In this document: positions 1 to 64,000 of the stretch, one piece after another
How positions within the stretch are numbered: position 1 is the stretch's first letter
Layout: each line of letters opens with the position of its first letter
Origin: Bacteroidota bacterium
GTDB taxonomy: Bacteria; Bacteroidota; Bacteroidia; Cytophagales; Cyclobacteriaceae
Reading direction: 5' to 3'
Length of the DNA stretch: 64,000 nucleotides
Assembly (NCBI GenBank): GCA_018266435.1
Contig: JAFEAL010000005.1
Span: forward strand, 418,725 to 482,724
The notes under the pieces: generated by a model
The model's input: only the letters and a program-made list of their open reading frames with translations
The model's database searches: none
Told to the model about the DNA's origin: nothing
Made by a program: the position numbers and the translations under genes

Positions 1-51
1 CGACCTCTACGTCCCGAACGTAGCGCACTAGCCGGGCTGTGCTACACCCCG
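1..51 (-). tRNA. tRNA-Pro (anticodon CGG), 3' part outside the window
   Basis: Read on the minus strand from position 51 this gives an acceptor strand CGGGGTG, a D-arm, and an anticodon arm CTACG-TTCGGGA-CGTAG with CGG at the anticodon position, then the start of the variable loop. The T-arm and the 3' acceptor strand lie beyond the left edge. The anticodon reads the proline codon CCG. Confidence 0.85.
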
Positions 52-58
52 AAGGGCA

Positions 59-91
59 CAAAAATAAAAAATCGTATTGATTAACTTGCAA
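59..91 (-). promoter_or_regulatory. Probable promoter of tRNA-Pro
   Basis: On the minus strand TATTTTTG (59-66) matches the Bacteroidota -7 consensus TAnnTTTG, and a TTG lies 22 nt upstream (89-91). The spacing is slightly long. Transcription would begin almost at the first base of the tRNA. Confidence 0.4.
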
Positions 92-118
92 TTTCTACTC
101 GTTTAACTTCAACTTTTT

Positions 119-601
119 ATGACGAACACTCAACTGACTGACCATTTTTATTCAGCTTTTCAAAAACTGGATTACGCGTCTATGCAAGCTTGCTATGCTA
201 CCGATGCGGTGTTTCAAGATCCTATTTTTGGTCTGCTCAACAGCGAAGAAGTAAAAGCCATGTGGGAAATGCTGTGCCAAAATGCTCAAGACTTTTCGTT
301 GAGTTTTTCAGATATAAAAACTACTGATGCAGAGTATGCTTCATGCCGATGGATAGCCACCTATACATTTTCGGCTACCGGGAGAAAAGTAGTGAACGAT
401 ATTCAGGCACATCTGAAAATTCAAAACGGAAAGATTGTTGAGCATACCGATTATTTTCATTTTTGGAAATGGAGCCGGCAGGCACTGGGTATTTCAGGGT
501 GGCTGCTCGGCTGGACCGATTTTTTCAGGGCGAAAGTAAGCTATCGGGCAAAAAAGAATCTTTTGAAGTTTATGTTATCAAAAAATAACAGTAAAAGGTA
601 A
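119..601 (+). CDS. NTF2-like / SnoaL-type small protein
   Basis: A 160-residue cytoplasmic protein without signal peptide. Residues 1-115 look like a SnoaL/NTF2-like cone fold: an N-terminal helix with 'FYSAFQKLDYASMQACY', then 'VFQDPIFG' and a later 'GKIVEHTDYFHFWKW' strand, as in polyketide-cyclase-like and ketosteroid-isomerase-like proteins. The family binds small hydrophobic ligands or catalyses isomerisations; the substrate cannot be told here. The basic C-terminus (RAKKNLLKF) is an extension beyond the fold. It starts at an ATG 67 nt after the tRNA-Pro 5' end on the opposite strand and stands alone. The family call is fairly safe, the function is unknown. Confidence 0.75.
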   Translation: MTNTQLTDHFYSAFQKLDYASMQACYATDAVFQDPIFGLLNSEEVKAMWEMLCQNAQDFSLSFSDIKTTDAEYASCRWIATYTFSATGRKVVNDIQAHLKIQNGKIVEHTDYFHFWKWSRQALGISGWLLGWTDFFRAKVSYRAKKNLLKFMLSKNNSKR

Positions 602-714
602 AGCAACAGGCGCAACTTCAGGTACCCTTTGTACGTCTCAGTAAAAAAATATCTAGCCCCGTGCAACCTTATCCATTTTAACTCATCCCTAGTACATTAA
701 AATCATTAAATACT

Positions 715-1524
715 ATGAAACGATTTATTCCGGTTCTTTTATTGTTTTTTTCAGGCTATGGTTTTGCACAAACCAAAGAAACCCGAAATGTTGAAACATT
801 TACCAAATTGTCTTTCCGCGTTCCAGGAAAATTAATCCTAAAGCAAGGAAGCCCGCAAAGCGTGGTGCTTGAAGGCGACAAAGAATTTCTTGATAAGATC
901 GAGACCGAAGTGGATGGCGGCCGCCTTTCTATCGGGCACCCGGAAAGGTGGAACTGGAGAAATTGGCGCGATAATAATAAACTGACAGCCTACGTTACGG
1001 TAAAAGACATTAATGCCATCAGTGTGAGTGGCTCGGGCGACTTGATAACTGAAGGAAAAATTTTAGCAAGCGATATGGATTTAAAAGTAAGCGGATCAGG
1101 CTCGCTTACCATCGACCTCGATGTAAAAGGCGAATTGAATGCCGATGTTTCAGGGAGTGGAGAAATTATTGCAAAAGGTGCTTGCAAAGAATTTGAAAGC
1201 AATGTGAGCGGCTCAGGAAAAGTGAGCTTGACTTCTTCCATTTCAGGGAAGGCTGACGTAAGCGTGTCAGGGTCAGGCACTGTGTCGATGAGTGGCAATG
1301 CCACTGCGATTAAGACCCACATCAGCGGATCAGGCAAAGTATTGGCTGCTGACCTGGAAGTTGTAACCTGCGAAGTGCACATCTCCGGCTCAGGCGATGT
1401 GGAAATCAATGTGAAAGACGCACTCGATGCCAACATCTCCGGCAGCGGAACGGTAACCTACAAAGGCAACCCAGGCCATGTGAACAGCCATTCATCAGGC
1501 AGTGGTAAAGTGCGGAAAATGTAG
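715..1524 (+). CDS. Secreted head-GIN (DUF2807) protein
   Basis: A 269-residue exported protein with a signal peptide (about residues 1-18, ending GFA-QT). The mature part begins with a strand-rich segment ('KLSFRVPGKLILKQG') typical of the GIN domain of putative autotransporter-like adhesins. From residue 104 the motif [VIS]SGSG recurs nine times at roughly 20-residue spacing, each followed by a short hydrophobic strand, which predicts a right-handed beta-helix. Members are common in Bacteroidota and sit in the periplasm or on the cell surface; their function is not established. It is monocistronic and ends in a long inverted repeat shared with the convergent gene at 1604. Confidence 0.85.
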   Translation: MKRFIPVLLLFFSGYGFAQTKETRNVETFTKLSFRVPGKLILKQGSPQSVVLEGDKEFLDKIETEVDGGRLSIGHPERWNWRNWRDNNKLTAYVTVKDINAISVSGSGDLITEGKILASDMDLKVSGSGSLTIDLDVKGELNADVSGSGEIIAKGACKEFESNVSGSGKVSLTSSISGKADVSVSGSGTVSMSGNATAIKTHISGSGKVLAADLEVVTCEVHISGSGDVEINVKDALDANISGSGTVTYKGNPGHVNSHSSGSGKVRKM

Positions 1525-1532
1525 ATACCCAA

Positions 1533-1610
1533 GCATTAGGCACAAAGTATAAAGCCGGAAACAGGTTAGAAATTTTTTTAGCTTTATACTTTGCGCTTTT
1601 AACCTAATGC
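1533..1610. terminator. Long inverted repeat between convergent genes (bidirectional terminator)
   Basis: GCATTAGG (1533-1540) pairs with CCTAATGC (1603-1610), and CAAAGTATAAAGC (1543-1555) pairs with GCTTTATACTTTG (1581-1593), with an AT-rich loop holding a T7 run. The outer right arm covers the stop codon of the minus-strand gene. It would fold in transcripts of either strand. Confidence 0.6.
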
Positions 1611-2572
1611 AAGTGCAGCGTATCCCTTAGTATTTTTGTCCGCTCTTTCTTCCAGTTTTTCAACTCCTCTTCGCGCTGCTTCAATTCTTCTTCAGAAGGC
1701 TTATAATTATTCAGTGGTTTTAGGTCAGGCTGACCGGCATCTATCCATGCCGTGTACCACAAACTGCCCACCATCAAAATACTTTTGCGCATTTGGCGCT
1801 CAACCATGCCCGATAAGAGATCGTGATATGCCTTTGAGTAGTCGTGTGAAAAAACTTTCACGGTTTTCTTTCCCAGTGTTTCAAAATTAAATTTTTGATA
1901 GCTGAATTTTTCGGATAACTTCTTTTCTAAATTCAAAACCGAGTCAACAGCCTGATGGGTATGGTCAATAATTTTCCAGGCCTCAAGTTGAACATTTGAA
2001 ATGTAATGAGCCTTGCCCGTGTAAAAATCATAATCGGCAGAAAACAATTCCGGCAGCCGTGATTCCCAGAATGAATGGATACCGATTTGACCAGTCAACT
2101 GACCATCGTAATTCTTTGTGGTATGCAGCGGCACATGCGCATCGGCTACGTAATGCCCCAGGTCTGAGGAAAGTCTTAAAATCTTTTCAGAGTCTTTCAA
2201 CAGAAAAGCATCTTTCAATTGAAGATAGAAAGATTGAATGGTCCAGGGCAAAGTGCCGTGAGCGTTTAACGAGTCTTGTCCATATTTTTCAACAGCTTTA
2301 TTCCAGTGGCGAGGTATTTTTTGAAGTGCACTGTCTCCGTAATCATCCAGATCAATGTAGTGGCGAGGTGCTTCGTTGGGCATAATGTACCGCCTACGGT
2401 CGGGGTTGGCTGCTGATTCTTCGATGTAACGGATATTCTTTTTATAGAATCCGCTCATCTCAACAGGCAAAGAAAACACGGCAAGCCGGTTGATCTTTTG
2501 GTGGCCGAAAAATCCCCAACTGCAGCAACTCAGAAGCAGAAGGGTTAGAAATATTTTTTCGTGTGTCTTCAA
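1604..2572 (-). CDS. Zinc-dependent phospholipase C / S1-P1 nuclease-like secreted protein
   Basis: A 322-residue exported protein. After an N-terminal hydrophobic signal (residues 4-17) the mature chain starts with 'SWGFFGHQKINRLAVF', and 'DLGHYVADAHVPLHTTKNYDG' follows near residue 140, with a later His-Ser-Phe-Trp-Glu segment. These Trp, His and Asp residues are the trinuclear zinc ligands of the phospholipase C / P1 nuclease fold. The enzyme would hydrolyse phosphodiesters outside the cytoplasm; whether it cuts lipid or nucleic acid is open. The only start that keeps the signal peptide is a TTG. The gene is divergent from the GDPD gene at 2650, and a -7-like TATCTTTA lies just upstream. 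Confidence 0.8.
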   Translation of the reverse strand: MKTHEKIFLTLLLLSCCSWGFFGHQKINRLAVFSLPVEMSGFYKKNIRYIEESAANPDRRRYIMPNEAPRHYIDLDDYGDSALQKIPRHWNKAVEKYGQDSLNAHGTLPWTIQSFYLQLKDAFLLKDSEKILRLSSDLGHYVADAHVPLHTTKNYDGQLTGQIGIHSFWESRLPELFSADYDFYTGKAHYISNVQLEAWKIIDHTHQAVDSVLNLEKKLSEKFSYQKFNFETLGKKTVKVFSHDYSKAYHDLLSGMVERQMRKSILMVGSLWYTAWIDAGQPDLKPLNNYKPSEEELKQREEELKNWKKERTKILRDTLHLH

Positions 2573-2649
2573 ATTGTAGCTAAAGATAAGACGAGATAAA
2601 TTATTTTTGAAGGGACGAACGAGTTGCCGATAACCAATCTCACGTAATC

Positions 2650-3609
2650 ATGAAAATTATTAACCTGCTTGTTTTTATAATCTTTGCATCGTTTATGCCA
2701 TTTACCCAGTTGCCTGATCCTAAATTTGATGTGCAGGGTCACCGTGGGGCACGCGGCCTGATGCCCGAAAACTCCATTCCGGCATTTTTACTAGCACTGG
2801 ATTCTGGCGTAACCACTCTTGAAATGGACTTGGCCATTACTCAGGATAAGCAAGTGATAGTATCGCACGAAACGTGGATGAGCGCAGCCTACTGCCTCGA
2901 CCCGCAAGGAAAAGAAATAAGCGGGCGAAGCGAAAAAAAATTCAACATCTACAAAATGAAGTATGCCGAAGTAGCCGCTTGGGATTGTGGCTCAAAGTTG
3001 AATGTGCGCTTTCCGGATCAGAAAAAAATAAAAATACCTAAACCGTTATTGAACGAAGTTATTGTGGCGGTTGAAAATCACATTAAGAATTTTACCGGGT
3101 ATGAAGTGGATTATAATATTGAAATCAAATCGTTGCCCGAAACCGACAACATTTTCCATCCCAAACCTGAAGTATTTTCTGATTTGGCATACCAACTCAT
3201 TGACCAGTATTTGCCGTGGAACCGGGTGGTGATTCAATCGTTTGATTTTCGGGTGCTGAGGTACTGGCATAAAAAATACCCACAGGTAAGGCTGGCTGCC
3301 CTGGTGGAGAACTTAAAATCCATTGATGAAAATATAAAGGAGTTAGGTTTTGTTCCTGACGTTTATAGCCCTGAGTACAAACTGCTCGATAAAAATGAAG
3401 TGGATTTTCTTCATCGCAAAACCCCTCAGCATATTGCTGATAAAGAAAAGAAGATGCGCAAACTTCGCGTTATTCCCTGGACGGTAAACGATGAAAAAGA
3501 AATGCATGAACTCAAAGAGATGGGGGTGGATGGCTTCATTACTGATTATCCTAACCGGGCCAAAAAACTGGGATTGACCCGTGAAATAAAAAATGAAATA
3601 AAAAAGTAA
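2650..3609 (+). CDS. Glycerophosphodiester phosphodiesterase family protein
   Basis: A 319-residue protein with an N-terminal signal or anchor segment (1-18). The GDPD motif 'QGHRGARGLMPENSIPAF' (about residues 29-46) carries the catalytic His and Arg; 'TLEMDLAITQDKQVIVSHE' supplies the metal-binding Glu and Asp and the second His. 'VIQSFDF' and the C-terminal 'VIPWTVNDEKEMHELKEMGVDGFITDYP' complete the TIM barrel. The enzyme releases glycerol-3-phosphate from deacylated phospholipids, probably in the periplasm. It is divergent from the phospholipase-like gene, which suggests phospholipid turnover. A TATTTTTG box at 2603-2610 may be its -7 element. Confidence 0.9.
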   Translation: MKIINLLVFIIFASFMPFTQLPDPKFDVQGHRGARGLMPENSIPAFLLALDSGVTTLEMDLAITQDKQVIVSHETWMSAAYCLDPQGKEISGRSEKKFNIYKMKYAEVAAWDCGSKLNVRFPDQKKIKIPKPLLNEVIVAVENHIKNFTGYEVDYNIEIKSLPETDNIFHPKPEVFSDLAYQLIDQYLPWNRVVIQSFDFRVLRYWHKKYPQVRLAALVENLKSIDENIKELGFVPDVYSPEYKLLDKNEVDFLHRKTPQHIADKEKKMRKLRVIPWTVNDEKEMHELKEMGVDGFITDYPNRAKKLGLTREIKNEIKK

Positions 3610-3657
3610 TGGTTATAGACGGGTATAAGAATTTTTACCTGATGTTTTTTACCGTTA

Positions 3658-4215
3658 TCAGATACACAATATTCCTCTAAATCCTCTTGCTGCATAATAT
3701 GATTCGGCACCGTTGTGATAAACAAATACCCTTCCAAAACGGTGGTCGCCAAATAATGCTCCGCCCAGTTTTCTAACACTACCCGGAGTCATCAGCCAGC
3801 TTGACGTTTTGGAATCAATGCTTTCTATTTCTTGCAATGTACGATACTGTTCTTCGGTGAGCAGTTCTATTCCCATTTCGGCTGCCTTAGCCAGGGCACT
3901 ATTTTTTGGTTTATGCTCTTTTCTTGATTTCAACGCTTCCGTGTCGTAGCATAGGCTTCTTCGCCCGCTGGGGCTTTCAGCAGAACAGTCACAAAAAACA
4001 AATGCATCCTTTTTTTTATCATACCCGATAACATCCGGTTCTCCGCCTGTAGTTTCCATTTCATTCAGCGACCACATTTTGTCTGGCATAGAAACCAGGC
4101 GGGCTTCCACCTCGCTCCATACAATTCCTTTGTGCCGGTGCAGGTGGTTGTCAAACCGTGCTTTTACTATTTCGAGTAGTTCTTTGGTTTGGCCTGCAGA
4201 TAGTCTCTTTTTCAT
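3658..4215 (-). CDS. DUF4256 domain protein
   Basis: A 185-residue cytoplasmic protein that matches DUF4256 over its whole length: 'KARFDNHLHRHKGIVWSEVE', 'EMETTGGEPDVIGYDKK', 'FCDCSAESPSGRRSLCYD' and the C-terminal 'FGDHRFGRVFVYHNGAESYYAARGFRG'. There is no signal peptide or membrane segment. The family is widespread but of unknown function; the conserved Cys-Asp-Cys-Ser-Ala-Glu and GEPDV motifs look like an active or binding site. The gene is convergent with the GDPD gene. Confidence 0.85.
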   Translation of the reverse strand: MKKRLSAGQTKELLEIVKARFDNHLHRHKGIVWSEVEARLVSMPDKMWSLNEMETTGGEPDVIGYDKKKDAFVFCDCSAESPSGRRSLCYDTEALKSRKEHKPKNSALAKAAEMGIELLTEEQYRTLQEIESIDSKTSSWLMTPGSVRKLGGALFGDHRFGRVFVYHNGAESYYAARGFRGILCI

Positions 4216-4288
4216 AACTGGTAAGTTTGAGATGATTTGTAGCGACAGGTAAGTGAGGATTTCAATCGGTTAAGTGCACTGGCTACAA

Positions 4289-4702
4289 TTATTTTTTACG
4301 AGCTTCTTTAACTTCTTCAGGTGTTATGACTGATTCTTTGTTACCAAACGAGTTGCGAACATAATTCAGTACATCACTTACTTGTTCATCGGTAAAAGCA
4401 AATCCCTCCATTTTTTCATCGTACTCATAACCATTTACTTTCATGGGCCCGGAAGCTCCGTAAAGTACTACCTCGATGGATTTTTTTTTGTTGGCCTTCA
4501 GGTAATCAGATTGGGCCAGTGGAGGGTAAAATCCATCGGTACCTTCGCCTTGCTCCATGTGGCAGGTGAGGCAATGAGTAATGTAAATGTCTTTTCCCCG
4601 CTCGATGCTTTCTTTTAAAGTGAATTTGGTTTTTTGTTGAAAAGAAGAGAGAGATAAGAGCGATACACTTGCAGCTAAGCCAATAAAAATTTTTGTGATC
4701 AT
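4289..4702 (-). CDS. Secreted monohaem c-type cytochrome
   Basis: A 137-residue protein with a signal peptide (about residues 1-21). The haem-binding motif Cys-Leu-Thr-Cys-His lies at residues 44-48 inside 'GKDIYITHCLTCHMEQGEG'. 'FYPPLAQSDYL' follows, and 'MEGFAFTDEQVSDVLNYVRN' includes a likely methionine ligand. This is the layout of small class I cytochromes that carry electrons in the periplasm. It is unlinked to an oxidase here, so its partner is unknown. Confidence 0.85.
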   Translation of the reverse strand: MITKIFIGLAASVSLLSLSSFQQKTKFTLKESIERGKDIYITHCLTCHMEQGEGTDGFYPPLAQSDYLKANKKKSIEVVLYGASGPMKVNGYEYDEKMEGFAFTDEQVSDVLNYVRNSFGNKESVITPEEVKEARKK

Positions 4703-4842
4703 ATATAGTTGAGTTTAGTTAATGATGGGTGCTCATTCTTTTGATGGCAAGGAGCATCTTATTTTCTAAAGATGAAGGTACGAAATTAACGGCTCGATCA
4801 GACACTCACGCTATTAAAGGTATTTTGAAGAAATAGCCGGTT

Positions 4843-5445
4843 TCAAAAATCCGGATCCAGCCACAGCCGGTCTTTCAGTTCTTTCAGCAACGGATTCTTT
4901 TCTGCCAGGAGATCAAATTTTTCTTTGTTGGTATAAGCAATCTTTTTTGTTTCTTCTTTTTGTAAAATGCTTTCCACCTTAATGGTGGAGTTACTCAGGC
5001 GGCTGCGCAGGTGGGCGAGCAAATCCGGAAGGATAGCTTGCAGCAACGGCTCTTCTACCGAGTTGGCCAGTGCTACAGTCACCACTGATCCTTTGATATC
5101 TACCTGGCGGCTTAATAAATGAAACTCAGCTACCTGGTTTTTTCGTGAGTCGGCATAATCGGCCCATGCCTTGCGAAGTTGTTCATCTGTAAGCGGTCTT
5201 ACCGGCTGTGGCTCATCCAGAGGTGTGATGCCTGCAACTGCCAGTTTTTCTTTTGGTTTTAAAATTGATCCGAGGTTGAGCGTTGACTTAGGGCGTACAG
5301 AAGTTGGGGGAGGTAGTTCGCTACCAACTGATACGGTACTTGGCTGTTGAGATACTCCGGGCGGATCAGGCTTTTTTTCTGTGTTGCCGGGTATTTCTTT
5401 TTTAGCAGGCAACACCGCCAGTGGCGGTTCGGGTTCTAATTCAAT
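4843..5445 (-). CDS. dnaX: dnaX, tau-specific C-terminal part (-1 frame)
   Basis: This reading frame continues dnaX only if the ribosome or the transcript slips by one base in the A10 tract at 5445-5454. It opens without a stop straight from the tract (first codons ATT-GAA-TTA-GAA). It encodes a proline-rich linker, then a folded region ('EQLRKAWADYADSRKNQ', 'LLQAILPDLLAHLRSRLSNSTIKVE') and the ending 'LAEKNPLLKELKDRLWLDPDF', which resembles the C-terminus of Bacteroidota tau. An internal GTG at 5415 could start a separate 190-residue protein, but no promoter or ribosome site stands out. With the shift, DnaX would be about 565 residues, the usual length in the phylum. Confidence 0.7.
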   Translation of the reverse strand: MELEPEPPLAVLPAKKEIPGNTEKKPDPPGVSQQPSTVSVGSELPPPTSVRPKSTLNLGSILKPKEKLAVAGITPLDEPQPVRPLTDEQLRKAWADYADSRKNQVAEFHLLSRQVDIKGSVVTVALANSVEEPLLQAILPDLLAHLRSRLSNSTIKVESILQKEETKKIAYTNKEKFDLLAEKNPLLKELKDRLWLDPDF

Positions 5446-5461
5446 TTTTTTTTTACTCCTT
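5414..5461 (-). promoter_or_regulatory. Putative dnaX slippage / frameshift site
   Basis: On the minus strand the parts in order are AAGGAG (5461-5456, Shine-Dalgarno-like), A10 (5454-5445), the zero-frame stop TAG (5438-5436), and a stem-loop ACCGCC-ACT-GGCGGT (5428-5414). Stimulatory SD, A-rich slippery tract and downstream hairpin are the elements known from E. coli dnaX; long A tracts also cause transcriptional slippage in Thermus dnaX. The hairpin is 16 nt from the tract, farther than usual. A homopolymer sequencing error (true A11) would give the same picture. Confidence 0.6.
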
Positions 5462-6533
5462 CGTGGGAGTTGCTTTTGATGACGGCATTGACATGAACCA
5501 TTTTCATCAGGGCCAGTTCTACCAGCAGCCGTTGGTTGCGGCTGGCTTTATACTGGATATCACACGTACTGGCCATGTTGAGCCACGAGAGCAGGAGCGA
5601 AGGAGAAGCGCTTTGCGCCTGACTGATGTATTTTTGTTTTACGCTTTCGGGCACTTCCATCAGGGCAACGGTTCGTGCATCTTGCGATACCAGTAAATTG
5701 CGTAAGTGCTCCCCTAAGCCGGTGATGAAATTTTGGCCGTCAAATCCTTTTCGTAAAATCTCATCCAACAATACCAGCGGAGTGACGGTATTTTCGGTGA
5801 GCAGGCCATCAACCATTTTAAAATAATAATCATAGTCGAGGATGTGCAGGTTATTGAGCACATCGCTAAAGGTGACTTTGTGGTTTGAAGAAAAAGTCAC
5901 CATCAGGTCGAAGATGGAAAGCCCATCGCGCAGCGCGCCATCTGCCTTTTGGGCAATGAGGTGCAGGGCTTCGTCTTCTGCTTCAATACCTTCGCGGGTA
6001 GCAATTTTTTTCAGTTGTGTGGCAATATCCGAAACCTGAATGCGGTTGAAATCAAAAATCTGGCAGCGCGAAAGGATGGTGGGTATGACTTTGTGTTTCT
6101 CGGTTGTGGCGAGAATAAATATGGCATACGAGGGCGGCTCTTCTAAGGTCTTTAAAAATGCATTGAAGGCTGCATTGGAGAGCATGTGCACTTCATCAAT
6201 AATATAGACTTTGAATTTTCCGAATTGCGGAGGGTAGCGCACCTGGTCAATCAGGTTGCGAATGTCTTCCACTGAATTGTTGGAAGCGGCATCGAGCTCA
6301 AAGATATTGAGTGAGTTGGCTTCGGCCTTTTCTTCAAAGCCGTTGATCATTCTGGCTACAATACGCGCACAGGTAGTTTTGCCCACTCCGCGCGGCCCGC
6401 AAAAAAGTAAAGCCTGGGCCAGCTTGTTGTTATCGATGGCATTTTTTAGCGTGGTGGTGATGTGCTCTTGCCCCACCACTTCGTCAAAGCCGAGTGGCCG
6501 GTATTTCCGGGCCGAAACAACAAAATTATCCAT
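5436..6533 (-). CDS. dnaX: DNA polymerase III subunit gamma/tau (clamp-loader ATPase)
   Basis: 365 residues from the ATG at 6533, starting 'MDNFVVSARKYRPLGFDEVVGQ'. A Walker A motif (GPRGVGKTT) lies near residue 47, then 'FELDAASNNSVEDIRNLIDQVR', the DExH-like 'IIDEVHMLS', the arginine-finger motif 'LSRCQIF' and the domain III region. The ATPase core of the clamp loader is therefore complete. The four-cysteine zinc module normally found between Walker A and 'ELDAASNN' is absent, which I believe is usual in Bacteroidota. In the zero frame the protein stops three codons after the A10 tract, giving a gamma-like product. An ATG nine bases earlier (6542) falls inside the -7 promoter box and is unlikely to be used. 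Confidence 0.93.
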   Translation of the reverse strand: MDNFVVSARKYRPLGFDEVVGQEHITTTLKNAIDNNKLAQALLFCGPRGVGKTTCARIVARMINGFEEKAEANSLNIFELDAASNNSVEDIRNLIDQVRYPPQFGKFKVYIIDEVHMLSNAAFNAFLKTLEEPPSYAIFILATTEKHKVIPTILSRCQIFDFNRIQVSDIATQLKKIATREGIEAEDEALHLIAQKADGALRDGLSIFDLMVTFSSNHKVTFSDVLNNLHILDYDYYFKMVDGLLTENTVTPLVLLDEILRKGFDGQNFITGLGEHLRNLLVSQDARTVALMEVPESVKQKYISQAQSASPSLLLSWLNMASTCDIQYKASRNQRLLVELALMKMVHVNAVIKSNSHEGVKKKLN

Positions 6534-6538
6534 CGCCT

Positions 6539-6568
6539 GCAAGATAGTGCAATTATGAAACAGGACAA
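6539..6568 (-). promoter_or_regulatory. dnaX promoter
   Basis: TTG (6568-6566), a 19-nt spacer and TATCTTGC (6546-6539) on the minus strand. The -7 box ends five bases before the dnaX ATG (6533-6531), so transcription would begin at or beside the start codon. Confidence 0.55.
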
Positions 6569-6699
6569 TTTCAATCTAAAAAAAATGAATTTTCCAGATC
6601 GTCTCTCGCAGATAACGATCGTTTCATCAAGTTTATAGCATCGCCCCGGCCTGTTCTTGGCCTACGCTAACAGGAGACGATGTTAGAGAGAGAAAAAAA

Positions 6700-7725
6700 T
6701 TAATTTCTTTCTTTTCTGATAAAACTGGGGCAGGGAATCCACCCGTCTCTTTTTTTAGTTTTTTTACGTTCAGGTATTTCAATCAGGTATTTCAGCGCAA
6801 GCTCATGAGCCCCACCAGAAGCAGGCCCTAACCGCGATACGGTAAAATCATAGCTGTAAACCACCTCAAACTGGCTGAACTGAAATCCGAGAATAACTAC
6901 GGCAGCATCTTGCATGGGGTTGCGATCGGCATTTTTTATCACTGGAATGCCACGGTACCATAACCCAAAGATGATCGGCTCATATAATAAGTAAGCCCCC
7001 ACATCTAACTGTTCAAAATTAGCCTGCCGTTTGTACACAAATGAAGGAGAGAGTACAGGAATACGGTCACGCTTCAGCAATCCTCCATACAAGGGAATGC
7101 GCACTCCGCCATGCACCGAAATTTTTAAGGGCACATAGGCATATTGATGCAGCAACGATCGGTTAGGTTCATTGATGTGGTTGGCGGCAAAGCCTATCCA
7201 AACGTTTCGGTTGTAGGCCAACATCCCTGCCTTGAAATCAAAATACTGTGTCATGCCGGCATTAGAAAGAATTGGGTCGCTGGTAGGTATTGTTGAGTTA
7301 CTGCCCAGCACTAACTGATCGCCAAAAATTAGTTTGTTAAAATCAATGCTGCGCGAGGCATAACCAAAATTTAACCCGGATGAGATTATCCACTTATTGG
7401 CAATGGGCAGTTTGTAGGAATACAAAAAATTAAATTCGGTTGATCGCATCCCGGCCGAGCCGGCCTGATCTTGCATGGCCATAAAACCAAAGCCGCTGTT
7501 GAGGCCGGTCAGATTATAATCGTAAGAGAGGGCATAAGTGCGGTAACCTTGTGCCACACTCGGCCATTGGTTGCGGTAGTTGGAAATGAACCGATGGTCA
7601 TTGGTGGTTCCTGTAAAGGCCGGGTTGAGGTAGAGCGGAGCTGCATAATATTGGCTGAACTCCGGATCTTGTGCCAGGCCGAGTCGAACGATGAAAATCA
7701 AAATTATCGTGAAACTAATCTTCAT
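6700..7725 (-). CDS. PorP/SprF family type IX secretion membrane protein
   Basis: 341 residues with a signal peptide (1-18), then 'QDPEFSQYYAAPLYLNPAFTGTT', the hallmark start of the PorP/SprF family, and repeated amphipathic strands of an outer-membrane beta-barrel. 'YNRNVWIGFAANHINEPNRSL' and 'FEVVYSYDFTVSRLGPASGGAHEL' are also family-typical. PorP/SprF proteins act with the type IX secretion system to place large CHU_C-tagged proteins at the surface. The ATG overlaps the stop of the upstream giant PKD gene (ATGA), so the two are translationally coupled, the usual pairing of substrate and SprF-like partner. The last residues are basic. Confidence 0.92.
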   Translation of the reverse strand: MKISFTIILIFIVRLGLAQDPEFSQYYAAPLYLNPAFTGTTNDHRFISNYRNQWPSVAQGYRTYALSYDYNLTGLNSGFGFMAMQDQAGSAGMRSTEFNFLYSYKLPIANKWIISSGLNFGYASRSIDFNKLIFGDQLVLGSNSTIPTSDPILSNAGMTQYFDFKAGMLAYNRNVWIGFAANHINEPNRSLLHQYAYVPLKISVHGGVRIPLYGGLLKRDRIPVLSPSFVYKRQANFEQLDVGAYLLYEPIIFGLWYRGIPVIKNADRNPMQDAAVVILGFQFSQFEVVYSYDFTVSRLGPASGGAHELALKYLIEIPERKKTKKRDGWIPCPSFIRKERN

Positions 7726-10700
7726 CGGATTAAATTAATATCGCCTGTACGCACCAACGTTTCACCGTTTTCGAGCAAGGCAGTAAGTTTATACATGTAC
7801 ACATCCTGTTCGCACAATTTTCCCTGGTAGTATCCGTCCCAGCCTTGTGTGGGGCTGGTGGTCTGAAATAATAATTGTCCCCAGCGGTTGAAGACCAGCA
7901 TCTCAAATTGCACCACGCCATTCATGAGCGGAAGAAAAATATCGTTTTGTCCCGAGCCGCTTCCTGGCCCATTGGGGCTGGGCGAAAAGGCATTGGGAAT
8001 TAAAACCTGGTTTGCTTTTTTTACGATAACCGCATCTTTCTGCATGAGGGTGTCCACGCATCCGTGTTCGTTGCTGGCAATGAGTGTGAGGGTAAATGTG
8101 CCATCGGTTTTATAGGTATGTTCAGGGCTTGCTTCAATGGATGTACTGCCATCGCCAAAATCCCAAGAATACCCCGAGGCATAGCGGCTCATGTTCAAGG
8201 TAGTTAAAACACCTCCCGGTATGTAGAGTACATTGGGCCGCGCAATGAAGTTGGCAAACGGACGCGGATAAACCTGAATGATTTGTGTTTTTGCAGTAGT
8301 AACAACCTGCCCCGTGGTGTTGGAGGCGCTGAGCGAAACGGAGTACGTTCCAAAATTGGTGTAGGCATGGGTAGGATTACTTGCCGTAGAAGTATTTCCA
8401 TCACCAAAATCCCATTGATAGGTATTAGGTTCGGCATATTGGCTCAGGTTGGTGAAATTTACTGTGAGAGGCTGACAGCCCGATGAAGGATCGTAACTGA
8501 AATCAACAATCGGAGGTATGGCCAGAATGGTAATGGTGTTGGCTACCGATTGTACACACACATTGTTGGTTACGGTTAGTTTGATGGTGTACACACCGTA
8601 CGAATTGTAGGTATGACTGGTAATGGTTGCATCGGTTGAAGTGGTGCCGTCTCCAAAATCCCAGAGATATGTCCACGCCCCCGGGTTGGTTGTGTTGTTG
8701 AGGGTAACGGTAGATGAAGGGAGAGTTTGTGTAACCGGGGTAGCAGTGAACGAAGCATTGATGTTATCTTGATGCGGCACCGTAATGGTATTGCTCAGCA
8801 CCGGACTTGTGCAGTTGGCAAAATTTTTTGTATCGAGTGAGAACTGAATGGCCTGATCAATGGCTCCGCGATTGAATGTAAACTGAAACTGGTCGGAAGA
8901 ATTGGTTACATCGCTCAGCGTTATTCCGTTGGCAACAATCACCCAGTGATACGCGGCCAATCCTTTTTGAATCGCATTGAGGTTGATCTCCATTATGTTG
9001 CAATCATAGGCCAGCGTATCAATGGTAAACAATGAACTGGGCACAGGGGCGATGCGGATAGTACGTGTAGAGTCACCCACGCAGCCGGTAGAAAGTGTGG
9101 TAGTGAGTTTTACCGAAAAATTTTTCAGCGCCAGCGTGAGGTTGGAAAATGTATAGTTGAAGGAGGGAGTAGTTCCGGTGCTTACCGTTGAAATTATTCC
9201 GGTTGCATCACTCACTGTCCAGGTGTAATCTGATGGAACTAAGTCTTGCGTAGCAGCATCGACCTGAAAATTGATGGGCTGTGGTGAACAGTTATTATTA
9301 AAAGGCGAGTAGTTGGTGGGGCTGAATCCTGAATTAGTTCCCGGAAAAACAGTGAGGGTACTAATCGGGGAGATGGTTTCACAGCCGTGAACCGTGTATA
9401 CATGCAGGCGCACATCCACCTGAGTATTGACAAGGGTTGTGTTTGTGAATGAATAGGTAAACACATTGCTGAAGGAGGGATCAGATGGACGCTGCGTTGC
9501 CATTGCCTGAAATCCCAAACCTTGTTTGAAATCCATTTCCCAGACATAGCGATCAACCACATCGGGCTGGCCGCTTGCCGAAGTGTTGGTGAAGTTGATG
9601 GTGAGCACACTGCAACCCGAAGTCTTGTCGGGGGTAAATCCGGCCAACGGCAGCGGATCAACCACTACCGGTAAAACCAGAATTGCCGAACAACTATTTT
9701 GGCTGGCTGTTATGCGAAGGGCTACCGGGTATGTGCCGGCCGTGCCGAGTAATCGGGTAAATGATTTTTTATTATCGTAAGCCGGATCTTTATTGAAGGT
9801 GACTCCGTTGTAATTAAAATCCCATTCTCTTAAAATAATCGTATCGCCATTGATGGCGTTGAGTGTGGAGCTTTCGGTAAACGAATTCAGTTGTCCTTGA
9901 CAAACACGTGTAGCTGTGAATACCGGAACAGGATTTTCATAAACATGAACTTGTACTTCATTTTGTGTCTGGCACCCGGTGATGTTGTCGCGTACGGTGA
10001 GGATTGCCCGGTAAATTCCCCGCGTAGTAAACGTCCGGTCGAACGGCCCTAACTTTACAGGTGAAAACCCCGAAGTCGGAAATGAATTGATCAATACATT
10101 GTTCTGATCGTAGAATTGCCACTGCCATTGCGTGCTGGGTGTAACGATACCGGCCGATACATCGGTAAACCGAACTTGAAAGGCGTTGTACGGTGCCGAT
10201 GAATTTTGGCAGAAGTCAGGAGTAATCGGGTTGTTGGATAAGTCAGTGGTTTGGATCATTGCTATCAATGCAGGCGAAATAGTAATGAGGCCATCGTAGG
10301 TGTTGGTGCATCCGCCCGCAGCATTGTTGTCAGTTACGGAAAGACGAATCAATTTTTGTCCACCGGTGGTGTACGAAAAAGTAGGTGCATTGCTGGTGGA
10401 AGTGGTAAGAGGAGCTCCGGCACCGGTATTGTTATCAAAAAACTGCCAGGTGTATCCGTACGATGAGCCGGCTATGAAAGGAGTTTGGTCATCAAAAAAA
10501 ATTGGGTCGCCAATACAAAAGGTTGTTTGAATTGCACCGCCAGCATTGTTTAGCCGGGTAATAAAATTAGGTTGTGGAGAAGGCACGATTACAATTTGTG
10601 CCGTGGTGACCTGAGCCGGGTTATCGCCATTGGCCAAGTCACCGTTTACCGGAACCAACGGGTTCATCGGATCGTTGGAGTAAGCATTGCATTGATTCCA

Positions 10701-11420
10701 ATTCTTGAGCGTAACCTGAAATGTGTTGCCTACATTAGCCGGTACGGTAACCGGAACATTGATTGGTAAACTTACTTGACCCGGTGCTGCTACTGGATAA
10801 AACGGATTAGTATTGGGTGCAGGGTTGAGGTAAGGATAACTTCCCGGCAATACTCCGTTTACCTGTACGCCCGGAATTTGTGTGGCAAGAGGTCCTGTTC
10901 CGTAGATCCATTGAATCCAGCGAGGTGCGCTGTTTTCACGCGTAGCCCTGGGGAAACAATTCCATGTGCTATTGTCGGTAAATGAAAGTGTTTCAGCAAA
11001 ACCCTGGCACACACGATATACCTGCGGGTTGATCGACACCACATCGTTGGTCCATACAATGACTTGTGTATTGATGGGTACTACTGAGCCCAGCGGGTTG
11101 CACGAGTTGGAGGCATCAATTACTACATCGTATCCGCAATTGATGGACGCATTGGGGTAGGTGTGTGTCATGGTCACACCCGTGGCGTTGCTTTGAGTGT
11201 AAGCTTGTGGTGCGGTGCCATCCCCCCAATCCACTGTATAGATGGTTCCGGGAATAGCCGAGAGGTAGAGCGTTTCGAGGCTGACCGTGTAGGGTGCACA
11301 CCCCCGGCTGCTGGTTAAAAATTTGAACCCGGGCTCCATAATGGAGCATTGGGCAACCAACTCGTTTGCTTCAAAAACGAAAAGGAGGATAAATACAATC
11401 AGACAGATGTGCTTCTTCAC
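7722..11420 (-). CDS. Giant PKD-domain surface protein with T9SS type B sorting domain
   Basis: 1232 residues starting at GTG, with a signal peptide (about 1-23). At least four PKD-like Ig folds show the signature W-D-F-G-D-G: 'YLWDFGDGTTSTDATITSHTY', 'YQWDFGDGNTSTASNPTHAY' and 'YSWDFGDGSTSIEASPEHTY' stand in the C-terminal third, with more divergent copies before. The last 90 residues ('IPNAFSPSPNGPGSGSGQND', 'FEMLVFNRWGQLLFQT', 'GWDGYYQGK') form the gliding-motility-associated CHU_C domain that directs T9SS export and anchoring. It is likely an adhesin or gliding-related surface protein; its ligand is unknown. It is coupled to the PorP/SprF gene downstream. Confidence 0.93.
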   Translation of the reverse strand: MKKHICLIVFILLFVFEANELVAQCSIMEPGFKFLTSSRGCAPYTVSLETLYLSAIPGTIYTVDWGDGTAPQAYTQSNATGVTMTHTYPNASINCGYDVVIDASNSCNPLGSVVPINTQVIVWTNDVVSINPQVYRVCQGFAETLSFTDNSTWNCFPRATRENSAPRWIQWIYGTGPLATQIPGVQVNGVLPGSYPYLNPAPNTNPFYPVAAPGQVSLPINVPVTVPANVGNTFQVTLKNWNQCNAYSNDPMNPLVPVNGDLANGDNPAQVTTAQIVIVPSPQPNFITRLNNAGGAIQTTFCIGDPIFFDDQTPFIAGSSYGYTWQFFDNNTGAGAPLTTSTSNAPTFSYTTGGQKLIRLSVTDNNAAGGCTNTYDGLITISPALIAMIQTTDLSNNPITPDFCQNSSAPYNAFQVRFTDVSAGIVTPSTQWQWQFYDQNNVLINSFPTSGFSPVKLGPFDRTFTTRGIYRAILTVRDNITGCQTQNEVQVHVYENPVPVFTATRVCQGQLNSFTESSTLNAINGDTIILREWDFNYNGVTFNKDPAYDNKKSFTRLLGTAGTYPVALRITASQNSCSAILVLPVVVDPLPLAGFTPDKTSGCSVLTINFTNTSASGQPDVVDRYVWEMDFKQGLGFQAMATQRPSDPSFSNVFTYSFTNTTLVNTQVDVRLHVYTVHGCETISPISTLTVFPGTNSGFSPTNYSPFNNNCSPQPINFQVDAATQDLVPSDYTWTVSDATGIISTVSTGTTPSFNYTFSNLTLALKNFSVKLTTTLSTGCVGDSTRTIRIAPVPSSLFTIDTLAYDCNIMEINLNAIQKGLAAYHWVIVANGITLSDVTNSSDQFQFTFNRGAIDQAIQFSLDTKNFANCTSPVLSNTITVPHQDNINASFTATPVTQTLPSSTVTLNNTTNPGAWTYLWDFGDGTTSTDATITSHTYNSYGVYTIKLTVTNNVCVQSVANTITILAIPPIVDFSYDPSSGCQPLTVNFTNLSQYAEPNTYQWDFGDGNTSTASNPTHAYTNFGTYSVSLSASNTTGQVVTTAKTQIIQVYPRPFANFIARPNVLYIPGGVLTTLNMSRYASGYSWDFGDGSTSIEASPEHTYKTDGTFTLTLIASNEHGCVDTLMQKDAVIVKKANQVLIPNAFSPSPNGPGSGSGQNDIFLPLMNGVVQFEMLVFNRWGQLLFQTTSPTQGWDGYYQGKLCEQDVYMYKLTALLENGETLVRTGDINLIR

Positions 11421-11687
11421 AGATATTCGGGGTCATCTGAAAAAAGCCACTACGACAAACCATTAATCCGAAAGTAACCCAAATGAAACCGGCCAAAAAT
11501 GGTTTTGCCGACAGGTGTTCTGTTTCAGACTTTTAACGGCCAAAGAATCAGCCTAATGGTTTTTTATACCCAACTAAATGCACCTCTCATCGCCATCTTT
11601 TTACCATCCATTGAGATTTGTGTACCATGTTAATCCTTCTTTTTACCTTGAATCAAAAATTGAAAACTTCAAAAAAAATATAAACCG

Positions 11688-13175
11688 ATGAAATTAAAAT
11701 TTATTACCCTTGTTCTTTTTGCTTCGTATGTTTCTCATGCGCAGGAAAAAACTTCCTCTGAGCGAACACTTCCTGCTGAGTCTGCCGTAACCTCTACCAA
11801 CCAAGTCACGATCAAAGGAAAAGTTGTTCCTTATAAAGTTACAGCCGGAACTCAACCCGTATGGGACAAAGACGGAAAAGTGATTGCCTCACTTTTTTAC
11901 ACCTACTACGAACGCACCGATGTAGCCGACAAAAGCAAGCGGCCGTTATTCCTGTCGTTCAACGGTGGGCCAGGCTCTGCTTCAGTGTGGATGCATGTTG
12001 CCTACACCGGCCCCAAAGCACTAAACATTGATGCGGAAGGATACCCGGTGCAGCCCTATGGAATTCATGACAATCCCAATTCCATTTTAGATGTAGCAGA
12101 CATTGTATATGTTGATCCGGTGAATACCGGATTTTCGCGCATTTTAGATTCCAAAGTAGAACGTTCCGTTTTTTTTGGAGTTAATGCCGATGTGAAATAC
12201 CTGGCCGATTGGCTCGATACCTTTGTATCGCGCAATGGACGGTGGACCTCACCTAAGTATTTGATTGGTGAAAGCTATGGCACCACACGTGTATCAGGGC
12301 TGGCACTTGAATTACAGAACAGCCATTGGATGTATTTGAATGGGGTGATTTTAGTTTCGCCTACCGAATTGGGCATCAGGCGTGATGGACCGGTGAATGA
12401 TGCATTGGCGCTTCCCTATTTTGCTGCAGCCGCCTGGTATCAAAAAGCATTGCCCGATGATTTGCAAAAGAAAGATTTGGCCGAAGTGCTGCCCGAAGTA
12501 GAGGCCTTTACCGTAGATGAATTGATTCCCGCCATTTCAAAAGGCGGATTTATTGATGAAGCCAAGCGCAAACAAATAGCCGGCAAAATGTCGCACTACT
12601 CAGGCTTGTCTGAGAAATCAATATTGCAACACAACTTAGTAGTGCCTACGCAATTTTTCTGGAAGGAATTGTTGCGCGATAAAAGCCTTACCATCGGCCG
12701 GCTTGACTCACGTTATTTGGGTATTGATAAAATGAATGCAGGGGATAGCCCCGATTACAATGCCGAGTTAACTTCATGGCTGCATGCCTTTACTCCGGCC
12801 ATCAATTATTATTTACGCGATGTGCTGAAATACAAAACCGATATTAAATACAATATGTTTGGATCAGTTTATCCGTGGGACAATAAAGATGACCATACCG
12901 GAGAAAACCTGAGGCAAGCCATGGCCGAGAATCCTTACCTGCACCTGATGGTGCAGTCAGGATATTTTGACGGAGCCACTACTTACTTTGAGGCGAAGTA
13001 TACCATGTGGCAAATTGACCCGAGCGGAAAACTGAAAGACCGTATGCGTTTTGAAGGATACCGCAGTGGCCACATGATGTATTTGCGCGCAGAAGACTTG
13101 GTTAACTCCAACGATCACATCCGTGATTTTATCAAGAAGTCAACACCGGCAGTCGGTCAGCCTGCGAAGTATTGA
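11688..13175 (+). CDS. Serine carboxypeptidase (peptidase family S10)
   Basis: 495 residues with signal peptide (1-18, SHA-QE). The oxyanion segment 'LFLSFNGGPGSASVW' is at 88-101 and the nucleophile Ser196 lies in 'LIGESYGTTR'. The probable acid Asp428 is in 'SGYFDGATTY' and His462 in 'YRSGHMMYLR', so the alpha/beta-hydrolase triad is complete. The enzyme would trim C-terminal residues from peptides outside the cytoplasm. It is monocistronic and ends 4 bp before the convergent amidase gene. A TTTTTACCTTG stretch about 40 nt upstream resembles a -7 box. Confidence 0.92.
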   Translation: MKLKFITLVLFASYVSHAQEKTSSERTLPAESAVTSTNQVTIKGKVVPYKVTAGTQPVWDKDGKVIASLFYTYYERTDVADKSKRPLFLSFNGGPGSASVWMHVAYTGPKALNIDAEGYPVQPYGIHDNPNSILDVADIVYVDPVNTGFSRILDSKVERSVFFGVNADVKYLADWLDTFVSRNGRWTSPKYLIGESYGTTRVSGLALELQNSHWMYLNGVILVSPTELGIRRDGPVNDALALPYFAAAAWYQKALPDDLQKKDLAEVLPEVEAFTVDELIPAISKGGFIDEAKRKQIAGKMSHYSGLSEKSILQHNLVVPTQFFWKELLRDKSLTIGRLDSRYLGIDKMNAGDSPDYNAELTSWLHAFTPAINYYLRDVLKYKTDIKYNMFGSVYPWDNKDDHTGENLRQAMAENPYLHLMVQSGYFDGATTYFEAKYTMWQIDPSGKLKDRMRFEGYRSGHMMYLRAEDLVNSNDHIRDFIKKSTPAVGQPAKY

Positions 13176-13179
13176 CCCG

Positions 13180-14031
13180 CTATTGATCAAAGAAAGACCG
13201 GACAACAATACCCCGTTGATTGATTTTTTTCAACAGGGTGGTTATGTTTTTGTTTCCGATGTCGAGCCGCTGGCGGGTACGATATTGTTTTCTGAAATTT
13301 TTAAGGACAAAAAAATTCAAGAAACGATCATAACCCGCTTCATCATTAAACTGATGATGGCTGGAAATGAATTTTATTTTCTGTTGTTCGAATGAAATGA
13401 GCCAGCGCGCAAGTTTTGCGTTTGACTCAATCTGCCCGGCTGTGAGATTGGTGTAATTTTCTTTTGGTGTTACGTTTTCAATTCCGATCGCCACCGGGTT
13501 TCCATCTTGGTGACGTTTGATTAGCCACCGGTGATTTTCTTTTTCGTAAGAAGAAGGAGGTGACAGGCAAAAAATTTTTCCATCGCGGTCGATGATGAAG
13601 TGCGCCCCGTTGGGCAAATTACCTGCCTTTGAAAGAGTTCCCCACGACTCAGGAATTTGATTGTGCAGAAAAGACGACACCTCAAGGCTTGTTTTCAAAT
13701 TGCCATCGCCCATGGCATGAAACACAATCAATCTGGGGTTGAGGTAAATCGAATCCAACCCATAGACTTCGTGAACAAACTGCCGGGTCTTTTTTTTCAT
13801 CGCTTCATCAATGGGAACAGCCATTTCGGTGAAGATCAATTCTTCCTGTGTTTGATCAGGGTTAACCCATTCTACTTTTCGTTGAATGGATTTTTTTTGA
13901 AGCTCTTCGTAAGAAATGACATGGGTGAGTTTAGGATACTCTTGAGCACACACACTGAATCGGAGCAACAAGCCTCCGGCTACGAGAAGCCAGTGGCCGC
14001 CACATGGCAACCAACCCTTACCACGGTTCAT
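13180..14031 (-). CDS. N-acetylmuramoyl-L-alanine amidase-like (amidase_2/PGRP fold) protein
   Basis: From the ATG at 14031 the protein is 283 residues with a signal peptide (GHWLLVAGGLLLRFSVCAQE). The amidase_2 features are 'LIVFHAMGDGNLKTSLEVSS' with a zinc His, 'IPESWGTLSKAGNLPNGAHF', 'IDRDGKIFCLSPPS', 'AIGIENV' and 'LARWLIS...FISSHHQFND' with the second His. Such enzymes cut the lactyl-peptide bond of peptidoglycan or recycle muropeptides. A longer form from 14061 would overlap the previous gene by 44 bases and spoil the signal peptide; with 14031 the overlap is 14 bases. The gene follows a small lipocalin-like gene. Confidence 0.82.
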   Translation of the reverse strand: MNRGKGWLPCGGHWLLVAGGLLLRFSVCAQEYPKLTHVISYEELQKKSIQRKVEWVNPDQTQEELIFTEMAVPIDEAMKKKTRQFVHEVYGLDSIYLNPRLIVFHAMGDGNLKTSLEVSSFLHNQIPESWGTLSKAGNLPNGAHFIIDRDGKIFCLSPPSSYEKENHRWLIKRHQDGNPVAIGIENVTPKENYTNLTAGQIESNAKLARWLISFEQQKIKFISSHHQFNDEAGYDRFLNFFVLKNFRKQYRTRQRLDIGNKNITTLLKKINQRGIVVRSFFDQ

Positions 14032-14428
14032 GTGCTGATGCGGTGGCAAACATAATTCCATTCACAATAATTAGAGGAATGCTTTCGTTGCGCGGATGAT
14101 TTTGCTTTTGAAAAGCAAATGAGCTTTCACCGTTAGAGTCTGAATTATAAAAAAGACGATTGTCTTTTACCCACCAAGTGCCACGGTCAGCATCTTGAGA
14201 AATGGGAAAAGGAGTGCCATTAGCAAAAGAGCTGCGGTCAAGTACAGCTTCATAACTTCCATCAGCTTGCAAGGTGATGCAAGAGTTGGAATGATTATTA
14301 TCGGTGGCTGCAGTTTCACTGATGTAACACCACTTGCCTACCATTTCTTGAGCAATGAGATGATCGGACTGTGCGCAGCAAGGCAGCATCAGGAACAGAA
14401 CCATCGCCAGCATCAAAAAAAAATTCAT
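14018..14428 (-). CDS. Small secreted lipocalin-like protein
   Basis: 136 residues with a signal peptide ending CCAQ-SD. The chain has 'LIAQEMVGKWCYIS', 'CITLQADGSYEAVL', 'DRGTWWVKDNRLFY' and 'IPLIIVNG', the succession of a G-K-W strand, a D-G-S-Y turn and a G-x-W strand found in lipocalin-like domains. No catalytic residues are evident. It overlaps the start of the amidase gene, so the two are probably co-expressed. The fold is inferred and the function unknown. Confidence 0.65.
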   Translation of the reverse strand: MNFFLMLAMVLFLMLPCCAQSDHLIAQEMVGKWCYISETAATDNNHSNSCITLQADGSYEAVLDRSSFANGTPFPISQDADRGTWWVKDNRLFYNSDSNGESSFAFQKQNHPRNESIPLIIVNGIMFATASAHEPW

Positions 14429-14491
14429 AAAAAATTTAGCTCTTTAAAAGAATCTTGTTTTCAAAAAAAATGAAAATCGGGCAGAATCAGT

Positions 14492-15214
14492 TTACCACGA
14501 CATTTTCACAATGCCTAGCTGAAAGCCGTAGTTAATGAAGTTGCTATAGTTGTTGTTGCCCGGTGTAATAAAATTATTGTTAACCAGGTTGCTTGAGTTA
14601 GTGGCATAATCAAAATGAGCCGAGGCCTTGATCCGCCAGGAAGAATTTTCTTTCAATCCCACCAGCAATCCGACTTCGGGGCGTAGCTGCAAGCCCCATG
14701 CAGTAGTTGATCCACTGTAGATATTATAATACTGGGTAAACTTTGTGGCGGCTGCGCCAACCCCCACGCCTGCATACGGCACAATTTGCTTATCCATAGA
14801 AAAGAAAAAATAATCAAGATTAGCCGTCAGGTTATAGTTATAAGAATAATTGTATAAGTCAGTGCTGATGGCCGACCCACTGTACTGATAAGTTTGCAGG
14901 GGTTGGTATTGGTTGTACACAGCCCAGCCAAACTCGCCACCTACCCAAAGATTATCTACATGGTTTAGCCTTTTTCTGAATCCTGCCTTCAGACCCAACG
15001 AGCTGGGCTTACTAATAAAAATTTTGTTAGACATAGGCATGTTGTTGTCCCACAGGAGATAAAAAAAGTTATCAAAATCACGGCCTGAGTTGATGGAGGC
15101 TGGTTTTTGTTGTGACGTGCGGTCAGGATTTTTTGAGCGGTCGTAATAATACTGTGCCCGAACCTGAAAGAAAGAGCACACACTTAAAATAAAAATGAAA
15201 ATCAGCTTTTGCAT
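14492..15214 (-). CDS. Outer-membrane beta-barrel protein
   Basis: From the ATG at 15214 the protein has 240 residues with a signal peptide 'MQKLIFIFILSVCSFFQVRA'. Alternating aromatic strands ('LWVGGEFGWAVYNQYQPLQT', 'YFFFSMDKQIVPYAGVGVGA', 'LRPEVGLLVGLKENSSWRIK') and the ending 'NYGFQLGIVKMSW' with a terminal aromatic are typical of porin-like barrels. It starts one base after the stop of the DUF4136 gene and is the last of a three-gene envelope operon. An upstream in-frame start at 15268 would lie inside the previous gene and is rejected. Confidence 0.8.
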   Translation of the reverse strand: MQKLIFIFILSVCSFFQVRAQYYYDRSKNPDRTSQQKPASINSGRDFDNFFYLLWDNNMPMSNKIFISKPSSLGLKAGFRKRLNHVDNLWVGGEFGWAVYNQYQPLQTYQYSGSAISTDLYNYSYNYNLTANLDYFFFSMDKQIVPYAGVGVGAAATKFTQYYNIYSGSTTAWGLQLRPEVGLLVGLKENSSWRIKASAHFDYATNSSNLVNNNFITPGNNNYSNFINYGFQLGIVKMSW

Positions 15215-15215
15215 G

Positions 15216-15884
15216 TCATTGTTTTTTGATGTAAGAAGATTGAGCAAAAGCCCGATCGATGGCGGCAACGGTAAGATTTCCTAAATCTGGGGATGAAACC
15301 AAATCGCCTATGCTACAGTACCAAGCTAAGCGGGGTTTTCCCTGGTAGAGGTTTTTTAAATCGAAAATTTCAATGTATAAATTAGCTTGATCGGAAACGG
15401 AGTAAGAAGGATAGTAACTGCCGTAACCATAACCTCCGTACCCATAGCCGTAGCCAAAACCATAGCCGTAGCCATAGCCGTATGGGTAATACGAATACGT
15501 TTGGTATACATTATAATTTTCAACTACAAAAACATATACTTTCAGGTCGGGGTTGTATTTTTTTGAGAGCGATTGTGTATAGCCTGCGGCATTGAGTTTA
15601 GTTTGAAGTTCGGCAGTAATTATGCTGGCGTAGGGTCCCAGAGAACTGCTGCTTCCCGAGCATTGAGCACATTGTAAGGTATCAGCTTGATTAGTATCTG
15701 AACTATTGAAATAACTCAGTGTGTCGTTGGGTAAGTAATAAGTATGGTACAAGCCAAAGTTAACGGTTGGGTCGTACTGGGTTGAAACCACCATATTTTT
15801 CACCAGGTCGCCCGCATTGGGTTTGGGCTGGCAGCCCCATGTCAGCAAACCCAAAGTTGTTGTCCAAATAATAATCTTCTTCAT
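15216..15884 (-). CDS. DUF4136 lipoprotein with Tyr-Gly repeat
   Basis: 222 residues from the ATG at 15884. The N-terminus 'MKKIIIWTTTLGLLTWGCQP' is a lipoprotein signal with Cys18 as lipidation site. 'STQYDPTVNFGLYHTYYLPND' and 'IITAELQTKLNAAGYTQSLS' fit DUF4136. An insert of about 25 residues consists of Tyr-Gly and Phe-Gly dipeptides (coded near 15420-15485), and 'PRLAWYCSIGDLVSSP' follows. The longer reading frame beginning at 16010 runs through the end of the preceding gene and has no signal logic. It is the middle gene of an envelope operon; the role is unknown. Confidence 0.82.
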   Translation of the reverse strand: MKKIIIWTTTLGLLTWGCQPKPNAGDLVKNMVVSTQYDPTVNFGLYHTYYLPNDTLSYFNSSDTNQADTLQCAQCSGSSSSLGPYASIITAELQTKLNAAGYTQSLSKKYNPDLKVYVFVVENYNVYQTYSYYPYGYGYGYGFGYGYGYGGYGYGSYYPSYSVSDQANLYIEIFDLKNLYQGKPRLAWYCSIGDLVSSPDLGNLTVAAIDRAFAQSSYIKKQ

Positions 15885-15928
15885 AAGCGGTATATCGAAG
15901 TCAAAATTCTGAAATTTTTCTGACAAGA

Positions 15929-17407
15929 CTATCTTCTTCCGCCATGGAATCCGCCCCCCGAGCGAAAACCACCACCTCCCCCCGAACGAAAACCACCACC
16001 ACCTCCCCAATTTTGCTGATGAAACTGGGTGGCGCGAAAGTTTGAGTACCCTTGACGATTAAAATTGTTAGTGGGTTGGTTAATGGAGTTTCTAAACGAG
16101 TTGGTGTTTCGGTTCATGTTCATTCCGCGGTTCACGTTTTCACTTCGGTTGAAATTTTGGTACCGGTTGAAATTTTCATTGCGGTTGATGTTCATATTCC
16201 TGTTTACATTCACATTTCGGTTTACATTATAGTTGCGGTTGATATTCATATCACGGTTTACCCGATTAATGGTGAAGTGATTATTAACGTGTGTATTAAA
16301 TCCCTGGTAAACATTTATGCGGTTGACATAGACCTGCCGGCTGTTATAGTAAGTGTTGCAAAAATTATAATAGTGCGGGTAGCGATGGTATCCGTAATTG
16401 AAAAACCAACCCGAGTAGGCGCGTGAAGGCAAGCCCACTACTACTACGGCACCGCCCGCCCCAATGTAAAACCCGGTATGGTAATACAACGGATACGGAT
16501 ACCACATGGGATAATCGTACCAATACGGATAGCCAAACCAATATGCATACGGATTGGGGTTGTAGTTTGACCCATAGTAATAGTTATTATTTACTACTTG
16601 TGGTTGGGTGCCGGCCCGTTGTGCAGAAGTGTTGCCTTGATTTAGTGCAGCAGAATCTCCGTTGGCAGAGTAACTGTCGGCAAAATCTTCGGCTGATTTT
16701 TTCATTTCTTCCTGCATTTGCGGATCGTTAGCTACCTGCTTTTTGTAATCATCCAGGTCTTTTTGGCTTTGAGCATTGATGTCGGTGCTTAGCGAATCTA
16801 ACTTATGCCGGGTGCCAGCCGGGTCATTTTTATAAGCATCGCCTAAGCTCACCACCAGGTCTATGTGCTCGGTCAGTAAGTTCATTACCTGTGGCATGGC
16901 AATTATTTTTTTAAAATCAGCCTGAGCATCAGTAGGTAAATTGGCCAATAGTTTATCCAGTGATTTTTGTGAATTTTGATACGTCTTGTCCATTGCCGTA
17001 AGGTCGGCCAACTTCATAGGGAACAGGGCATTCACTGCAGTATTCACTTCTTGCGGATAAGAGGTGAGCAGCGGTTTAACTTGTTCCAGTGTTTTGGGCG
17101 GACCATCCACCAGTTGGTGAACTAAATCGGGATAACGGGCCAGTTCATAAAATTTTTCTTGCTCATCTCGCGAATAAGGCGAAAGCATATCCTGAAACGA
17201 CTGGCTGGTGCGTGATTGGATACGCTCTACTTTAACCAATACATTAGAATACTGCGCCACATTTAAAATGGCATTGCGCACATCTTGCGAATACGGGGCA
17301 ATAGAGGTGATGATGTCGTCATCATCTTTTTTTAAACTGTCTTGGTACGATTGACCAAACGACACAATGCCGGATAATAAAAAAACGCCTAACACTATTT
17401 TTCTCAT
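15929..17407 (-). CDS. Secreted low-complexity protein, weakly DUF3300-like
   Basis: 492 residues with a signal peptide (1-18). Residues 20-230 are helical: 'SIAPYSQDVRNAILNVAQYS', 'LARYPDLVHQLVDG' and 'MPQVMNLLTEHIDLVVSLGD' faintly recall DUF3300. Then comes a Tyr/Pro-rich part ('YWFGYPYWYDYPMWYPYPLY'), a hydrophobic Gly/Val segment, an Asn-Arg repeat region (alternating NxNRN units, coded about 16080-16260), and a C-terminus rich in Gly with FRSGGG copies. Only the DUF3300 resemblance hints at a family. It is the first gene of an operon with the DUF4136 lipoprotein and the beta-barrel protein, so a cell-envelope role is likely. I do not recognise a function. Confidence 0.75.
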   Translation of the reverse strand: MRKIVLGVFLLSGIVSFGQSYQDSLKKDDDDIITSIAPYSQDVRNAILNVAQYSNVLVKVERIQSRTSQSFQDMLSPYSRDEQEKFYELARYPDLVHQLVDGPPKTLEQVKPLLTSYPQEVNTAVNALFPMKLADLTAMDKTYQNSQKSLDKLLANLPTDAQADFKKIIAMPQVMNLLTEHIDLVVSLGDAYKNDPAGTRHKLDSLSTDINAQSQKDLDDYKKQVANDPQMQEEMKKSAEDFADSYSANGDSAALNQGNTSAQRAGTQPQVVNNNYYYGSNYNPNPYAYWFGYPYWYDYPMWYPYPLYYHTGFYIGAGGAVVVVGLPSRAYSGWFFNYGYHRYPHYYNFCNTYYNSRQVYVNRINVYQGFNTHVNNHFTINRVNRDMNINRNYNVNRNVNVNRNMNINRNENFNRYQNFNRSENVNRGMNMNRNTNSFRNSINQPTNNFNRQGYSNFRATQFHQQNWGGGGGFRSGGGGGFRSGGGFHGGRR

Positions 17408-17608
17408 AACTTTTATTTCGTTTTAATACAGTTGATTTTCAACAACAATTGTTAGACTCTATAACGCAATGAATAGTTTAATTGTTGTTACAGTTATGAC
17501 GGTGTCATCCGGCAAAGAAGATGCAGATTTTAGCCGAATCAACAAAACATAAGCCGGAAAATCATAGCCCAAACCTGAAATGTTATACCGACCAATGCAG
17601 CGCAACGA

Positions 17609-17640
17609 TTGCCGGGAGGATAATATTTTTTGTACATTTA
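17609..17640 (+). promoter_or_regulatory. Possible promoter of the D-aminoacylase-like operon
   Basis: TTG (17609-17611), a 21-nt spacer and TACATTTA (17633-17640). The last base of the -7 box departs from TAnnTTTG. The start codon is 25 nt downstream. Confidence 0.4.
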
Positions 17641-17664
17641 ATATTGCACTCAAAAAAAAATAGT

Positions 17665-19185
17665 ATGAACCGACCGATTGGATGGATCGTATTGGGTATT
17701 TGTGTTTTGACAGGATGTCAACCAAAAAAATACGACCTCATCATCCGCAACGCTAAACTACACGATGGCGAAAAAAGCTATTCTGAATATTACGATGTAG
17801 CGGTGCGAGCAGACACCATTGCTGCGCTGGCTGTTTCGGGCAAACTCAACGGAATTTCAGAAAATGAAATTGATGCCAAAGGATTACTTCTTTCACCCGG
17901 CTTTATTGATACCCATAGCCACCACGATTGGGGCCTGGCTGATGACCCGGGCGGTTTGGCTGTAGTCAGCCAAGGGGTAACCACCATCATTGTGGGGCAG
18001 GATGGTGGCTCGCGCTGGCCGCTCACAAAATATTTCCAGTCACTGGCCGATAGCCCCGTGGCAGTGAACATCGGCTCGTATTCGGGTCATAATACCCTTC
18101 GTGATGAAGTGTTAAAAGATGATTTTAAACGAACAGCAACACCACCTGAAATCAACCGCATGACTGCGATGCTGAAACAAGACATGGAGGCTGGCGCTTT
18201 CGGATTGTCAACAGGGTTGGAATACGACCCGGGAATTTATTCTTCGCATGATGAAGTGCTGCAATTAACAAAAGTGCTTCCGCCTTTCCATGGAAAATAC
18301 ATCAGCCATCTGCGAAGTGAAGACCGCTATTTTTGGGATGCCCTGCAAGAGATCATCACCATCGGAAAAGAAACTAAAATCCCGGTACAAATCAGTCACT
18401 TCAAATTGGCAATGCGCGGGCTTTGGGGCAAGGCTGATAGTTCGCTGAGGTTGCTGGAGGAGGCAAGAAAAAACGGAGTGGAAATAACGGCAGATATTTA
18501 TCCGTATGCCTACTGGTCATCCACCATTCGGGTGCTGTTTCCCAACCGCAATTTTTCAGATGAAAAAGAAGCGGCTTACATTCTAAGAGAGATCACTACG
18601 CCCGAAGGCATCATCTTTAGTCATTACGATCCTAACCCCGAATACAATGGAAAGAGTTTGGCCGAAGTGGCCAAGCAAGAAAAAAAACCTGCCGAAAAAA
18701 TGCTGATTGAACTGATCCGCAGGCTCGATGAGTGTGATAAGAAAAAAGGCGATTGCAGTGGAAGCATTGTGGCTACGAGCATGGAAGAAAATGACATTGG
18801 CAAACTGATGCAATGGCAACACAGCAACATCTGCTCAGATGGCGCAAGTACCGGCCGGCATCCGCGCGGGTTTGGAGCATTTACCCGTGTGCTGGCGTAC
18901 TATGTGCGCGAAAAAAAGATCCTGACACTGGATGAGGCCATTTACAAGATGACGGCACTGGCAGCCGACCACATGGACATAAATAAAAGAGGCCGGATAA
19001 AAGCAGGGCATTATGCCGATTTGGTCTTATTCAACCCCGCCACCGTTAAGGATGAAGCTACCCTTGCCGAGCCACAAAAAATTTCTTCGGGAATAGAACG
19101 GGTTTGGGTAAACGGCCGGGAAGTTTTTTCAAACCACCAAATTACCGGGCTGCGACCCGGGCAGGTGATACACCGCGCTCAATAA
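17665..19185 (+). CDS. N-acyl-D-amino-acid deacylase family lipoprotein (amidohydrolase)
   Basis: 506 residues from the ATG at 17665; the upstream extension lacks a coherent N-terminus. The start 'MNRPIGWIVLGICVLTGCQP' is a lipoprotein signal. 'DLIIRNAKLHDG' opens the amidohydrolase beta-sandwich, and 'LLLSPGFIDTHSHHDWGL' carries the metal-binding His pair. 'VSQGVTTIIVGQDGGS', 'ISHLRSEDRYFWDAL', 'VQISHFKLAMRGLWG', 'EITADIYPYAYWSS' and 'CSDGASTGRHPRGFGAFTRV' are typical of D-aminoacylases. The enzyme would free D-amino acids from N-acyl forms or D-aminoacyl dipeptides in the periplasm. It is followed after 9 bases by a WYL regulator, probably one transcript. Confidence 0.88.
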   Translation: MNRPIGWIVLGICVLTGCQPKKYDLIIRNAKLHDGEKSYSEYYDVAVRADTIAALAVSGKLNGISENEIDAKGLLLSPGFIDTHSHHDWGLADDPGGLAVVSQGVTTIIVGQDGGSRWPLTKYFQSLADSPVAVNIGSYSGHNTLRDEVLKDDFKRTATPPEINRMTAMLKQDMEAGAFGLSTGLEYDPGIYSSHDEVLQLTKVLPPFHGKYISHLRSEDRYFWDALQEIITIGKETKIPVQISHFKLAMRGLWGKADSSLRLLEEARKNGVEITADIYPYAYWSSTIRVLFPNRNFSDEKEAAYILREITTPEGIIFSHYDPNPEYNGKSLAEVAKQEKKPAEKMLIELIRRLDECDKKKGDCSGSIVATSMEENDIGKLMQWQHSNICSDGASTGRHPRGFGAFTRVLAYYVREKKILTLDEAIYKMTALAADHMDINKRGRIKAGHYADLVLFNPATVKDEATLAEPQKISSGIERVWVNGREVFSNHQITGLRPGQVIHRAQ

Positions 19186-19194
19186 AATTTTTCT

Positions 19195-20157
19195 ATGAAC
19201 CGCATCGACCGGCTCACGGCTATTTTAATTCATTTGCAGACCAAACGCATAGTAAAAGCCGAAGAAATTGCTTCGCGCTTTCGCATAAGCCTGCGCACGG
19301 TTTATCGCGATGTGAAGGCACTGATGGAAGCCGGGGTGCCCATTGGTTCTGAAGCAGGTAAAGGATATTTTATTGTTGATGGGTTTCATCTGCCGCCTGT
19401 GATGTTCACACAAGATGAGGCTAACTCAATGCTACTGGCAGGTAAACTCGTTGATAAGATGGCCGATAAATCAGTGCGCACTGCTTTTGATTCGGCCTTG
19501 TATAAAATTAAAGCTGTACTAAGTGATTCAGAAAAAGATCATCTTGAAAACCTGGAGTCACATGTCGGAGTTTTTTTGCGATCGCGTTATGAACACCGCG
19601 AACAAACCGGGTTCACCAATGATTTCCTTAGTGAAATTCAACGCGCCATTGCGCAGCGCAAGGTACTTAGCATGGAGTATGTAAATACAGACGAAAAACT
19701 AACCCAACGTTGCATTGAGCCGGTAGGGATATTTTATTACAGCATGGCCTGGCACGTGGTGGCCTGGTGCCGGTTGCGCGATAGTTTCAGAAATTTTAGG
19801 GCTGACCGAATCAAGTCATTGCATACAACAGGCGAACACTACGAGAAACGAAATGCGATCTCGCTGCAAGAATACTTTCAAACCATGTTTCAATCGAATC
19901 AAAAATTAACCCGGGTAGTGGTGACATTTGAAAAATCGGCCTTGCGCGGCAAACCCTTGTACGGTAGTTTATCCCAAGAAGATTTGGGTACACGCATCCG
20001 TTCAGAATTTATGATGGACAGCCTTGATTACATGGCTCATTGGTTGCTCATGTTTGGCCCGACTGTAGAAATAGAGCAACCCGAAGGTTTGAAAATTAAA
20101 ATGGCTGAAATCACCGGGGAGTTGTTCAAACACTACCTTAGTAACCAACCTCTTTGA
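19195..20157 (+). CDS. YafY-type HTH/WYL-domain transcriptional regulator
   Basis: 320 residues. Residues 1-60 form a DeoR-like helix-turn-helix ('MNRIDRLTAILIHLQTKRIV', 'EEIASRFRISLRTVYRDVKA') with the beta-wing 'GVPIGSEAGKGYFIVDG'. A middle linker and the WYL domain (about 145-225; 'KVLSMEYVN', 'IEPVGIFYYSMAWHVVAWCR', 'FRADRIKSL') follow, then the WCX extension. WYL proteins bind single-stranded nucleic acid or small ligands and usually repress or activate nearby genes. Here it shares an operon with the amidohydrolase, which it may regulate. All family landmarks are intact. Confidence 0.9.
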   Translation: MNRIDRLTAILIHLQTKRIVKAEEIASRFRISLRTVYRDVKALMEAGVPIGSEAGKGYFIVDGFHLPPVMFTQDEANSMLLAGKLVDKMADKSVRTAFDSALYKIKAVLSDSEKDHLENLESHVGVFLRSRYEHREQTGFTNDFLSEIQRAIAQRKVLSMEYVNTDEKLTQRCIEPVGIFYYSMAWHVVAWCRLRDSFRNFRADRIKSLHTTGEHYEKRNAISLQEYFQTMFQSNQKLTRVVVTFEKSALRGKPLYGSLSQEDLGTRIRSEFMMDSLDYMAHWLLMFGPTVEIEQPEGLKIKMAEITGELFKHYLSNQPL

Positions 20158-20400
20158 GTCGCCCAATGCTGAAGGGCCTTGCACTACCGTAAATTGGTTA
20201 CACAGTTGACATACGGTTGTCAGTCTGCATCAAAAAAATATAAAATTCTTTTTGCCTGTTGCCATAGGGTTGACATAAGGCTATCGTTGATTTACATAAA
20301 AAAACGGTGGACTACTGCAGAAAAAATAGGTTAGAATGGATTTACCTCTTGGGTGGAATTCTCGTGGCTTGCTTAGCTATTTACTTAATCTTAACTCAAC

Positions 20401-20613
20401 ATGGTATTAGTTTTTAAAACGTCTGTAGATGATCAACTGAGTGTCAAAACCTTGAGGCCAGAGCTTGATCGATTGGCCGGAAAAGGCAACTGGAATTTTG
20501 ATCTTGCCGATTGTGACAATATTCTTCGGATTGCCTCAGAAAAGGTACACCCGAAAAAAGCCATTCAACTGCTCGATTGTTTCGGATTTCACTGTGAAGA
20601 ACTGGAAGACTAA
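20401..20613 (+). CDS. Small conserved protein, possibly HMA-like ferredoxin fold
   Basis: 70 residues. The pattern 'MVLVFKTSV', 'LRPELDRLAGKGNWNFDLAD', 'NILRIAS' and 'KKAIQLLDCFGFHCEEL' suggests a beta-alpha-beta-beta-alpha-beta small domain like heavy-metal-associated proteins but without the CxxC metal motif. Proteins of this kind are frequent single genes in Bacteroidota. It is followed after 16 bases by an SRPBCC gene and a DUF5655 gene on the same strand, so it may be the first gene of that operon. Function unknown. Confidence 0.65.
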   Translation: MVLVFKTSVDDQLSVKTLRPELDRLAGKGNWNFDLADCDNILRIASEKVHPKKAIQLLDCFGFHCEELED

Positions 20614-20629
20614 CTTAACCCATTTTGTT

Positions 20630-21058
20630 ATGACTACCTATTTAGTAAATGTTTCTATTGAAATCAACGCACCGGTTTCAAAAGTCTGGAAGGCGCTCAC
20701 CGAGCCCGAGCAAATCAAAAAATATTTGTTTGACACAGAAACGAAATGCGATTGGAAAGCGGGCAGCCCGATTACGTTTTCGGGTGTGTGGCAAGGAAAA
20801 TCGTACGAAGACAAAGGAACCATTCTCGCTATTGAACCTGAGAAGTTGTTGAAGTACAGTTATTGGAGTGGCTTTTCAGGCCAAAAAGATATTCCTGAAA
20901 ATTACCAGATCATCACGTACCGGTTGAATGAAACCAACGGTAAAACAATTTTTTTACTGACTCAGGAAAACAGCCCCACACAAGAAGCCAGCGACCACTC
21001 AGCCAGCAACTGGAACCTGGTGTTGAATTCGTTGAAAGAAATGCTGGAAGCCAAATAA
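20630..21058 (+). CDS. SRPBCC / AHSA1-type ligand-binding protein
   Basis: 142 residues from the ATG at 20630. 'VSIEINAPVSKVWKALTEPE' opens the START/Bet v1-like helix-grip fold, 'IKKYLFDTETKCDWKAGSPI' and 'YEDKGTILAIEPEKLLKYSYW' follow, and 'NWNLVLNSLKEMLEAK' is the long C-terminal helix. The same frame is open back to 20465, but that stretch overlaps the 70-residue gene and has no family similarity. AHSA1-like proteins bind hydrophobic ligands; no specific role can be named. Confidence 0.88.
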   Translation: MTTYLVNVSIEINAPVSKVWKALTEPEQIKKYLFDTETKCDWKAGSPITFSGVWQGKSYEDKGTILAIEPEKLLKYSYWSGFSGQKDIPENYQIITYRLNETNGKTIFLLTQENSPTQEASDHSASNWNLVLNSLKEMLEAK

Positions 21059-21059
21059 C

Positions 21060-21434
21060 ATGTTGTCAGAAAAAACATTGGATGATTTTTTACATGGAAA
21101 ATCGGAGTTGACACTTTCCTTGTTCCATCATTTCGTGAATGAATTTCAACAAGTTGGAAAGGTTAGTTTGCATCCGGCCAAAACCATGATCGGTATAGCC
21201 ACTTCACAGAAGAGAATTGCTTACATCACCCAGTTTGGAAAAAACTTCATCCATGTAGTTTTCCCCTTTGAGAAGCCGTATGCAGACAATTTATGTTTTC
21301 AAAAAATTGCACAAGTGCCGGGCGATGACAAACAATACAATCATCATTTCAGAATGCTTGCCAAAGAAGACGTGAACAGAGAAGTGATCAAGTTTATGAA
21401 GTTGGCATACAAAGGCAGCCAGGTAAAACAATGA
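21060..21434 (+). CDS. DUF5655 domain protein
   Basis: 124 residues. 'LDDFLHGKSELTLSLFHHFV', 'VSLHPAKTMIGIAT', 'RIAYITQFGKNFIHVVFPF' and 'FRMLAKEDVNREVIKFMKLA' match DUF5655, a small fold often seen as a C-terminal piece of DNA-transport or hypothetical proteins. The gene begins one base after the SRPBCC stop, so the two are co-transcribed. Function unknown. Confidence 0.78.
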   Translation: MLSEKTLDDFLHGKSELTLSLFHHFVNEFQQVGKVSLHPAKTMIGIATSQKRIAYITQFGKNFIHVVFPFEKPYADNLCFQKIAQVPGDDKQYNHHFRMLAKEDVNREVIKFMKLAYKGSQVKQ

Positions 21435-21544
21435 ATATCGGCAGGGGTTTATCAAACCCCAGGGTTATGAAATCTTAATGCAGTTTAGAGGAAGTCAAAT
21501 CGCCCGGTAATCCAAATTGATTAATTAGGTTTTTGAGTTTTTAT

Positions 21545-21700
21545 CTGCGGAGAGTGAGAGATTCCAGCAGGCCGCAAACAGCCACAAGAGGAGAATAAGT
21601 CAAGGGTGGCTTTGGGCGTGCGGCTGATCTTGCGCGGCCACTCGCGCAGCCCTTGATTTTTTTGGAGCGGTGGCTACCTTTGCCTGTGAGGAAGGAATGC
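21545..21700 (+). other. Structured noncoding element (candidate recurrent Bacteroidota repeat/RNA)
   Basis: The 326-bp gene-free stretch 21435-21760 holds a GC-richer block with several competing stems. TCAAGGG (21600-21606) pairs with CCCTTGA (21650-21656), followed by T7. TGCGCG (21631-21636) pairs with CGCGCA (21643-21648). GTGGC (21606-21610) can pair with GCCAC (21637-21641), and AGCCAC (21580-21585) with GTGGCT (21606-21611); these two exclude each other. I recall near-identical blocks in intergenic positions of other Bacteroidota genomes, but cannot check this. No start codon with a family-like product is seen. Confidence 0.5.
21653..21682 (+). promoter_or_regulatory. Strong Bacteroidota-type promoter without a downstream sense gene
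   Basis: TTG (21653-21655), exactly 19 nt, then TACCTTTG (21675-21682), a perfect TAnnTTTG -7 box. It fires rightward, but the next gene (21761-22944) is on the minus strand, so the transcript would be antisense to its 3' end. Confidence 0.55.
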
Positions 21701-21760
21701 CAACTAAAAAGCTCAACTGTCAGATCAAGTCTTATACTATTACAGAAAATATCGCTTTTA

Positions 21761-22944
21761 TTAAAACAAACTGATCGGATTCATTTTCAAAAACTCCTGC
21801 CACGGTATTCCGCTATTACCAACCAGTAGAATTTTATCTGGTTTATGTTCCCTTTTAAATGCCTCCATACCGGAAGCCCTTTGTGTTGCTCCACTTTTCA
21901 CTTCAATCCCAATCACTTTTCCTTTTCTCTCCAAAACAAAATCAATTTCATCGTCTCGATGGCGCCAGTAGCTTACCGTGTACCCTTCGCTCACTTGATT
22001 ATTTATTAAGTGCGAACCTATTGTAGCTTCAATCCATCTTCCCCAAACTTCTGGTTTCTCCCTTATGGTTTTCAAACTTTCAGTTTGCTGTGCAGTGAGA
22101 AGCGCAGTATTATGCACTTGAAACTTGGGGCTTGATGAACGTTTTCGAAGATTTTCGCCAGTATATTTCTCAATGCCACTTAACAGCCCTGCAGTGTCAA
22201 GTAGATTCAAATAATGTGCGAGTGTCGTGGTGTTGCCTGCATCCTGAAGTTGCCCTACAATTTTCGTATAGGAAAGAATTTGTCCGGAATATAAACACCC
22301 AAGCTCAAACAATTTACGGAGCAGGGCTGGCTTGTCCACCCGGGTAAGCATAAGAATGTCTTTTGAAATACTCGTTTCAATCAAAGCATCGTTTACATAT
22401 TTTTTCCAACGATCTTCATCGCTCATCAAATTAGCAGCACCAGGGTAACCACCAAACCAAACATACTGTTCGGGCGTTACACAAATGCATTATACATTTC
22501 ATCGAAAGACCAATGCCCCAGGTAGGTAGTCTCAAATCGACCTGCCAGTGATTCCGTCAGTTCTTGCTGTAAAAGCAATCGGGATGAACCTAACAAAACG
22601 ACTTTGATTGCACGCCCAGAGCGGGTATCCTCGTCCCATAATTTTTTTACCACTTCGCTCCAATTGCCGATCTTTTGAATTTCATCTATGGCAAGAATGA
22701 ATTCTTTAGCCCCCGAAGCCTTATACTGTAATCGGGCCGCTTCCCACTGTTGTTCCAACCAAACTTCACCGGTATTCGGAACGGCATCAGCAGATACAAA
22801 AAGATTGGGTGAATCCAATTTTGCCAAGGCTTGTCCTGCCAGAGTACTTTTGCCAACCTGTCTAGGCCCCATCAGAACTTGAATAAAGGATTTCTGCTCT
22901 TTCAACCTGTGTATAAGATGATGACAATAAGGTCTTTCAAACAT
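21761..22944 (-). pseudogene. AAA ATPase with DUF4143 domain, frameshifted
   Basis: Two consecutive frames encode one family protein. The N-terminal part (22944-22477) has 'IQVLMGPRQVGKSTLAGQAL' (Walker A), 'FILAIDEIQKIGNWSEVVKK' (Walker B), 'VVLLGSSRLLLQQELTESLA' and 'GHWSFDEMYNAF', then a stop. The -1 frame resumes at once with 'VTPEQYVWFGGYPGAANLMS' and continues through the DUF4143 region and a PD-(D/E)xK-like end ('YWRHRDDEIDFVLERKGKVIGIEVKSG'). One missing base near 22480, for example in the TTT before GTG, explains the break. The predicted family are DNA-binding or antitoxin-like ATPases with a nuclease-like tail. It could be a true pseudogene or a sequencing error. Confidence 0.8.
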
Positions 22945-22953
22945 AGTTTACAA

Positions 22954-22975
22954 TTTACTCAATATAATGAGTAAA
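22954..22975. promoter_or_regulatory. Palindromic operator-like site upstream of the ATPase gene
   Basis: TTTACTCA (22954-22961), 6 nt, TGAGTAAA (22968-22975) form a perfect inverted repeat ten bases upstream of the ATPase start, with a further half-site TACTCA just beyond. The position suggests repressor binding at the promoter, possibly autoregulation. Confidence 0.5.
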
Positions 22976-23174
22976 TATACTCAACACAGGCTAACCTAAT
23001 ACTATCACTGCCAGAAACGCCTTAATTTTCCTTCGTCTATGTTCTATTCAGAGGTTCTCTTCTAATAATATCTTCTTTTCAATTGCTCTGTTGCACTTCT
23101 ATTTTTTCTCAGCTTATATTCTCAATGACATTGCATTGCCTATGATACCCCATCGATCTTTAATCGTGGCATTT

Positions 23175-23204
23175 TTGAATATTTTATTTTATAAGTTACT
23201 TTTC
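23175..23204 (+). promoter_or_regulatory. Promoter of the ECF sigma / TPR operon
   Basis: TTG (23175-23177), 19 nt, TACTTTTC (23197-23204). This is a primary-sigma type promoter with one departure at the last -7 position. The GTG start follows 37 nt later. Confidence 0.45.
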
Positions 23205-23241
23205 TCAATCACGGTTTACTAAAATATCAAAAACCACAATC

Positions 23242-23808
23242 GTGAACCTCGAAACCTCAGCGATCATTGAAGCCATAAAGGCAGGGAGCGAAAAGATATT
23301 GTTCAATATCTACGAAGAATACCGCAATGACTTTGTGAGTTGGGCAATTCGCCATCATCAAATAAGCGCGGAGGAGGCAAAGGACGTTTTTCAGGAGTCA
23401 GTAATTGCCCTTTACAAAAATGTGAAGGCTGATAAGATGGAATCAACTGAGGTTTCAATCAAAACGTATCTTTTCGGTATTGGTAAAAATATTATTCTGA
23501 ATGCTGTTAAGAGAAGGGGGATTGAAGAAAAGGTATTCGAGAGTTTTAACGTGAAAACTGAAAACGGAATCCATGAGCATTATGAACACGAACACTTGGT
23601 CAGCCTCGTGAAAAGGCTTTATCGCTCAATGGGTTCTCCGTGCAAGGAAATTCTTGAAATGTTTTATGAGAAAGGTTTTGATATGGAATCAATCGCAACA
23701 AGGATTGGCTACAAAAATTCAGATGTGGCAAAAAAGAAAAAATACGAATGCCTGAGCCTTTTGGAGAGCCGGATCAGTAAAACAAGAATAAAAGAAATGT
23801 TGAATTAA
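23242..23808 (+). CDS. ECF-type RNA polymerase sigma factor
   Basis: 188 residues starting at GTG. Region 2 spans about residues 20-95 ('LFNIYEEYRNDFVSWAIRHH', 'AKDVFQESVIALYKNV', 'SIKTYLFGIGKNIILNAVKR'). After a short His/Glu-rich linker, region 4 lies at about 130-180 ('GSPCKEILEMFYEKGFDMES' and 'IATRIGYKNSDVAKKKKYEC' as helix-turn-helix). This is the compact two-region ECF architecture. It is followed after 12 bases by a membrane protein that probably acts as its regulator. The spacing and a shared direction argue for one operon. Confidence 0.93.
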   Translation: MNLETSAIIEAIKAGSEKILFNIYEEYRNDFVSWAIRHHQISAEEAKDVFQESVIALYKNVKADKMESTEVSIKTYLFGIGKNIILNAVKRRGIEEKVFESFNVKTENGIHEHYEHEHLVSLVKRLYRSMGSPCKEILEMFYEKGFDMESIATRIGYKNSDVAKKKKYECLSLLESRISKTRIKEMLN

Positions 23809-23820
23809 AAAGCAGAAAGA

Positions 23821-24540
23821 ATGGAAGAGTCGGAACTGATTGACAACTACTTGCAGGGCAAGCTAAGTGAAGCCGAATTGGGTTTTGTTGAAAGCAAGAT
23901 CGCCAACGATAAAGATTTCAAAAGGAAATTAATTCTGCGCAAAGCAATTATGGCAGGGATCAATGAAGGCTATACGGAAGAATTAAAGAAAAGGCTTACT
24001 GAGTTTGACCACTCATTGGAAACAAAAAAATTCACCATTCAAATCTCCTGGAAAATGGTAGCAGTAATTACCGGCACCGTACTAGTTGTAACAGCCACTG
24101 TGTTGTTCTTTTTGTATAGATCTTCAAGCCAATCACTAAAAGGATATGATCTTGTGGAAATAGGAGTACCCAATGTGATGGGCTCAACGAAAAGCAGTGT
24201 GGAATTTGTAAATGCCATGAATCACTTTAAAGCGGGAAGCTACGCAAAAGCATTGGCCGGATTTCAAGAGCAACTGCAGCGTTACCCGGCCAACGACACG
24301 CTGCAATATTTTGTAGGGGTGGCGGCATACCGCACGGGCCACACCGATCTGGCCATTAAACTATTTTCTACAATACCTGTGTCATCGGGGTATTTTGAAA
24401 TAAGCGAGTACCGGTTAGGCTTGTGCTACCTGGCAGATAACCAAAGAGATCGGGCCTTCGAGCATTTTTCTGCCATTGTCAAAAAGCAGGAACACAAATA
24501 TAAAATGGAAACCTTGCGTGTACTCAGCGAACAATTTTAA
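23821..24540 (+). CDS. Membrane-anchored TPR protein, probable anti-sigma regulator
   Basis: 239 residues. The N-terminal 70 residues ('SELIDNYLQGKLSEAELGFV', 'DKDFKRKLILRKAIMAGINE') resemble the cytosolic zinc-less anti-sigma head found in Bacteroidota. One membrane helix lies at about 80-101 ('MVAVITGTVLVVTATVLFFL'). The outer part holds two to three TPR repeats ('NHFKAGSYAKALAGFQEQLQ', 'VAAYRTGHTDLAIKLFSTIP', 'LGLCYLADNQRDRAFEHFSA'). It would hold the sigma factor at the membrane and sense something through the TPRs. It ends 4 bp from the end of the convergent CHAT gene. Confidence 0.8.
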   Translation: MEESELIDNYLQGKLSEAELGFVESKIANDKDFKRKLILRKAIMAGINEGYTEELKKRLTEFDHSLETKKFTIQISWKMVAVITGTVLVVTATVLFFLYRSSSQSLKGYDLVEIGVPNVMGSTKSSVEFVNAMNHFKAGSYAKALAGFQEQLQRYPANDTLQYFVGVAAYRTGHTDLAIKLFSTIPVSSGYFEISEYRLGLCYLADNQRDRAFEHFSAIVKKQEHKYKMETLRVLSEQF

Positions 24541-24544
24541 TGAA

Positions 24545-27163
24545 TTACGTTCGCAGGTAGCGCCAACCTATAAAAGCAAGAGAAGCAATCAGTACGCCCC
24601 AACCCCAGGCCAACAACGCATGGCCGGTCTCAACAACAGGCCGTGTGTTGCCGGTCAGTTGCAGTCCTGACCAATAAAATGGGTTAGCCAGTTCATCGGA
24701 ATTGGATTGCTCGATGAAGGTTAGTTTTGCATCCCGCAAAGCCATGTCAAGTTCTTTGCCATTCTCCATGTCGTCATAAAAATTTTTTAACAGATCGGCT
24801 GAGGCTTTATCGTCTACGCTCCACAAAGTAGTGACCAAACTTTTTGCACCAAGCAAACAAAAGGCACGGGCAACACTCATTGCACCTTCCGATTGAATGT
24901 ACTTTCCTTTCCCGGTTTGGCAACCGTTGAGAATGACAAGATCAGCTTTTATTTTTAGATTGGGAATTTCGCTAACGGTGAGGCTATCGTCATTCAGGTA
25001 AATGGTAGAACTATAGGGATGAACAGAGTCAGGTACAATGTGAGTTGCGATATGCAAGACACGGGTATTTACGGAGTTCCTCAAGGAAGTTGACAACTTT
25101 CCATTAAATTCTTTTGCCTTTAACGCCACAAGGTTTGCAGAAAACGGGATTGCAGAAAACCGTTTAGAGTTTTTAAAATCTGATGCAATCCCGAAAAAAT
25201 CTTCGCTCATTTTCAGGTTATGAGAAACTATTTGGCTTGGATTCAATACGGTACGGATTGCATATTTTTTTATCAAGTAATTTATGGTTTTGAATTGCTT
25301 GCTGTTTGCCGTGTCAGTAACAAGCGATCCCCAGGCAATTTCTTGAAGCGCATTATCCGGGCAAATAATGAGGCGATTAATTTTTTTCAGAGATGCCGTA
25401 AGCACTGAGTCCAGTAATGTTTTGTAAATTTCATTGGCTTGTGAAGCTAAATTTTCGGGCGAAAGTTTGAGAAAATTTCTATTCAAACTTTTCACCTTAG
25501 AAATAAAATTACTTTCCAGTTTTTTTAAACTCAGATGAAACCCTTTTTCCGAAATAGTTATCATGTAAAGCTTGTCAACATCTAAATAAAGGTCAATTAA
25601 TAATGAATTTTCAGAAACGAGTTTAGTCGTTAAATGACTGAGCGAAGTTGTATCCAAAAATTGCGTGATAAAATCTGAGCGTGAACCAATAGAATTAGAC
25701 ATGCTCGGAATTGTCGGCATTATCAAACTGAGCTTTTTATCCTCGATTTCAGGAATGCTTCGTTTAATATTGTGCAATACAATTCCCATTTCGTCAATCA
25801 ATAACTGACGAGAATTTAATGCAAATGACTTTGGGTTAATTACATTTTTGTTCAAGAAAGAATATTTACTAGATGAAATCAAAGAATAGGCATTTTGCAA
25901 GTGATCCTTCTTACCAGTTTGCTCATCTAAAAGGAAACCAGTAACGACAATCGCCTGATAAGCATTTGTTCCAAAAAGATGAGTCCAGTTAATTGTTTCA
26001 CTTTCGTTGGATGACTTAGCAACCAAGTATCGGTTGAACTTCAATGAATAGAGGTAATGGTCAAAAGCCGATTGCAGGTCGTTTACGTTTTTTGATTGCT
26101 GATAACGGTTTAAGAAATTATCGGCTTTAAGAATGATTAAAGATGCAAACCATTGATCGTTTAGTGTTGGCTGTATGGGAGGAAGTTCCTTTCCCGAAGA
26201 CGGTTTAAAACTTGGCAGAAGCCTTACAACACCTTTTTGAAGTTGACCAATGGCAGAATCGTTTAAGTGAGAGCGTTGAAATGCCCTGCCAATCACCCAA
26301 TCTTTAATTGCGAGATCGGTTGGTGAACCAAATTTTTTGAACACGGAAAGACTCTTGCGGTAATAATCCAATGCTTTGTTTATGTTTCCTTCGTTGCTGT
26401 ATGAGTTACCAAGATTGTGATAAACCTTCGAAACCATTAGTTCATCTTTTAAGGGCTGATTGTTTAGCGAAAGAAACGTGGAGTCATAATATTTTCTTGA
26501 CAGGATGAAAAGCCCTTTCAATGAATCGTCTTTCCCAATGAAGTAAGCAATAGACTTAGGGTGGAAATAGTATCCAATGGTATTGTAGATTCTCGGTAGG
26601 ACATAAACAGAAAATTGAATGTCTGATTTTGCTAACTTCAAGGCTTTGTTACCCCAATAGAAGCAACTATCAATTCTGTCAGGAGTATCCAAGTAGTACC
26701 GTGCTAATTGTAAGTAATCTTCCGCGAAATATTTCTGTGGCAATTTCAATCCTTCTTTAACTCTGATTGAACTCATGATAGCTGACTTAAACTCCTTCAA
26801 GTTTGAGTTAAGATAAAATGCCTCAGCCTTAGCAATAAAATTTTGTGATAGAACAACGGAAGGGACTTCAAGTTTCACCTCCATTAATTTTTGATTTACT
26901 TCAAGCAATTGTAAGGAAGTATTTATCCCTCCATAGTTTCGGATAATCTCTGCAATTTTCAACTGACAAAGAGCATAGTTTGAGAGATTGCTGCTTTTTG
27001 ATTTAAACTTTTCAGATAAAGCAATGAAGATGGGCAGTGCCAAATCAAACTTAGAAGCCTGGTGAAAGCGTAATGCAGTTTGAAGAGAATCTAAAGAAAA
27101 TGTTTTTTGCGGACAGGCAAAAAAAATTAAAACAACGAATACGTACTTAGGCCAATGAGTCAT
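24545..27163 (-). CDS. CHAT-domain (caspase-like) TPR protein
   Basis: 872 residues with an N-terminal signal segment (about 8-22). Residues 25-400 are TPR-like helices ('VYHNLGNSYSNEGNINKALD' is a clear repeat). The CHAT peptidase domain spans about 540-840: 'RVLHIATHIVPDS' with His708, 'ADLVILNGCQTGKGKYIQSE' with Cys748, then 'GAMSVARAFCLLGAKSLVTT' and 'NPFYWSGLQLTG'. A C-terminal membrane helix follows ('LLAWGWGVLIASLAFIGWRY'). The catalytic dyad is intact, so it should be an active cysteine protease, probably facing the periplasm. It is convergent with the ECF sigma/TPR operon, a grouping I associate with Bacteroidota. Substrate unknown. Confidence 0.9.
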   Translation of the reverse strand: MTHWPKYVFVVLIFFACPQKTFSLDSLQTALRFHQASKFDLALPIFIALSEKFKSKSSNLSNYALCQLKIAEIIRNYGGINTSLQLLEVNQKLMEVKLEVPSVVLSQNFIAKAEAFYLNSNLKEFKSAIMSSIRVKEGLKLPQKYFAEDYLQLARYYLDTPDRIDSCFYWGNKALKLAKSDIQFSVYVLPRIYNTIGYYFHPKSIAYFIGKDDSLKGLFILSRKYYDSTFLSLNNQPLKDELMVSKVYHNLGNSYSNEGNINKALDYYRKSLSVFKKFGSPTDLAIKDWVIGRAFQRSHLNDSAIGQLQKGVVRLLPSFKPSSGKELPPIQPTLNDQWFASLIILKADNFLNRYQQSKNVNDLQSAFDHYLYSLKFNRYLVAKSSNESETINWTHLFGTNAYQAIVVTGFLLDEQTGKKDHLQNAYSLISSSKYSFLNKNVINPKSFALNSRQLLIDEMGIVLHNIKRSIPEIEDKKLSLIMPTIPSMSNSIGSRSDFITQFLDTTSLSHLTTKLVSENSLLIDLYLDVDKLYMITISEKGFHLSLKKLESNFISKVKSLNRNFLKLSPENLASQANEIYKTLLDSVLTASLKKINRLIICPDNALQEIAWGSLVTDTANSKQFKTINYLIKKYAIRTVLNPSQIVSHNLKMSEDFFGIASDFKNSKRFSAIPFSANLVALKAKEFNGKLSTSLRNSVNTRVLHIATHIVPDSVHPYSSTIYLNDDSLTVSEIPNLKIKADLVILNGCQTGKGKYIQSEGAMSVARAFCLLGAKSLVTTLWSVDDKASADLLKNFYDDMENGKELDMALRDAKLTFIEQSNSDELANPFYWSGLQLTGNTRPVVETGHALLAWGWGVLIASLAFIGWRYLRT

Positions 27164-27261
27164 GTATCGTAGGAAGGAAAGTTACGGAATTGGTTAATGT
27201 AAATGGAAAGGATTTCAGGCCGGAATTTAGCTGGGAAGAGGAACCCGTGATGAAGCTAGGC

Positions 27262-27286
27262 AAAAAAAACCCACAGCATGTGGGTT
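27262..27286 (-). terminator. Rho-independent terminator of tRNA-Cys
   Basis: On the minus strand AACCCACA-TGC-TGTGGGTT is followed directly by a T run (positions 27286 down to 27262), ten bases after the tRNA 3' end. Confidence 0.85.
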
Positions 27287-27295
27287 GTAGAGGAG

Positions 27296-27366
27296 AGGTT
27301 CCGAGCGGATTCGAACCGCTGTAGGAGCTTTTGCAGAGCTCAGCCTAGCCACTCGGCCACGGAACC
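27296..27366 (-). tRNA. tRNA-Cys (anticodon GCA)
   Basis: 71 nt on the minus strand. The acceptor stem is GGTTCCG / CGGAACC, the anticodon arm GAGCT-CTGCAAA-AGCTC with GCA, and the T-arm GCGG-TTCGAAT-CCGC. The discriminator base is U, characteristic of tRNA-Cys. The CCA end is not encoded and would be added after transcription. Confidence 0.95.
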
Positions 27367-27384
27367 GTTTTTTTTATTACAGTG

Positions 27385-27416
27385 CAAAACTAACCAAACA
27401 AATTGGGTTTTGTCAA
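27385..27416 (-). promoter_or_regulatory. Promoter of tRNA-Cys
   Basis: Minus strand: TTGACA-like box (TTG at 27416-27414), 21 nt, TAGTTTTG (27392-27385), a perfect TAnnTTTG. The tRNA begins 18 nt beyond the box. The upstream end overlaps the T-tract of the rpsA terminator. Confidence 0.6.
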
Positions 27417-27443
27417 AAAAGAAAGTGGCTCAAGGCCACTTTC
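27415..27443 (-). terminator. Rho-independent terminator of rpsA
   Basis: Minus strand stem GAAAGTGGC / GCCACTTTC (27443-27421) with a 5-nt loop, followed by T6 (27420-27415), 20 bases after the rpsA stop codon. Confidence 0.9.
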
Positions 27444-27463
27444 TTTTAATCAATGAACATGAA

Positions 27464-29491
27464 TCAGTTGCCCTCGCCCTCAGGCTTGGTCTTCATCTTC
27501 TCTTTCAGTGCTGTCAAAGCTTCCAAATCGCCCAAGGTAGATTTCTCCGTCTCTTGGTTGATCTTGTCAATGGTCTTGCCTTTGGCGGCCGGCTTCTTTT
27601 TAGCAGCAGGCTTCTCTTCTTCGGTTGACCAGGTTGCTTTCAGGCTAAGCGCGATGCGTCTGTCTTCTTTCGAAAACTCCAGCACCTTAAAATCATACGC
27701 TTCACCAATTTCTGCTTTCGAGCCATCCTCTTTCACCAGGTTTTTTGATGAACAGAATCCTTCAATTCCGTAGGAGAGCTCAACAATTACACCCTTGTCA
27801 TTTTTATTGACGATGGTTCCTTTGTGAACCGATCCTGGCGTGAAGATGGTTTCAAAAGTATCCCAAGGATTTTCTTCCAGGTGCTTGTGACTCAACGCGA
27901 GCCTGCGGTTTACGGCATCTAACTCAAGTACCTGCACTTCGATGGTTTCTCCCACTTTTGTAAATTCAGAAGGATGCTTGATTTTCTTTGTCCAGCTTAA
28001 ATCAGATACGTGTACCAATCCATCAATACCTTCTTCCAACTCAATGAACAACCCGAAGTTAGTCAGGTTGCGCACGATTCCTTTGTGGCGTGTGCCTACA
28101 GCATATTTAGAAAGTACATCCTGGCGTGTCCACGGGTCTTCAGTAAGTTGTTTGATACCCAGACTCATCTTACGCTCGGTGCGATCAATGGTGAGTACTA
28201 CGGCCTCCAGTTCATCACCTACTTTGATGAAGTCTTGCGGGTTGCGCAAGTGCTGGCTCCAACTCATTTCACTTACGTGGATTAAGCCTTCCACACCGGG
28301 TTGCAATTCCAGAAAGGCACCGTAGTCGGCTACGTTTACGATCTTGCCTTTTACTTTTGAGCCGACTACAATCTCAGGGGCGAGTGAATCCCACGGATGT
28401 GGCGTGAGTTGTTTCATGCCCAGTGAAATGCGTTTTTTGTCTTGATCGAAATCAAGTACAACCACCTTCACTACTTGATCCAATTTCAATAACTCTTCCG
28501 GGTGGGTGATGCGTCCCCATGAAATGTCGGTGATGTGGAGTAATCCATCTACACCACCCAAGTCAATGAACACCCCAAAGTTGGTCATGTTCTTAATCAC
28601 ACCCTCTAACACCTGACCTTTGTCTAGGTTGGTGAGGATGGCGGCCTTTTGTTGTTCGAGGTCTTTTTCAATCAACACCTTGTGCGACACTACTACGTTA
28701 TCGTTGGTATAATTGATCTTCACCACTTTTACTTCAATGGCTTTGTTTACATAGATGTCGAAGTCGCGGATCGGCTTCACGTCAATTTGCGAACCGGGCA
28801 AAAATGCTTCAATGCCAAACACATCCACGATCAAGCCGCCTTTGGTTCTGCGTTTTACAAAACCTTCAATCACTTCATCTTTATCAAGGGCGGTCTGTAC
28901 GTATTCCCAACCTTTTACTAATTTGGCTTTTCTGCGCGATAGTACTAATTGTCCCATAGCATTTTCACGCTCTTCAATGAAGAGGTCAACGGCATCGCCA
29001 ATTTTCAGGTTGGCCATGTCTTTAAATTCGGCTAAGGGTACCAGGCCATCTGACTTAAATCCGATATTCAAAATCACATCGCGGTCGTTAATGCCCACCA
29101 CGATACCTTTTACCACTTCACTTTCGGTAACGGAGGTAATCGCTCCACCATACAATTTATCGAGTTCCTGCCGGTCTTTGGAGTTGTATCCTTCGCCAAA
29201 CCCTTTTGTTTCGTAAGCATCCCAGTCAAAACTTTCGAGCGATACACTGGAAGTAGCGGCTTTGCGGGCGGTTACATCTTTGATCATTCGGCTGATGCCT
29301 TCTTCTTCTTCGCGTTTCTTTTGTGCTTTGAAGGCGGCCAAATCATCTTCTTTCAACTCGGCTTCTGCGGTTTTTACATCCACATCTTCTTCTGCACCTT
29401 TTATGGCCAATGCTTTTTTTACTTGGCCATCGCCTTTTGCGGCTTTAGGAGATTTTGATTCTTTGGAAGAATCTTTCTGAATTTTTGCCAT
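27464..29491 (-). CDS. rpsA: 30S ribosomal protein S1
   Basis: 675 residues with six S1 RNA-binding domains between about residues 115 and 600, each with the strand pattern G-x-V-x-x-[IL]-x-x-[FY]-G-x-[FV] (for example 'GQVLEGVIKNMTNFGVFIDL' and 'HKGIVRNLTNFGLFIELEEG') and a closing 'LSLGMKQL'-like strand. The N-terminal 110 residues are charged and lysine/glutamate-rich, and the C-terminus is again basic (AAKKKPAAKGK), both usual in Bacteroidota S1. The protein recruits mRNA to the small subunit, which matters in a phylum that makes little use of Shine-Dalgarno sequences. It is monocistronic, with its own terminator and a leader hairpin. Confidence 0.97.
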   Translation of the reverse strand: MAKIQKDSSKESKSPKAAKGDGQVKKALAIKGAEEDVDVKTAEAELKEDDLAAFKAQKKREEEEGISRMIKDVTARKAATSSVSLESFDWDAYETKGFGEGYNSKDRQELDKLYGGAITSVTESEVVKGIVVGINDRDVILNIGFKSDGLVPLAEFKDMANLKIGDAVDLFIEERENAMGQLVLSRRKAKLVKGWEYVQTALDKDEVIEGFVKRRTKGGLIVDVFGIEAFLPGSQIDVKPIRDFDIYVNKAIEVKVVKINYTNDNVVVSHKVLIEKDLEQQKAAILTNLDKGQVLEGVIKNMTNFGVFIDLGGVDGLLHITDISWGRITHPEELLKLDQVVKVVVLDFDQDKKRISLGMKQLTPHPWDSLAPEIVVGSKVKGKIVNVADYGAFLELQPGVEGLIHVSEMSWSQHLRNPQDFIKVGDELEAVVLTIDRTERKMSLGIKQLTEDPWTRQDVLSKYAVGTRHKGIVRNLTNFGLFIELEEGIDGLVHVSDLSWTKKIKHPSEFTKVGETIEVQVLELDAVNRRLALSHKHLEENPWDTFETIFTPGSVHKGTIVNKNDKGVIVELSYGIEGFCSSKNLVKEDGSKAEIGEAYDFKVLEFSKEDRRIALSLKATWSTEEEKPAAKKKPAAKGKTIDKINQETEKSTLGDLEALTALKEKMKTKPEGEGN

Positions 29492-29513
29492 AACAATTTT
29501 GCCCGGGGTACAT

Positions 29514-29536
29514 GCTGCGGGCGGGCAGGCCGCAGC
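29514..29536 (-). promoter_or_regulatory. Stem-loop in the rpsA leader
   Basis: GCTGCGG (29514-29520) pairs with CCGCAGC (29530-29536) around a 9-nt C/G-rich loop, 22 bases upstream of the rpsA start. S1 is known to repress its own translation in enterobacteria through leader structure; a comparable role here is only an inference. Confidence 0.4.
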
Positions 29537-29567
29537 AAATTTGGTTTTACATGACTGTTTTTAACTG

Positions 29568-29594
29568 AAAACAGCCCCGAAGAATTCGGGGCTG
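29568..29594 (-). terminator. Terminator of the ABC ATPase / TolC operon
   Basis: Perfect stem CAGCCCCGAA / TTCGGGGCTG (29594-29572) with a 3-nt loop and a following T4 on the minus strand, 30 bases after the TolC stop. Confidence 0.8.
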
Positions 29595-29624
29595 CAAATG
29601 TAGGGAAAATATTGGTATTGGTAA

Positions 29625-31004
29625 TTACTGAAAGTCCTCGGGCTTTAGAGTTCCAACCGCGTAATCAAGAACCACTTTTTGGAACAAAAGTCTATATTCT
29701 GCTTGCGCTTTGTCTGCTTGTGCTTGAACATATACGCGATTGGCATTAGCATATTCAACGAAACTAGTAACACCTAACGTATATCTCTCCGTTTCCAGTT
29801 GAAGAGCCATTTCTGCCGCCTTCAGTTGATCCATGCTTACAGTGTACATGTCTACATAAAGCTGAGTTGTTTCGTTGGCCTTTTTAACATCCGTCTTAAC
29901 CTGAATCTGCGCGTTTTTCCTTAACCACTGGTTGTTCTCGTAGGTCACTTTCTGCTGGATGAAATTAGTTCGGTTTTGAAGGTTTTGGTTGCCACCAAAT
30001 ATGGGAACAGACAAGCTAAACCCAACAAACTTACGTAAGTTGTTAACTTTAACTTGATCGCCAAAGGAGAACGGATTAGGTCCAGCGTCTCCATAAAAAT
30101 AATTATAAGCCGTATATTCCGTAGCATACATACTTAAGGTGGGTAACATGGTGGCCCGCATTGCTTTCATCCCATATTTGGCCGACTCTTCGTTTTTTAC
30201 AGCTCGCAAATAATCACCGCGGTTTTTAAATGCAGTGTCAAAGAGTGTATCCAGGTCTCTCTTAGGCGTCACGATTTCACTCAAATCCCACTCCGGTTTT
30301 ACTACCTCAAATTCTTCATTGGGATCCAATAATAATGATTGTGTAAGCAGAGCTCTATCATTAATTAGATTGATTCGAGCTTGTAAGGCCAACTTTTCTG
30401 AAGCCTTTGCTTGCGAATCTTGATTGAATTGGTCCACAGGAGATTTCGCTCCTAAACTTACTTGTTCTGTGACTTGAGTTAATGTCTTTTTCTGCACCTC
30501 CCAATTCTCTGTCGCAATCTTAAGGAGCTCTACATCCAACAACACCGCCAAATATTGAGATGAAACAGTGCTGATAATATCTTGAGCTGTTCGGCTGACA
30601 AAAAAGGCTTGAGCATCTAAGGCGCGGTCAGCCTGTTTCGCCCTGTTTACTTGAGAAAAACCATTGAACAAGTTGATATTAGCATTTAAGGACGCATTCG
30701 CATTATCGCTTACACCCACAGCTAATTTCCCAGTTTGCTGTACAAACAGGTTTCCAGAGCTTCTTTGAGTACTCATATTCAGCCCGAGTGAAGGCCCTAA
30801 CCCCGCAATGGCGAACTTTCGTTGCATCGAACTTAGCTCCAAATTATTCCGCTGTTGGTTTAGCAGTAAACCATTTTTTACCGCAAGTTTAACCGCATCA
30901 TCAAAAGTCAGAACTTTGGGTTCAGGTTTAGGTTGTGATTGTGCGTAGCACAAAACAACCATCGTATTCAACAACCACGTCAATAAATGTTTTCTCATAT
31001 TCAT
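29625..31004 (-). CDS. TolC family outer-membrane efflux protein
   Basis: 459 residues with a signal peptide (about 1-21). 'LTFDDAVKLAVKNGLLLNQQ' is the classical first helix of the outer membrane efflux (OEP) fold. The paired long helices recur in the second half ('AEMALQLETERYTLGVTSFV', 'YANANRVYVQAQADKAQAEY', 'LLFQKVVLDYAVGTL'). As a trimer it would form the outer-membrane and periplasmic duct of an export machine. It lies 6 bases after an ABC-type ATPase gene on the same transcript, but no permease or adaptor gene is adjacent. Confidence 0.92.
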   Translation of the reverse strand: MNMRKHLLTWLLNTMVVLCYAQSQPKPEPKVLTFDDAVKLAVKNGLLLNQQRNNLELSSMQRKFAIAGLGPSLGLNMSTQRSSGNLFVQQTGKLAVGVSDNANASLNANINLFNGFSQVNRAKQADRALDAQAFFVSRTAQDIISTVSSQYLAVLLDVELLKIATENWEVQKKTLTQVTEQVSLGAKSPVDQFNQDSQAKASEKLALQARINLINDRALLTQSLLLDPNEEFEVVKPEWDLSEIVTPKRDLDTLFDTAFKNRGDYLRAVKNEESAKYGMKAMRATMLPTLSMYATEYTAYNYFYGDAGPNPFSFGDQVKVNNLRKFVGFSLSVPIFGGNQNLQNRTNFIQQKVTYENNQWLRKNAQIQVKTDVKKANETTQLYVDMYTVSMDQLKAAEMALQLETERYTLGVTSFVEYANANRVYVQAQADKAQAEYRLLFQKVVLDYAVGTLKPEDFQ

Positions 31005-31010
31005 ATTTAC

Positions 31011-31688
31011 TTATCTGATTTTTTCATCGGCTGCCATGGCCCCGTCCACAATTCGCACAATCCGCTTTCCACGCCTGGCATTTTCTTCAGAGTGTGTAAC
31101 CTGGATAATGGTAATACCTTCTTCATTTAATTTTTGAAAAATATCCATAATCTGCCGGCCCTGGTCGCTGTGTAAATTACCGGTGGGCTCATCGGCCAAC
31201 AATAATTTTGGTTCGCCCACTATGGCGCGGGCAATGCCTACCAATTGCTGCTGGCCACCGCTCAACTGCTCGGGAAACAAATCCTTTTTAGCCACCATGT
31301 TGAAGCGGTCGAGCATTTCGGCTACCAAGCTCTTGCGCATGTTGCTGCTCACTCCTTTATAGAGCAACGGGGTTTCGATGTTTTCGTAAACCGTCAGTTC
31401 ATCAATTAAATGATAGGCTTGAAAAATAAACCCAATGAAATTTTTGTGCATTTCACTTTTTTGTTTTTCACGCATTTTGTGCACGGGCTCATCAAAGAAA
31501 TAATATTCACCGGCCGAGGGTTCGTCCAGCATACCGATAATGTTCATCAGTGAAGATTTGCCGGCCCCGCTGGGGCCCATGATGGTAAGAAACTCTCCTG
31601 GCTGCACCTCCAGGTCAATGCCTTTTAAGATGAATGTGCGCTGAAAGCGCGAGTCAATGTACTTGTCGATGTCAGTTAGTTTGATCAT
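31011..31688 (-). CDS. ABC transporter ATP-binding protein, MacB/LolD type
   Basis: 225 residues. Walker A 'GPSGAGKSSLMNIIG' (about 39-53), Q-loop 'FIFQAYHLIDELTVYENIET', signature 'EQLSGGQQQLVGIARAIVGE' and Walker B 'LLLADEPTGNLHSDQG', then the H-loop 'IIQVTHSEE'. The L-I-x-[ED]-L-T-V-x-E-N-I-x-x-P-L motif after the Q-loop is typical of the MacB/LolD/FtsE group, which drives mechanotransmission rather than classic transport. It is the first gene of a pair with TolC; its FtsX-type membrane partner must be elsewhere. Confidence 0.93.
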   Translation of the reverse strand: MIKLTDIDKYIDSRFQRTFILKGIDLEVQPGEFLTIMGPSGAGKSSLMNIIGMLDEPSAGEYYFFDEPVHKMREKQKSEMHKNFIGFIFQAYHLIDELTVYENIETPLLYKGVSSNMRKSLVAEMLDRFNMVAKKDLFPEQLSGGQQQLVGIARAIVGEPKLLLADEPTGNLHSDQGRQIMDIFQKLNEEGITIIQVTHSEENARRGKRIVRIVDGAMAADEKIR

Positions 31689-31807
31689 GGTTTTAGCCTT
31701 TAGCCCAAAATAATGCCAGTATAATTTTATTGAATTGGACGCAAAAATGAGGTTTTTGGTTCACTGAGTACGTCCGTAATTGCAAATGAGTGTCCGAAAA
31801 CGGATAG

Positions 31808-32224
31808 TCACAAGACCAGTGGGAAGAGTACCACATCTACCCTGCGGTTCATCATTAACCCACGGTAGGAGTCGTTGGTATAAACGGGATTTTCTAACCC
31901 CCAGTCTTTGATGTGGATGAGTTTTTCGGGGATGTCTTTTTGTATCAGCAGCCCGTGCACCATCTGGCTGCGCATCTGCGAGAGCCATCGGTTGTAACGT
32001 TTGCCACCAATGTTATCGGTATGACTGATGATCTGAATTTGGTATTTCTCCAACAAGTTGGGGATAGAATCCAGCCAACGCGACAACTCCTGGGTTTGTT
32101 CTTCATCTATGTAATAACTGCCCCCGCCAAAAAAAATGCTTTTGCTTAGTTCGCCTGCGTTGATCTGGCCGAAACAAGTCAACGGTATTATTAACAGAAA
32201 CACAAAAACAAGCCGGGCAACCAT
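31808..32224 (-). CDS. Small OmpA-like C-terminal domain protein
   Basis: 138 residues from the ATG at 32224 (a TTG five codons upstream is less likely). A signal peptide ends CFG-QI. 'IFFGGGSYYIDEEQTQELSR' resembles the first strand and helix of OmpA-like peptidoglycan-binding domains, and 'YQIQIISHTDNIGGKRYNRW' matches their x-G-H-T-D-x-x-G core with Ser in place of Gly. 'RVDVVLFP' is the last strand. The protein consists of little more than this domain, so it may bind the wall as a free periplasmic protein. It stands alone. Confidence 0.75.
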   Translation of the reverse strand: MVARLVFVFLLIIPLTCFGQINAGELSKSIFFGGGSYYIDEEQTQELSRWLDSIPNLLEKYQIQIISHTDNIGGKRYNRWLSQMRSQMVHGLLIQKDIPEKLIHIKDWGLENPVYTNDSYRGLMMNRRVDVVLFPLVL

Positions 32225-32370
32225 GTGGTGAAAATACAAAAAACTGAGGGGGAGTCATTATTTTTTTATGGACTTTGATCAATACGTCTTTTGCTGGCTT
32301 TCAACGGGTCGATTGGGCATTGCAGCAATCGGAAAAAAACTTTAGCTTGTGAGAAACAAAAAATAAAATC

Positions 32371-33003
32371 ATGAATCGTCCATTGAAATTGAGTTATTTA
32401 TTGTCTCTGGCTGTTATGAGTATGGCTTATCCATTATCTGCCCAGAATTTTATTGTGCGCGAAAGCAACATCGACCGTACAAAAAGCCCCACTCAGTTTT
32501 TTACCTCAGCCAAAAAATGCGAAGAAGTACTGCGAAAAAAACTGCCTATTTCAAGCATCATATTTTCAGACAAGTCAACCCTGACTAACAGCTCGATCAA
32601 TGCCATGGGTGATCTTTTTGTTTCCTATTTCAATAAAATCAAACCCGACTTTACAGGCAAAGAGCAGGTTATAGAACGATCCGTCAGCGATAGAAATAAA
32701 GTGGTAAAAACTACCTACGGGTTTGTTCCGGTCGATAAGAATCAGGCACAGAATTTCATTCAGATAGTAGTAGTTTTTGAGTCAGGCATACCCAACGCCA
32801 AGGTGGCTGACATCCAGGTTAAAACACCTACTGATCTGGGGTACTATGCGCTAGATTATAATGAGTTGCAGAAACTGAGAAAAAAACCCGAGCCGGCCAC
32901 AACAAAAAAACCTGACGCTACCCCTGCAAAAAAACCGGCTGCAACATCGCCTAAGAAAAAAACCACCACCTCCGTTAAGAAAAAACCAGTAAAGAAAAAT
33001 TGA
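32371..33003 (+). CDS. Secreted protein with Lys/Ala/Pro-rich tail
   Basis: 210 residues with a signal peptide (about 1-24). Residues 25-165 are a single soluble domain without a family I recognise ('SPTQFFTSAKKCEEVLRKKL', 'YFNKIKPDFTGKEQVIERSV', 'FIQIVVVFESGIPNAKVADI'). The tail from about 168 has repeated K-K-P and T-T-K motifs, like histone H1-like or surface-binding tails, and may contact anionic polymers. Downstream, guaA begins after 70 bases with its own promoter. Function unknown. Confidence 0.7.
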   Translation: MNRPLKLSYLLSLAVMSMAYPLSAQNFIVRESNIDRTKSPTQFFTSAKKCEEVLRKKLPISSIIFSDKSTLTNSSINAMGDLFVSYFNKIKPDFTGKEQVIERSVSDRNKVVKTTYGFVPVDKNQAQNFIQIVVVFESGIPNAKVADIQVKTPTDLGYYALDYNELQKLRKKPEPATTKKPDATPAKKPAATSPKKKTTTSVKKKPVKKN

Positions 33004-33039
33004 TACTAAAAAAGCAGACGACCAGTATTGGATTATCCA

Positions 33040-33069
33040 TTGTTCTCTGGCGTTAACCTTTTATTTTTG
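33040..33069 (+). promoter_or_regulatory. guaA promoter
   Basis: TTG (33040-33042), exactly 19 nt, TATTTTTG (33062-33069): full match to the Bacteroidota consensus. The guaA ATG begins four bases after the box, so the mRNA would have no leader. Confidence 0.65.
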
Positions 33070-33072
33070 CAA

Positions 33073-34599
33073 ATGCCAGAGCAAATCCTCATCCTCGATT
33101 TTGGTTCACAGTTTACCCAGCTAATCGCGCGAAGGGTGCGTGAACTCAATGTTTACTGCGAAATTCATCCGTACAACCACATTCCCGAAATCGGGAAAAA
33201 TACCAAGGGAATCATTCTTTCAGGCAGCCCCTGCTCTGTGCGCGAAACCAATGCGCCTGATGTGGACTTAAATCAATTTGGAAACCTGCCCATACTTGGA
33301 GTGTGTTATGGAGCACAACTCATTGCCCACAAAAAAGGAGGGCATGTAACTCCTTCGCAAGTGCGCGAATACGGCCGCGCCAAACTGACCGAGGTTGATC
33401 AGCACAATGAATTGTTCAAAGAAATTTCGCTCGACTCACAAGTGTGGATGTCACATGCCGACACCATCACCTCTGTGCCTGATACTTTTGAAATTACCGC
33501 CAGCACGCCACTGGTTAAAATTGCTGCCTATAAACTGAAGAGTGAAAAAATATACGGCATCCAGTTTCACCCGGAAGTAACGCACACCCTGGAAGGAAAA
33601 AATTTATTGCGAAACTTTGTAGTACACATTTGCAGTTGCTCGCAAGATTGGACCCCCGATCAGTTTGTAGAAACGACTATTGTTGATTTGAAAAAAAAAC
33701 TGGGAAATGACAAAGTGGTCATGGCTCTTTCGGGCGGAGTAGATTCTACGGTGGCCGCGACACTCATTCACAATGCCATCGGCAAAAACCTGTACTGCAT
33801 TTTTGTTGATAACGGCTTGCTGCGCAAAAACGAATTTGAGCAAGTGCTGGAATCTTATCAGGGCATGGGCTTGAACATTAAAGGAGTAGATGCCCGTCAA
33901 AAATTTTACGATGCATTGAGCGGGTTGAACGACCCCGAAGCCAAGCGCAAAGCCATCGGCAAAACCTTTATTGATGTGTTTGATGAAGAGGCACACCGGA
34001 TAGCAGATGTAAAATGGTTGGGGCAGGGCACCATCTACCCCGATGTGATTGAATCCGTTTCGGTGAAGGGCCCATCGGCCACCATCAAGTCACACCACAA
34101 CGTGGGGGGCTTGCCGGCCAAAATGAAAATGAAAGTAGTGGAGCCGCTCAATACATTGTTCAAAGATGAAGTGCGCCAGGTAGGAAAATCATTGCGCGTA
34201 GATGAAGACATTTTAAAAAGACACCCATTTCCAGGCCCTGGGTTAGGTATCCGCATTTTGGGCGAAATCTCTCCCGAAAAAATAAAAATACTACAGGCAG
34301 CCGATCACATTTTTATCAGTGCGCTGCATAAGCATCAACTCTATCACAAGGTATGGCAGGCTGGTGCCATATTGTTGCCAATCCACTCGGTGGGGGTAAT
34401 GGGCGATGAGCGCACCTATGAGCAGGTGGTGGCACTGCGTGCTGTAGTAAGCGTGGATGGCATGACGGCAGACTGGAGCCACCTGCCCCACGAGTTTTTA
34501 AGCGAGGTGTCGTCTGAGATCATCAATCATGTAAAAGGGATCAACCGGGTGGTGTATGACATCAGCTCTAAACCTCCGGCTACAATAGAATGGGAATGA
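33073..34599 (+). CDS. guaA: GMP synthase (glutamine-hydrolysing)
   Basis: 508 residues from the ATG at 33073, which directly precedes the conserved '[20 protein letters not shown]'. The class I amidotransferase domain has Cys78 in 'GVCYGAQ' and the His-Pro-Glu in 'QFHPEVTH'. The ATP pyrophosphatase domain has the P-loop '[15 protein letters not shown]', and the C-terminal dimerisation domain has '[10 protein letters not shown]', '[16 protein letters not shown]' and the ending '[12 protein letters not shown]'. It converts XMP to GMP with glutamine and ATP. The reading frame is open back to 33028, but that stretch contains the promoter. The stop overlaps the next gene. Confidence 0.98.
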
Positions 34600-36377
34600 G
34601 AAACACAGGTAATAGTCTATGGTCAATGTTTAGTTACCGGTGGCAGGCAGGGAATGATTGGTTGTGGGCTATAAACTTTGTACTACCCTTCGTTTTTTTA
34701 TTCTTTTCAACGTTACTGCAAGCCCAGGATTTTAAAAAACAATACAAGCACGCCAAAGAACTTTTTGAAGAAGGCAGCTACAGTGCAGCGATGGATGCAT
34801 TCAGGCCGCTGATGGTATACGACAACAACAACCCGTATCCTGAATACGCCAATTTTTACGCTGCCTTATCGGCTCAGCGGCTTGGCTTCGTTACCCTGGC
34901 CAAAGAAACTTTTTTACAAATCAAAAAAATATATCCTAAATGGGATCAGTTGGATGAAGTGAATTATTGGCTGGTAAAAATTTATTTTGATCAACGCGAA
35001 TATTTTCGCGCGCTGACCATTGCCGGGCAAATCAAGAACGAAGATATATTTAAAGAAACTGTGCTGCTGAAACGCGTGGCACTTTCAAAAATTGACGATG
35101 TGGAGACGATGCAGATGCTGCGAGAAGAAAACCCCACTGACTATGAAGTGCTGAGAAGACTGGCCTTTGCGCTGGGCAAAAACCTTACCACTGAAAACGA
35201 ACATTTACTCGACTCGCTCACCGGCATTTTTGGTTGGGATAAAAAAGATTTTGTGGTGGCAGCCAATGTACCTGTTTTTAAAGAAAAATACCGTGTCGCG
35301 CTTTTACTTCCTTTTCGGGCCAGTACGTTGGATGCCAGCCCCGGAAAAAAAAGAAGCCAGTTTGTGCTGGATTTATACCAGGGAATGAAACTGGCTACCG
35401 ATTCACTGCTTGATGAGGGGGTGAACCTCGAGTTATTGACCTATGATACCGAGCATGACCTTGACGTGATCAAAAAATTAGTGAACGAAGAAGAACTGAA
35501 AAGTGCTGACCTCATTGTTGGGCCACTGTTTCAAGAAGATGCAAAGATGGTTCAGGAGTTGGCCACCAAAAATAAAATCAATACGGTAGTCAACCCAATC
35601 TCTTTCAATATCGATCTGGTTGGAAAAAACCCCAACGCATTTTTATTTCAACCCGGCCATGCCACCATCGGGAAGAAATCAGCAGAAATTTTAATTAAAA
35701 AAGTATCGAACAAAAAGTGTATGGTGTTTTATGGCGATGGGCCTAAAGACTCAACCATGGCATTTAGTTTTATGAAAAGAGCATACGAGCTAGGCATCAA
35801 CCTGGTTTATGCAGAAGAAGTGCATGCAGAAAATTCTACCGAATTATTAGATAAACTTGCTAAGCCCACACAGTTTGATGAATGGAAAAACCCCAAACAG
35901 TTTACCATGAAACTGGATAGCATAGGCAGTATTTTTGTTGCCTCTGATGACCCGTTGATCTACACCAAAGTGGTAAACAGCGTGGAAACCCGGGGCGATT
36001 CTATTTTAGTTATAGGGCAGGAGAGTTGGTTGGAAGACGGAGCCATTAACCCAACCAAACTCGAAAAAGTGAAGGTCATTTTTTCATCACCCAATTTTAC
36101 TTTTGTGACAGACAAACCCTACCTTCAGTTTAGAAATAAGTACATCCATACCCATGGGATAATACCCGGGCTTTACTCGCAAAAAGGATATGAATTCGCC
36201 ATGATGATAGGGCATGCGTTTAAAAAGTACGGAGTTCACTTCCAGGAAGGGTTGACCAAAGAAAAATTAAGTGGGGTAATTGCCCAGGGGTATCAAATGC
36301 AGCCTGCCAAAGACAACGGGGTAGTACCTTTTGTATCCTTTAAAAATGGGCGATTAGTTATAGTAGGCGAACCCTGA
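34596..36377 (+). CDS. LpoA-like TPR plus type 1 periplasmic binding protein
   Basis: 593 residues. A hydrophobic segment ('[20 protein letters not shown]', about residues 24-43) ends in LQAQ as a signal peptide after a long basic head. Residues 50-215 are TPR-like ('[20 protein letters not shown]'), and residues 235-590 form a type 1 periplasmic binding fold ('[12 protein letters not shown]', '[20 protein letters not shown]', '[20 protein letters not shown]'). This TPR-plus-binding-fold layout is that of LpoA, the activator of penicillin-binding protein 1A, and of LivK-like proteins in Bacteroidota. ATGA overlap with guaA implies coupling. Starts at 34590 and 34626 are also possible. Confidence 0.78.
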
Positions 36378-36477
36378 TGTCTTTTTTTGCATCGATTTGA
36401 GCAAAATCCTTACACCTATGTTTATCTCTGCTGATGATTTGCTTACCTTTCGATTTATATCGAACTTTTAGATAACC

Positions 36478-37569
36478 ATGAAGTTTCTTTTTGACCGTTT
36501 GAAGTATAGACGAGGTATGCAATTGCAGCGTATCTTATTAGTGGTTGTTACCACTCTTCCCTTCTTTGGCTTCGCTCAGGCACAGAAAGAGAAACCTGCC
36601 GTTACCTTCGAAGAACTCTACGATGAGCCATTTTCCATTAATAAATTATTTGTAGGGTTTCAACCGCTTTATGGCGAGTTGTTTGCCACCAACGTCAATG
36701 CCGGCTTTGGCATTGAAGCCATGTATTATTACAAAGATAAATTTGACATCAAGGCAAGTTTTCGCAAAACATACAGCAGTGAATTTTTTGACTTTAACCG
36801 GAATGCTTCTCTGCTAAAACAAAATTCAGGCGTGCCCGCAGCGGCTATATCTGACAAGCCGAATACATTTAGTTATTATGAAATAGGAGGCACCTACCAC
36901 TTCAAAGACTTCGATCAGGAATCAAAAACCAAAATGGTGTTATACCGCAAAAGCTTTAAAGGAGACCGATGGGCGGCTACCGTTCCACTGCATGCCGAGA
37001 TTCCCTGTAAAGTAAGAAAAATATATGGCGGAAGGTTAGGTGCAATTTTATGGAACAGCACGGCCGACCTTACCCGGGCCATGGCAAAACAGGGACTAAC
37101 CAATGCTAACCTAAAAACAGCGGCCGGTGCTTCTCTTCCATCTACCTATACTGACCAAGGGCAAAACAAACAACTTTATGTTTTTGGAAACATGTCATCT
37201 GCAGCCATCTACCTGGGCGGCTCCATGTCATGGATCAGAAACGTAGCCGTGAGTTTTGACAAATACGATGATGGCGTAGACGATGGCATGATGACGGTAT
37301 TTTTTGACATCATGGTGGCTCCGGCCACCTCACTTGATCCCGTTACTTATTTAGGCAATCAATATTCCACCAAAGCAATTAAGACTAATATGCTGGGCAT
37401 GCGCGCAGGCATTGAAGGTAAATTTAACCGCACACTGGGCTGGTCATACGGTGGTGAAATGGGTTATCGCCCCAGCATTAACGGACAAGGCTTTTATGCA
37501 ATGTTTAAAATTGCCTTCCCGCTTTATAGCACCAACCTCGATTACAAAGTCGAGTCGTTTGGAAAATAA
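36478..37569 (+). CDS. Outer-membrane protein of unknown family
   Basis: 363 residues, or 350 from the second Met at 36517, which gives a cleaner signal peptide ('MQLQRILLVVVTTLPFFGFA'). The mature chain is rich in aromatic, alternating strands ('FVGFQPLYGELFATNVNAGF', 'GIEAMYYYKDKFDIKASFRK', 'GGEMGYRPSINGQGFYAMFK') and ends in a strand 'YSTNLDYKVESFGK', suggesting a beta-barrel. Inside is an Ala/Gly-rich insert about residues 185-235. It is not recognised. hutI begins 6 bases after it, perhaps in one transcript. A TACCTTTC box upstream may be its -7 element. Confidence 0.65.
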   Translation: MKFLFDRLKYRRGMQLQRILLVVVTTLPFFGFAQAQKEKPAVTFEELYDEPFSINKLFVGFQPLYGELFATNVNAGFGIEAMYYYKDKFDIKASFRKTYSSEFFDFNRNASLLKQNSGVPAAAISDKPNTFSYYEIGGTYHFKDFDQESKTKMVLYRKSFKGDRWAATVPLHAEIPCKVRKIYGGRLGAILWNSTADLTRAMAKQGLTNANLKTAAGASLPSTYTDQGQNKQLYVFGNMSSAAIYLGGSMSWIRNVAVSFDKYDDGVDDGMMTVFFDIMVAPATSLDPVTYLGNQYSTKAIKTNMLGMRAGIEGKFNRTLGWSYGGEMGYRPSINGQGFYAMFKIAFPLYSTNLDYKVESFGK

Positions 37570-37575
37570 TCCTCT

Positions 37576-38814
37576 ATGGCCGATGAACTTCTCATCACCA
37601 ACATCAAAGGCCTCGTTCAGGTAAGAGAAAAGCCCGTTTCATTTTTGGCAGGAAAAGAAATGGCCGGGCTGCCGGTACTTTCTGATGCCTATCTAAAAAT
37701 TTCAAATGGAATGATTGCTGATTATGGACCGATGAAAGAGTTGCCGGTTTCATTAGCAGTTGAAACGATGGATGCCACTGGTTGTTTTGTATTTCCCGGT
37801 TTTGTCGATTCGCACACCCATTTGGTTTTTGCAGCCACACGTGAAGACGAGTTTGTAATGAAAATCAAAGGCGCAACGTATGCCGAAATAGCCGCCAAAG
37901 GTGGAGGTATTTTAAACTCAGCAAAAAAACTTCAGCAAGCCTCGGAAGATGAGTTGGTTGAAAAAACGCTGGCTCGTGCCAACGAAATAATCCGATTAGG
38001 TACGGCAGCCGTAGAAATAAAAAGCGGGTACGGGTTAACAGTAAAAGATGAACTGAAAATGCTGCGCGTTGCCAAACGCATTGGCCACGAAACACCCCTT
38101 GCCGTTAAAACTACTTTTCTCGGAGCACATGCAGTGCCCACTGAAATGAAAAAAACCGATTACATCAAATTAGTAATAGAAGAAATGATTCCGGCAGTAG
38201 CCGAAGAAAAACTGGCCGACTACATTGATGTGTTTTGCGAAGAAGGTTTTTTTTCCAGAGATGAAACTGAACGGATTGTTGAGGAAGGAAAAAAATTTGG
38301 TATGAAGCCACGCATCCATGCCAACCAACTTCACCGCTCGGGCGGAGTGCAGGCAGGCGTAAAAACCAATGCACTCAGCGTTGATCACTTAGAGAATATT
38401 GGAGAGGAAGAAATTGAATTATTGAAGACGTGCTCGGTCATGCCCACGGCACTGCCCGGAGCCGCCTTTTTTCTTAACCTGCCGTTTCCTCCGGCTCGAA
38501 AAATGATAGATGAGGGCTTGCCGCTGGCGATTGCTTCTGACTATAACCCGGGCAGTTCGCCCACGGGCAATATGCAACTGATGATCTCATTAGCCTGCAT
38601 CAAAATGAAAATGACGCCCGAAGAAGCAATCAATGCGGCAACCATTAACACTGCTTACGCTTTAGAACTATCAGATACACTGGGCAGCATTACCCGGGGC
38701 AAGGTGGCCAGTGTATTTATTTCGCGCCCGGCTCCTTCAGTCGCTTACCTGCCGTATCATTTTGGAAATCAGTTTGTTGAACATGCCATTCTGCATGGGC
38801 AGGTTATTTTTTAA
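37576..38814 (+). CDS. hutI: Imidazolonepropionase
   Basis: 412 residues. 'GCFVFPGFVDSHTHLVFAAT' carries the metal-binding His-x-His. 'REDEFVMKIKGATYAEIAAK' and 'GGGILNS' are the family's substrate-contact motifs, 'VEIKSGYGLTVKDELKML' and 'TFLGAHAVPTEMK' follow, then 'IHANQLHRSGGVQAG' and 'LAIASDYNPGSSPTGNMQLM' with the catalytic Asp. It hydrolyses 4-imidazolone-5-propionate to formimino-glutamate in histidine degradation. No other hut gene is in the window. Confidence 0.96.
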   Translation: MADELLITNIKGLVQVREKPVSFLAGKEMAGLPVLSDAYLKISNGMIADYGPMKELPVSLAVETMDATGCFVFPGFVDSHTHLVFAATREDEFVMKIKGATYAEIAAKGGGILNSAKKLQQASEDELVEKTLARANEIIRLGTAAVEIKSGYGLTVKDELKMLRVAKRIGHETPLAVKTTFLGAHAVPTEMKKTDYIKLVIEEMIPAVAEEKLADYIDVFCEEGFFSRDETERIVEEGKKFGMKPRIHANQLHRSGGVQAGVKTNALSVDHLENIGEEEIELLKTCSVMPTALPGAAFFLNLPFPPARKMIDEGLPLAIASDYNPGSSPTGNMQLMISLACIKMKMTPEEAINAATINTAYALELSDTLGSITRGKVASVFISRPAPSVAYLPYHFGNQFVEHAILHGQVIF

Positions 38815-38817
38815 AAA

Positions 38818-38847
38818 TTGCTTTTCCTTTAAGTTTTAGTACATTTT
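38818..38847 (+). promoter_or_regulatory. Promoter of the TPR / apt operon
   Basis: TTG (38818-38820), 19 nt, TACATTTT (38840-38847); the last base departs from the consensus. The start codon follows 18 nt later. Confidence 0.5.
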
Positions 38848-38865
38848 CAGACTATTTGGTTTGAT

Positions 38866-40500
38866 ATGAAGCTATTGCTGGCTTTTGCTTTTGTATTGGT
38901 CAATGTGGTTTGCTGGTCCAATAATAAAAAAGACAGCCTAATTTCATTGATCAACTCACGCGATAAACTCGACACGGTACGGCTGTTAGCCCTGACTGAA
39001 TTATCGTATGCACTCTGGAATATTAACGCAGACAGTTCTTACCTGCTGGCTACCGAGGCCAATCAGTTGGCCAAAAAAATAAATAATTTGAAAATAAGAG
39101 GAAGAGCAACCCGGCTTATTGGAATTTATTTTCGCTCCAAAGGAGATGCTGTAAAGGCACTAATATTTTATGATTCGGCCCTGCAGTTTAGCCGAAAGGC
39201 GAATGACATGAAGGGTGTAGCCAATGCGCAATTGAGTAGGGGATTAGTTTACCAGGAACAAGGAAATTATGCAAAAGCACTTGATTTAGATTTTGAAGCC
39301 TTACACACCTTTGAGCAATTGCACGAGCAGCGATCACAAGGAATTATGTTCCTTAATATCGGACAAGTTCACACTCAACTAAAATATTTTGAATTAGCCA
39401 TTCAGTATTTTGAAAAAGGCATTCAGGTATTTCGTTCAATTAACGACCTGCCACTATTGGGGCAGACCAGCGAATCGCTGGCGTATGTGTATGGAGTAAA
39501 GAAAAATTACCCGAAGGCCATTGAGTTTCATCTCCAGGCAAAAGAAATTCTAAAAAAAACACGAGACAGGCACTCGTTGACTTACACGTACAATAGCCTG
39601 GCTGAAATCTATCTCGAATTAGGGCAAAACGAAAAAGCGCTTTTAGAATTAGCCGAAGGGTTGGCCATTGCTAACCACGAAGGATTTAATGACCGCATTG
39701 CTGATTTTAAAAAAACATACGCACAATACTATAACCGCACGGGTCAGTTTAGTAAAGCACTTCTCAGTGCCGAAGAGTCTCAGCAACGTTCACAAAAAGC
39801 TCAACATGTAGAGATGATGCGCAACGCTACCGAACAAAAATTTATAGCCTTGAAAAATGGCCGTGAGTTTGCAAAAGCATTAGAAGCCTACCAGCTTTTT
39901 ACTGCGCTGAAAGACAGTATTCAAAACCAGGAAAACAGGCGCTCGACATTGGCAAAAGAATTTGCATTTCACGAAGAGAAACTGAAAGTTGAAAATGAAT
40001 CACTGGCCAAAGAAGCAGAGCTCAGAAGAGAAACGTTGGTGCGAACAAAGTATTTTCTGATAGCACTTTTGATTTTTTCTTTCATCGCAGGCACATTAGC
40101 CATTCGCTATTACCGGTCACTGCACCGTAATAAAAAATTAGCCACTCTGATAAAAGAACAGAATGAAGAAATTCAGGCTCAATCGGAAGAATTAGTTCAA
40201 GCCAACGAAGAAATTGTCCGCACCAACGAAAACCTTGAGTCGCAGGTCAGATTTCAAACCAACCAGATATTAAGTTATGCATTTCAAAACGCCCACCGGG
40301 TTCGCGGGCCATTAGCCCGAATCATGGGGCTGATTTACTTAATCGAGAAAGGAATGATCAGTGAGAACGAAATTAAATCAGTATTAGAGAAGATAATGGT
40401 TTCAGCAAAAGAGATGGACGAAGTGGTGAGAGAGATTAACCAATCCCTTGAAACAAAATCGGATATAAGCGAAACACAATTCGTAGATGAAAAAAATTGA
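38866..40500 (+). CDS. TPR membrane protein with orphan HisKA-like domain
   Basis: 544 residues with a signal peptide (about 1-18). Six to seven TPRs fill residues 50-330 ('VANAQLSRGLVYQEQGNYAK', 'GIMFLNIGQVHTQLKYFELA', 'YTYNSLAEIYLELGQNEKAL'). A coiled coil and a membrane helix (about 390-410, 'YFLIALLIFSFIAGTLAIRY') lead to a cytoplasmic coiled coil and a final helical hairpin. There 'SYAFQNAHRVRGPLARIMGL' looks like the H-box of a histidine kinase, followed by a second DHp-like helix. The protein ends there: no HATPase_c domain follows. It may be a phosphotransfer or dimerisation partner of a kinase encoded elsewhere. It overlaps apt by 14 bases. Confidence 0.82.
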   Translation: MKLLLAFAFVLVNVVCWSNNKKDSLISLINSRDKLDTVRLLALTELSYALWNINADSSYLLATEANQLAKKINNLKIRGRATRLIGIYFRSKGDAVKALIFYDSALQFSRKANDMKGVANAQLSRGLVYQEQGNYAKALDLDFEALHTFEQLHEQRSQGIMFLNIGQVHTQLKYFELAIQYFEKGIQVFRSINDLPLLGQTSESLAYVYGVKKNYPKAIEFHLQAKEILKKTRDRHSLTYTYNSLAEIYLELGQNEKALLELAEGLAIANHEGFNDRIADFKKTYAQYYNRTGQFSKALLSAEESQQRSQKAQHVEMMRNATEQKFIALKNGREFAKALEAYQLFTALKDSIQNQENRRSTLAKEFAFHEEKLKVENESLAKEAELRRETLVRTKYFLIALLIFSFIAGTLAIRYYRSLHRNKKLATLIKEQNEEIQAQSEELVQANEEIVRTNENLESQVRFQTNQILSYAFQNAHRVRGPLARIMGLIYLIEKGMISENEIKSVLEKIMVSAKEMDEVVREINQSLETKSDISETQFVDEKN

Positions 40501-41023
40501 AGAACTACTTAACCCGCTGCTGCGCGATGTACACGATTTTCCACGCCCAGGAATTCTTTTTAAAGACATTACTCCTTTGCTGGGCAATCCACCGGCCAGA
40601 AGAAAAGTAGTGGGGGCCATTGCCGCACATTATCACAATCAGCAGATCGGAGCACTGGCCGCTGTGGAGGCACGCGGGTTTATTTTTGGGTCGCTCATTG
40701 CACAAGAATTGAATATCCCGTTTGTGCCCATTCGCAAATCAGGAAAATTACCGTACAAAAAAATTAAAAAAGATTACTCGTTGGAATACGGAGCGGCATC
40801 CATTGAAATGCACGAAGATGCTTTTGAACGAGGCTGCCGCGTATTGATACACGATGACTTGCTGGCCACGGGTGGTACGGCCGCGGCAGCCGGGTCAATG
40901 GTACAAGAGCTTGGGGCTACCGTGGCCGGCTATTCGTTTATCATCAACCTTTCGTTTTTGCCGGGAGAAAAAGTGTTAAAAGAACAATTTCAGGTAGACC
41001 CACATTTTTTAATAAAGTTTTGA
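40487..41023 (+). CDS. apt: Adenine phosphoribosyltransferase
   Basis: 178 residues, the normal length. 'VHDFPRPGILFKDITPLLGN' is the family N-terminus, 'AVEARGFIFGSLIAQELNIP' and 'IRKSGKLPYKKIKKDYSLEY' form the adenine side, and 'RVLIHDDLLATGGTAAAAGS' is the PRPP-binding loop. It salvages adenine to AMP. The ATG lies inside the end of the TPR gene (14-base overlap), so translation is probably coupled to it. Confidence 0.97.
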   Translation: MKKIEELLNPLLRDVHDFPRPGILFKDITPLLGNPPARRKVVGAIAAHYHNQQIGALAAVEARGFIFGSLIAQELNIPFVPIRKSGKLPYKKIKKDYSLEYGAASIEMHEDAFERGCRVLIHDDLLATGGTAAAAGSMVQELGATVAGYSFIINLSFLPGEKVLKEQFQVDPHFLIKF

Positions 41024-41080
41024 TCAATTTGAATTTTGGTTTTTGAAACATAATGAAGCGATGCGGTGTTTAACCTGTAT

Positions 41081-41668
41081 ATGGAAGACTCTATAAAAAT
41101 ACCGATGTTTCCTCTTTCCCTGTTTCCTCTGCCGGGAGAATTGGTGCCCCTTCACATTTTTGAGCCGCGCTACAAACAACTTTTATCCGATGCCGAAATG
41201 AAAGACGTTTCATTTGGTATTCTGTTTAACCACGTAATGAACGAAAAGAAAATAGGCTCTCTGGTAAAACTGGAAAGTGTCATTAAACGGTTTTCCAATG
41301 GCGAAACGGATATTATTGTAAAGTGCTCGGATTTGTTTCACCTGAATAAATTATACCGAACTTTTCGTGACAAACTATATCCGGGAGGCGATGTAACCTG
41401 CTGGAAGGTGGAAACCACCAGCCCGGTGAGCAAACCATTACAACAATTGTTTAAACATTACTTACAGCACTTTCAGATTCATTCAACTAACCCGGTACAT
41501 TCATTTTTCTCAATAGCCAATGAGCTAAACCTCGATTTTGAAGAGCGATTGCGTTTTGTATGCTTAGATGATGCGCAAAAGGAACACTTCTTGTTTTCTC
41601 ACCTGAACTACCAGACACGATTGCTTCAAGAGGCGGAGAAATCGCGCAACATTTTTCACCTCAATTAA
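41081..41668 (+). CDS. Lon N-terminal (LAN/PUA-like) substrate-binding domain protein
   Basis: 195 residues from the ATG at 41081; the frame is open from a GTG at 41066 without gain. 'IPMFPLSLFPLPGELVPLHI' and 'FEPRYKQLLSDAEMKDVSFG' are the Lon N-terminal domain signature, followed by 'GSLVKLESVIKRFSNGETDI' and a helical end. There is no ATPase or protease domain. Free-standing Lon-N proteins are widespread and their role is unsettled. It lies 57 bases after apt, probably in the same transcript. Confidence 0.85.
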   Translation: MEDSIKIPMFPLSLFPLPGELVPLHIFEPRYKQLLSDAEMKDVSFGILFNHVMNEKKIGSLVKLESVIKRFSNGETDIIVKCSDLFHLNKLYRTFRDKLYPGGDVTCWKVETTSPVSKPLQQLFKHYLQHFQIHSTNPVHSFFSIANELNLDFEERLRFVCLDDAQKEHFLFSHLNYQTRLLQEAEKSRNIFHLN

Positions 41669-41737
41669 TTTTATTTTTCCAAATAGCATTAGGCTGACAA
41701 AAGGGAGAACCAACGATTATTTTTAGAATACCTGCTC

Positions 41738-41876
41738 CGCAAACGTTGTAGAAACATTTATTCTTCAGGCAGGGTAAAAATTCACCGTATTCAAGGTTTC
41801 TCACGCCTATTTTCAAAATTTTCTATTTTTTTTTCCGCAAACGATTTTCCGGTTGCGTAATCAAGTTTGCTTGCGG
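41738..41876 (+). repeat. Repeated CCGCAAACG and local stem in the leader region of the gene at 41935
   Basis: In the 266-bp intergenic stretch 41669-41934 the nonamer CCGCAAACG occurs at 41738-41746 and 41835-41843. The second copy can pair through CCGCAA with TTGCGG at 41871-41876. Regulatory meaning is uncertain. No gene is seen in the stretch. Confidence 0.3.
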
Positions 41877-41934
41877 CTTTCGTCCGGGCATTCATTAGCT
41901 CCCGTTATTTGCACCATCATTCAACAAAAAAAAC

Positions 41935-42510
41935 ATGAAAACAAAAAATGTAGTATTGTCAGTAGTAGCAACAATTGCCGCCTTCTCATTTGCAGTAGCC
42001 GGTGCACCCTCTAAAATGGTAGTATTATCTTCTAACAAAGCAGAGGTTTTTAAGATTATCTATGAAGGCAACGGCAACGGCAAAGTGGTATTGGAGATTT
42101 CAGACCGTAACGGTAAACTGGTTTTCTCAGAAACAACTACTGGCCTCAACAAATTTATGCGCCCCATCAACTTTACAGATATGGAAGCCGGTGTATACAC
42201 CATCACCACCAAAGATGAAAACGGGGTGCAACAGCAGACTGTAAACTATAAAGTAACCAGTGGGTCAGCCAAACAAGGAATCGTTTCAGCACATGTAAAC
42301 AAATTACAGAACGGAAAATATTTGTTGACGGTGGCCAACAAGGGTACAGGCAAAGTGAGTGTGGCGATATTAGATGGTAACGATAACGTAATTCACACGG
42401 ACAGCTTAACGGTATCGAACTACCTGGGCTTGGTGTATAACTTGAAGCACGTAGAAGGACAACCTTCTTTCGAGATCACTGATGAAGCCGGAAATAAAGT
42501 AATGAGGTAA
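41935..42510 (+). CDS. Small secreted Ig-like protein
   Basis: 191 residues with a signal peptide (about 1-23, 'VATIAAFSFAVAGA'). Two similar beta-sandwich halves follow. Each has a strand with G-K-V ('GKVVLEISDRNGKLVFSETT' and 'GKVSVAILDGNDNVIHTDSL'), and the first has 'FTDMEAGVYTITTKDENG', the pattern of DUF3244-like and Por-tail-like Ig domains. It is too short to be a large adhesin and has no sorting tail beyond the second domain. It is a single gene closed by a strong terminator, which suggests high expression. Function unknown. Confidence 0.7.
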   Translation: MKTKNVVLSVVATIAAFSFAVAGAPSKMVVLSSNKAEVFKIIYEGNGNGKVVLEISDRNGKLVFSETTTGLNKFMRPINFTDMEAGVYTITTKDENGVQQQTVNYKVTSGSAKQGIVSAHVNKLQNGKYLLTVANKGTGKVSVAILDGNDNVIHTDSLTVSNYLGLVYNLKHVEGQPSFEITDEAGNKVMR

Positions 42511-42529
42511 TTTAAGTTAGGTTTTTTGG

Positions 42530-42559
42530 AAAGGCTGCTCGCATGGGCAGCCTTTTTTT
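42530..42559 (+). terminator. Rho-independent terminator of the Ig-like protein gene
   Basis: AAAGGCTGC (42530-42538) pairs with GCAGCCTTT (42547-42555) around an 8-nt loop, with the T run extending to 42559, 20 bases after the stop codon. Confidence 0.9.
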
Positions 42560-42589
42560 AGTTAAGCAAATACCACCACAAAATTCTGC

Positions 42590-45500
42590 CTACATACTCC
42601 TGCGGTACTGCCCGCCTACTTCAAATAAGGCTTTTGTGATTTGCCCCAGTGAGCAGACTTTGCAGGCTTCCATCAATTCTTCAAATATGTTTTTATTTTG
42701 AATGGCCGCTTGTTGCACTTTTTCTAAGGCCGCTGCTGTTTTACTCTGCTGGTGGCGATGAAGGTTGCGCAACATGTTAATCTGGTACTCTTTTTCTTCT
42801 GTAGTAGCGCGAATCACTTCTTGTGGAATGATGGTGGGTGAGCCTTTTGAACTCAGGAAGGTATTCACCCCGATGATCGGATATTCACCTGTGTGTTTCA
42901 GAGTTTCGTAGTATAAACTCTCTTCCTGAATTTTTCCACGTTGGTACATCGTTTCCATCGCACCTAATACTCCACCGCGTTCAGTAATTCTGTCAAATTC
43001 TGAAAGTACGGCTTCTTCTACCAGGTCAGTCAGTTCTTCAATGATGAATGAACCCTGCATGGGGTTTTCGTTTTTGGCCAGACCTAATTCCCGATTGATA
43101 ATTAACTGAATGGCCATAGCCCTGCGCACGCTCTCTTCGGTAGGGGTGGTAATGGCTTCATCGTAAGCATTAGTATGCAGCGAATTGCAGTTGTCGTAAA
43201 TGGCATAGAGTGCTTGCAGGGTGGTGCGGATGTCGTTGAAGTCAATCTCCTGGGCGTGCAAAGAACGACCTGAAGTTTGGATGTGGTATTTCAACATCTG
43301 GCTTCGGGCATTGGCTCCATATTTCTTATACATGGCTTTAGCCCAGATTCTACGGGCCACACGGCCGATTACCGCATATTCCGGGTCTATGCCGTTGCTG
43401 AAAAAGAACGAGAGGTTCGGGGCAAATTCGTTGATGTCCATTCCCCGGCTTAAATAATATTCCACATAGGTAAACCCATTGGCCAGGGTGAAAGCAAGTT
43501 GGGTAATCGGGTTGGCTCCTGCCTCGGCAATGTGATAGCCTGATATGGAAACGGAATAAAAATTACGTACGTTTTTGGCAATAAAATATTCTTGTACATC
43601 GCCCATCAGGCGCAGGGCAAATTCCGTAGAGAAGATGCACGTGTTTTGCGCCTGATCTTCTTTGAGAATATCGGCTTGCACGGTACCGCGCACCTGGCTT
43701 AGGGTTTCGGCCTTTATTTTTTCATAAACTTCTTTCGGCAGAACCTGGTCACCCGTTACGCCCAGCAACATCAAACCGAGGCCATCGTTGCCTTGGGGCA
43801 ATGTTCCCTGGTAGCCCGGAATTAGATCAGGTTGAGAGTACAAAGTTTTTATTTTCTTTTCAACCTCATGTACCAATCCATTTTTGCGAATGTAAATTTC
43901 GCACTGTTGATCAATGGCAGCGTTCATAAAAAAACTGAGCAACATAGGGGCAGGCCCGTTGATGGTCATTGAGACTGATGTTTTGGGGTCAGTCAGGTTA
44001 AAGCCGCTGTATAATTTTTTGGCGTCATCCAGGCAGCAGATGCTTACCCCCGAGTTACCGATCTTTCCATAAATGTCGGGGCGGTAATCGGGATCGTTTC
44101 CGTACAACGTTACCGAATCAAAAGCGGTAGAGAGTCGTTTGGCGGGCATGGCCAAACTCACATAGTGAAATCTCCGGTTGGTGCGTTCGGGGCCGCCTTC
44201 TCCGGCAAACATACGCGTGGGGTCTTCGCCTTCGCGCTTAAAAGGGTAGATGCCTGCCGTGTAAGGAAATTCGCCCGGCACATTTTCCTGCAGTTGCCAT
44301 TTTAATAAATCGCCCCAGGCTTCGTAACGTGGCAGCGCCACTTTCGGAATTGACAAATGAGACAATGATTCAGTGTGGGTCTTGATCCCGATTTCTTTGT
44401 CGCGCACCTTGAATTTGAAAATTTCGTCTTTGTATTTTTTGGTTAGCTCGGGCCACGATTCAATCAATTTCAGATTTTTTGGATCAAGGTGAAGTTTGGC
44501 CTCGTCCGCCAACTCTTTTAGCTGAAGGGAAGGATTATTTTTTTCAGAAAGCAAATGAGCGGCATATAATTTTTGGGCGTGCTTGACTTGCTCAGTCACC
44601 CATTGATCATAGGTGCGGTTGTTTTCAGAAATTTCACTGAGGTAACGCGTGCGGTGCGGAGGAATGACAAAAATTTTCTCAGACATTTCGCGGGTGATGG
44701 CGAAGGTAGATTTCAAATCGGTCTGAGTTTTCTCCACAATTTTGTCCATTACGTGTTTGTACAACTGGTTTGTGCCCGGATCATTGAACTGTGAAGCGAT
44801 GGTGCCAAACACGGGCATTTCTTCCGGTTTTTTTGTCCACAGTTGGTGGTTGCGTTGATATTGTTTTTTTACATCGCGCAATGCATCCAGCGCACCGCGC
44901 TTGTCGAATTTGTTGAGGGCGATGACATCGGCAAAATCAAGCATATCAATTTTTTCTAACTGAGTAGCCGCCCCGTATTCGGGTGTCATCACATACAGTG
45001 ATACATCGCTGTGGTCGAGAATTTCCGTATCGCTTTGGCCGATTCCTGAGGTTTCTAAAATGATCAGGTCGTATTTTGCTGCTTTCAATACCTGAATGGC
45101 TTCTTTTACATAAGCCGACAGGGCGAGGTTAGATTGGCGTGTGGCCAGTGAGCGCATGAACACGCGCGGATGGTTGATGGCATTCATCCGGATGCGGTCG
45201 CCCAGCAAGGCGCCACCGGTTTTACGTTTGGAGGGATCTACTGAAATCAATCCAATTGTCTTTTCTTTGTAATCAAACAAAAATCTCCTCACGATTTCAT
45301 CTACAATTGAAGACTTGCCGGCTCCGCCAGTACCGGTAATGCCCAGTACGGGCACTTTGGTTTTATAGGCCAGGCTATTGATATGATCAAAAATTTTGGT
45401 GTGTTTATCGCGGTAATTTTCGGCCGAGGTAATGAGCCGGGCAATTGCCATCGGGTTTTTTGTTTCGAGCAACTCCAGTTCGTTGGTCAACTGTTCGCCT

Positions 45501-45991
45501 AAAGCATAATCGCTTTGTTTGACTAAGTCATTGATCATTCCCTGCAAACCCATGGCGCGGCCGTCATCGGGCGAGTAGATGCGTGTGATGCCGTGATCCA
45601 TTAGTTCGCGGATTTCTTCTGGTAAGATTACACCCCCGCCCCCGCCAAAAATTTTGATGTGGCCCGCGCCTTTTTCACGCAGCAAGTCATGCATGTATTT
45701 AAAGTACTCGTTATGACCACCCTGGTAGCTGGTCAGCGCAATGGCCTGTGCATCTTCTTGAATTGCCGTGTTCACTACTTCTTCCACACTGCGGTCATGG
45801 CCGAGGTGAATTACTTCACAGCCCGTGGCCTGTATGATTCTGCGCATAATGTTGATGGACGCATCGTGGCCATCAAACAAACTCGCGGCTGTAACGATGC
45901 GCACTTTGTGAATTGGCTTGTAGGGCTCGGGCTGTTGCATCGGGTGAGGTGTTTTTTCTTTTTTTTCCGGAGAGGTAGCTGTGGCACTCAT
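42590..45991 (-). CDS. icmF: Fused isobutyryl-CoA mutase (IcmF)
   Basis: 1133 residues in the order B12-binding domain (about 28-160, with '[15 protein letters not shown]' and base-off His42), MeaB-like G-protein domain (about 180-500, P-loop 'GTGGAGKSS' at 220-228) and mutase TIM barrel (about 560-1120). The substrate pocket reads '[20 protein letters not shown]', with Phe where methylmalonyl-CoA mutases have the Arg/Tyr-based carboxylate pocket. '[20 protein letters not shown]' and '[17 protein letters not shown]' also fit IcmF. It interconverts isobutyryl-CoA and butyryl-CoA (or isovaleryl/pivalyl-CoA) with adenosylcobalamin and repairs itself through its own GTPase. It is divergent from nhaA. 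Confidence 0.93.
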
Positions 45992-46008
45992 ACAAAAGAA
46001 TTGAGTGT

Positions 46009-46016
46009 CAAAATTA
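46009..46016 (-). promoter_or_regulatory. -7 element of the icmF promoter
   Basis: TAATTTTG on the minus strand matches TAnnTTTG 17 bases upstream of the icmF ATG. No clear TTG lies at 19 nt; TTA stands at about 21 nt. Confidence 0.4.
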
Positions 46017-46066
46017 CTGAGAAGGCAAGGATTTAGCTAACAGGAGTTAGTCTAAGACAGGATTTT

Positions 46067-46074
46067 TATATTTG
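46067..46074 (+). promoter_or_regulatory. -7 element of the nhaA promoter
   Basis: TATATTTG matches TAnnTTTG 20 bases upstream of the nhaA ATG. The -33 region is not recognisable. Confidence 0.4.
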
Positions 46075-46094
46075 GATAATTTTTTCTGTTCTCT

Positions 46095-47240
46095 ATGAAA
46101 TGGTCTAAAGTTTACCGTGAGTTTTTTGAAAGTGAGCGCACAGCCGGTTTGTTGCTGATGGTGTGTACGGTGGTTTCGCTTTTGCTCACTTATTTTTTAG
46201 GCTCGTCATACGCGCACCTTTGGCATACCCATTTTTTTAATCATCCGGTTGAGTTTTGGATTAATGATGGGATGATGACGGTTTTTTTTCTGTTGGTGGG
46301 TTTGGAGATCAAAAGAGAAATTTATGTGGGTGAATTTTCTGATCTAAAAAAATCGATGATGCCGCTGATTGCGGCCTCGGGAGGAATGGTAGTGCCCGCA
46401 GCAATTTACTTGGCTTTCAATGCAGGAACAGCTACTTCAAAGGGTTTCGGTATCCCCATGGCTACTGACATTGCCTTTTCGCTGGCAGTTTTATCGTTGC
46501 TGGGCAACCGTGTACCCGCCTCGCTTAAACTATTTTTAACAGCTCTGGCTATTGCAGATGATCTCGGAGCCATCGTCATCATTGCGGTGTTTTATACTTC
46601 CGGTATTTCATTGGCTAACCTCGGTATGGCATTGATTGTATATATCGCCATGCTTCTTCTGAGTAAACAAAATGTACAGCATCTGTCTATTTATGTTGTA
46701 TTGGGTATAGCGCTTTGGTTTTTCATGTACCGCTCGGGCATTCATCCCACCATTGCCGGTGTGCTTATTGCTTTTGCGATTCCTTTTTCAAAAGAGGGTA
46801 ACCCTTCACTGTCAGATAAATTACAACACGCGTTGCACAAGCCGGTTGCTTTTTTGGTGCTTCCGTTGTTTGCGTTGGCCAATACGGCCATTGTACTTTC
46901 GCTTTCTGCTTTTACTGAGGTAGCTACACCCAGTGGCTACGGAATTATTTTTGGGTTGTTGTTAGGAAAACCCCTTGGTATATTTTTGTTTGTACTGGCC
47001 GGTGTAGCGTTGAATGTTTGCACAATTCCATCGGGCATGAATCGGCATCATTTGTTTTGGTGTGGTGTACTGGCAGGCATTGGTTTTACCATGTCAATTT
47101 TTATTACGCTGCTGGCGTTTGATCAGGCTGCATTACTGAATGCCTCCAAAGTAGCGATCATCATTGGATCGTTGCTTTCAGGTATTTTAGGATACACGGG
47201 TTTGCGGCTGACGCTCAATAAAAGACGGTTAAAATTTTAA
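46095..47240 (+). CDS. nhaA: Na+/H+ antiporter NhaA
   Basis: 381 residues with about eleven to twelve membrane helices. 'INDGMMTVFFLLVGLEIKRE' and 'GEFSDLKKSMMPLIAASGGM' are family signatures, and 'ALAIADDLGAIVIIAVFYTS' carries the adjacent Asp pair that binds Na+ and H+. 'KPLGIFLFVLAGVAL' and 'LAGIGFTMSIFITLLAF' close the core. It extrudes Na+ at alkaline pH in exchange for protons. Its end overlaps the convergent MaoC gene by 4 bases. Confidence 0.97.
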   Translation: MKWSKVYREFFESERTAGLLLMVCTVVSLLLTYFLGSSYAHLWHTHFFNHPVEFWINDGMMTVFFLLVGLEIKREIYVGEFSDLKKSMMPLIAASGGMVVPAAIYLAFNAGTATSKGFGIPMATDIAFSLAVLSLLGNRVPASLKLFLTALAIADDLGAIVIIAVFYTSGISLANLGMALIVYIAMLLLSKQNVQHLSIYVVLGIALWFFMYRSGIHPTIAGVLIAFAIPFSKEGNPSLSDKLQHALHKPVAFLVLPLFALANTAIVLSLSAFTEVATPSGYGIIFGLLLGKPLGIFLFVLAGVALNVCTIPSGMNRHHLFWCGVLAGIGFTMSIFITLLAFDQAALLNASKVAIIIGSLLSGILGYTGLRLTLNKRRLKF

Positions 47241-47701
47241 TTATTAAAATGATACAGAAACACGATGGTAGCCGTAAAAGCAGGTTTTTTGTTGTCTTTG
47301 ATTTCCATGGTAATGTCCATCTCCGCTTTGGTGATGCCACGTAAATCAACCAGTGATTTTAACATTACGCGCAGGCGCACTTCGTGGTCAACCAGCACGG
47401 GTTGGTTGAATTTCATTTTCTCGATGCCGTAGTTTACCAGCATCTTAAAATTGCGGATGTCGGCAATTTGCTCCCATAAATAAGGCACTAATGAAAGCAC
47501 CAGGTATCCGTGCGCAATCGTACTTTTAAAAGGACCATTGGCCGCCCGCACCGGGTCAGTATGAATCCATTGATGATCGAGGGTGGCATCGGCAAACTGA
47601 TTAATCTGTTGTTGAGTTACTTTCAAAAAATCAGACACACCCAGTTCTTTACCGATGTATTGCTGAAATTCTGAAAATCCGTTGATCACAAGCTTTTGCA
47701 T
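47237..47701 (-). CDS. MaoC family (R)-specific enoyl-CoA hydratase-like protein
   Basis: 154 residues, single hot-dog fold. 'FADATLDHQWIHTDPVRAAN' contains the catalytic Asp and His of the hydratase 2 motif, and 'GPFKSTIAHGYLVLSLVPYL' is the conserved G-x-x-x-x-x-x-H-G helix. It should hydrate 2-enoyl-CoA or acyl-carrier esters in fatty-acid or branched-chain metabolism, in keeping with icmF nearby, though on a different transcript. It is divergent from the aminotransferase-fold gene at 47776, with overlapping -7-like boxes between them. Confidence 0.9.
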   Translation of the reverse strand: MQKLVINGFSEFQQYIGKELGVSDFLKVTQQQINQFADATLDHQWIHTDPVRAANGPFKSTIAHGYLVLSLVPYLWEQIADIRNFKMLVNYGIEKMKFNQPVLVDHEVRLRVMLKSLVDLRGITKAEMDITMEIKDNKKPAFTATIVFLYHFNN

Positions 47702-47775
47702 AGAACTGATTTTGATGAATGGAATATCCCTAAAGGTAAAATTTAATTATCTTTCCTTACTAAATTTTTTACACC

Positions 47776-49053
47776 ATGATCTCACGTAGAAACCTGCTCA
47801 AGTCCATCGGCCTCTCAGCCTTTGCGTTACCCTCACTTCCCACTTTTGCCGGCACGGCAACAGAAACTGAAACGTTGCTTGATCCGGCTGAGCCAGAGTT
47901 TTGGAAAAATGTGCGAAACCAATTTGCCCTCGATCGAGATAGCGTTTTTTTCAACCCCGGCACGGTAGGAGCTATGCCCAAAGTAGTGGTGGAAAAAATG
48001 ACGACACACCTAAACTACATTGCCAGCCACACGGCCGACTGGGCCTACCAGGACGATAACAAAGAAGAATTTATCAGCGGTTATAATAACCTGTTGAGCA
48101 TACGCACCAAAGTAGGTAAGCTGATTAATGCAAGCGCAGCCGAAATCGCCATGACCGACAACGTAACGAATGGAATGAGTTACATAGCCAACGGATTGAC
48201 CTTGCAACCGGGCGATGAGATACTCACCACCGATCAGGAACACGGAGGCGGGCAATCTTCATGGATACAAAAGGAAAAACGATTTGGTGCCGTGTTCAAG
48301 ACTGTGGCTATTGGCAAACCTTGTCTTAACTCGCCCGATGTGTATGATAAAATTACCAAAGCCCTCACGCCCAAAACCAAAGTGCTGATGCTCTCGCACA
48401 TGATCTCAGGAAGCGGGGCAATTTTGCCGGTAAAAGAATTGTGTGCTGAAGCAAAACGAAGAGGGATTTTTACTGTGCTGGATGGCGCCCAAACCATTGG
48501 TCACATTAAAGTGGATGTAAAAGATCTTGGGTGCGATGCGTACGTGGGCTGCTTTCATAAATGGATAGGTGCTCCGGCCGGCACCGGTTTTATGTTTGTG
48601 AAAATGGAACACCTGAAAACATTGTGGACTTCTGTTTCCAGCTACCGCTGGGATGACCATACCGATGAAGGATTTCGGTTTACACAACGCGGCACAGGCA
48701 ATTTCCCGGTTTTAAAAGGACTGGATGCTGCGTTGGATTTTCATTTTGAACTCGGCCCTGATCGCGTGTATGAGCGTATCAAATTTTTAGGCAAACGCCT
48801 GCGTGATGGCCTGCGCACGGTGCCCAAAGTAAAATCCTTTTCACCTCCTGATGAGTCCATGTGTGCGGGCATCACCGTGTACAACCTCGAAGGCTGGACC
48901 GGAAAAAAATTACAGGATAGGTATTGGGAAAAAGGCAAGATGCGCCCGCGCTCACAAGGCGATGTGTTTGGTGTGCGGCACTGCACCCATATTTTTAATT
49001 CAGAAGAAGAAATTGACAGAGCCATAGCATTAGTGAAAGAGTGGGCGGGGTAG
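47776..49053 (+). CDS. Tat-exported class V aminotransferase-fold PLP enzyme
   Basis: 425 residues beginning 'MISRRNLLKSIGLSAFALPS', a twin-arginine signal (S-R-R-N-L-L-K). 'FFNPGTVGAMPKVVVEKMTT', 'EIAMTDNVTNGMSYIANGLT', 'TTDQEHGGGQSSW' and 'FTVLDGAQTIGHIKVDVKDL' match class V (NifS/CsdB/isopenicillin epimerase-like) enzymes. The PLP lysine is in 'VGCFHKWIGAPAGTGF'. Export of a folded, cofactor-loaded PLP enzyme by the Tat route fits the signal. No cysteine-desulfurase loop Cys is evident, so an epimerase or lyase role is more likely; the substrate is unknown. Confidence 0.9.
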   Translation: MISRRNLLKSIGLSAFALPSLPTFAGTATETETLLDPAEPEFWKNVRNQFALDRDSVFFNPGTVGAMPKVVVEKMTTHLNYIASHTADWAYQDDNKEEFISGYNNLLSIRTKVGKLINASAAEIAMTDNVTNGMSYIANGLTLQPGDEILTTDQEHGGGQSSWIQKEKRFGAVFKTVAIGKPCLNSPDVYDKITKALTPKTKVLMLSHMISGSGAILPVKELCAEAKRRGIFTVLDGAQTIGHIKVDVKDLGCDAYVGCFHKWIGAPAGTGFMFVKMEHLKTLWTSVSSYRWDDHTDEGFRFTQRGTGNFPVLKGLDAALDFHFELGPDRVYERIKFLGKRLRDGLRTVPKVKSFSPPDESMCAGITVYNLEGWTGKKLQDRYWEKGKMRPRSQGDVFGVRHCTHIFNSEEEIDRAIALVKEWAG

Positions 49054-49093
49054 CGCGCATGGATGCCAGCAATTATTTACTGATTTTTGCAGC

Positions 49094-51562
49094 ATGCTCA
49101 ACTATCCGGTTACTGAAATACTTCCTCAGCTCAGGCAGAAATTAGTTTCAGGAAACACAGTCATCCTTCAGGCTCCCCCGGGTGCCGGCAAATCCACCAT
49201 CGTTCCGTTAGAAGTTATTAATGAGCCGTGGTTATCGGGTAAAAAAATAATTATGCTTCAGCCACGCAGGCTGGCAGCCCGCTCAGTAGCTGCGCGTATG
49301 GCAGAGTTGCTCAACGAGAAATTGGGTGAGACTATCGGCTACCGCATTCGCTTTGAAAAAGTAATTGGCAAGAACACGCGTATCGAAGTGGTGACCGAAG
49401 GAATACTCACGCGCTTGTTGCAAAACGATAACGCACTGGAAGGTGTAGGCCTCGTAATTTTTGATGAATTTCACGAACGCAGCCTTCATGCCGACCTGGC
49501 ATTGGCGCTTTGCTTGCAGTCGCAGCAACTGCTGCGCCATGACTTGCGCATCTTGTTAATGTCAGCCACACTGGAGAGTGAAAAAATTTCTTCGCTGCTG
49601 GGTGCGTCCGTTATCACTAGTTTAGGTAAACAATTTCCTGTTGAGCTGATCTATGAGCAGGTAGAAAAAAATGAACCAATTGCTGCCTCAGTTTTAAAAA
49701 TGATCAAACGTGCATTGCGTGAGCAGCACGGGGATGTGCTGGTGTTTCTTCCGGGCGTTGGTGAAATCAAACGCACACAAGAAATCCTTGAATCAGAAAA
49801 AATGAATGTTGAGATTTTTCCATTGTATGGAGAATTATCATTTCAAAAACAACGCGAGGCTATTCTTCCTCATCCGCAAAGAGTCAGAAAAATTGTGCTG
49901 GCCACTTCTATTGCCGAGACATCGTTGACCATTGAAGGTATTGCAACGGTTATTGATTCAGGTCTTTCGCGTGTGCCTAAATTTGACCCACGCTCGGGGC
50001 TGACCAAATTGGAAACCGTGCCACTCACACAAGATGCAGCCGATCAGCGCGCGGGCCGCGCGGGAAGACTCGGCCCCGGAGTTTGCTATAGACTGTGGGC
50101 TAAAGCCATGCATCCGTTTTTGCCTCCAGCCCGTAAGCCTGAAATTTTAGAAGCTGACCTTGCTCCGATGATGCTCGAGCTTTTCAACTGGGGAACGAAT
50201 GTGAATGATTTAAAATGGGTTACGCCTCCGCCAGCCGGGGCCGTAGCGCAAGCCGTTGATTTACTCACACATCTGGGCGCAGTTGAAAACAATAAAATCA
50301 CTCCGCGAGGAAAAGAGATGGTGAAGTTGCCCACGCATCCGCGAATAGCTCATTTGCTGACTTCTTCAAAGGATAAAACGCTGGCACTGAGTTGTGATCT
50401 TGCAGCTACGTTAGAAGAGCGCGACCCGCTGCCCAAAGAAACCGGTGCAGATCTTTCACTTCGCATTGAACTGCTGAGAAAATGGCGAACTGGCGAGCGT
50501 GTAAATGCCGATAAAAATAATCTTGAGCGAATTGAAAAAATTGCATCGAGCTACCGAAAAATTTTTAACCTTAAAGAAGATAACTCGGTTTTTGCCGATA
50601 CCGATGCCGGAAAATTGGTGATGGAGGCGTATCCTGAGCGGTTGGCTAAGCAGATAGAAAAATTCAGTACACGGTATAAACTGGCTAATGGACGAGTAGC
50701 CAAATTGCAAGATCATGACCCGCTGATTAAAAATACTTGGCTGGCCGTGGCCTCTGTTGATTTAGGAAACAATGAAGGGAAAATTTTTTCAGCCGCACCA
50801 GTTGATGAAACGGATTTAATTTCGCTGGCAAAAGAAAATGAAAACGTGAGGTGGGACTCCGGGCGAGGCGCGATTGTGGCCTCGATAGAAAAACAAATTG
50901 GTGCACTCACCCTTTCTTCTAAGACGATCGGTAAGATTGACGATGCGGCCAAGACAATAATTTTATGCCAGGCTTTTCGCCAGGAGGGGTTAAGGCTATT
51001 GAATTGGAGTACGCAACAAGAACAGTGGCAAGCCCGCGTACTGAGCTTAAGAAAATGGCGGCCTGATCAGCATTGGCCCGAGGTTACAGATGAGTTGCTG
51101 GTAAAAACTTGTGAGGAGTGGCTTGCTCCTTTTTTGATTTCCGTTAACAATCGTTCTGATTTTAATCGGCTGGATGTGGATATAATTTTGAACAGCATTT
51201 TACCGTGGGGATTGCAAACACAATTATCGAAATTCGCTCCTGAAAAAATTCTGGTACCAAGCGGGTCGATGATTAACATAGATTATTCACTTGCAGGCGA
51301 AGCTCCCGTTTTGAAAGTAAGGCTTCAAGAAGTTTTTGGGTGGACTGAAACACCAACGATCAATGAAGGTAAAACAAAATTGATCTTGCATTTGCTTTCT
51401 CCGGGTTTTAAACCCGTGCAGGTAACACAAGACTTAAAAAATTTTTGGAACACAACGTACCATGATGTGCGCAAAGAACTGCGAATGCGCTATCCCAAAC
51501 ATCATTGGCCAGAAGACCCGTGGACAGCCCAGGCAGTACGGGGAGCCAAGAGAAAAGGCTGA
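49094..51562 (+). CDS. hrpB: ATP-dependent helicase HrpB
   Basis: 822 residues, the usual HrpB length. DEAH-type helicase motifs: I 'VILQAPPGAGKSTIVPLEVI' (about 23-42), Ia 'QPRRLAARSVAARM', II 'IFDEFHERSLHADLAL', III 'LMSATLES', V 'VLATSIAETSLTIEGI', VI 'DQRAGRAGRLGPGVCYRLW'. The helicase-associated domain and the HrpB-specific C-terminal domain ('FAPEKILVPSGSMINIDYSL', 'RYPKHHWPEDPW') follow. The protein remodels RNA or RNP; its exact role is not settled in any species. A GATTTTTG box lies four bases upstream of the ATG. Confidence 0.95.
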   Translation: MLNYPVTEILPQLRQKLVSGNTVILQAPPGAGKSTIVPLEVINEPWLSGKKIIMLQPRRLAARSVAARMAELLNEKLGETIGYRIRFEKVIGKNTRIEVVTEGILTRLLQNDNALEGVGLVIFDEFHERSLHADLALALCLQSQQLLRHDLRILLMSATLESEKISSLLGASVITSLGKQFPVELIYEQVEKNEPIAASVLKMIKRALREQHGDVLVFLPGVGEIKRTQEILESEKMNVEIFPLYGELSFQKQREAILPHPQRVRKIVLATSIAETSLTIEGIATVIDSGLSRVPKFDPRSGLTKLETVPLTQDAADQRAGRAGRLGPGVCYRLWAKAMHPFLPPARKPEILEADLAPMMLELFNWGTNVNDLKWVTPPPAGAVAQAVDLLTHLGAVENNKITPRGKEMVKLPTHPRIAHLLTSSKDKTLALSCDLAATLEERDPLPKETGADLSLRIELLRKWRTGERVNADKNNLERIEKIASSYRKIFNLKEDNSVFADTDAGKLVMEAYPERLAKQIEKFSTRYKLANGRVAKLQDHDPLIKNTWLAVASVDLGNNEGKIFSAAPVDETDLISLAKENENVRWDSGRGAIVASIEKQIGALTLSSKTIGKIDDAAKTIILCQAFRQEGLRLLNWSTQQEQWQARVLSLRKWRPDQHWPEVTDELLVKTCEEWLAPFLISVNNRSDFNRLDVDIILNSILPWGLQTQLSKFAPEKILVPSGSMINIDYSLAGEAPVLKVRLQEVFGWTETPTINEGKTKLILHLLSPGFKPVQVTQDLKNFWNTTYHDVRKELRMRYPKHHWPEDPWTAQAVRGAKRKG

Positions 51563-51587
51563 TTTTCTGATCAGGTAGTTGCTGATT

Positions 51588-52703
51588 TTATTGTTGAAGC
51601 GGAATAAGTTTGGCCTCACCGATGTTCATTCCGTTTCGCAATTCTTCACTGGCCTGCCTCACCAGTTGATCGCCCACACTCAGGTTGCCAAACACTTCGG
51701 CATAACCGTTGGTCTCTAACCCTTTTTTTACATCAACCCACTCGGCTTTTTTATTTTTCAGGCGAATCACAAATAATTTTTCAGTGGAGTTGACCACGGC
51801 TGAAAGAGGAACAGCAAATGTTTCGGCCGATACCAATTCAATTCTTACTTCGGCAATCATTCCCGGAATCAGTTTTCGGCTGTCGTTGGTTACATCCATT
51901 TCAATTCGCTGGGCGCGTAGTTTCTTGTCTAATGCGCCAGCCTTACGTCTAACCCGGGCCGAAAAAGTTTGGTTGAGAAATGTCTTTATCGAGAAATGGA
52001 TCTCATCGTTGAGTTGAACATATCCGGTGATTGACTCGGGAACATACACCGCCAGGCGCAAATGTTTTTGTTCATTGAGTATAAACATAGGCAGGTCAGA
52101 TCCTTTTCCGGAGGGCCCCACATAGGCTCCCACATTGATGTTTCGGGCACTGATTGTTCCGTCAAATGGTGCGCGCACTTCTAAGTAACCTTGCATCACC
52201 ATCACTTCGCGCTCGGTGGCTTGAGCGGCTTCCAGTTGCGAATAATCAGAATTCATTTTGCCCAGTGCCTGATCCAAATCATTTTGCGAAATGGTGCCGG
52301 GTGTTTTGCTTGTTTCCAGCATACGGTCATAGTTGGCTTTGCTTGCCTTGTAAATGGCCGTCTGCGATTCAACCCGCGATTTGGCTGCATTGATCTGCGA
52401 ACGGATTTCAGGTGCTTCCAGTAATGCCAGCATCTGCCCTTCTTTTACTTCTGACCCCACATCCACGTAAAGTTGTTTGACAAAACTGTTGACTTTAGCA
52501 TACAGGTCCACATCGCGAAACGACAGCAACTCACCGGGTATCTGAGTGGATGAAGTGATTTTTCTTCGGGTCAACTCAAATACTTCTACGGGGGCAGCTG
52601 GTGATTTTTTTTCTTCAGCCGAATGGGAGGAAGAACAACTCCACAAGTTGATGGCGGCTAACCCCGCAAAGGCAATCAACCAATTTTTTTTTGAATGTGT
52701 CAT
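51588..52703 (-). CDS. RND efflux periplasmic adaptor (membrane fusion protein)
   Basis: 371 residues with a signal; 'AINLWSCSSSHSAEE' suggests a lipoprotein with Cys23 or nearby as anchor. 'VDLYAKVNSFVKQLYVDVGS' and 'EVKEGQMLALLEAPEIRSQI' form the lipoyl half-motif, a coiled-coil hairpin spans about 105-165, and 'GYLEVRAPFDGTISARNINV' is the second lipoyl half, followed by beta-barrel and membrane-proximal domains. It links the RND pump to TolC. It is the last gene of the TolC-RND-adaptor operon, 51 bases after the pump gene. Confidence 0.93.
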   Translation of the reverse strand: MTHSKKNWLIAFAGLAAINLWSCSSSHSAEEKKSPAAPVEVFELTRRKITSSTQIPGELLSFRDVDLYAKVNSFVKQLYVDVGSEVKEGQMLALLEAPEIRSQINAAKSRVESQTAIYKASKANYDRMLETSKTPGTISQNDLDQALGKMNSDYSQLEAAQATEREVMVMQGYLEVRAPFDGTISARNINVGAYVGPSGKGSDLPMFILNEQKHLRLAVYVPESITGYVQLNDEIHFSIKTFLNQTFSARVRRKAGALDKKLRAQRIEMDVTNDSRKLIPGMIAEVRIELVSAETFAVPLSAVVNSTEKLFVIRLKNKKAEWVDVKKGLETNGYAEVFGNLSVGDQLVRQASEELRNGMNIGEAKLIPLQQ

Positions 52704-52754
52704 AATGAATAGTCCAAAAGTCAGGGTTCAAAATTCAAAAAATACTGAACCCAT

Positions 52755-55700
52755 CTAAGTTGGTTTAATATAATATTTACTATCGCGGTCTTCCGGGTCG
52801 AGCGAGATGGATTCAATAGAAGTTTTATTCTGTACCCAGGCAAACACGAGGGGCAAAATAAACAATGCGGCAAACGTTGAGGCGATCAGTCCGCCTATTA
52901 CTGCTCTGCCTAATGGTGAGGCTTGATCTCCACCTTCACCTAAACCCGAGGCCATGGGGATCATGCCCACCACCATGGCCACCGTAGTCATTAGTATCGG
53001 GCGCAGACGAAGTGATGCTGCCTGTTCGCCTGACTTCCAGGCATCGCCATTTTGCAAACGCAACTGCTCGGCATTGGTAATCAACAACACCGAGTTAGAA
53101 ACAGAAACTCCCACTGACATGATGATACCCATATAAGATTGCAGGTTGAGTGTGGAGCCTGTGGCGAGCAGCATGAGCAATGCCCCAAGCAACACGGCCG
53201 GTATAGTAGCTAACACAACTAACGAAACTTTAAACGACTGGAAGTTTGCGGCCAGCATTAGAAAAATAACTACGATGGCCACAATCAACCCCGACTGCAG
53301 GCTGCTGAGTGTTTCGTCCAGCACTTGTGTCAATCCGGAGGTTTCAATGGATAGCCCTCGTGGCAGTTGGCCCAACTGCTTCAGTGCATTGCTCACGTCT
53401 TTGCTTGCTGACCCTAAATCTTTTTTGTGCAGGTTAGCAGTAACCGAAAGAAAAGGCAGTGCGCCCAGGTTGTCATTCTCACCGTAGGTAGTATCCGTTT
53501 TAATATCGGCTACATCAGTCAAAATAGGCCGTAGTGTGTTTTTCAAAACAGGTATTTCACCTACTTCGCTAATGCTGTTCATTTTGTTTTCAGGCACCTG
53601 CACTTGTACACTGTACGTCTGTCCGTTTTTTTCATCTACCCATACATTTTTTTCAGTATACCGTGAAGAAGAAGTAGAAGCGATCAGCGACCGAGATACA
53701 TCAGAAACATCCACACCCAGTTGTGCAGCCCGGATGCGGTTGATGTCAACGTTGATGGCCGGGTAATGAATGGGTTGAGCCAGTTGCACATCGCGCAGGT
53801 AAGGAATTTTGCGTAATTGGGTAATTACTTTCTTAGCGTACGTCTCGTTTAGTTTTTTATTCTTACCCAGGATTCTTACCTCAATAGGGGTAGAAGCTCC
53901 CTGGCTCAAGATTTTATCTGTCAGTTCAATTGGCTCAAAAGAAAGGTTTACATCAGGAAGCACTTCTTTCATTTTGGCGCGGAAGCGTTCTTTCAGGTCA
54001 TCCAGGTTTTCTTGGTATTCTTCTTTCAAATTTACTTGCAACACCGCTTCGTGGGTTGCACTCATAAAAAGATAGAGTGGGCTGGTGGAAAATAATCCCG
54101 GGTGTTGACCAACAAAAGAAGAAGTGACGATTATGTTTTCTTTGCCCACTAGCCCTTCCAGTGCCGAAAGCATTTGAAGAAATTTTTCTTCGGTTCGTTC
54201 TAACCGGGTGCCATCGGGTGCACGCATCCGCACCTGAAACTGTCGGCCGTTTACTTTGGGCAACACATCGCGGCCAATGGTGGATAATAATAGAATTGCT
54301 ACTGCAGAAATGATGATGACATAAGCCGAAACAATTATTTTTTTAGAAGGCGCCAGGCGATTTAAGAAACGCAAAAAACGGGCACGCAATTTTTCGAAAG
54401 GTGTTTCTTGGTGTGTTGTTTTTTCCTGGTGGTGTTCCTTCATCAGCCAGTTGGCCATAACCGGCACAAAGGTTTGCGCCAACAAATATGAGGTGATCAT
54501 AGAAAACCCGATAGCCAATGACAAGGGTAAGAACAACGCGCCCGGAATGCCGCTCATAGTAAAGGCCGGAGCAAAAACGGCCAGGATGCAAAATAAAATG
54601 AGCAGCTTGGGAAAAGCTATTTCTTTGCAGGCATCCCAAATGGCCAGCGCTTTGGGTTTGCCCATGTCGAAGTGTTGGTGGATATTTTCAATAGTTACGG
54701 TAGATTCATCCACTAAAATTCCAATGGCCAGCGCAAGCCCGCTCAAGGTCATGATGTTAATGGTTTGATGAAAGAGAGACAAAAACAAAACGCCTGAGAT
54801 AATGGAGGTAGGGATGGTTAGGATAACAATCAATGCTCCGCGCGGGTCACGCAAAAACAACAGTACCATTAATCCGGTGAGCAAAGCTCCGATAGCACCT
54901 TCGGCCACCAGGCTTTTTACCGAGTTGATGACATACACCGATTGATCAAATTCATAGGATAGCTCAACATCTTCAGGTAATACGCTTTTAAAGCGAGGCA
55001 ATGCTTTTTTTAAGTTTTGCACCACCTCCCACGTAGAGGCATCGGGCGACTTGGTTACCTGAAGGTAAACCGAACGCTTGCCATTAACCAGAGCATAGCT
55101 TGATGTGATGTCGGCTGCATCTTCTACGGTGGCAACATCTTTTAAATAGAGATTGGCGACTGATCCTTTGAAGAGAGGAATGTTTCCAAAATCTTTCAAG
55201 GATTTAATAGTGGTATTGGCCGGAGTGAAATAATTATAATCGCCTATGCGCACATTACCGGCCGGTGAGGTTTGGTTGTTGATGCGCAGAGCCTCTACCA
55301 GTTGATCGGGTGTAAGGTTATGGGCACGCAGCAATTCAGGATCTGCTTTAATAACAATGGTGCGTATGTTACCACCAAATGGAGCCGGGGCAACAAGACC
55401 CGGAATACTGGTAAAGGAAGACCGCACGTAGATGTTAGCCAAATCCTGCAATTCATTGTTCGACCGGATTTTGCTACTCAATACCAATTGCCCTACCGGC
55501 AAAGAAGAGGCATCAAAGCGGATGATGAACGGAGGATTGCTGCCGGGTGGAAATATTGCCTGCGCTCGATTGCTGAAAGCCGAAACTTCAGCTACGGCTT
55601 GCGCCATGTTGGTGCCTTCGTAAAACGAAAGCTTCATCAACGTAAGGCCCATAATATTTTTTGTCTCAATATTTTTTACTCCCGATACATACAACATCAG

Positions 55701-55907
55701 GTTGACATAATTTTTTCCGAAGTAGGCTTCCATCTGCGAAGGAGTATAGCCGCCAAACGGATGCGACAAATAAATGACCGGCAAGTTGAGCGAAGGAAAA
55801 ATATCAATCTTGATGGAGTTTACCGCTTTGATACCGAAAAAAAATAATCCCGCCACCAGCACCAGGATGGTAATGGGCTTTCGAAGGGCAAACCGGATCA
55901 ATTCCAT
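52755..55907 (-). CDS. RND-type efflux permease (AcrB/HAE family)
   Basis: 1050 residues with twelve membrane helices and two large periplasmic loops. TM1 is 'KPITILVLVAGLFFFGIKAV'; TM2-TM6 include 'LTGLMVLLFLRDPRGALIVI' and 'LSGLALAIGILVDESTVTIE', where the usual Asp-Asp pair of the proton relay in AcrB reads Asp-Glu. The second half repeats the pattern ('MGIIMSVGVSVSNSVLLITN'). Substrates cannot be read from sequence; the Asp-Glu variant puts it outside the classic HAE1 drug pumps. It sits between TolC (3 bases upstream) and the adaptor. Confidence 0.94.
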   Translation of the reverse strand: MELIRFALRKPITILVLVAGLFFFGIKAVNSIKIDIFPSLNLPVIYLSHPFGGYTPSQMEAYFGKNYVNLMLYVSGVKNIETKNIMGLTLMKLSFYEGTNMAQAVAEVSAFSNRAQAIFPPGSNPPFIIRFDASSLPVGQLVLSSKIRSNNELQDLANIYVRSSFTSIPGLVAPAPFGGNIRTIVIKADPELLRAHNLTPDQLVEALRINNQTSPAGNVRIGDYNYFTPANTTIKSLKDFGNIPLFKGSVANLYLKDVATVEDAADITSSYALVNGKRSVYLQVTKSPDASTWEVVQNLKKALPRFKSVLPEDVELSYEFDQSVYVINSVKSLVAEGAIGALLTGLMVLLFLRDPRGALIVILTIPTSIISGVLFLSLFHQTINIMTLSGLALAIGILVDESTVTIENIHQHFDMGKPKALAIWDACKEIAFPKLLILFCILAVFAPAFTMSGIPGALFLPLSLAIGFSMITSYLLAQTFVPVMANWLMKEHHQEKTTHQETPFEKLRARFLRFLNRLAPSKKIIVSAYVIIISAVAILLLSTIGRDVLPKVNGRQFQVRMRAPDGTRLERTEEKFLQMLSALEGLVGKENIIVTSSFVGQHPGLFSTSPLYLFMSATHEAVLQVNLKEEYQENLDDLKERFRAKMKEVLPDVNLSFEPIELTDKILSQGASTPIEVRILGKNKKLNETYAKKVITQLRKIPYLRDVQLAQPIHYPAINVDINRIRAAQLGVDVSDVSRSLIASTSSSRYTEKNVWVDEKNGQTYSVQVQVPENKMNSISEVGEIPVLKNTLRPILTDVADIKTDTTYGENDNLGALPFLSVTANLHKKDLGSASKDVSNALKQLGQLPRGLSIETSGLTQVLDETLSSLQSGLIVAIVVIFLMLAANFQSFKVSLVVLATIPAVLLGALLMLLATGSTLNLQSYMGIIMSVGVSVSNSVLLITNAEQLRLQNGDAWKSGEQAASLRLRPILMTTVAMVVGMIPMASGLGEGGDQASPLGRAVIGGLIASTFAALFILPLVFAWVQNKTSIESISLDPEDRDSKYYIKPT

Positions 55908-55909
55908 AT

Positions 55910-57346
55910 TTATCTGGCTTGGGTAATGAATAAATCAAAATCACCTGAAGCTGCAGACTTTAACAACAACGCCTGCCACACATTAATATATGCCACATTC
56001 AGATCTGTCTCGGCCTGGGTAAGTGAGTACTCCGCCTGTTGAAGTTCAACAATGGTGGCCAGTCCGTTTTTATACAGTGTAGTTTTTTGTACAAAAGCAT
56101 CGGATGCGGCTTTGTACTGCAGGGGTACTTCTTTCAGGCTGAGTAAACAGTTTTCAATTTTTTGATCGGCCAGAATGAGTTGGTCTTTCAATTGCGTAGA
56201 AATCAGATCGTATTCGTTTTGGTAGGCAGCCGACAAAAAATGCTGGGCATTTACCTGTTGACGTATTTTGGTCAGGTTCATCACGTTCCACGAAAGTGCC
56301 ACTCCGAGAAGAAAATTTGAACGGGTAGGAGTGATGCCATCGGCATAGCTTGACGAATAATTTTGAGGTGCCAGCGGAGAATAATTATAGTTGAAGCCAG
56401 ACGCGCGTGTTTGGATAATGCTGAAAAAATTAGTGGAGGGCAGGGCGCTCCGCTTTAAAAAAAGAGCCATTTGATCGCTGAAGCGAATCCGGCTTTTATA
56501 AAACTGCACTTGCGGGTTGTTGTCAATCTCCGTTGATGTTTTGAAGTCGGCAGGTACTCGTTCAAAAAAAGTTGTGTCGAGCAGAAAAGGATCGGGCGCA
56601 AGCTTCAGGTATTGCGCCAGTACATTGCGGTTTTGTTGTTCGGTGTTAATGGCTTGGATCAGCAAAAGTTTAGCTCGTGATACATCGGCATTGGCCAATG
56701 AAGAATCAACCCCGGGGTTTAGCCCGGTGAGCGCGCGGGCTTTGATGGTTTTTTGTACGACAACGGCACGCCTTAAATTTGATTGAGCCACCACAATCAG
56801 TCGCTGGGCTGTAAGCAAACTCAGATAAGCTCCGGCCACTCGTATTCCGTGAACAAATTGCTCTTGTGTAAGGTCGGCCGAATCGCGATTAGCCTGTGCT
56901 CCCGACATTTTTATTTTTGACCGTACCCGGCCAAAGGTGAAAAACTCCCAGTTGACATTGGCCAGATACAGGGCACCAAAAGCCGCGTTCCAACTTTGTA
57001 GTCCTGACACCGGACCGGCCGAAGCCACAGCTAAACCTGCACCGGCACCCGGCAGCCCCACGGCACCCAGCGGACCATATTGTCCGTTTACCGTGCCGTA
57101 ATCTTGTTGAATAGAACCAATTAAATTTGGTAAGTACTCGTTCTTGGTATTTTGTTTTAAAGCAGCTGAGGCACGGTAGTAATTGCGCTTTGCTTCAATG
57201 GTCTGATAATTTTTTAAGCCATGAGTTACGGCTTCTGACATGACCATTGGGTTTTGAGCCAAGCACAAAACCGGAGACAGGTGAAGCGCAAAGAGGATAA
57301 ATAGTTTAGGCAGAAACAAACCGGCAATTTTTTTGATCAGACGCAA
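55910..57346 (-). CDS. TolC family outer-membrane efflux protein of the RND pump
   Basis: 478 residues starting at TTG, the only start after an in-frame stop; the signal peptide ends 'LCLAQN'. 'VMSEAVTHGLKNYQTIEAKR' is the OEP helix start, and the second repeat ends with 'YKNGLATIVELQQAEYSLTQ', 'AETDLNVAYINVWQALLLKS'. A Gly/Ala/Pro-rich insert lies at about 95-120. It is the first gene of the tripartite pump operon and its stop is 2 bases from the pump start. It is divergent from the two-component regulator, with about 150 bp between the starts. Confidence 0.92.
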   Translation of the reverse strand: MRLIKKIAGLFLPKLFILFALHLSPVLCLAQNPMVMSEAVTHGLKNYQTIEAKRNYYRASAALKQNTKNEYLPNLIGSIQQDYGTVNGQYGPLGAVGLPGAGAGLAVASAGPVSGLQSWNAAFGALYLANVNWEFFTFGRVRSKIKMSGAQANRDSADLTQEQFVHGIRVAGAYLSLLTAQRLIVVAQSNLRRAVVVQKTIKARALTGLNPGVDSSLANADVSRAKLLLIQAINTEQQNRNVLAQYLKLAPDPFLLDTTFFERVPADFKTSTEIDNNPQVQFYKSRIRFSDQMALFLKRSALPSTNFFSIIQTRASGFNYNYSPLAPQNYSSSYADGITPTRSNFLLGVALSWNVMNLTKIRQQVNAQHFLSAAYQNEYDLISTQLKDQLILADQKIENCLLSLKEVPLQYKAASDAFVQKTTLYKNGLATIVELQQAEYSLTQAETDLNVAYINVWQALLLKSAASGDFDLFITQAR

Positions 57347-57483
57347 ACACTTTCAAACAGCAATTTATCAAACAGAAGTTCAGAAAGAAATATATTTTGT
57401 GCGAGGCTATCGTAGCTTAAAGCCAAGCATAAAAAAATGTAGATTTATGCGGTTATCGGCCCCAAAGCTGACCGGTAATATCA

Positions 57484-57491
57484 TATTTTTG
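57484..57491 (+). promoter_or_regulatory. -7 element of the response-regulator promoter
   Basis: TATTTTTG (57484-57491) matches TAnnTTTG; the ATG begins four bases after it, as at guaA. No TTG is seen at 19 nt. Confidence 0.45.
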
Positions 57492-57494
57492 TAT

Positions 57495-58172
57495 ATGAAC
57501 TTATTATTGGTAGAAGACGAAGCGAGCCTATCCAATTTTATAAAAAAAGGATTTGAGAGTGAGGGCATCAATGTAGAGGTAGCGTATGATGGCACCATTG
57601 CGCGCAGCAAATTCAATGCTAACCGGTATGATTTAGCCATACTAGACATTAATTTACCAGGCATAAACGGATTTGAATTGTGCAAGCAGTTCAAAAAAGC
57701 TCATCCCTATTCTCCGGTCATTTTCTTAACTGCTCTGGATGGAATAGATGATAAAGTGGCCGGCTTTGAGGCAGGAGCAGAAGATTACTTGGTGAAGCCA
57801 TTTGAGTTTAAAGAATTGTTGTTGCGGATCAAAGCCTTGATTAAGCGAGCCAATTCGGCCGTTGCCTTACAACGCAAACTGACAGCAGCCGATCTTGAAA
57901 TGGATGCAGACGCAAAAATTGTTACCCGAGCAGGCAAGCGCATCGATCTTACTGCCCGCGAATTTGGTTTGCTGGAGTACCTGCTTATTAACAAAGGACG
58001 AACGGTGAGCCGCATTGATATAGCCGAAAAAGTGTGGGACCTTAATTTTGATACCTCTACTAACGTGATTGATGTCTATATCAATTATTTGCGAAAAAAA
58101 ATTGAAAAAGGTTTCGATAAAAAGATATTGCATACGGTGGTAGGCATGGGCTACGTTATCCGGGAAGACTAA
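57495..58172 (+). CDS. OmpR/PhoB-type response regulator
   Basis: 225 residues from the ATG at 57495, which directly precedes the receiver start 'MNLLLVEDEASLSNFIKKGF'. The phospho-acceptor Asp51 is in 'LAILDINLPGINGFELC', the conserved Thr in 'VIFLTALDG' and the Lys in 'EDYLVKPFEFKELLLRIKAL'. The winged-helix effector follows ('IDLTAREFGLLEYLLINKGR', 'VIDVYINYLRKKIEKGF', 'VVGMGYVIRED'). The frame is open far upstream, but that part has no domain. It is co-transcribed with the kinase and probably regulates the divergent RND operon. Confidence 0.96.
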   Translation: MNLLLVEDEASLSNFIKKGFESEGINVEVAYDGTIARSKFNANRYDLAILDINLPGINGFELCKQFKKAHPYSPVIFLTALDGIDDKVAGFEAGAEDYLVKPFEFKELLLRIKALIKRANSAVALQRKLTAADLEMDADAKIVTRAGKRIDLTAREFGLLEYLLINKGRTVSRIDIAEKVWDLNFDTSTNVIDVYINYLRKKIEKGFDKKILHTVVGMGYVIRED

Positions 58173-59563
58173 TGTTATTCCGCCATCAAATTACACTTTC
58201 GTTTATCGGGCTATCGGGCCTGATGTTATTGCTTTTTTCGTTTTATATCTATGTGGTAAGCGCTAATTCGCGCAAGCAACAATTTCAGTCTATTATCCAA
58301 GGCAAAGCACTGGCCACTAAAGAAATTTATTTGCTGCACGATAAGGTAGCTGAGAAAATCATTACGAGCTTTCCCGAGCAATCAGAATACGTGTTTGATG
58401 AAAACCATAGATTGATCTTTGCAATCAATGACCTGCATGATTTTACGTTTGACAAAAAATTTTTTGACTCTTTCGATGATAAGCCCGAGCAGTTCTTTGA
58501 CTACGGAGCGAATGTTCGCAATGGCTACAAAGAAGGCTATGGCCTGCGCTTCGGTGAAGATCCCAAAAAACGGCTGGTTGTAATTATGGCCTACAACAAA
58601 AGCGGCTTCGACCAGTTAGAAAGTTTGAAGGATAACCTTATTGTGGGTAACCTGCTTTTTTTAGGTCTTACCGGTATAACTCTTTACCTGTTGGTAACCC
58701 GCGCATTTATACCCATTCAGAGTTTAGTGAGCGAGTCAGAATCTGTTCAGGCACACGATATGAATTTTAGACTCAGTTACACCAACCCTAAAAACGAAAT
58801 TGGTATTGTAGCCAACTCGTTCAACAAGGTGCTTGAGAAAATGCAAGCCATGGTACAAAACCAAAAATCGTTTATTTCTTATGCTTCACATGAGTTGCGT
58901 ACTCCGCTCTCGGCCATATCGGGAATCCTGGAAACTTCCCTTAAATATGACTTAACCCTTGGCCAAGCCAAGACAAGTATGGAGGAAGCAAAAAAACAAA
59001 TACAAAAAGCCTCTACCCTTGTAAATGGACTGCTGCAATTAGCCAAAATAGAATCTACTGACACCCTGACAGAGCGATCTATCGTAAACATTGTGGATGT
59101 TATCCTCGACTCAATCAGTTTTTTTAAACTGAAGTTTCCGCAACAAGAGTTTTCATTTCAGATGATTGATGCAGAAATTAATATAGAGATGGGCGGAAAC
59201 CCCGAACTGCTGCGCACCGCGCTGGTTAACCTGATCGACAACGCCTCCAAATATTCTAATCGCGCCAGCATTGACCTTATCCTTGCATTTAAAAAACCAG
59301 ACCTTATCTCAATCTGTGTGATAGACCAGGGTATTGGTATTGAAGGTGAAGACATGCCTAAAATTTTTGATCCTCTTTTTCGCGGGCGCAATGTTTCCAC
59401 CATTGAGGGATTTGGGCTGGGCCTTGCCTTGACCTACCGCATTGTGACTCACCACCATGGTCAGCTGAAAATTTATAAAAACCAAGGGCAAGGCATGACT
59501 GCCGAAGTGTTGATCCCGATGATGAGCGAAGATCAGAGGAGGCAAGAAGATAGATATTATTGA
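58172..59563 (+). CDS. HAMP-domain sensor histidine kinase
   Basis: 463 residues. TM1 is about 8-29, the periplasmic sensor 30-156 and TM2 157-177. HAMP ('IPIQSLVSESESVQAHDMNF') follows, then the H-box 'KSFISYASHELRTPLSAISG' with His240, the N-box 'LVNLIDNASKYS', G1 'VIDQGIGIEGEDM', the F-box and G2 'GFGLGLALTYRIVTHHHG'. All catalytic boxes are intact. The ATG overlaps the response regulator stop by one base. The architecture and the divergent RND operon resemble CusS/CzcS-type envelope or metal sensing, but the signal is not shown by sequence. Confidence 0.96.
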   Translation: MLFRHQITLSFIGLSGLMLLLFSFYIYVVSANSRKQQFQSIIQGKALATKEIYLLHDKVAEKIITSFPEQSEYVFDENHRLIFAINDLHDFTFDKKFFDSFDDKPEQFFDYGANVRNGYKEGYGLRFGEDPKKRLVVIMAYNKSGFDQLESLKDNLIVGNLLFLGLTGITLYLLVTRAFIPIQSLVSESESVQAHDMNFRLSYTNPKNEIGIVANSFNKVLEKMQAMVQNQKSFISYASHELRTPLSAISGILETSLKYDLTLGQAKTSMEEAKKQIQKASTLVNGLLQLAKIESTDTLTERSIVNIVDVILDSISFFKLKFPQQEFSFQMIDAEINIEMGGNPELLRTALVNLIDNASKYSNRASIDLILAFKKPDLISICVIDQGIGIEGEDMPKIFDPLFRGRNVSTIEGFGLGLALTYRIVTHHHGQLKIYKNQGQGMTAEVLIPMMSEDQRRQEDRYY

Positions 59564-59707
59564 AATGATTGGCGACCTGCCGGTAAGAAAAACACAGATA
59601 GGGCTACCTTCAGATGAAATTTAAAAAGGGACTTCACGAAAGTCACGACTGCTGATTATAAAGACGACTTTAGGTTCAAATAATTTATGTTCTAAAATTT
59701 ATTTTTT

Positions 59708-60070
59708 ATGAAAACACCTCTTATACTTTTAATGGTAGGTTGTTGTGCCGGCATTCTCAGTGGGATGATTGGTATAGGCGGAGGAGTGGTGCTTATCCCG
59801 GCACTTGTTTATTTACTGGGGTACACGCAGCATTTGGCTGAAGGCACAACTTTGGCAGCCATGGTACCGCCCATAGGTTTTTTAGCAGCTTGGGTCTATT
59901 ACAAAAATGATTATGTTGATCTGAAAGCAGCTACCCTGATTGCTTTTGGTTTTTTTATTGGTGGATATGTGGGTGCCAAGTGGGCCAACCAGCTTTCTTC
60001 CGAAATGCTTCAAAAAATTTTCGGAGTGATTATGTTTTTGCTGAGCATTAAAATGCTGTGGCCAAAATAA
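59708..60070 (+). CDS. Half-size TSUP (TauE/SafE) family membrane protein
   Basis: 120 residues with four membrane helices. 'GILSGMIGIGGGVVLIPALV' is the TSUP G-x-x-G-x-G-G-G motif, followed by 'LAEGTTLAAMVPPIGFLAAW'. Typical TSUP transporters are about 250 residues with two such halves; this is one half, so it would need to dimerise. TSUP proteins move sulfite, sulfoacetate or other organic anions. A monocistronic gene is likely. Confidence 0.85.
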   Translation: MKTPLILLMVGCCAGILSGMIGIGGGVVLIPALVYLLGYTQHLAEGTTLAAMVPPIGFLAAWVYYKNDYVDLKAATLIAFGFFIGGYVGAKWANQLSSEMLQKIFGVIMFLLSIKMLWPK

Positions 60071-60195
60071 ACCGGATAACAGTTGGATTGACAACTGCGC
60101 CAGTCAAAAAAAATTAGCCGTTAGAAAAAAATATCTATTTATGTAAAACCATAACCTGTGAGTTGCGTTAGTTATCATAGTTTACAGGTTTTTAG

Positions 60196-60243
60196 TATTT
60201 TTGAATATAGAAAGCGTTTCGTTCAGCGGGGCGCTTTCCTGTT
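60196..60243 (+). promoter_or_regulatory. -7 box and leader stem-loop upstream of the DUF2911 gene
   Basis: TATTTTTG (60196-60203) is a -7 match. Immediately downstream GAAAGCG (60210-60216) pairs with CGCTTTC (60232-60238), followed by a short T-rich tract: a terminator-like hairpin inside the presumed leader. Confidence 0.4.
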
Positions 60244-60278
60244 TTTACAAATAGAATCCAATCAACCAACTATCAATT

Positions 60279-60803
60279 ATGAAAAAACAACTGACTATCC
60301 TTACGCTGGCTTTGATGTCGCTGGCCGCTACGGCTGCTTTCGCTCAAAAAAAAGATGACCCCAGCAAGCGCCCAAGCCCACCGGCTAAAGCTGAAAGCAC
60401 CATAGATGGAGCAAAACTTGTGATCAGTTACAGTTCACCTTCAGTGAAAGGAAGAAAAATCTTTGGAGGCCTTGAGCCATACGGAAAAGTATGGAGAACA
60501 GGTGCCAACGAAGCTACTACGTTTACAACAGACAAAGACGTGAAAATCGATGGAAAGACACTGGCCAAAGGAACGTATGCCCTCTTTACCATTCCTAACG
60601 AAAAAGAGTGGATCATTATCTTTAATAAAAATGCCAAACAATGGGGAGCTTTTGATTATAAAGAATCAGAAGATGCACTGCGGGTAACTGTTAAGCCCTC
60701 CAAGACTTCAAGCCTCGTAGAGAAGTTTAACATTTCCATTGAAGGCAACAAGGTGGTACTTAAGTGGGAAAACACACAAGTGGAATTTGCAGTTAAAGGA
60801 TAA
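60279..60803 (+). CDS. Secreted DUF2911 protein
   Basis: 174 residues with a signal peptide (about 1-22, ATAAFAQ). 'KLVISYSSPSVKGRKIFGGL', 'EPYGKVWRTGANEATTFTTD', 'LAKGTYALFTIPNEKEWIII' and 'NKNAKQWGAFDYKESEDALR' are the DUF2911 core. The family is abundant in Bacteroidota; the fold is beta-rich and the function is unknown. It ends in a strong terminator and is preceded by a -7 box and leader hairpin, so it is transcribed alone and probably at a good level. Confidence 0.92.
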   Translation: MKKQLTILTLALMSLAATAAFAQKKDDPSKRPSPPAKAESTIDGAKLVISYSSPSVKGRKIFGGLEPYGKVWRTGANEATTFTTDKDVKIDGKTLAKGTYALFTIPNEKEWIIIFNKNAKQWGAFDYKESEDALRVTVKPSKTSSLVEKFNISIEGNKVVLKWENTQVEFAVKG

Positions 60804-60823
60804 CCTGAATACTGCTACAATGT

Positions 60824-60855
60824 AAAGCCGAAGTTTTTTACTTCGGCTTTTTTAT
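60824..60855 (+). terminator. Rho-independent terminator of the DUF2911 gene
   Basis: AAAGCCGAAGT (60824-60834) pairs with ACTTCGGCTTT (60840-60850) around a T5 loop, with the T run continuing to 60853. Confidence 0.9.
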
Positions 60856-60888
60856 TTCCGATCAACGAAGTTGTATTTTGCGAAGCGA

Positions 60889-60918
60889 TTGTGCTCTGAT
60901 TTTTGAATTTTAATTTTG
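60889..60918 (+). promoter_or_regulatory. Promoter of the agmatine deiminase family gene
   Basis: TTG (60889-60891), exactly 19 nt, TAATTTTG (60911-60918). The ATG starts nine bases after the box, so the leader would be only a few bases or absent. Confidence 0.6.
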
Positions 60919-60926
60919 AATTAATA

Positions 60927-61961
60927 ATGAACCCTCGCGAACAAGGTTACTTTTTTCCTGCTGAATTTTCCCCGCATGAAGCCACATGGTTAAGCTGGCC
61001 GCACAAAGAAGAATCATGGCCAGGAAAAATTGATGTTATTTTCCCGGTATATGCAGAATTTGTAATGCGGGTAGCCGAAGGTGAAAAGGTAAACATCAAC
61101 GTAGCCGATGAGGCGATGAAGCTAGAGGCAATGGCTCACTTACAAAAAATTAATACCGATTTAATAAATATTTATTTCTTTTTTCATCCTACCAACGATG
61201 CCTGGTGTCGCGACCACGGCCCGGCATTTCTCATCAATTCAAATGAAAAAAAGAAAATGGTAGTGAAGTGGAATTACAATGCCTGGGGAGGAAAATATCC
61301 TCCGTTCGATCTCGATAACGAAATTCCCATTTCCATTGCCCGGCAACTACAATTGCCTATGGCTAAACCGGGCATAGTGATGGAAGGGGGCTCTGTTGAC
61401 TTTAATGGAAAAGGAACAGTGCTTACCACCACTTCGTGCTTGCTGAATAAAAACCGAAACCCACACCTGAGTCAACAACAGATTGAAAAATACCTGATTG
61501 ATTACTATGGTGTAACAAATGTATTGTGGTTGGGCGATGGTATTGCAGGTGATGATACCGATGGCCACATTGACGATATCACCCGTTTTGTAAATGAAGA
61601 AACAGTAGTGACAGTGATAGAAGAAAATAAAGCCGATGAAAATTACAAGCCACTGAAAGAAAACGTGAAAACGTTGGAGAAAATGAAACTCGAAAACGGA
61701 CGATCCATTAAAATCATAGAACTGCCCATGCCATCTCCGGTAGTTTATGAAGGACAGCGGTTACCCGCATCGTATGCCAATTTTTATATTTCAAACCGGT
61801 ATGTGGTTACTCCGGTTTTCAACTGCATGCAGGATGATAAGGCATTGAGTATTTTACAAAAATGTTTTCCCGATCGGAAAGTGATCGGTCTTGATTCAAC
61901 AGATATTATTTGGGGACTGGGTTCGTTTCATTGTTTGAGCCAGCAGGAGCCAACAGTTTAG
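60927..61961 (+). CDS. Agmatine deiminase family (peptidyl-arginine deiminase-like) enzyme
   Basis: 344 residues from the ATG at 60927; an upstream TTG at 60903 lies in the promoter. 'PHEATWLSWPHKEESWPGKI', 'WCRDHGPAFLIN', 'MEGGSVDFNGKGTVLTTTSC', 'WLGDGIAGDDTDGHIDDITR' and the C-terminal 'GLGSFHCLSQQEP' with the nucleophilic Cys are the guanidine-group deiminase signature. It probably makes N-carbamoylputrescine from agmatine in polyamine synthesis. The end overlaps the convergent 5-FCL gene by 4 bases. Confidence 0.93.
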   Translation: MNPREQGYFFPAEFSPHEATWLSWPHKEESWPGKIDVIFPVYAEFVMRVAEGEKVNINVADEAMKLEAMAHLQKINTDLINIYFFFHPTNDAWCRDHGPAFLINSNEKKKMVVKWNYNAWGGKYPPFDLDNEIPISIARQLQLPMAKPGIVMEGGSVDFNGKGTVLTTTSCLLNKNRNPHLSQQQIEKYLIDYYGVTNVLWLGDGIAGDDTDGHIDDITRFVNEETVVTVIEENKADENYKPLKENVKTLEKMKLENGRSIKIIELPMPSPVVYEGQRLPASYANFYISNRYVVTPVFNCMQDDKALSILQKCFPDRKVIGLDSTDIIWGLGSFHCLSQQEPTV

Positions 61962-62524
61962 AACGTGTAAATTTTTTTGGGCGTGATACTGTGTGTTAGT
62001 TTGATGTCATGCGTGTCGGCATCAGAAATTTCATCTACCGGTTCAAAAAACGAAAAGCCTATTTTTTTGCAGCCTGACCGGCATTCTTTTAAAAAACGAT
62101 CGTAGTAACCCTTGCCATACCCTACACGGTTTCCTGTTTTATCAAAGGCCAGCAACGGAACGAGTACGACATCAATTTTTTCTGTCGGAGTTAGCTCTCC
62201 TGATGTTGGTTCTTCAATTCCCCAAGCATTTATTGAGAGTTGTGCGCGGTTTTCAAAATAATAATTGATCAACCGGTTACCTTCCATTTTTGGTATTGAA
62301 ATTTTTATAGAAGGGAAGCGGGAGCGAAGCCCATTAATGATCAACCACGTATTGGGCTCGTTTTTTAATGCAAGTGGTAGATAAGTATGGATAACACGGA
62401 TTGCTGTCAGTTCAAACGAAGAGCAAAGTAAATCGAAAAATATTTTACTGGCCGTTTCAATTTCGTTTGCCGAAAGAGCCATTCTTTTTTTCAGGTAAAC
62501 AGATCGCGCTTCGGGTTTTGTCAC
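61958..62524 (-). CDS. 5-formyltetrahydrofolate cyclo-ligase
   Basis: 188 residues starting at GTG. 'TKPEARSVYLKKRMALSANE' is the family N-terminus, 'SIKISIPKMEGNRLINYYFE' and 'KIDVVLVPLLAFDKTGNRVG' follow, and 'GYGKGYYDRFLKEC' is the ATP-binding signature. It converts 5-formyl-THF to 5,10-methenyl-THF. The GTG overlaps the bshC stop (GTGA), so both belong to one minus-strand operon. Confidence 0.95.
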   Translation of the reverse strand: MTKPEARSVYLKKRMALSANEIETASKIFFDLLCSSFELTAIRVIHTYLPLALKNEPNTWLIINGLRSRFPSIKISIPKMEGNRLINYYFENRAQLSINAWGIEEPTSGELTPTEKIDVVLVPLLAFDKTGNRVGYGKGYYDRFLKECRSGCKKIGFSFFEPVDEISDADTHDIKLTHSITPKKIYTF

Positions 62525-64000
62525 AACTCAAAAATTGAAAACCTGAAATCAAACGGATCAAAGTGCTGAATCAGTTTTTGAATGAACTGCGGGTTGGCCT
62601 GATAGAAATTCAGGAAATTATCTGTGCGCTCTTGTGGATTGCCATTCGGAAACAAAAAATCTTTTACAACTTCAAGTTGACGGAGCTTGTCAGCCTGCTT
62701 GCGCTTTTCGGCACGCATCATTTTTTGCTCAATGCCTTCCAAGGCTTTAGTTAATCGATGAATTTGAGCCTCAGCATGCTTTAGCAAAGTCGGGTCAATT
62801 TGTGATGCCCTATGCTTTACAGTTTCAAAAATTTGCTTAGCGGATGTTACTTCTTTTTGTAGAGATAAATCCGCTGATGAGTTTTTTACAATCCAGTGGT
62901 TGAACAAATAATTTTTTTCTTCAAATAGGTCTTTTAGGTCAAGTCCTGATTTTTGAAACTTTTTCCAGGTAGGCTCATCCATCACGGCAGCAAAATTGCG
63001 GGGCATTAAAATGGGAAATGGAACTTTGAAATGATCAAAAACTCCTTTCAGTTGAAGCCAATACACTACTTCGGCCGGCCCGCCCGCGTAAGCGAGGTTG
63101 GGTAAAATCGTTTCCTGATACAGCGGTCGTAAGATTACATTTGGGCTGAATTTTTCGGGAGAGTTGGTGATTAGTTTTTCTATTTCGCTTTTTGAAAACT
63201 TCAGATTGGTTTCGATTACTGAAAAATAGTCTTCTTTTTTTTCAACCCGTTGTCGAATGGTGTTATCCAAATAAAAAAAATTGATGTCGCGGGCAAAAAC
63301 CTGCGGATGATAGCCCAGGGCTTCGAGTTGTTTGTTTTTTTCTTCAACTAACCGTTTGGGTAAATGACTGAGCACATCTTCAGTCATTACTTGGCTAAAC
63401 TGTTTTTTTAATTCGTGGTCATCACCATCCACTACGATTAGTCCTTCGTGGCCGAACAACTCATTTACGAATTGGCGGGTAGCTTGTGCCAAGGTTTTGT
63501 TTTTGGCGTAAGCATTTTTAAAAACCGAAACATCTCCGGGCAGTTCCTGACAAAGCTGAGGTAGCCCATCCGGAGAAAATCTACCCACAGCTCCGGTCTG
63601 ATTAGTTTCCCACGAATATTTTTTTCCGTAAAGGCGAAAAGATTTTATTTCATCATAGTCGTGGTCTTCACTCGCCATCCAGTAAACGGGCACAAAATTG
63701 TATTCGGGATACTGCACTTTCAATTTCTGGCAAGCATTAACCACGGTTACAATTTTGTAAATAAAATACAGTGGGCCGGTAAAAACGCAAAGTTGGTGGC
63801 CCGTGGTGACGGTGAATGTTTTTGTATTTTTTAATGAGTTCAGGTTTGACTCTACGGCAGAGGAAATTTTCATTCCTTCATATTGCTTAGTTAACGAATG
63901 AAAAAGAGTGGTTCTGTTTTGCTGAGGGAAAGATTTTTTTTCTGCAATCTGGCCTCCAAAATTTTGGATAGCCGGAAACCGGTGGTAAAAATTTTTGAGA
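62521..64000 (-). CDS. bshC: Bacillithiol synthase BshC, N-terminus outside the window
   Basis: The frame is open to the right edge: residues upstream of the Met at 63873 (reading L-K-N-F-Y-H-R-F-P-A, then K-K-S-F-P-Q-Q-N-R) fit the BshC N-terminal region, so that Met is internal. The visible part has 'TFTVTTGHQLCVFTGPLYFI', 'YNFVPVYWMASEDHDYDEIK', 'VLRPLYQETILPNLAYAGGP' and 'PILMPRNFAAVMDEPTWKKF', then a coiled coil and 'NPQERTDNFLNFYQANPQFI'. BshC adds cysteine to GlcN-malate, the last step to bacillithiol. About 493 residues are visible; the usual length is 520-540. Confidence 0.95.
   Translation of the reverse strand, partial: LKNFYHRFPAIQNFGGQIAEKKSFPQQNRTTLFHSLTKQYEGMKISSAVESNLNSLKNTKTFTVTTGHQLCVFTGPLYFIYKIVTVVNACQKLKVQYPEYNFVPVYWMASEDHDYDEIKSFRLYGKKYSWETNQTGAVGRFSPDGLPQLCQELPGDVSVFKNAYAKNKTLAQATRQFVNELFGHEGLIVVDGDDHELKKQFSQVMTEDVLSHLPKRLVEEKNKQLEALGYHPQVFARDINFFYLDNTIRQRVEKKEDYFSVIETNLKFSKSEIEKLITNSPEKFSPNVILRPLYQETILPNLAYAGGPAEVVYWLQLKGVFDHFKVPFPILMPRNFAAVMDEPTWKKFQKSGLDLKDLFEEKNYLFNHWIVKNSSADLSLQKEVTSAKQIFETVKHRASQIDPTLLKHAEAQIHRLTKALEGIEQKMMRAEKRKQADKLRQLEVVKDFLFPNGNPQERTDNFLNFYQANPQFIQKLIQHFDPFDFRFSIFEL

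Follow-up and report, generated by a model that had tools for sequence, protein, structure and literature searches.

A conserved A10 tract divides dnaX between gamma and tau frames in a member of the Bacteroidota and is a probable site of transcriptional slippage

Results

The gamma and tau parts of dnaX meet at an A10 tract

We analysed a 64,000-nucleotide stretch of DNA from a member of the Cyclobacteriaceae (contig JAFEAL010000005.1), hereafter the window, whose minus strand carries a dnaX gene divided between two reading frames (Table 1). At the frame junction the gene reads GAAGGAGT-A10-TTG AAT TAG, which in the zero frame gives GTA AAA AAA AAA TTG AAT TAG, with TAG as the third codon past the A10 run, so that gamma would end in KKKLN. 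This reading of the minus strand at 5436-5454 bears out the initial annotation, which had placed a zero-frame TAG three codons after the tract. It had also described a -1 frame open from the tract into a tau C-terminus, and we found 200 open codons in that frame and a tail that matches the NCBIfam model PRK14971; were the transcript to gain one A, the tau product would be about 563 amino acids long. An immediate stop in the +1 frame can be added to that description. Two features of Thermus-type slippage sites, an A tract of at least nine (here A10, 5445-5454) and near stops in all non-tau registers (TAG at 5436-5438, TGA at 5441-5443), are both found at the junction, as is the layout of two-ORF dnaX genes, in which a gamma ORF and a -1-frame tau tail meet at a poly-A run that is often A10.

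Table 1. Features of the dnaX locus, in window coordinates
Feature	Position	Strand	Basis or remark
dnaX gamma frame, 365 aa + stop TAG	5436..6533	-	AAA+ ATPase core, lid, domain III
A10 slippery tract (candidate), phase xxA AAA AAA AAA	5445..5454	-	T10 on + strand
Zero-frame stop TAG closing gamma	5436..5438	-	sequence
+1-frame stop TGA directly past tract	5441..5443	-	would end third-register products as gamma-like
Tau tail, -1 frame, 200 codons from tract to stop 4843-4845	4843..5444	-	open frame
Predicted folded C-terminal tau domain, alpha/beta	4864..5187	-	AlphaFold2
AAGGAG, possible stimulator, weakly supported	5456..5461	-	1 nt before tract
6-bp GC hairpin downstream of tract, weakly supported	5414..5428	-	sequence/fold

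The tract at 5445-5454 is the only A or T run of at least ten in the whole window, in which there are six runs of nine. A9 runs that read KKK occur in other open frames at 4481-4489, within a cytochrome-like ORF (4289-4702), and at 33691-33699, where the frame is open across the 69 nt inspected; these are possible negative controls for slippage. Since A9 also occurs in other genes of the window, a run of that length does not by itself demonstrate a programmed site.

The two frames encode a DnaX core and a tau extension

The gamma half contains all the parts expected of DnaX, namely the clamp-loader AAA+ core, the lid and domain III, with Pfam matches to DNA_pol3_delta2 (4.2e-35), DNAX_ATPase_lid (9.9e-13) and DNA_pol3_gamma3 (6.7e-6) and NCBIfam matches to dnaX_nterm (1.2e-112) and PRK14971 (5.5e-188, under the curated cut-off of that model, with half the protein as query). 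A cysteine-rich zinc module occurs in other DnaX proteins; the gamma core of the window seemingly lacks it (6276-6356, minus strand), and this short form is the majority among 10 aligned family members.

The tail in the -1 frame matches positions 488-612 of PRK14971 (E 4.2e-19), the same model as the gamma half. As judged from this match, the -1-frame ORF is the tau C-terminal extension, with a putative role in binding polymerase alpha or the helicase. AlphaFold2 predicts its C-terminal domain with a mean pLDDT of 88.2 and a pTM of 0.64. Foldseek returned no matches to the predicted domain at E <= 0.001; the comparison with DnaA domain I gave E 0.059 and TMt 0.64, and any resemblance of the model to DnaA domain I or DciA is weak and not significant. 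A PDB sequence search with the tail gave nothing up to E 1, and one with a profile of the tail gave nine weak matches (E 0.05-0.9), including DnaA, PolC and several unrelated proteins.

Tract length is conserved more than reading frame across Bacteroidota

We assembled 408 distinct Bacteroidota dnaX loci from genomes of the same genus, family, order, class and phylum and from named genomes. The genus sample comprised 62 genomes, 58 with a match, of which 55 loci were read and three others were cut by contig ends. The family sample comprised 60 of the 182 matches outside the genus, to which the order search added three; at this level single-frame genes were over-sampled on purpose, which inflates the share of that arrangement in the family. 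All 86 matches from 88 genomes of the order were used, with 95 of 97 matches from the class, 35 of 44 from other classes of the phylum, and the best 80 of a longer list of named genomes. As the tract we took an A run of at least eight in the region from 45 nt upstream to 330 nt downstream of the end of the gamma core, and tau was placed with an HMM profile seeded by the longest open frame of 108 genus and family loci, a choice that could favour long frames. The counts exclude 11 duplicates, 20 loci in which a tract is present but no tau was placed by the HMM, and one locus (L194) whose tau frame is not open from the tract; one locus with an N beside its tract (L069) was entered as A8. All counts below come from related loci and are hence not independent.

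A tract was present in 356 of the 408 loci. The 52 without one include three truncated, uninformative loci: L410 and L415, where the region is cut on the wrong side, and L185, which ends 79 nt past the core. The run is absent from all five named Bacteroidaceae loci, from the only Prevotellaceae locus sampled and from isolated loci in other families. Tau could be placed by HMM in 336 of the loci that have a tract, and in 335 of these its frame continues without a stop for 100 codons or more beyond the tract. Of these 335 scored loci, 167 have a zero-frame tau (hereafter the mirror arrangement, in which both parts share one frame; Dyadobacter sp. CY343, L121, is a tau-first example), 160 have the -1-frame tau seen in the window, and eight have a +1-frame tau. 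The length of the run varied far less: A10 was found in 275 (82%), A9 in 32, A11 in 24, A8 in three and A12 in one, and runs of exactly ten are found in each of the three codon phases and with each of the three placements of tau. Tract length is thus conserved more than frame. At least A9 is present in 332 of the 335 scored genes, as against background in the same loci, where the longest A run reaches nine in three of 335 gamma cores (about 1 kb) and, when 375 nt are taken from 30 nt past the tract, in 10 of 335 such stretches; the A tract at this site therefore exceeds chance.

The arrangement of the window also occurs in a family from another class of the phylum (f80), which we take to be Chlorobiaceae-like. 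Thirteen of its loci were read and 11 were informative, with A10 in 10 and A9 in one; when the longest open frame was taken as tau, it lay in the -1 frame in nine of the 11 and in the zero frame in one, and the remaining one was cut.

Some loci without a tract exhibit other junctions. Two from uncultured Bacteroidales (L173:2599 and L192:2599) have an in-frame TAG as the fifth codon past the gamma core, followed by tau in the same frame; the peptide after the stop, IARSPQA, is common to both, with nucleotide changes at third positions only. This suggests stop-codon readthrough as another possible route to tau. A search of 395 Bacteroidia genomes that allowed at most two mismatches did not find this pattern. 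In a Bacteroidales MAG (L160, around 2650), tau is +1 relative to gamma across a junction without an A tract, which may be an error or another recoding site.

Stops close both of the other frames

Both non-tau frames are closed within 10 codons in 94.9% of the 335 loci, compared with 26.4% at control positions 25-130 codons downstream, and in 25 single-frame genes without a tract the other frames close after a median of 35 codons. Among the 160 genes with the arrangement of the window, the zero frame stops within five codons in 98.1%, and the third frame after a median of one codon, compared with nine in the control; for the mirror arrangement the third-frame medians are four and 11. We also resampled synonymous codons of the tau reading frame. 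Stops within five codons were observed at a frequency of 0.98 in the zero frame and 0.87 in the third frame of the window arrangement, compared with 0.50 and 0.69 after resampling, and the corresponding pairs for the mirror arrangement were 0.95 against 0.65 and 0.72 against 0.39. The non-tau stops exceed what the tau amino acids impose. We rely on these effect sizes, not on the very small P values, because the latter treat related genes as independent.

The arrangement has changed repeatedly on the dnaX tree

Labels for the three arrangements were placed on a FastTree phylogeny of 406 gamma cores, 333 of them labelled, as two of the 335 scored loci are missing from the tree. The labels require at least 45 changes on the uncollapsed tree, and 43, 36 and 23 after collapsing branches under 70, 90 and 95 support, respectively. 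Twenty shuffles of the labels, on the uncollapsed tree only, gave 117 changes on average and at least 111. The distribution of frames suggests that dnaX has repeatedly switched between gamma-first and tau-first organisation while the slippage site stayed, with at least 23-45 changes depending on branch support. Some of the eight +1 cases and some of the flips could be homopolymer errors of draft assemblies.

Transcriptional slippage and ribosomal frameshifting

On the basis of these sequence patterns, we propose, with a probability of roughly three in four (0.77), that dnaX yields two clamp-loader subunits from one template through transcriptional slippage at A10. RNA polymerase would stutter on the tract and give transcripts that differ in their number of A residues. 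Those with 10 A, or in the third register (9 or 12 A), would meet a stop within three codons and yield gamma, and those with 11 or 8 A would be joined to the -1-frame tail and yield tau. The frames, the stops and the conservation of the A run are read directly from DNA, and from them we infer the slippage in RNA, the production of both proteins and their ratio. In the reading of the initial annotation, gamma is the zero-frame product and tau depends on slippage, opposite to the order in E. coli and Thermus; 50 of 53 scored genus loci that are alike in this respect support it.

The same two products might arise if ribosomes slipped back one base on AAA-AAA, a -1 programmed frameshift like that of E. 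coli dnaX with the products reversed, assisted by the AAGGAG upstream and the hairpin downstream. We consider this unlikely, though it is the strongest of the alternatives. An in-frame A_AAA_AAA heptamer is available within the tract in every codon phase, including that of the window, where the A_AAA_AAG heptamer is absent. Both putative stimulators, which the initial annotation had pointed out, are present in the window; their proposed role is only weakly upheld. Stimulators of the E. coli type that resemble Shine-Dalgarno (SD) sequences are spaced about 10 nt upstream, and the AAGGAG of the window is separated from the tract by 1 nt. A 60-nt stretch that includes the hairpin has a folding z of -0.78, and 51 of 200 shuffles fold at least as well. 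SD-like motifs occur before the tract at a raw rate of 42-51% in the genus, compared with 2-7% upstream and 13% in the downstream linker. This enrichment looked strong, but synonymous-codon resampling indicates that it is mostly coding: within the last seven codons before the tract, 51% of 53 genus loci have such a motif and 44% would be expected from the amino acids, and in the other two sets the observed and resampled fractions are 0.35/0.29 and 0.41/0.30, which leaves an excess of 6-11 points. Folding after the tract is also above control, by a small margin in energy (mean z of -0.91 against -0.31 in the genus, and -0.57 against -0.15 and -0.63 against -0.27 in the other sets), and GC-rich stems of at least 5 bp follow the tract in 7 of 53 genus loci, compared with 1.5% of controls. 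Given the residual SD-like motifs, stems and folding, a mixed mechanism with a ribosomal contribution at the same tract is possible.

One further locus of the same genus (L078, around 1096 on the gene strand) has its long run replaced by A7 and then GAAG, which creates an in-frame A_AAA_AAG with tau still in the -1 frame and points to possible ribosomal shifting at that locus. A reversed candidate with E. coli-like signals, in Chlorobium phaeobacteroides, is also mentioned by Atkins et al. 2016 (PMC5009743).

Three aspects of the survey weigh against the ribosomal alternative. A -1 ribosomal shift never enters the third frame, yet this frame is closed as well, and by more stops than the amino acids require. 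Ten A residues are kept in every codon phase where seven would suffice; we would not expect this of a ribosomal site, since the heptamer needs seven bases. Lastly, eight genes need a +1 register, and in 167 the zero frame already encodes tau. A near-constant length combined with varying frame and phase is the pattern expected from selection on polymerase slippage. Because A10 is found whatever the phase or frame, and because a frame unreachable by a -1 shift is closed, transcriptional slippage of the Thermus type appears to fit better than ribosomal frameshifting of the E. coli type.

Relatives share the split junction

Homopolymers of 10 are prone to errors, and the initial annotation had named, as the main alternative, a one-base error in an ordinary single-frame dnaX, in which A11 would fuse the frames. 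Of the 55 genus loci read, 53 were scored, the exceptions being L078, which lacks a long run, and one without a scored tau. The split frame with tau at -1 is common to 50 of the 53 (48 with A10, and two with A11 in which the frame relation is unchanged), including the nearest relative (L004, 93% identity), whose A10 and split are identical. The remaining three are two loci with a zero-frame tau (one with A9, one with A8 beside an N) and one with A9 and a +1-frame tau, whose assembly consists of about 810 contigs. With 48 of 53 genus loci showing A10 and a -1 tau, and the -1 arrangement recurring in 160 of the 335 scored loci and in named strains such as Flavobacterium denitrificans (DSM 15936, L180), F. 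quisquiliarum and Chryseobacterium lathyri, an error is very unlikely, and the observation of a dnaX split by A10 is confirmed. The search among relatives for a single uninterrupted frame did find some (two of 53 in the genus, 167 of 335 overall), but these keep an A run of at least eight and close stops in the other two frames, and so look like the mirror arrangement and not like the intact original of a misread copy.

The two frames might instead be two independent genes, one for gamma and one for a tau-tail protein translated by re-initiation past the gamma stop, and the GTG at 5413-5415 is a possible start for a tail ORF of 190 aa. This is highly improbable, as an ATG in the tau frame lies within 30 nt of the gamma stop in none of the 160 genes with the window arrangement, and ATG, GTG or TTG in 13 of 160, and as both parts are in one frame in the 167 of 335 mirror genes. 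Least credible of all is a decaying or pseudogenised tail with only gamma made, which would account for the stop codon and nothing else: the tail is conserved in frame (NCBIfam 4.2e-19), has a confident predicted fold (pLDDT 88.2) and belongs to a tau frame with 100 or more open codons past the tract in 335 of 336 loci.

Discussion

We return to transcriptional slippage as the preferred reading and to its place among known systems. The reversed, gamma-first organisation is not new. In a GeneTack cluster that spans 12 genera, Antonov et al. 2013 (PMC3711429) describe 17 two-ORF dnaX genes that depend on recoding for tau. Poly-A occurs in 12 of the 17, nine of them with A10, and transcriptional realignment is the mechanism that the authors suggest; they name Chloroherpeton (A9) and two species of Chlorobium (A8 and A7). 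The dnaX of the window is of this type as described there, in that tau needs recoding, lies in the -1 frame and is preceded by poly-A. What goes beyond that set is a different gene, the 408 Bacteroidota loci, the three tau registers, the closure of the third frame and the repeated changes of arrangement. None of the titles and abstract openings that we searched mentions a Bacteroidota dnaX that changes frame repeatedly; as the search covered openly readable papers, this is no proof that such changes are unpublished.

The dnaX of Thermus thermophilus, according to PMC1088944 and PMC5009743, undergoes transcriptional slippage on A9 with near stops in the other frames, and slipped and unslipped RNAs give the two products. 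The window shares with it a late homopolymeric A tract and near stops in both other frames, but differs in that the template frame encodes gamma and the tract is A10, whereas in Thermus the template frame encodes tau, slippage gives gamma and the tract is A9. E. coli dnaX, for which PMC5009743 describes a -1 ribosomal frameshift at A_AAA_AAG, likewise makes two products with a common N-terminus by a late frame change; in the window, by contrast, there is no A_AAA_AAG, the products are reversed, the third frame is closed, the SD-like motif adjoins the tract and the stem-loop is weak. In Shigella flexneri mxiE, slippage at a run of U is required for the longer product (PMC1088944). The two overlapping ORFs of mxiE, like those of the window, would be united only in slipped transcripts; unlike dnaX, mxiE is an unrelated transcription activator gene with a U run.

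A broader proposal, on which we are evenly divided, is that A10 in Bacteroidota is a frame-agnostic slippage cassette. The polymerase would randomise the register, so that it hardly matters which template frame encodes tau; the arrangement could then flip, as it may have done dozens of times, while a length of about 10 and both stops are kept, and it would be the polymerase, not the ribosome, that sets the gamma:tau ratio.

Annotation can easily mistake genes of this kind for pseudogenes or for two ORFs, though the replicase presumably needs tau. They also constitute a natural experiment, in which one replication gene with one conserved A run occurs in three frame arrangements with many switches between them. 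This makes it testable how polymerase slippage may set the composition of the clamp loader, and why some lineages are without the run.
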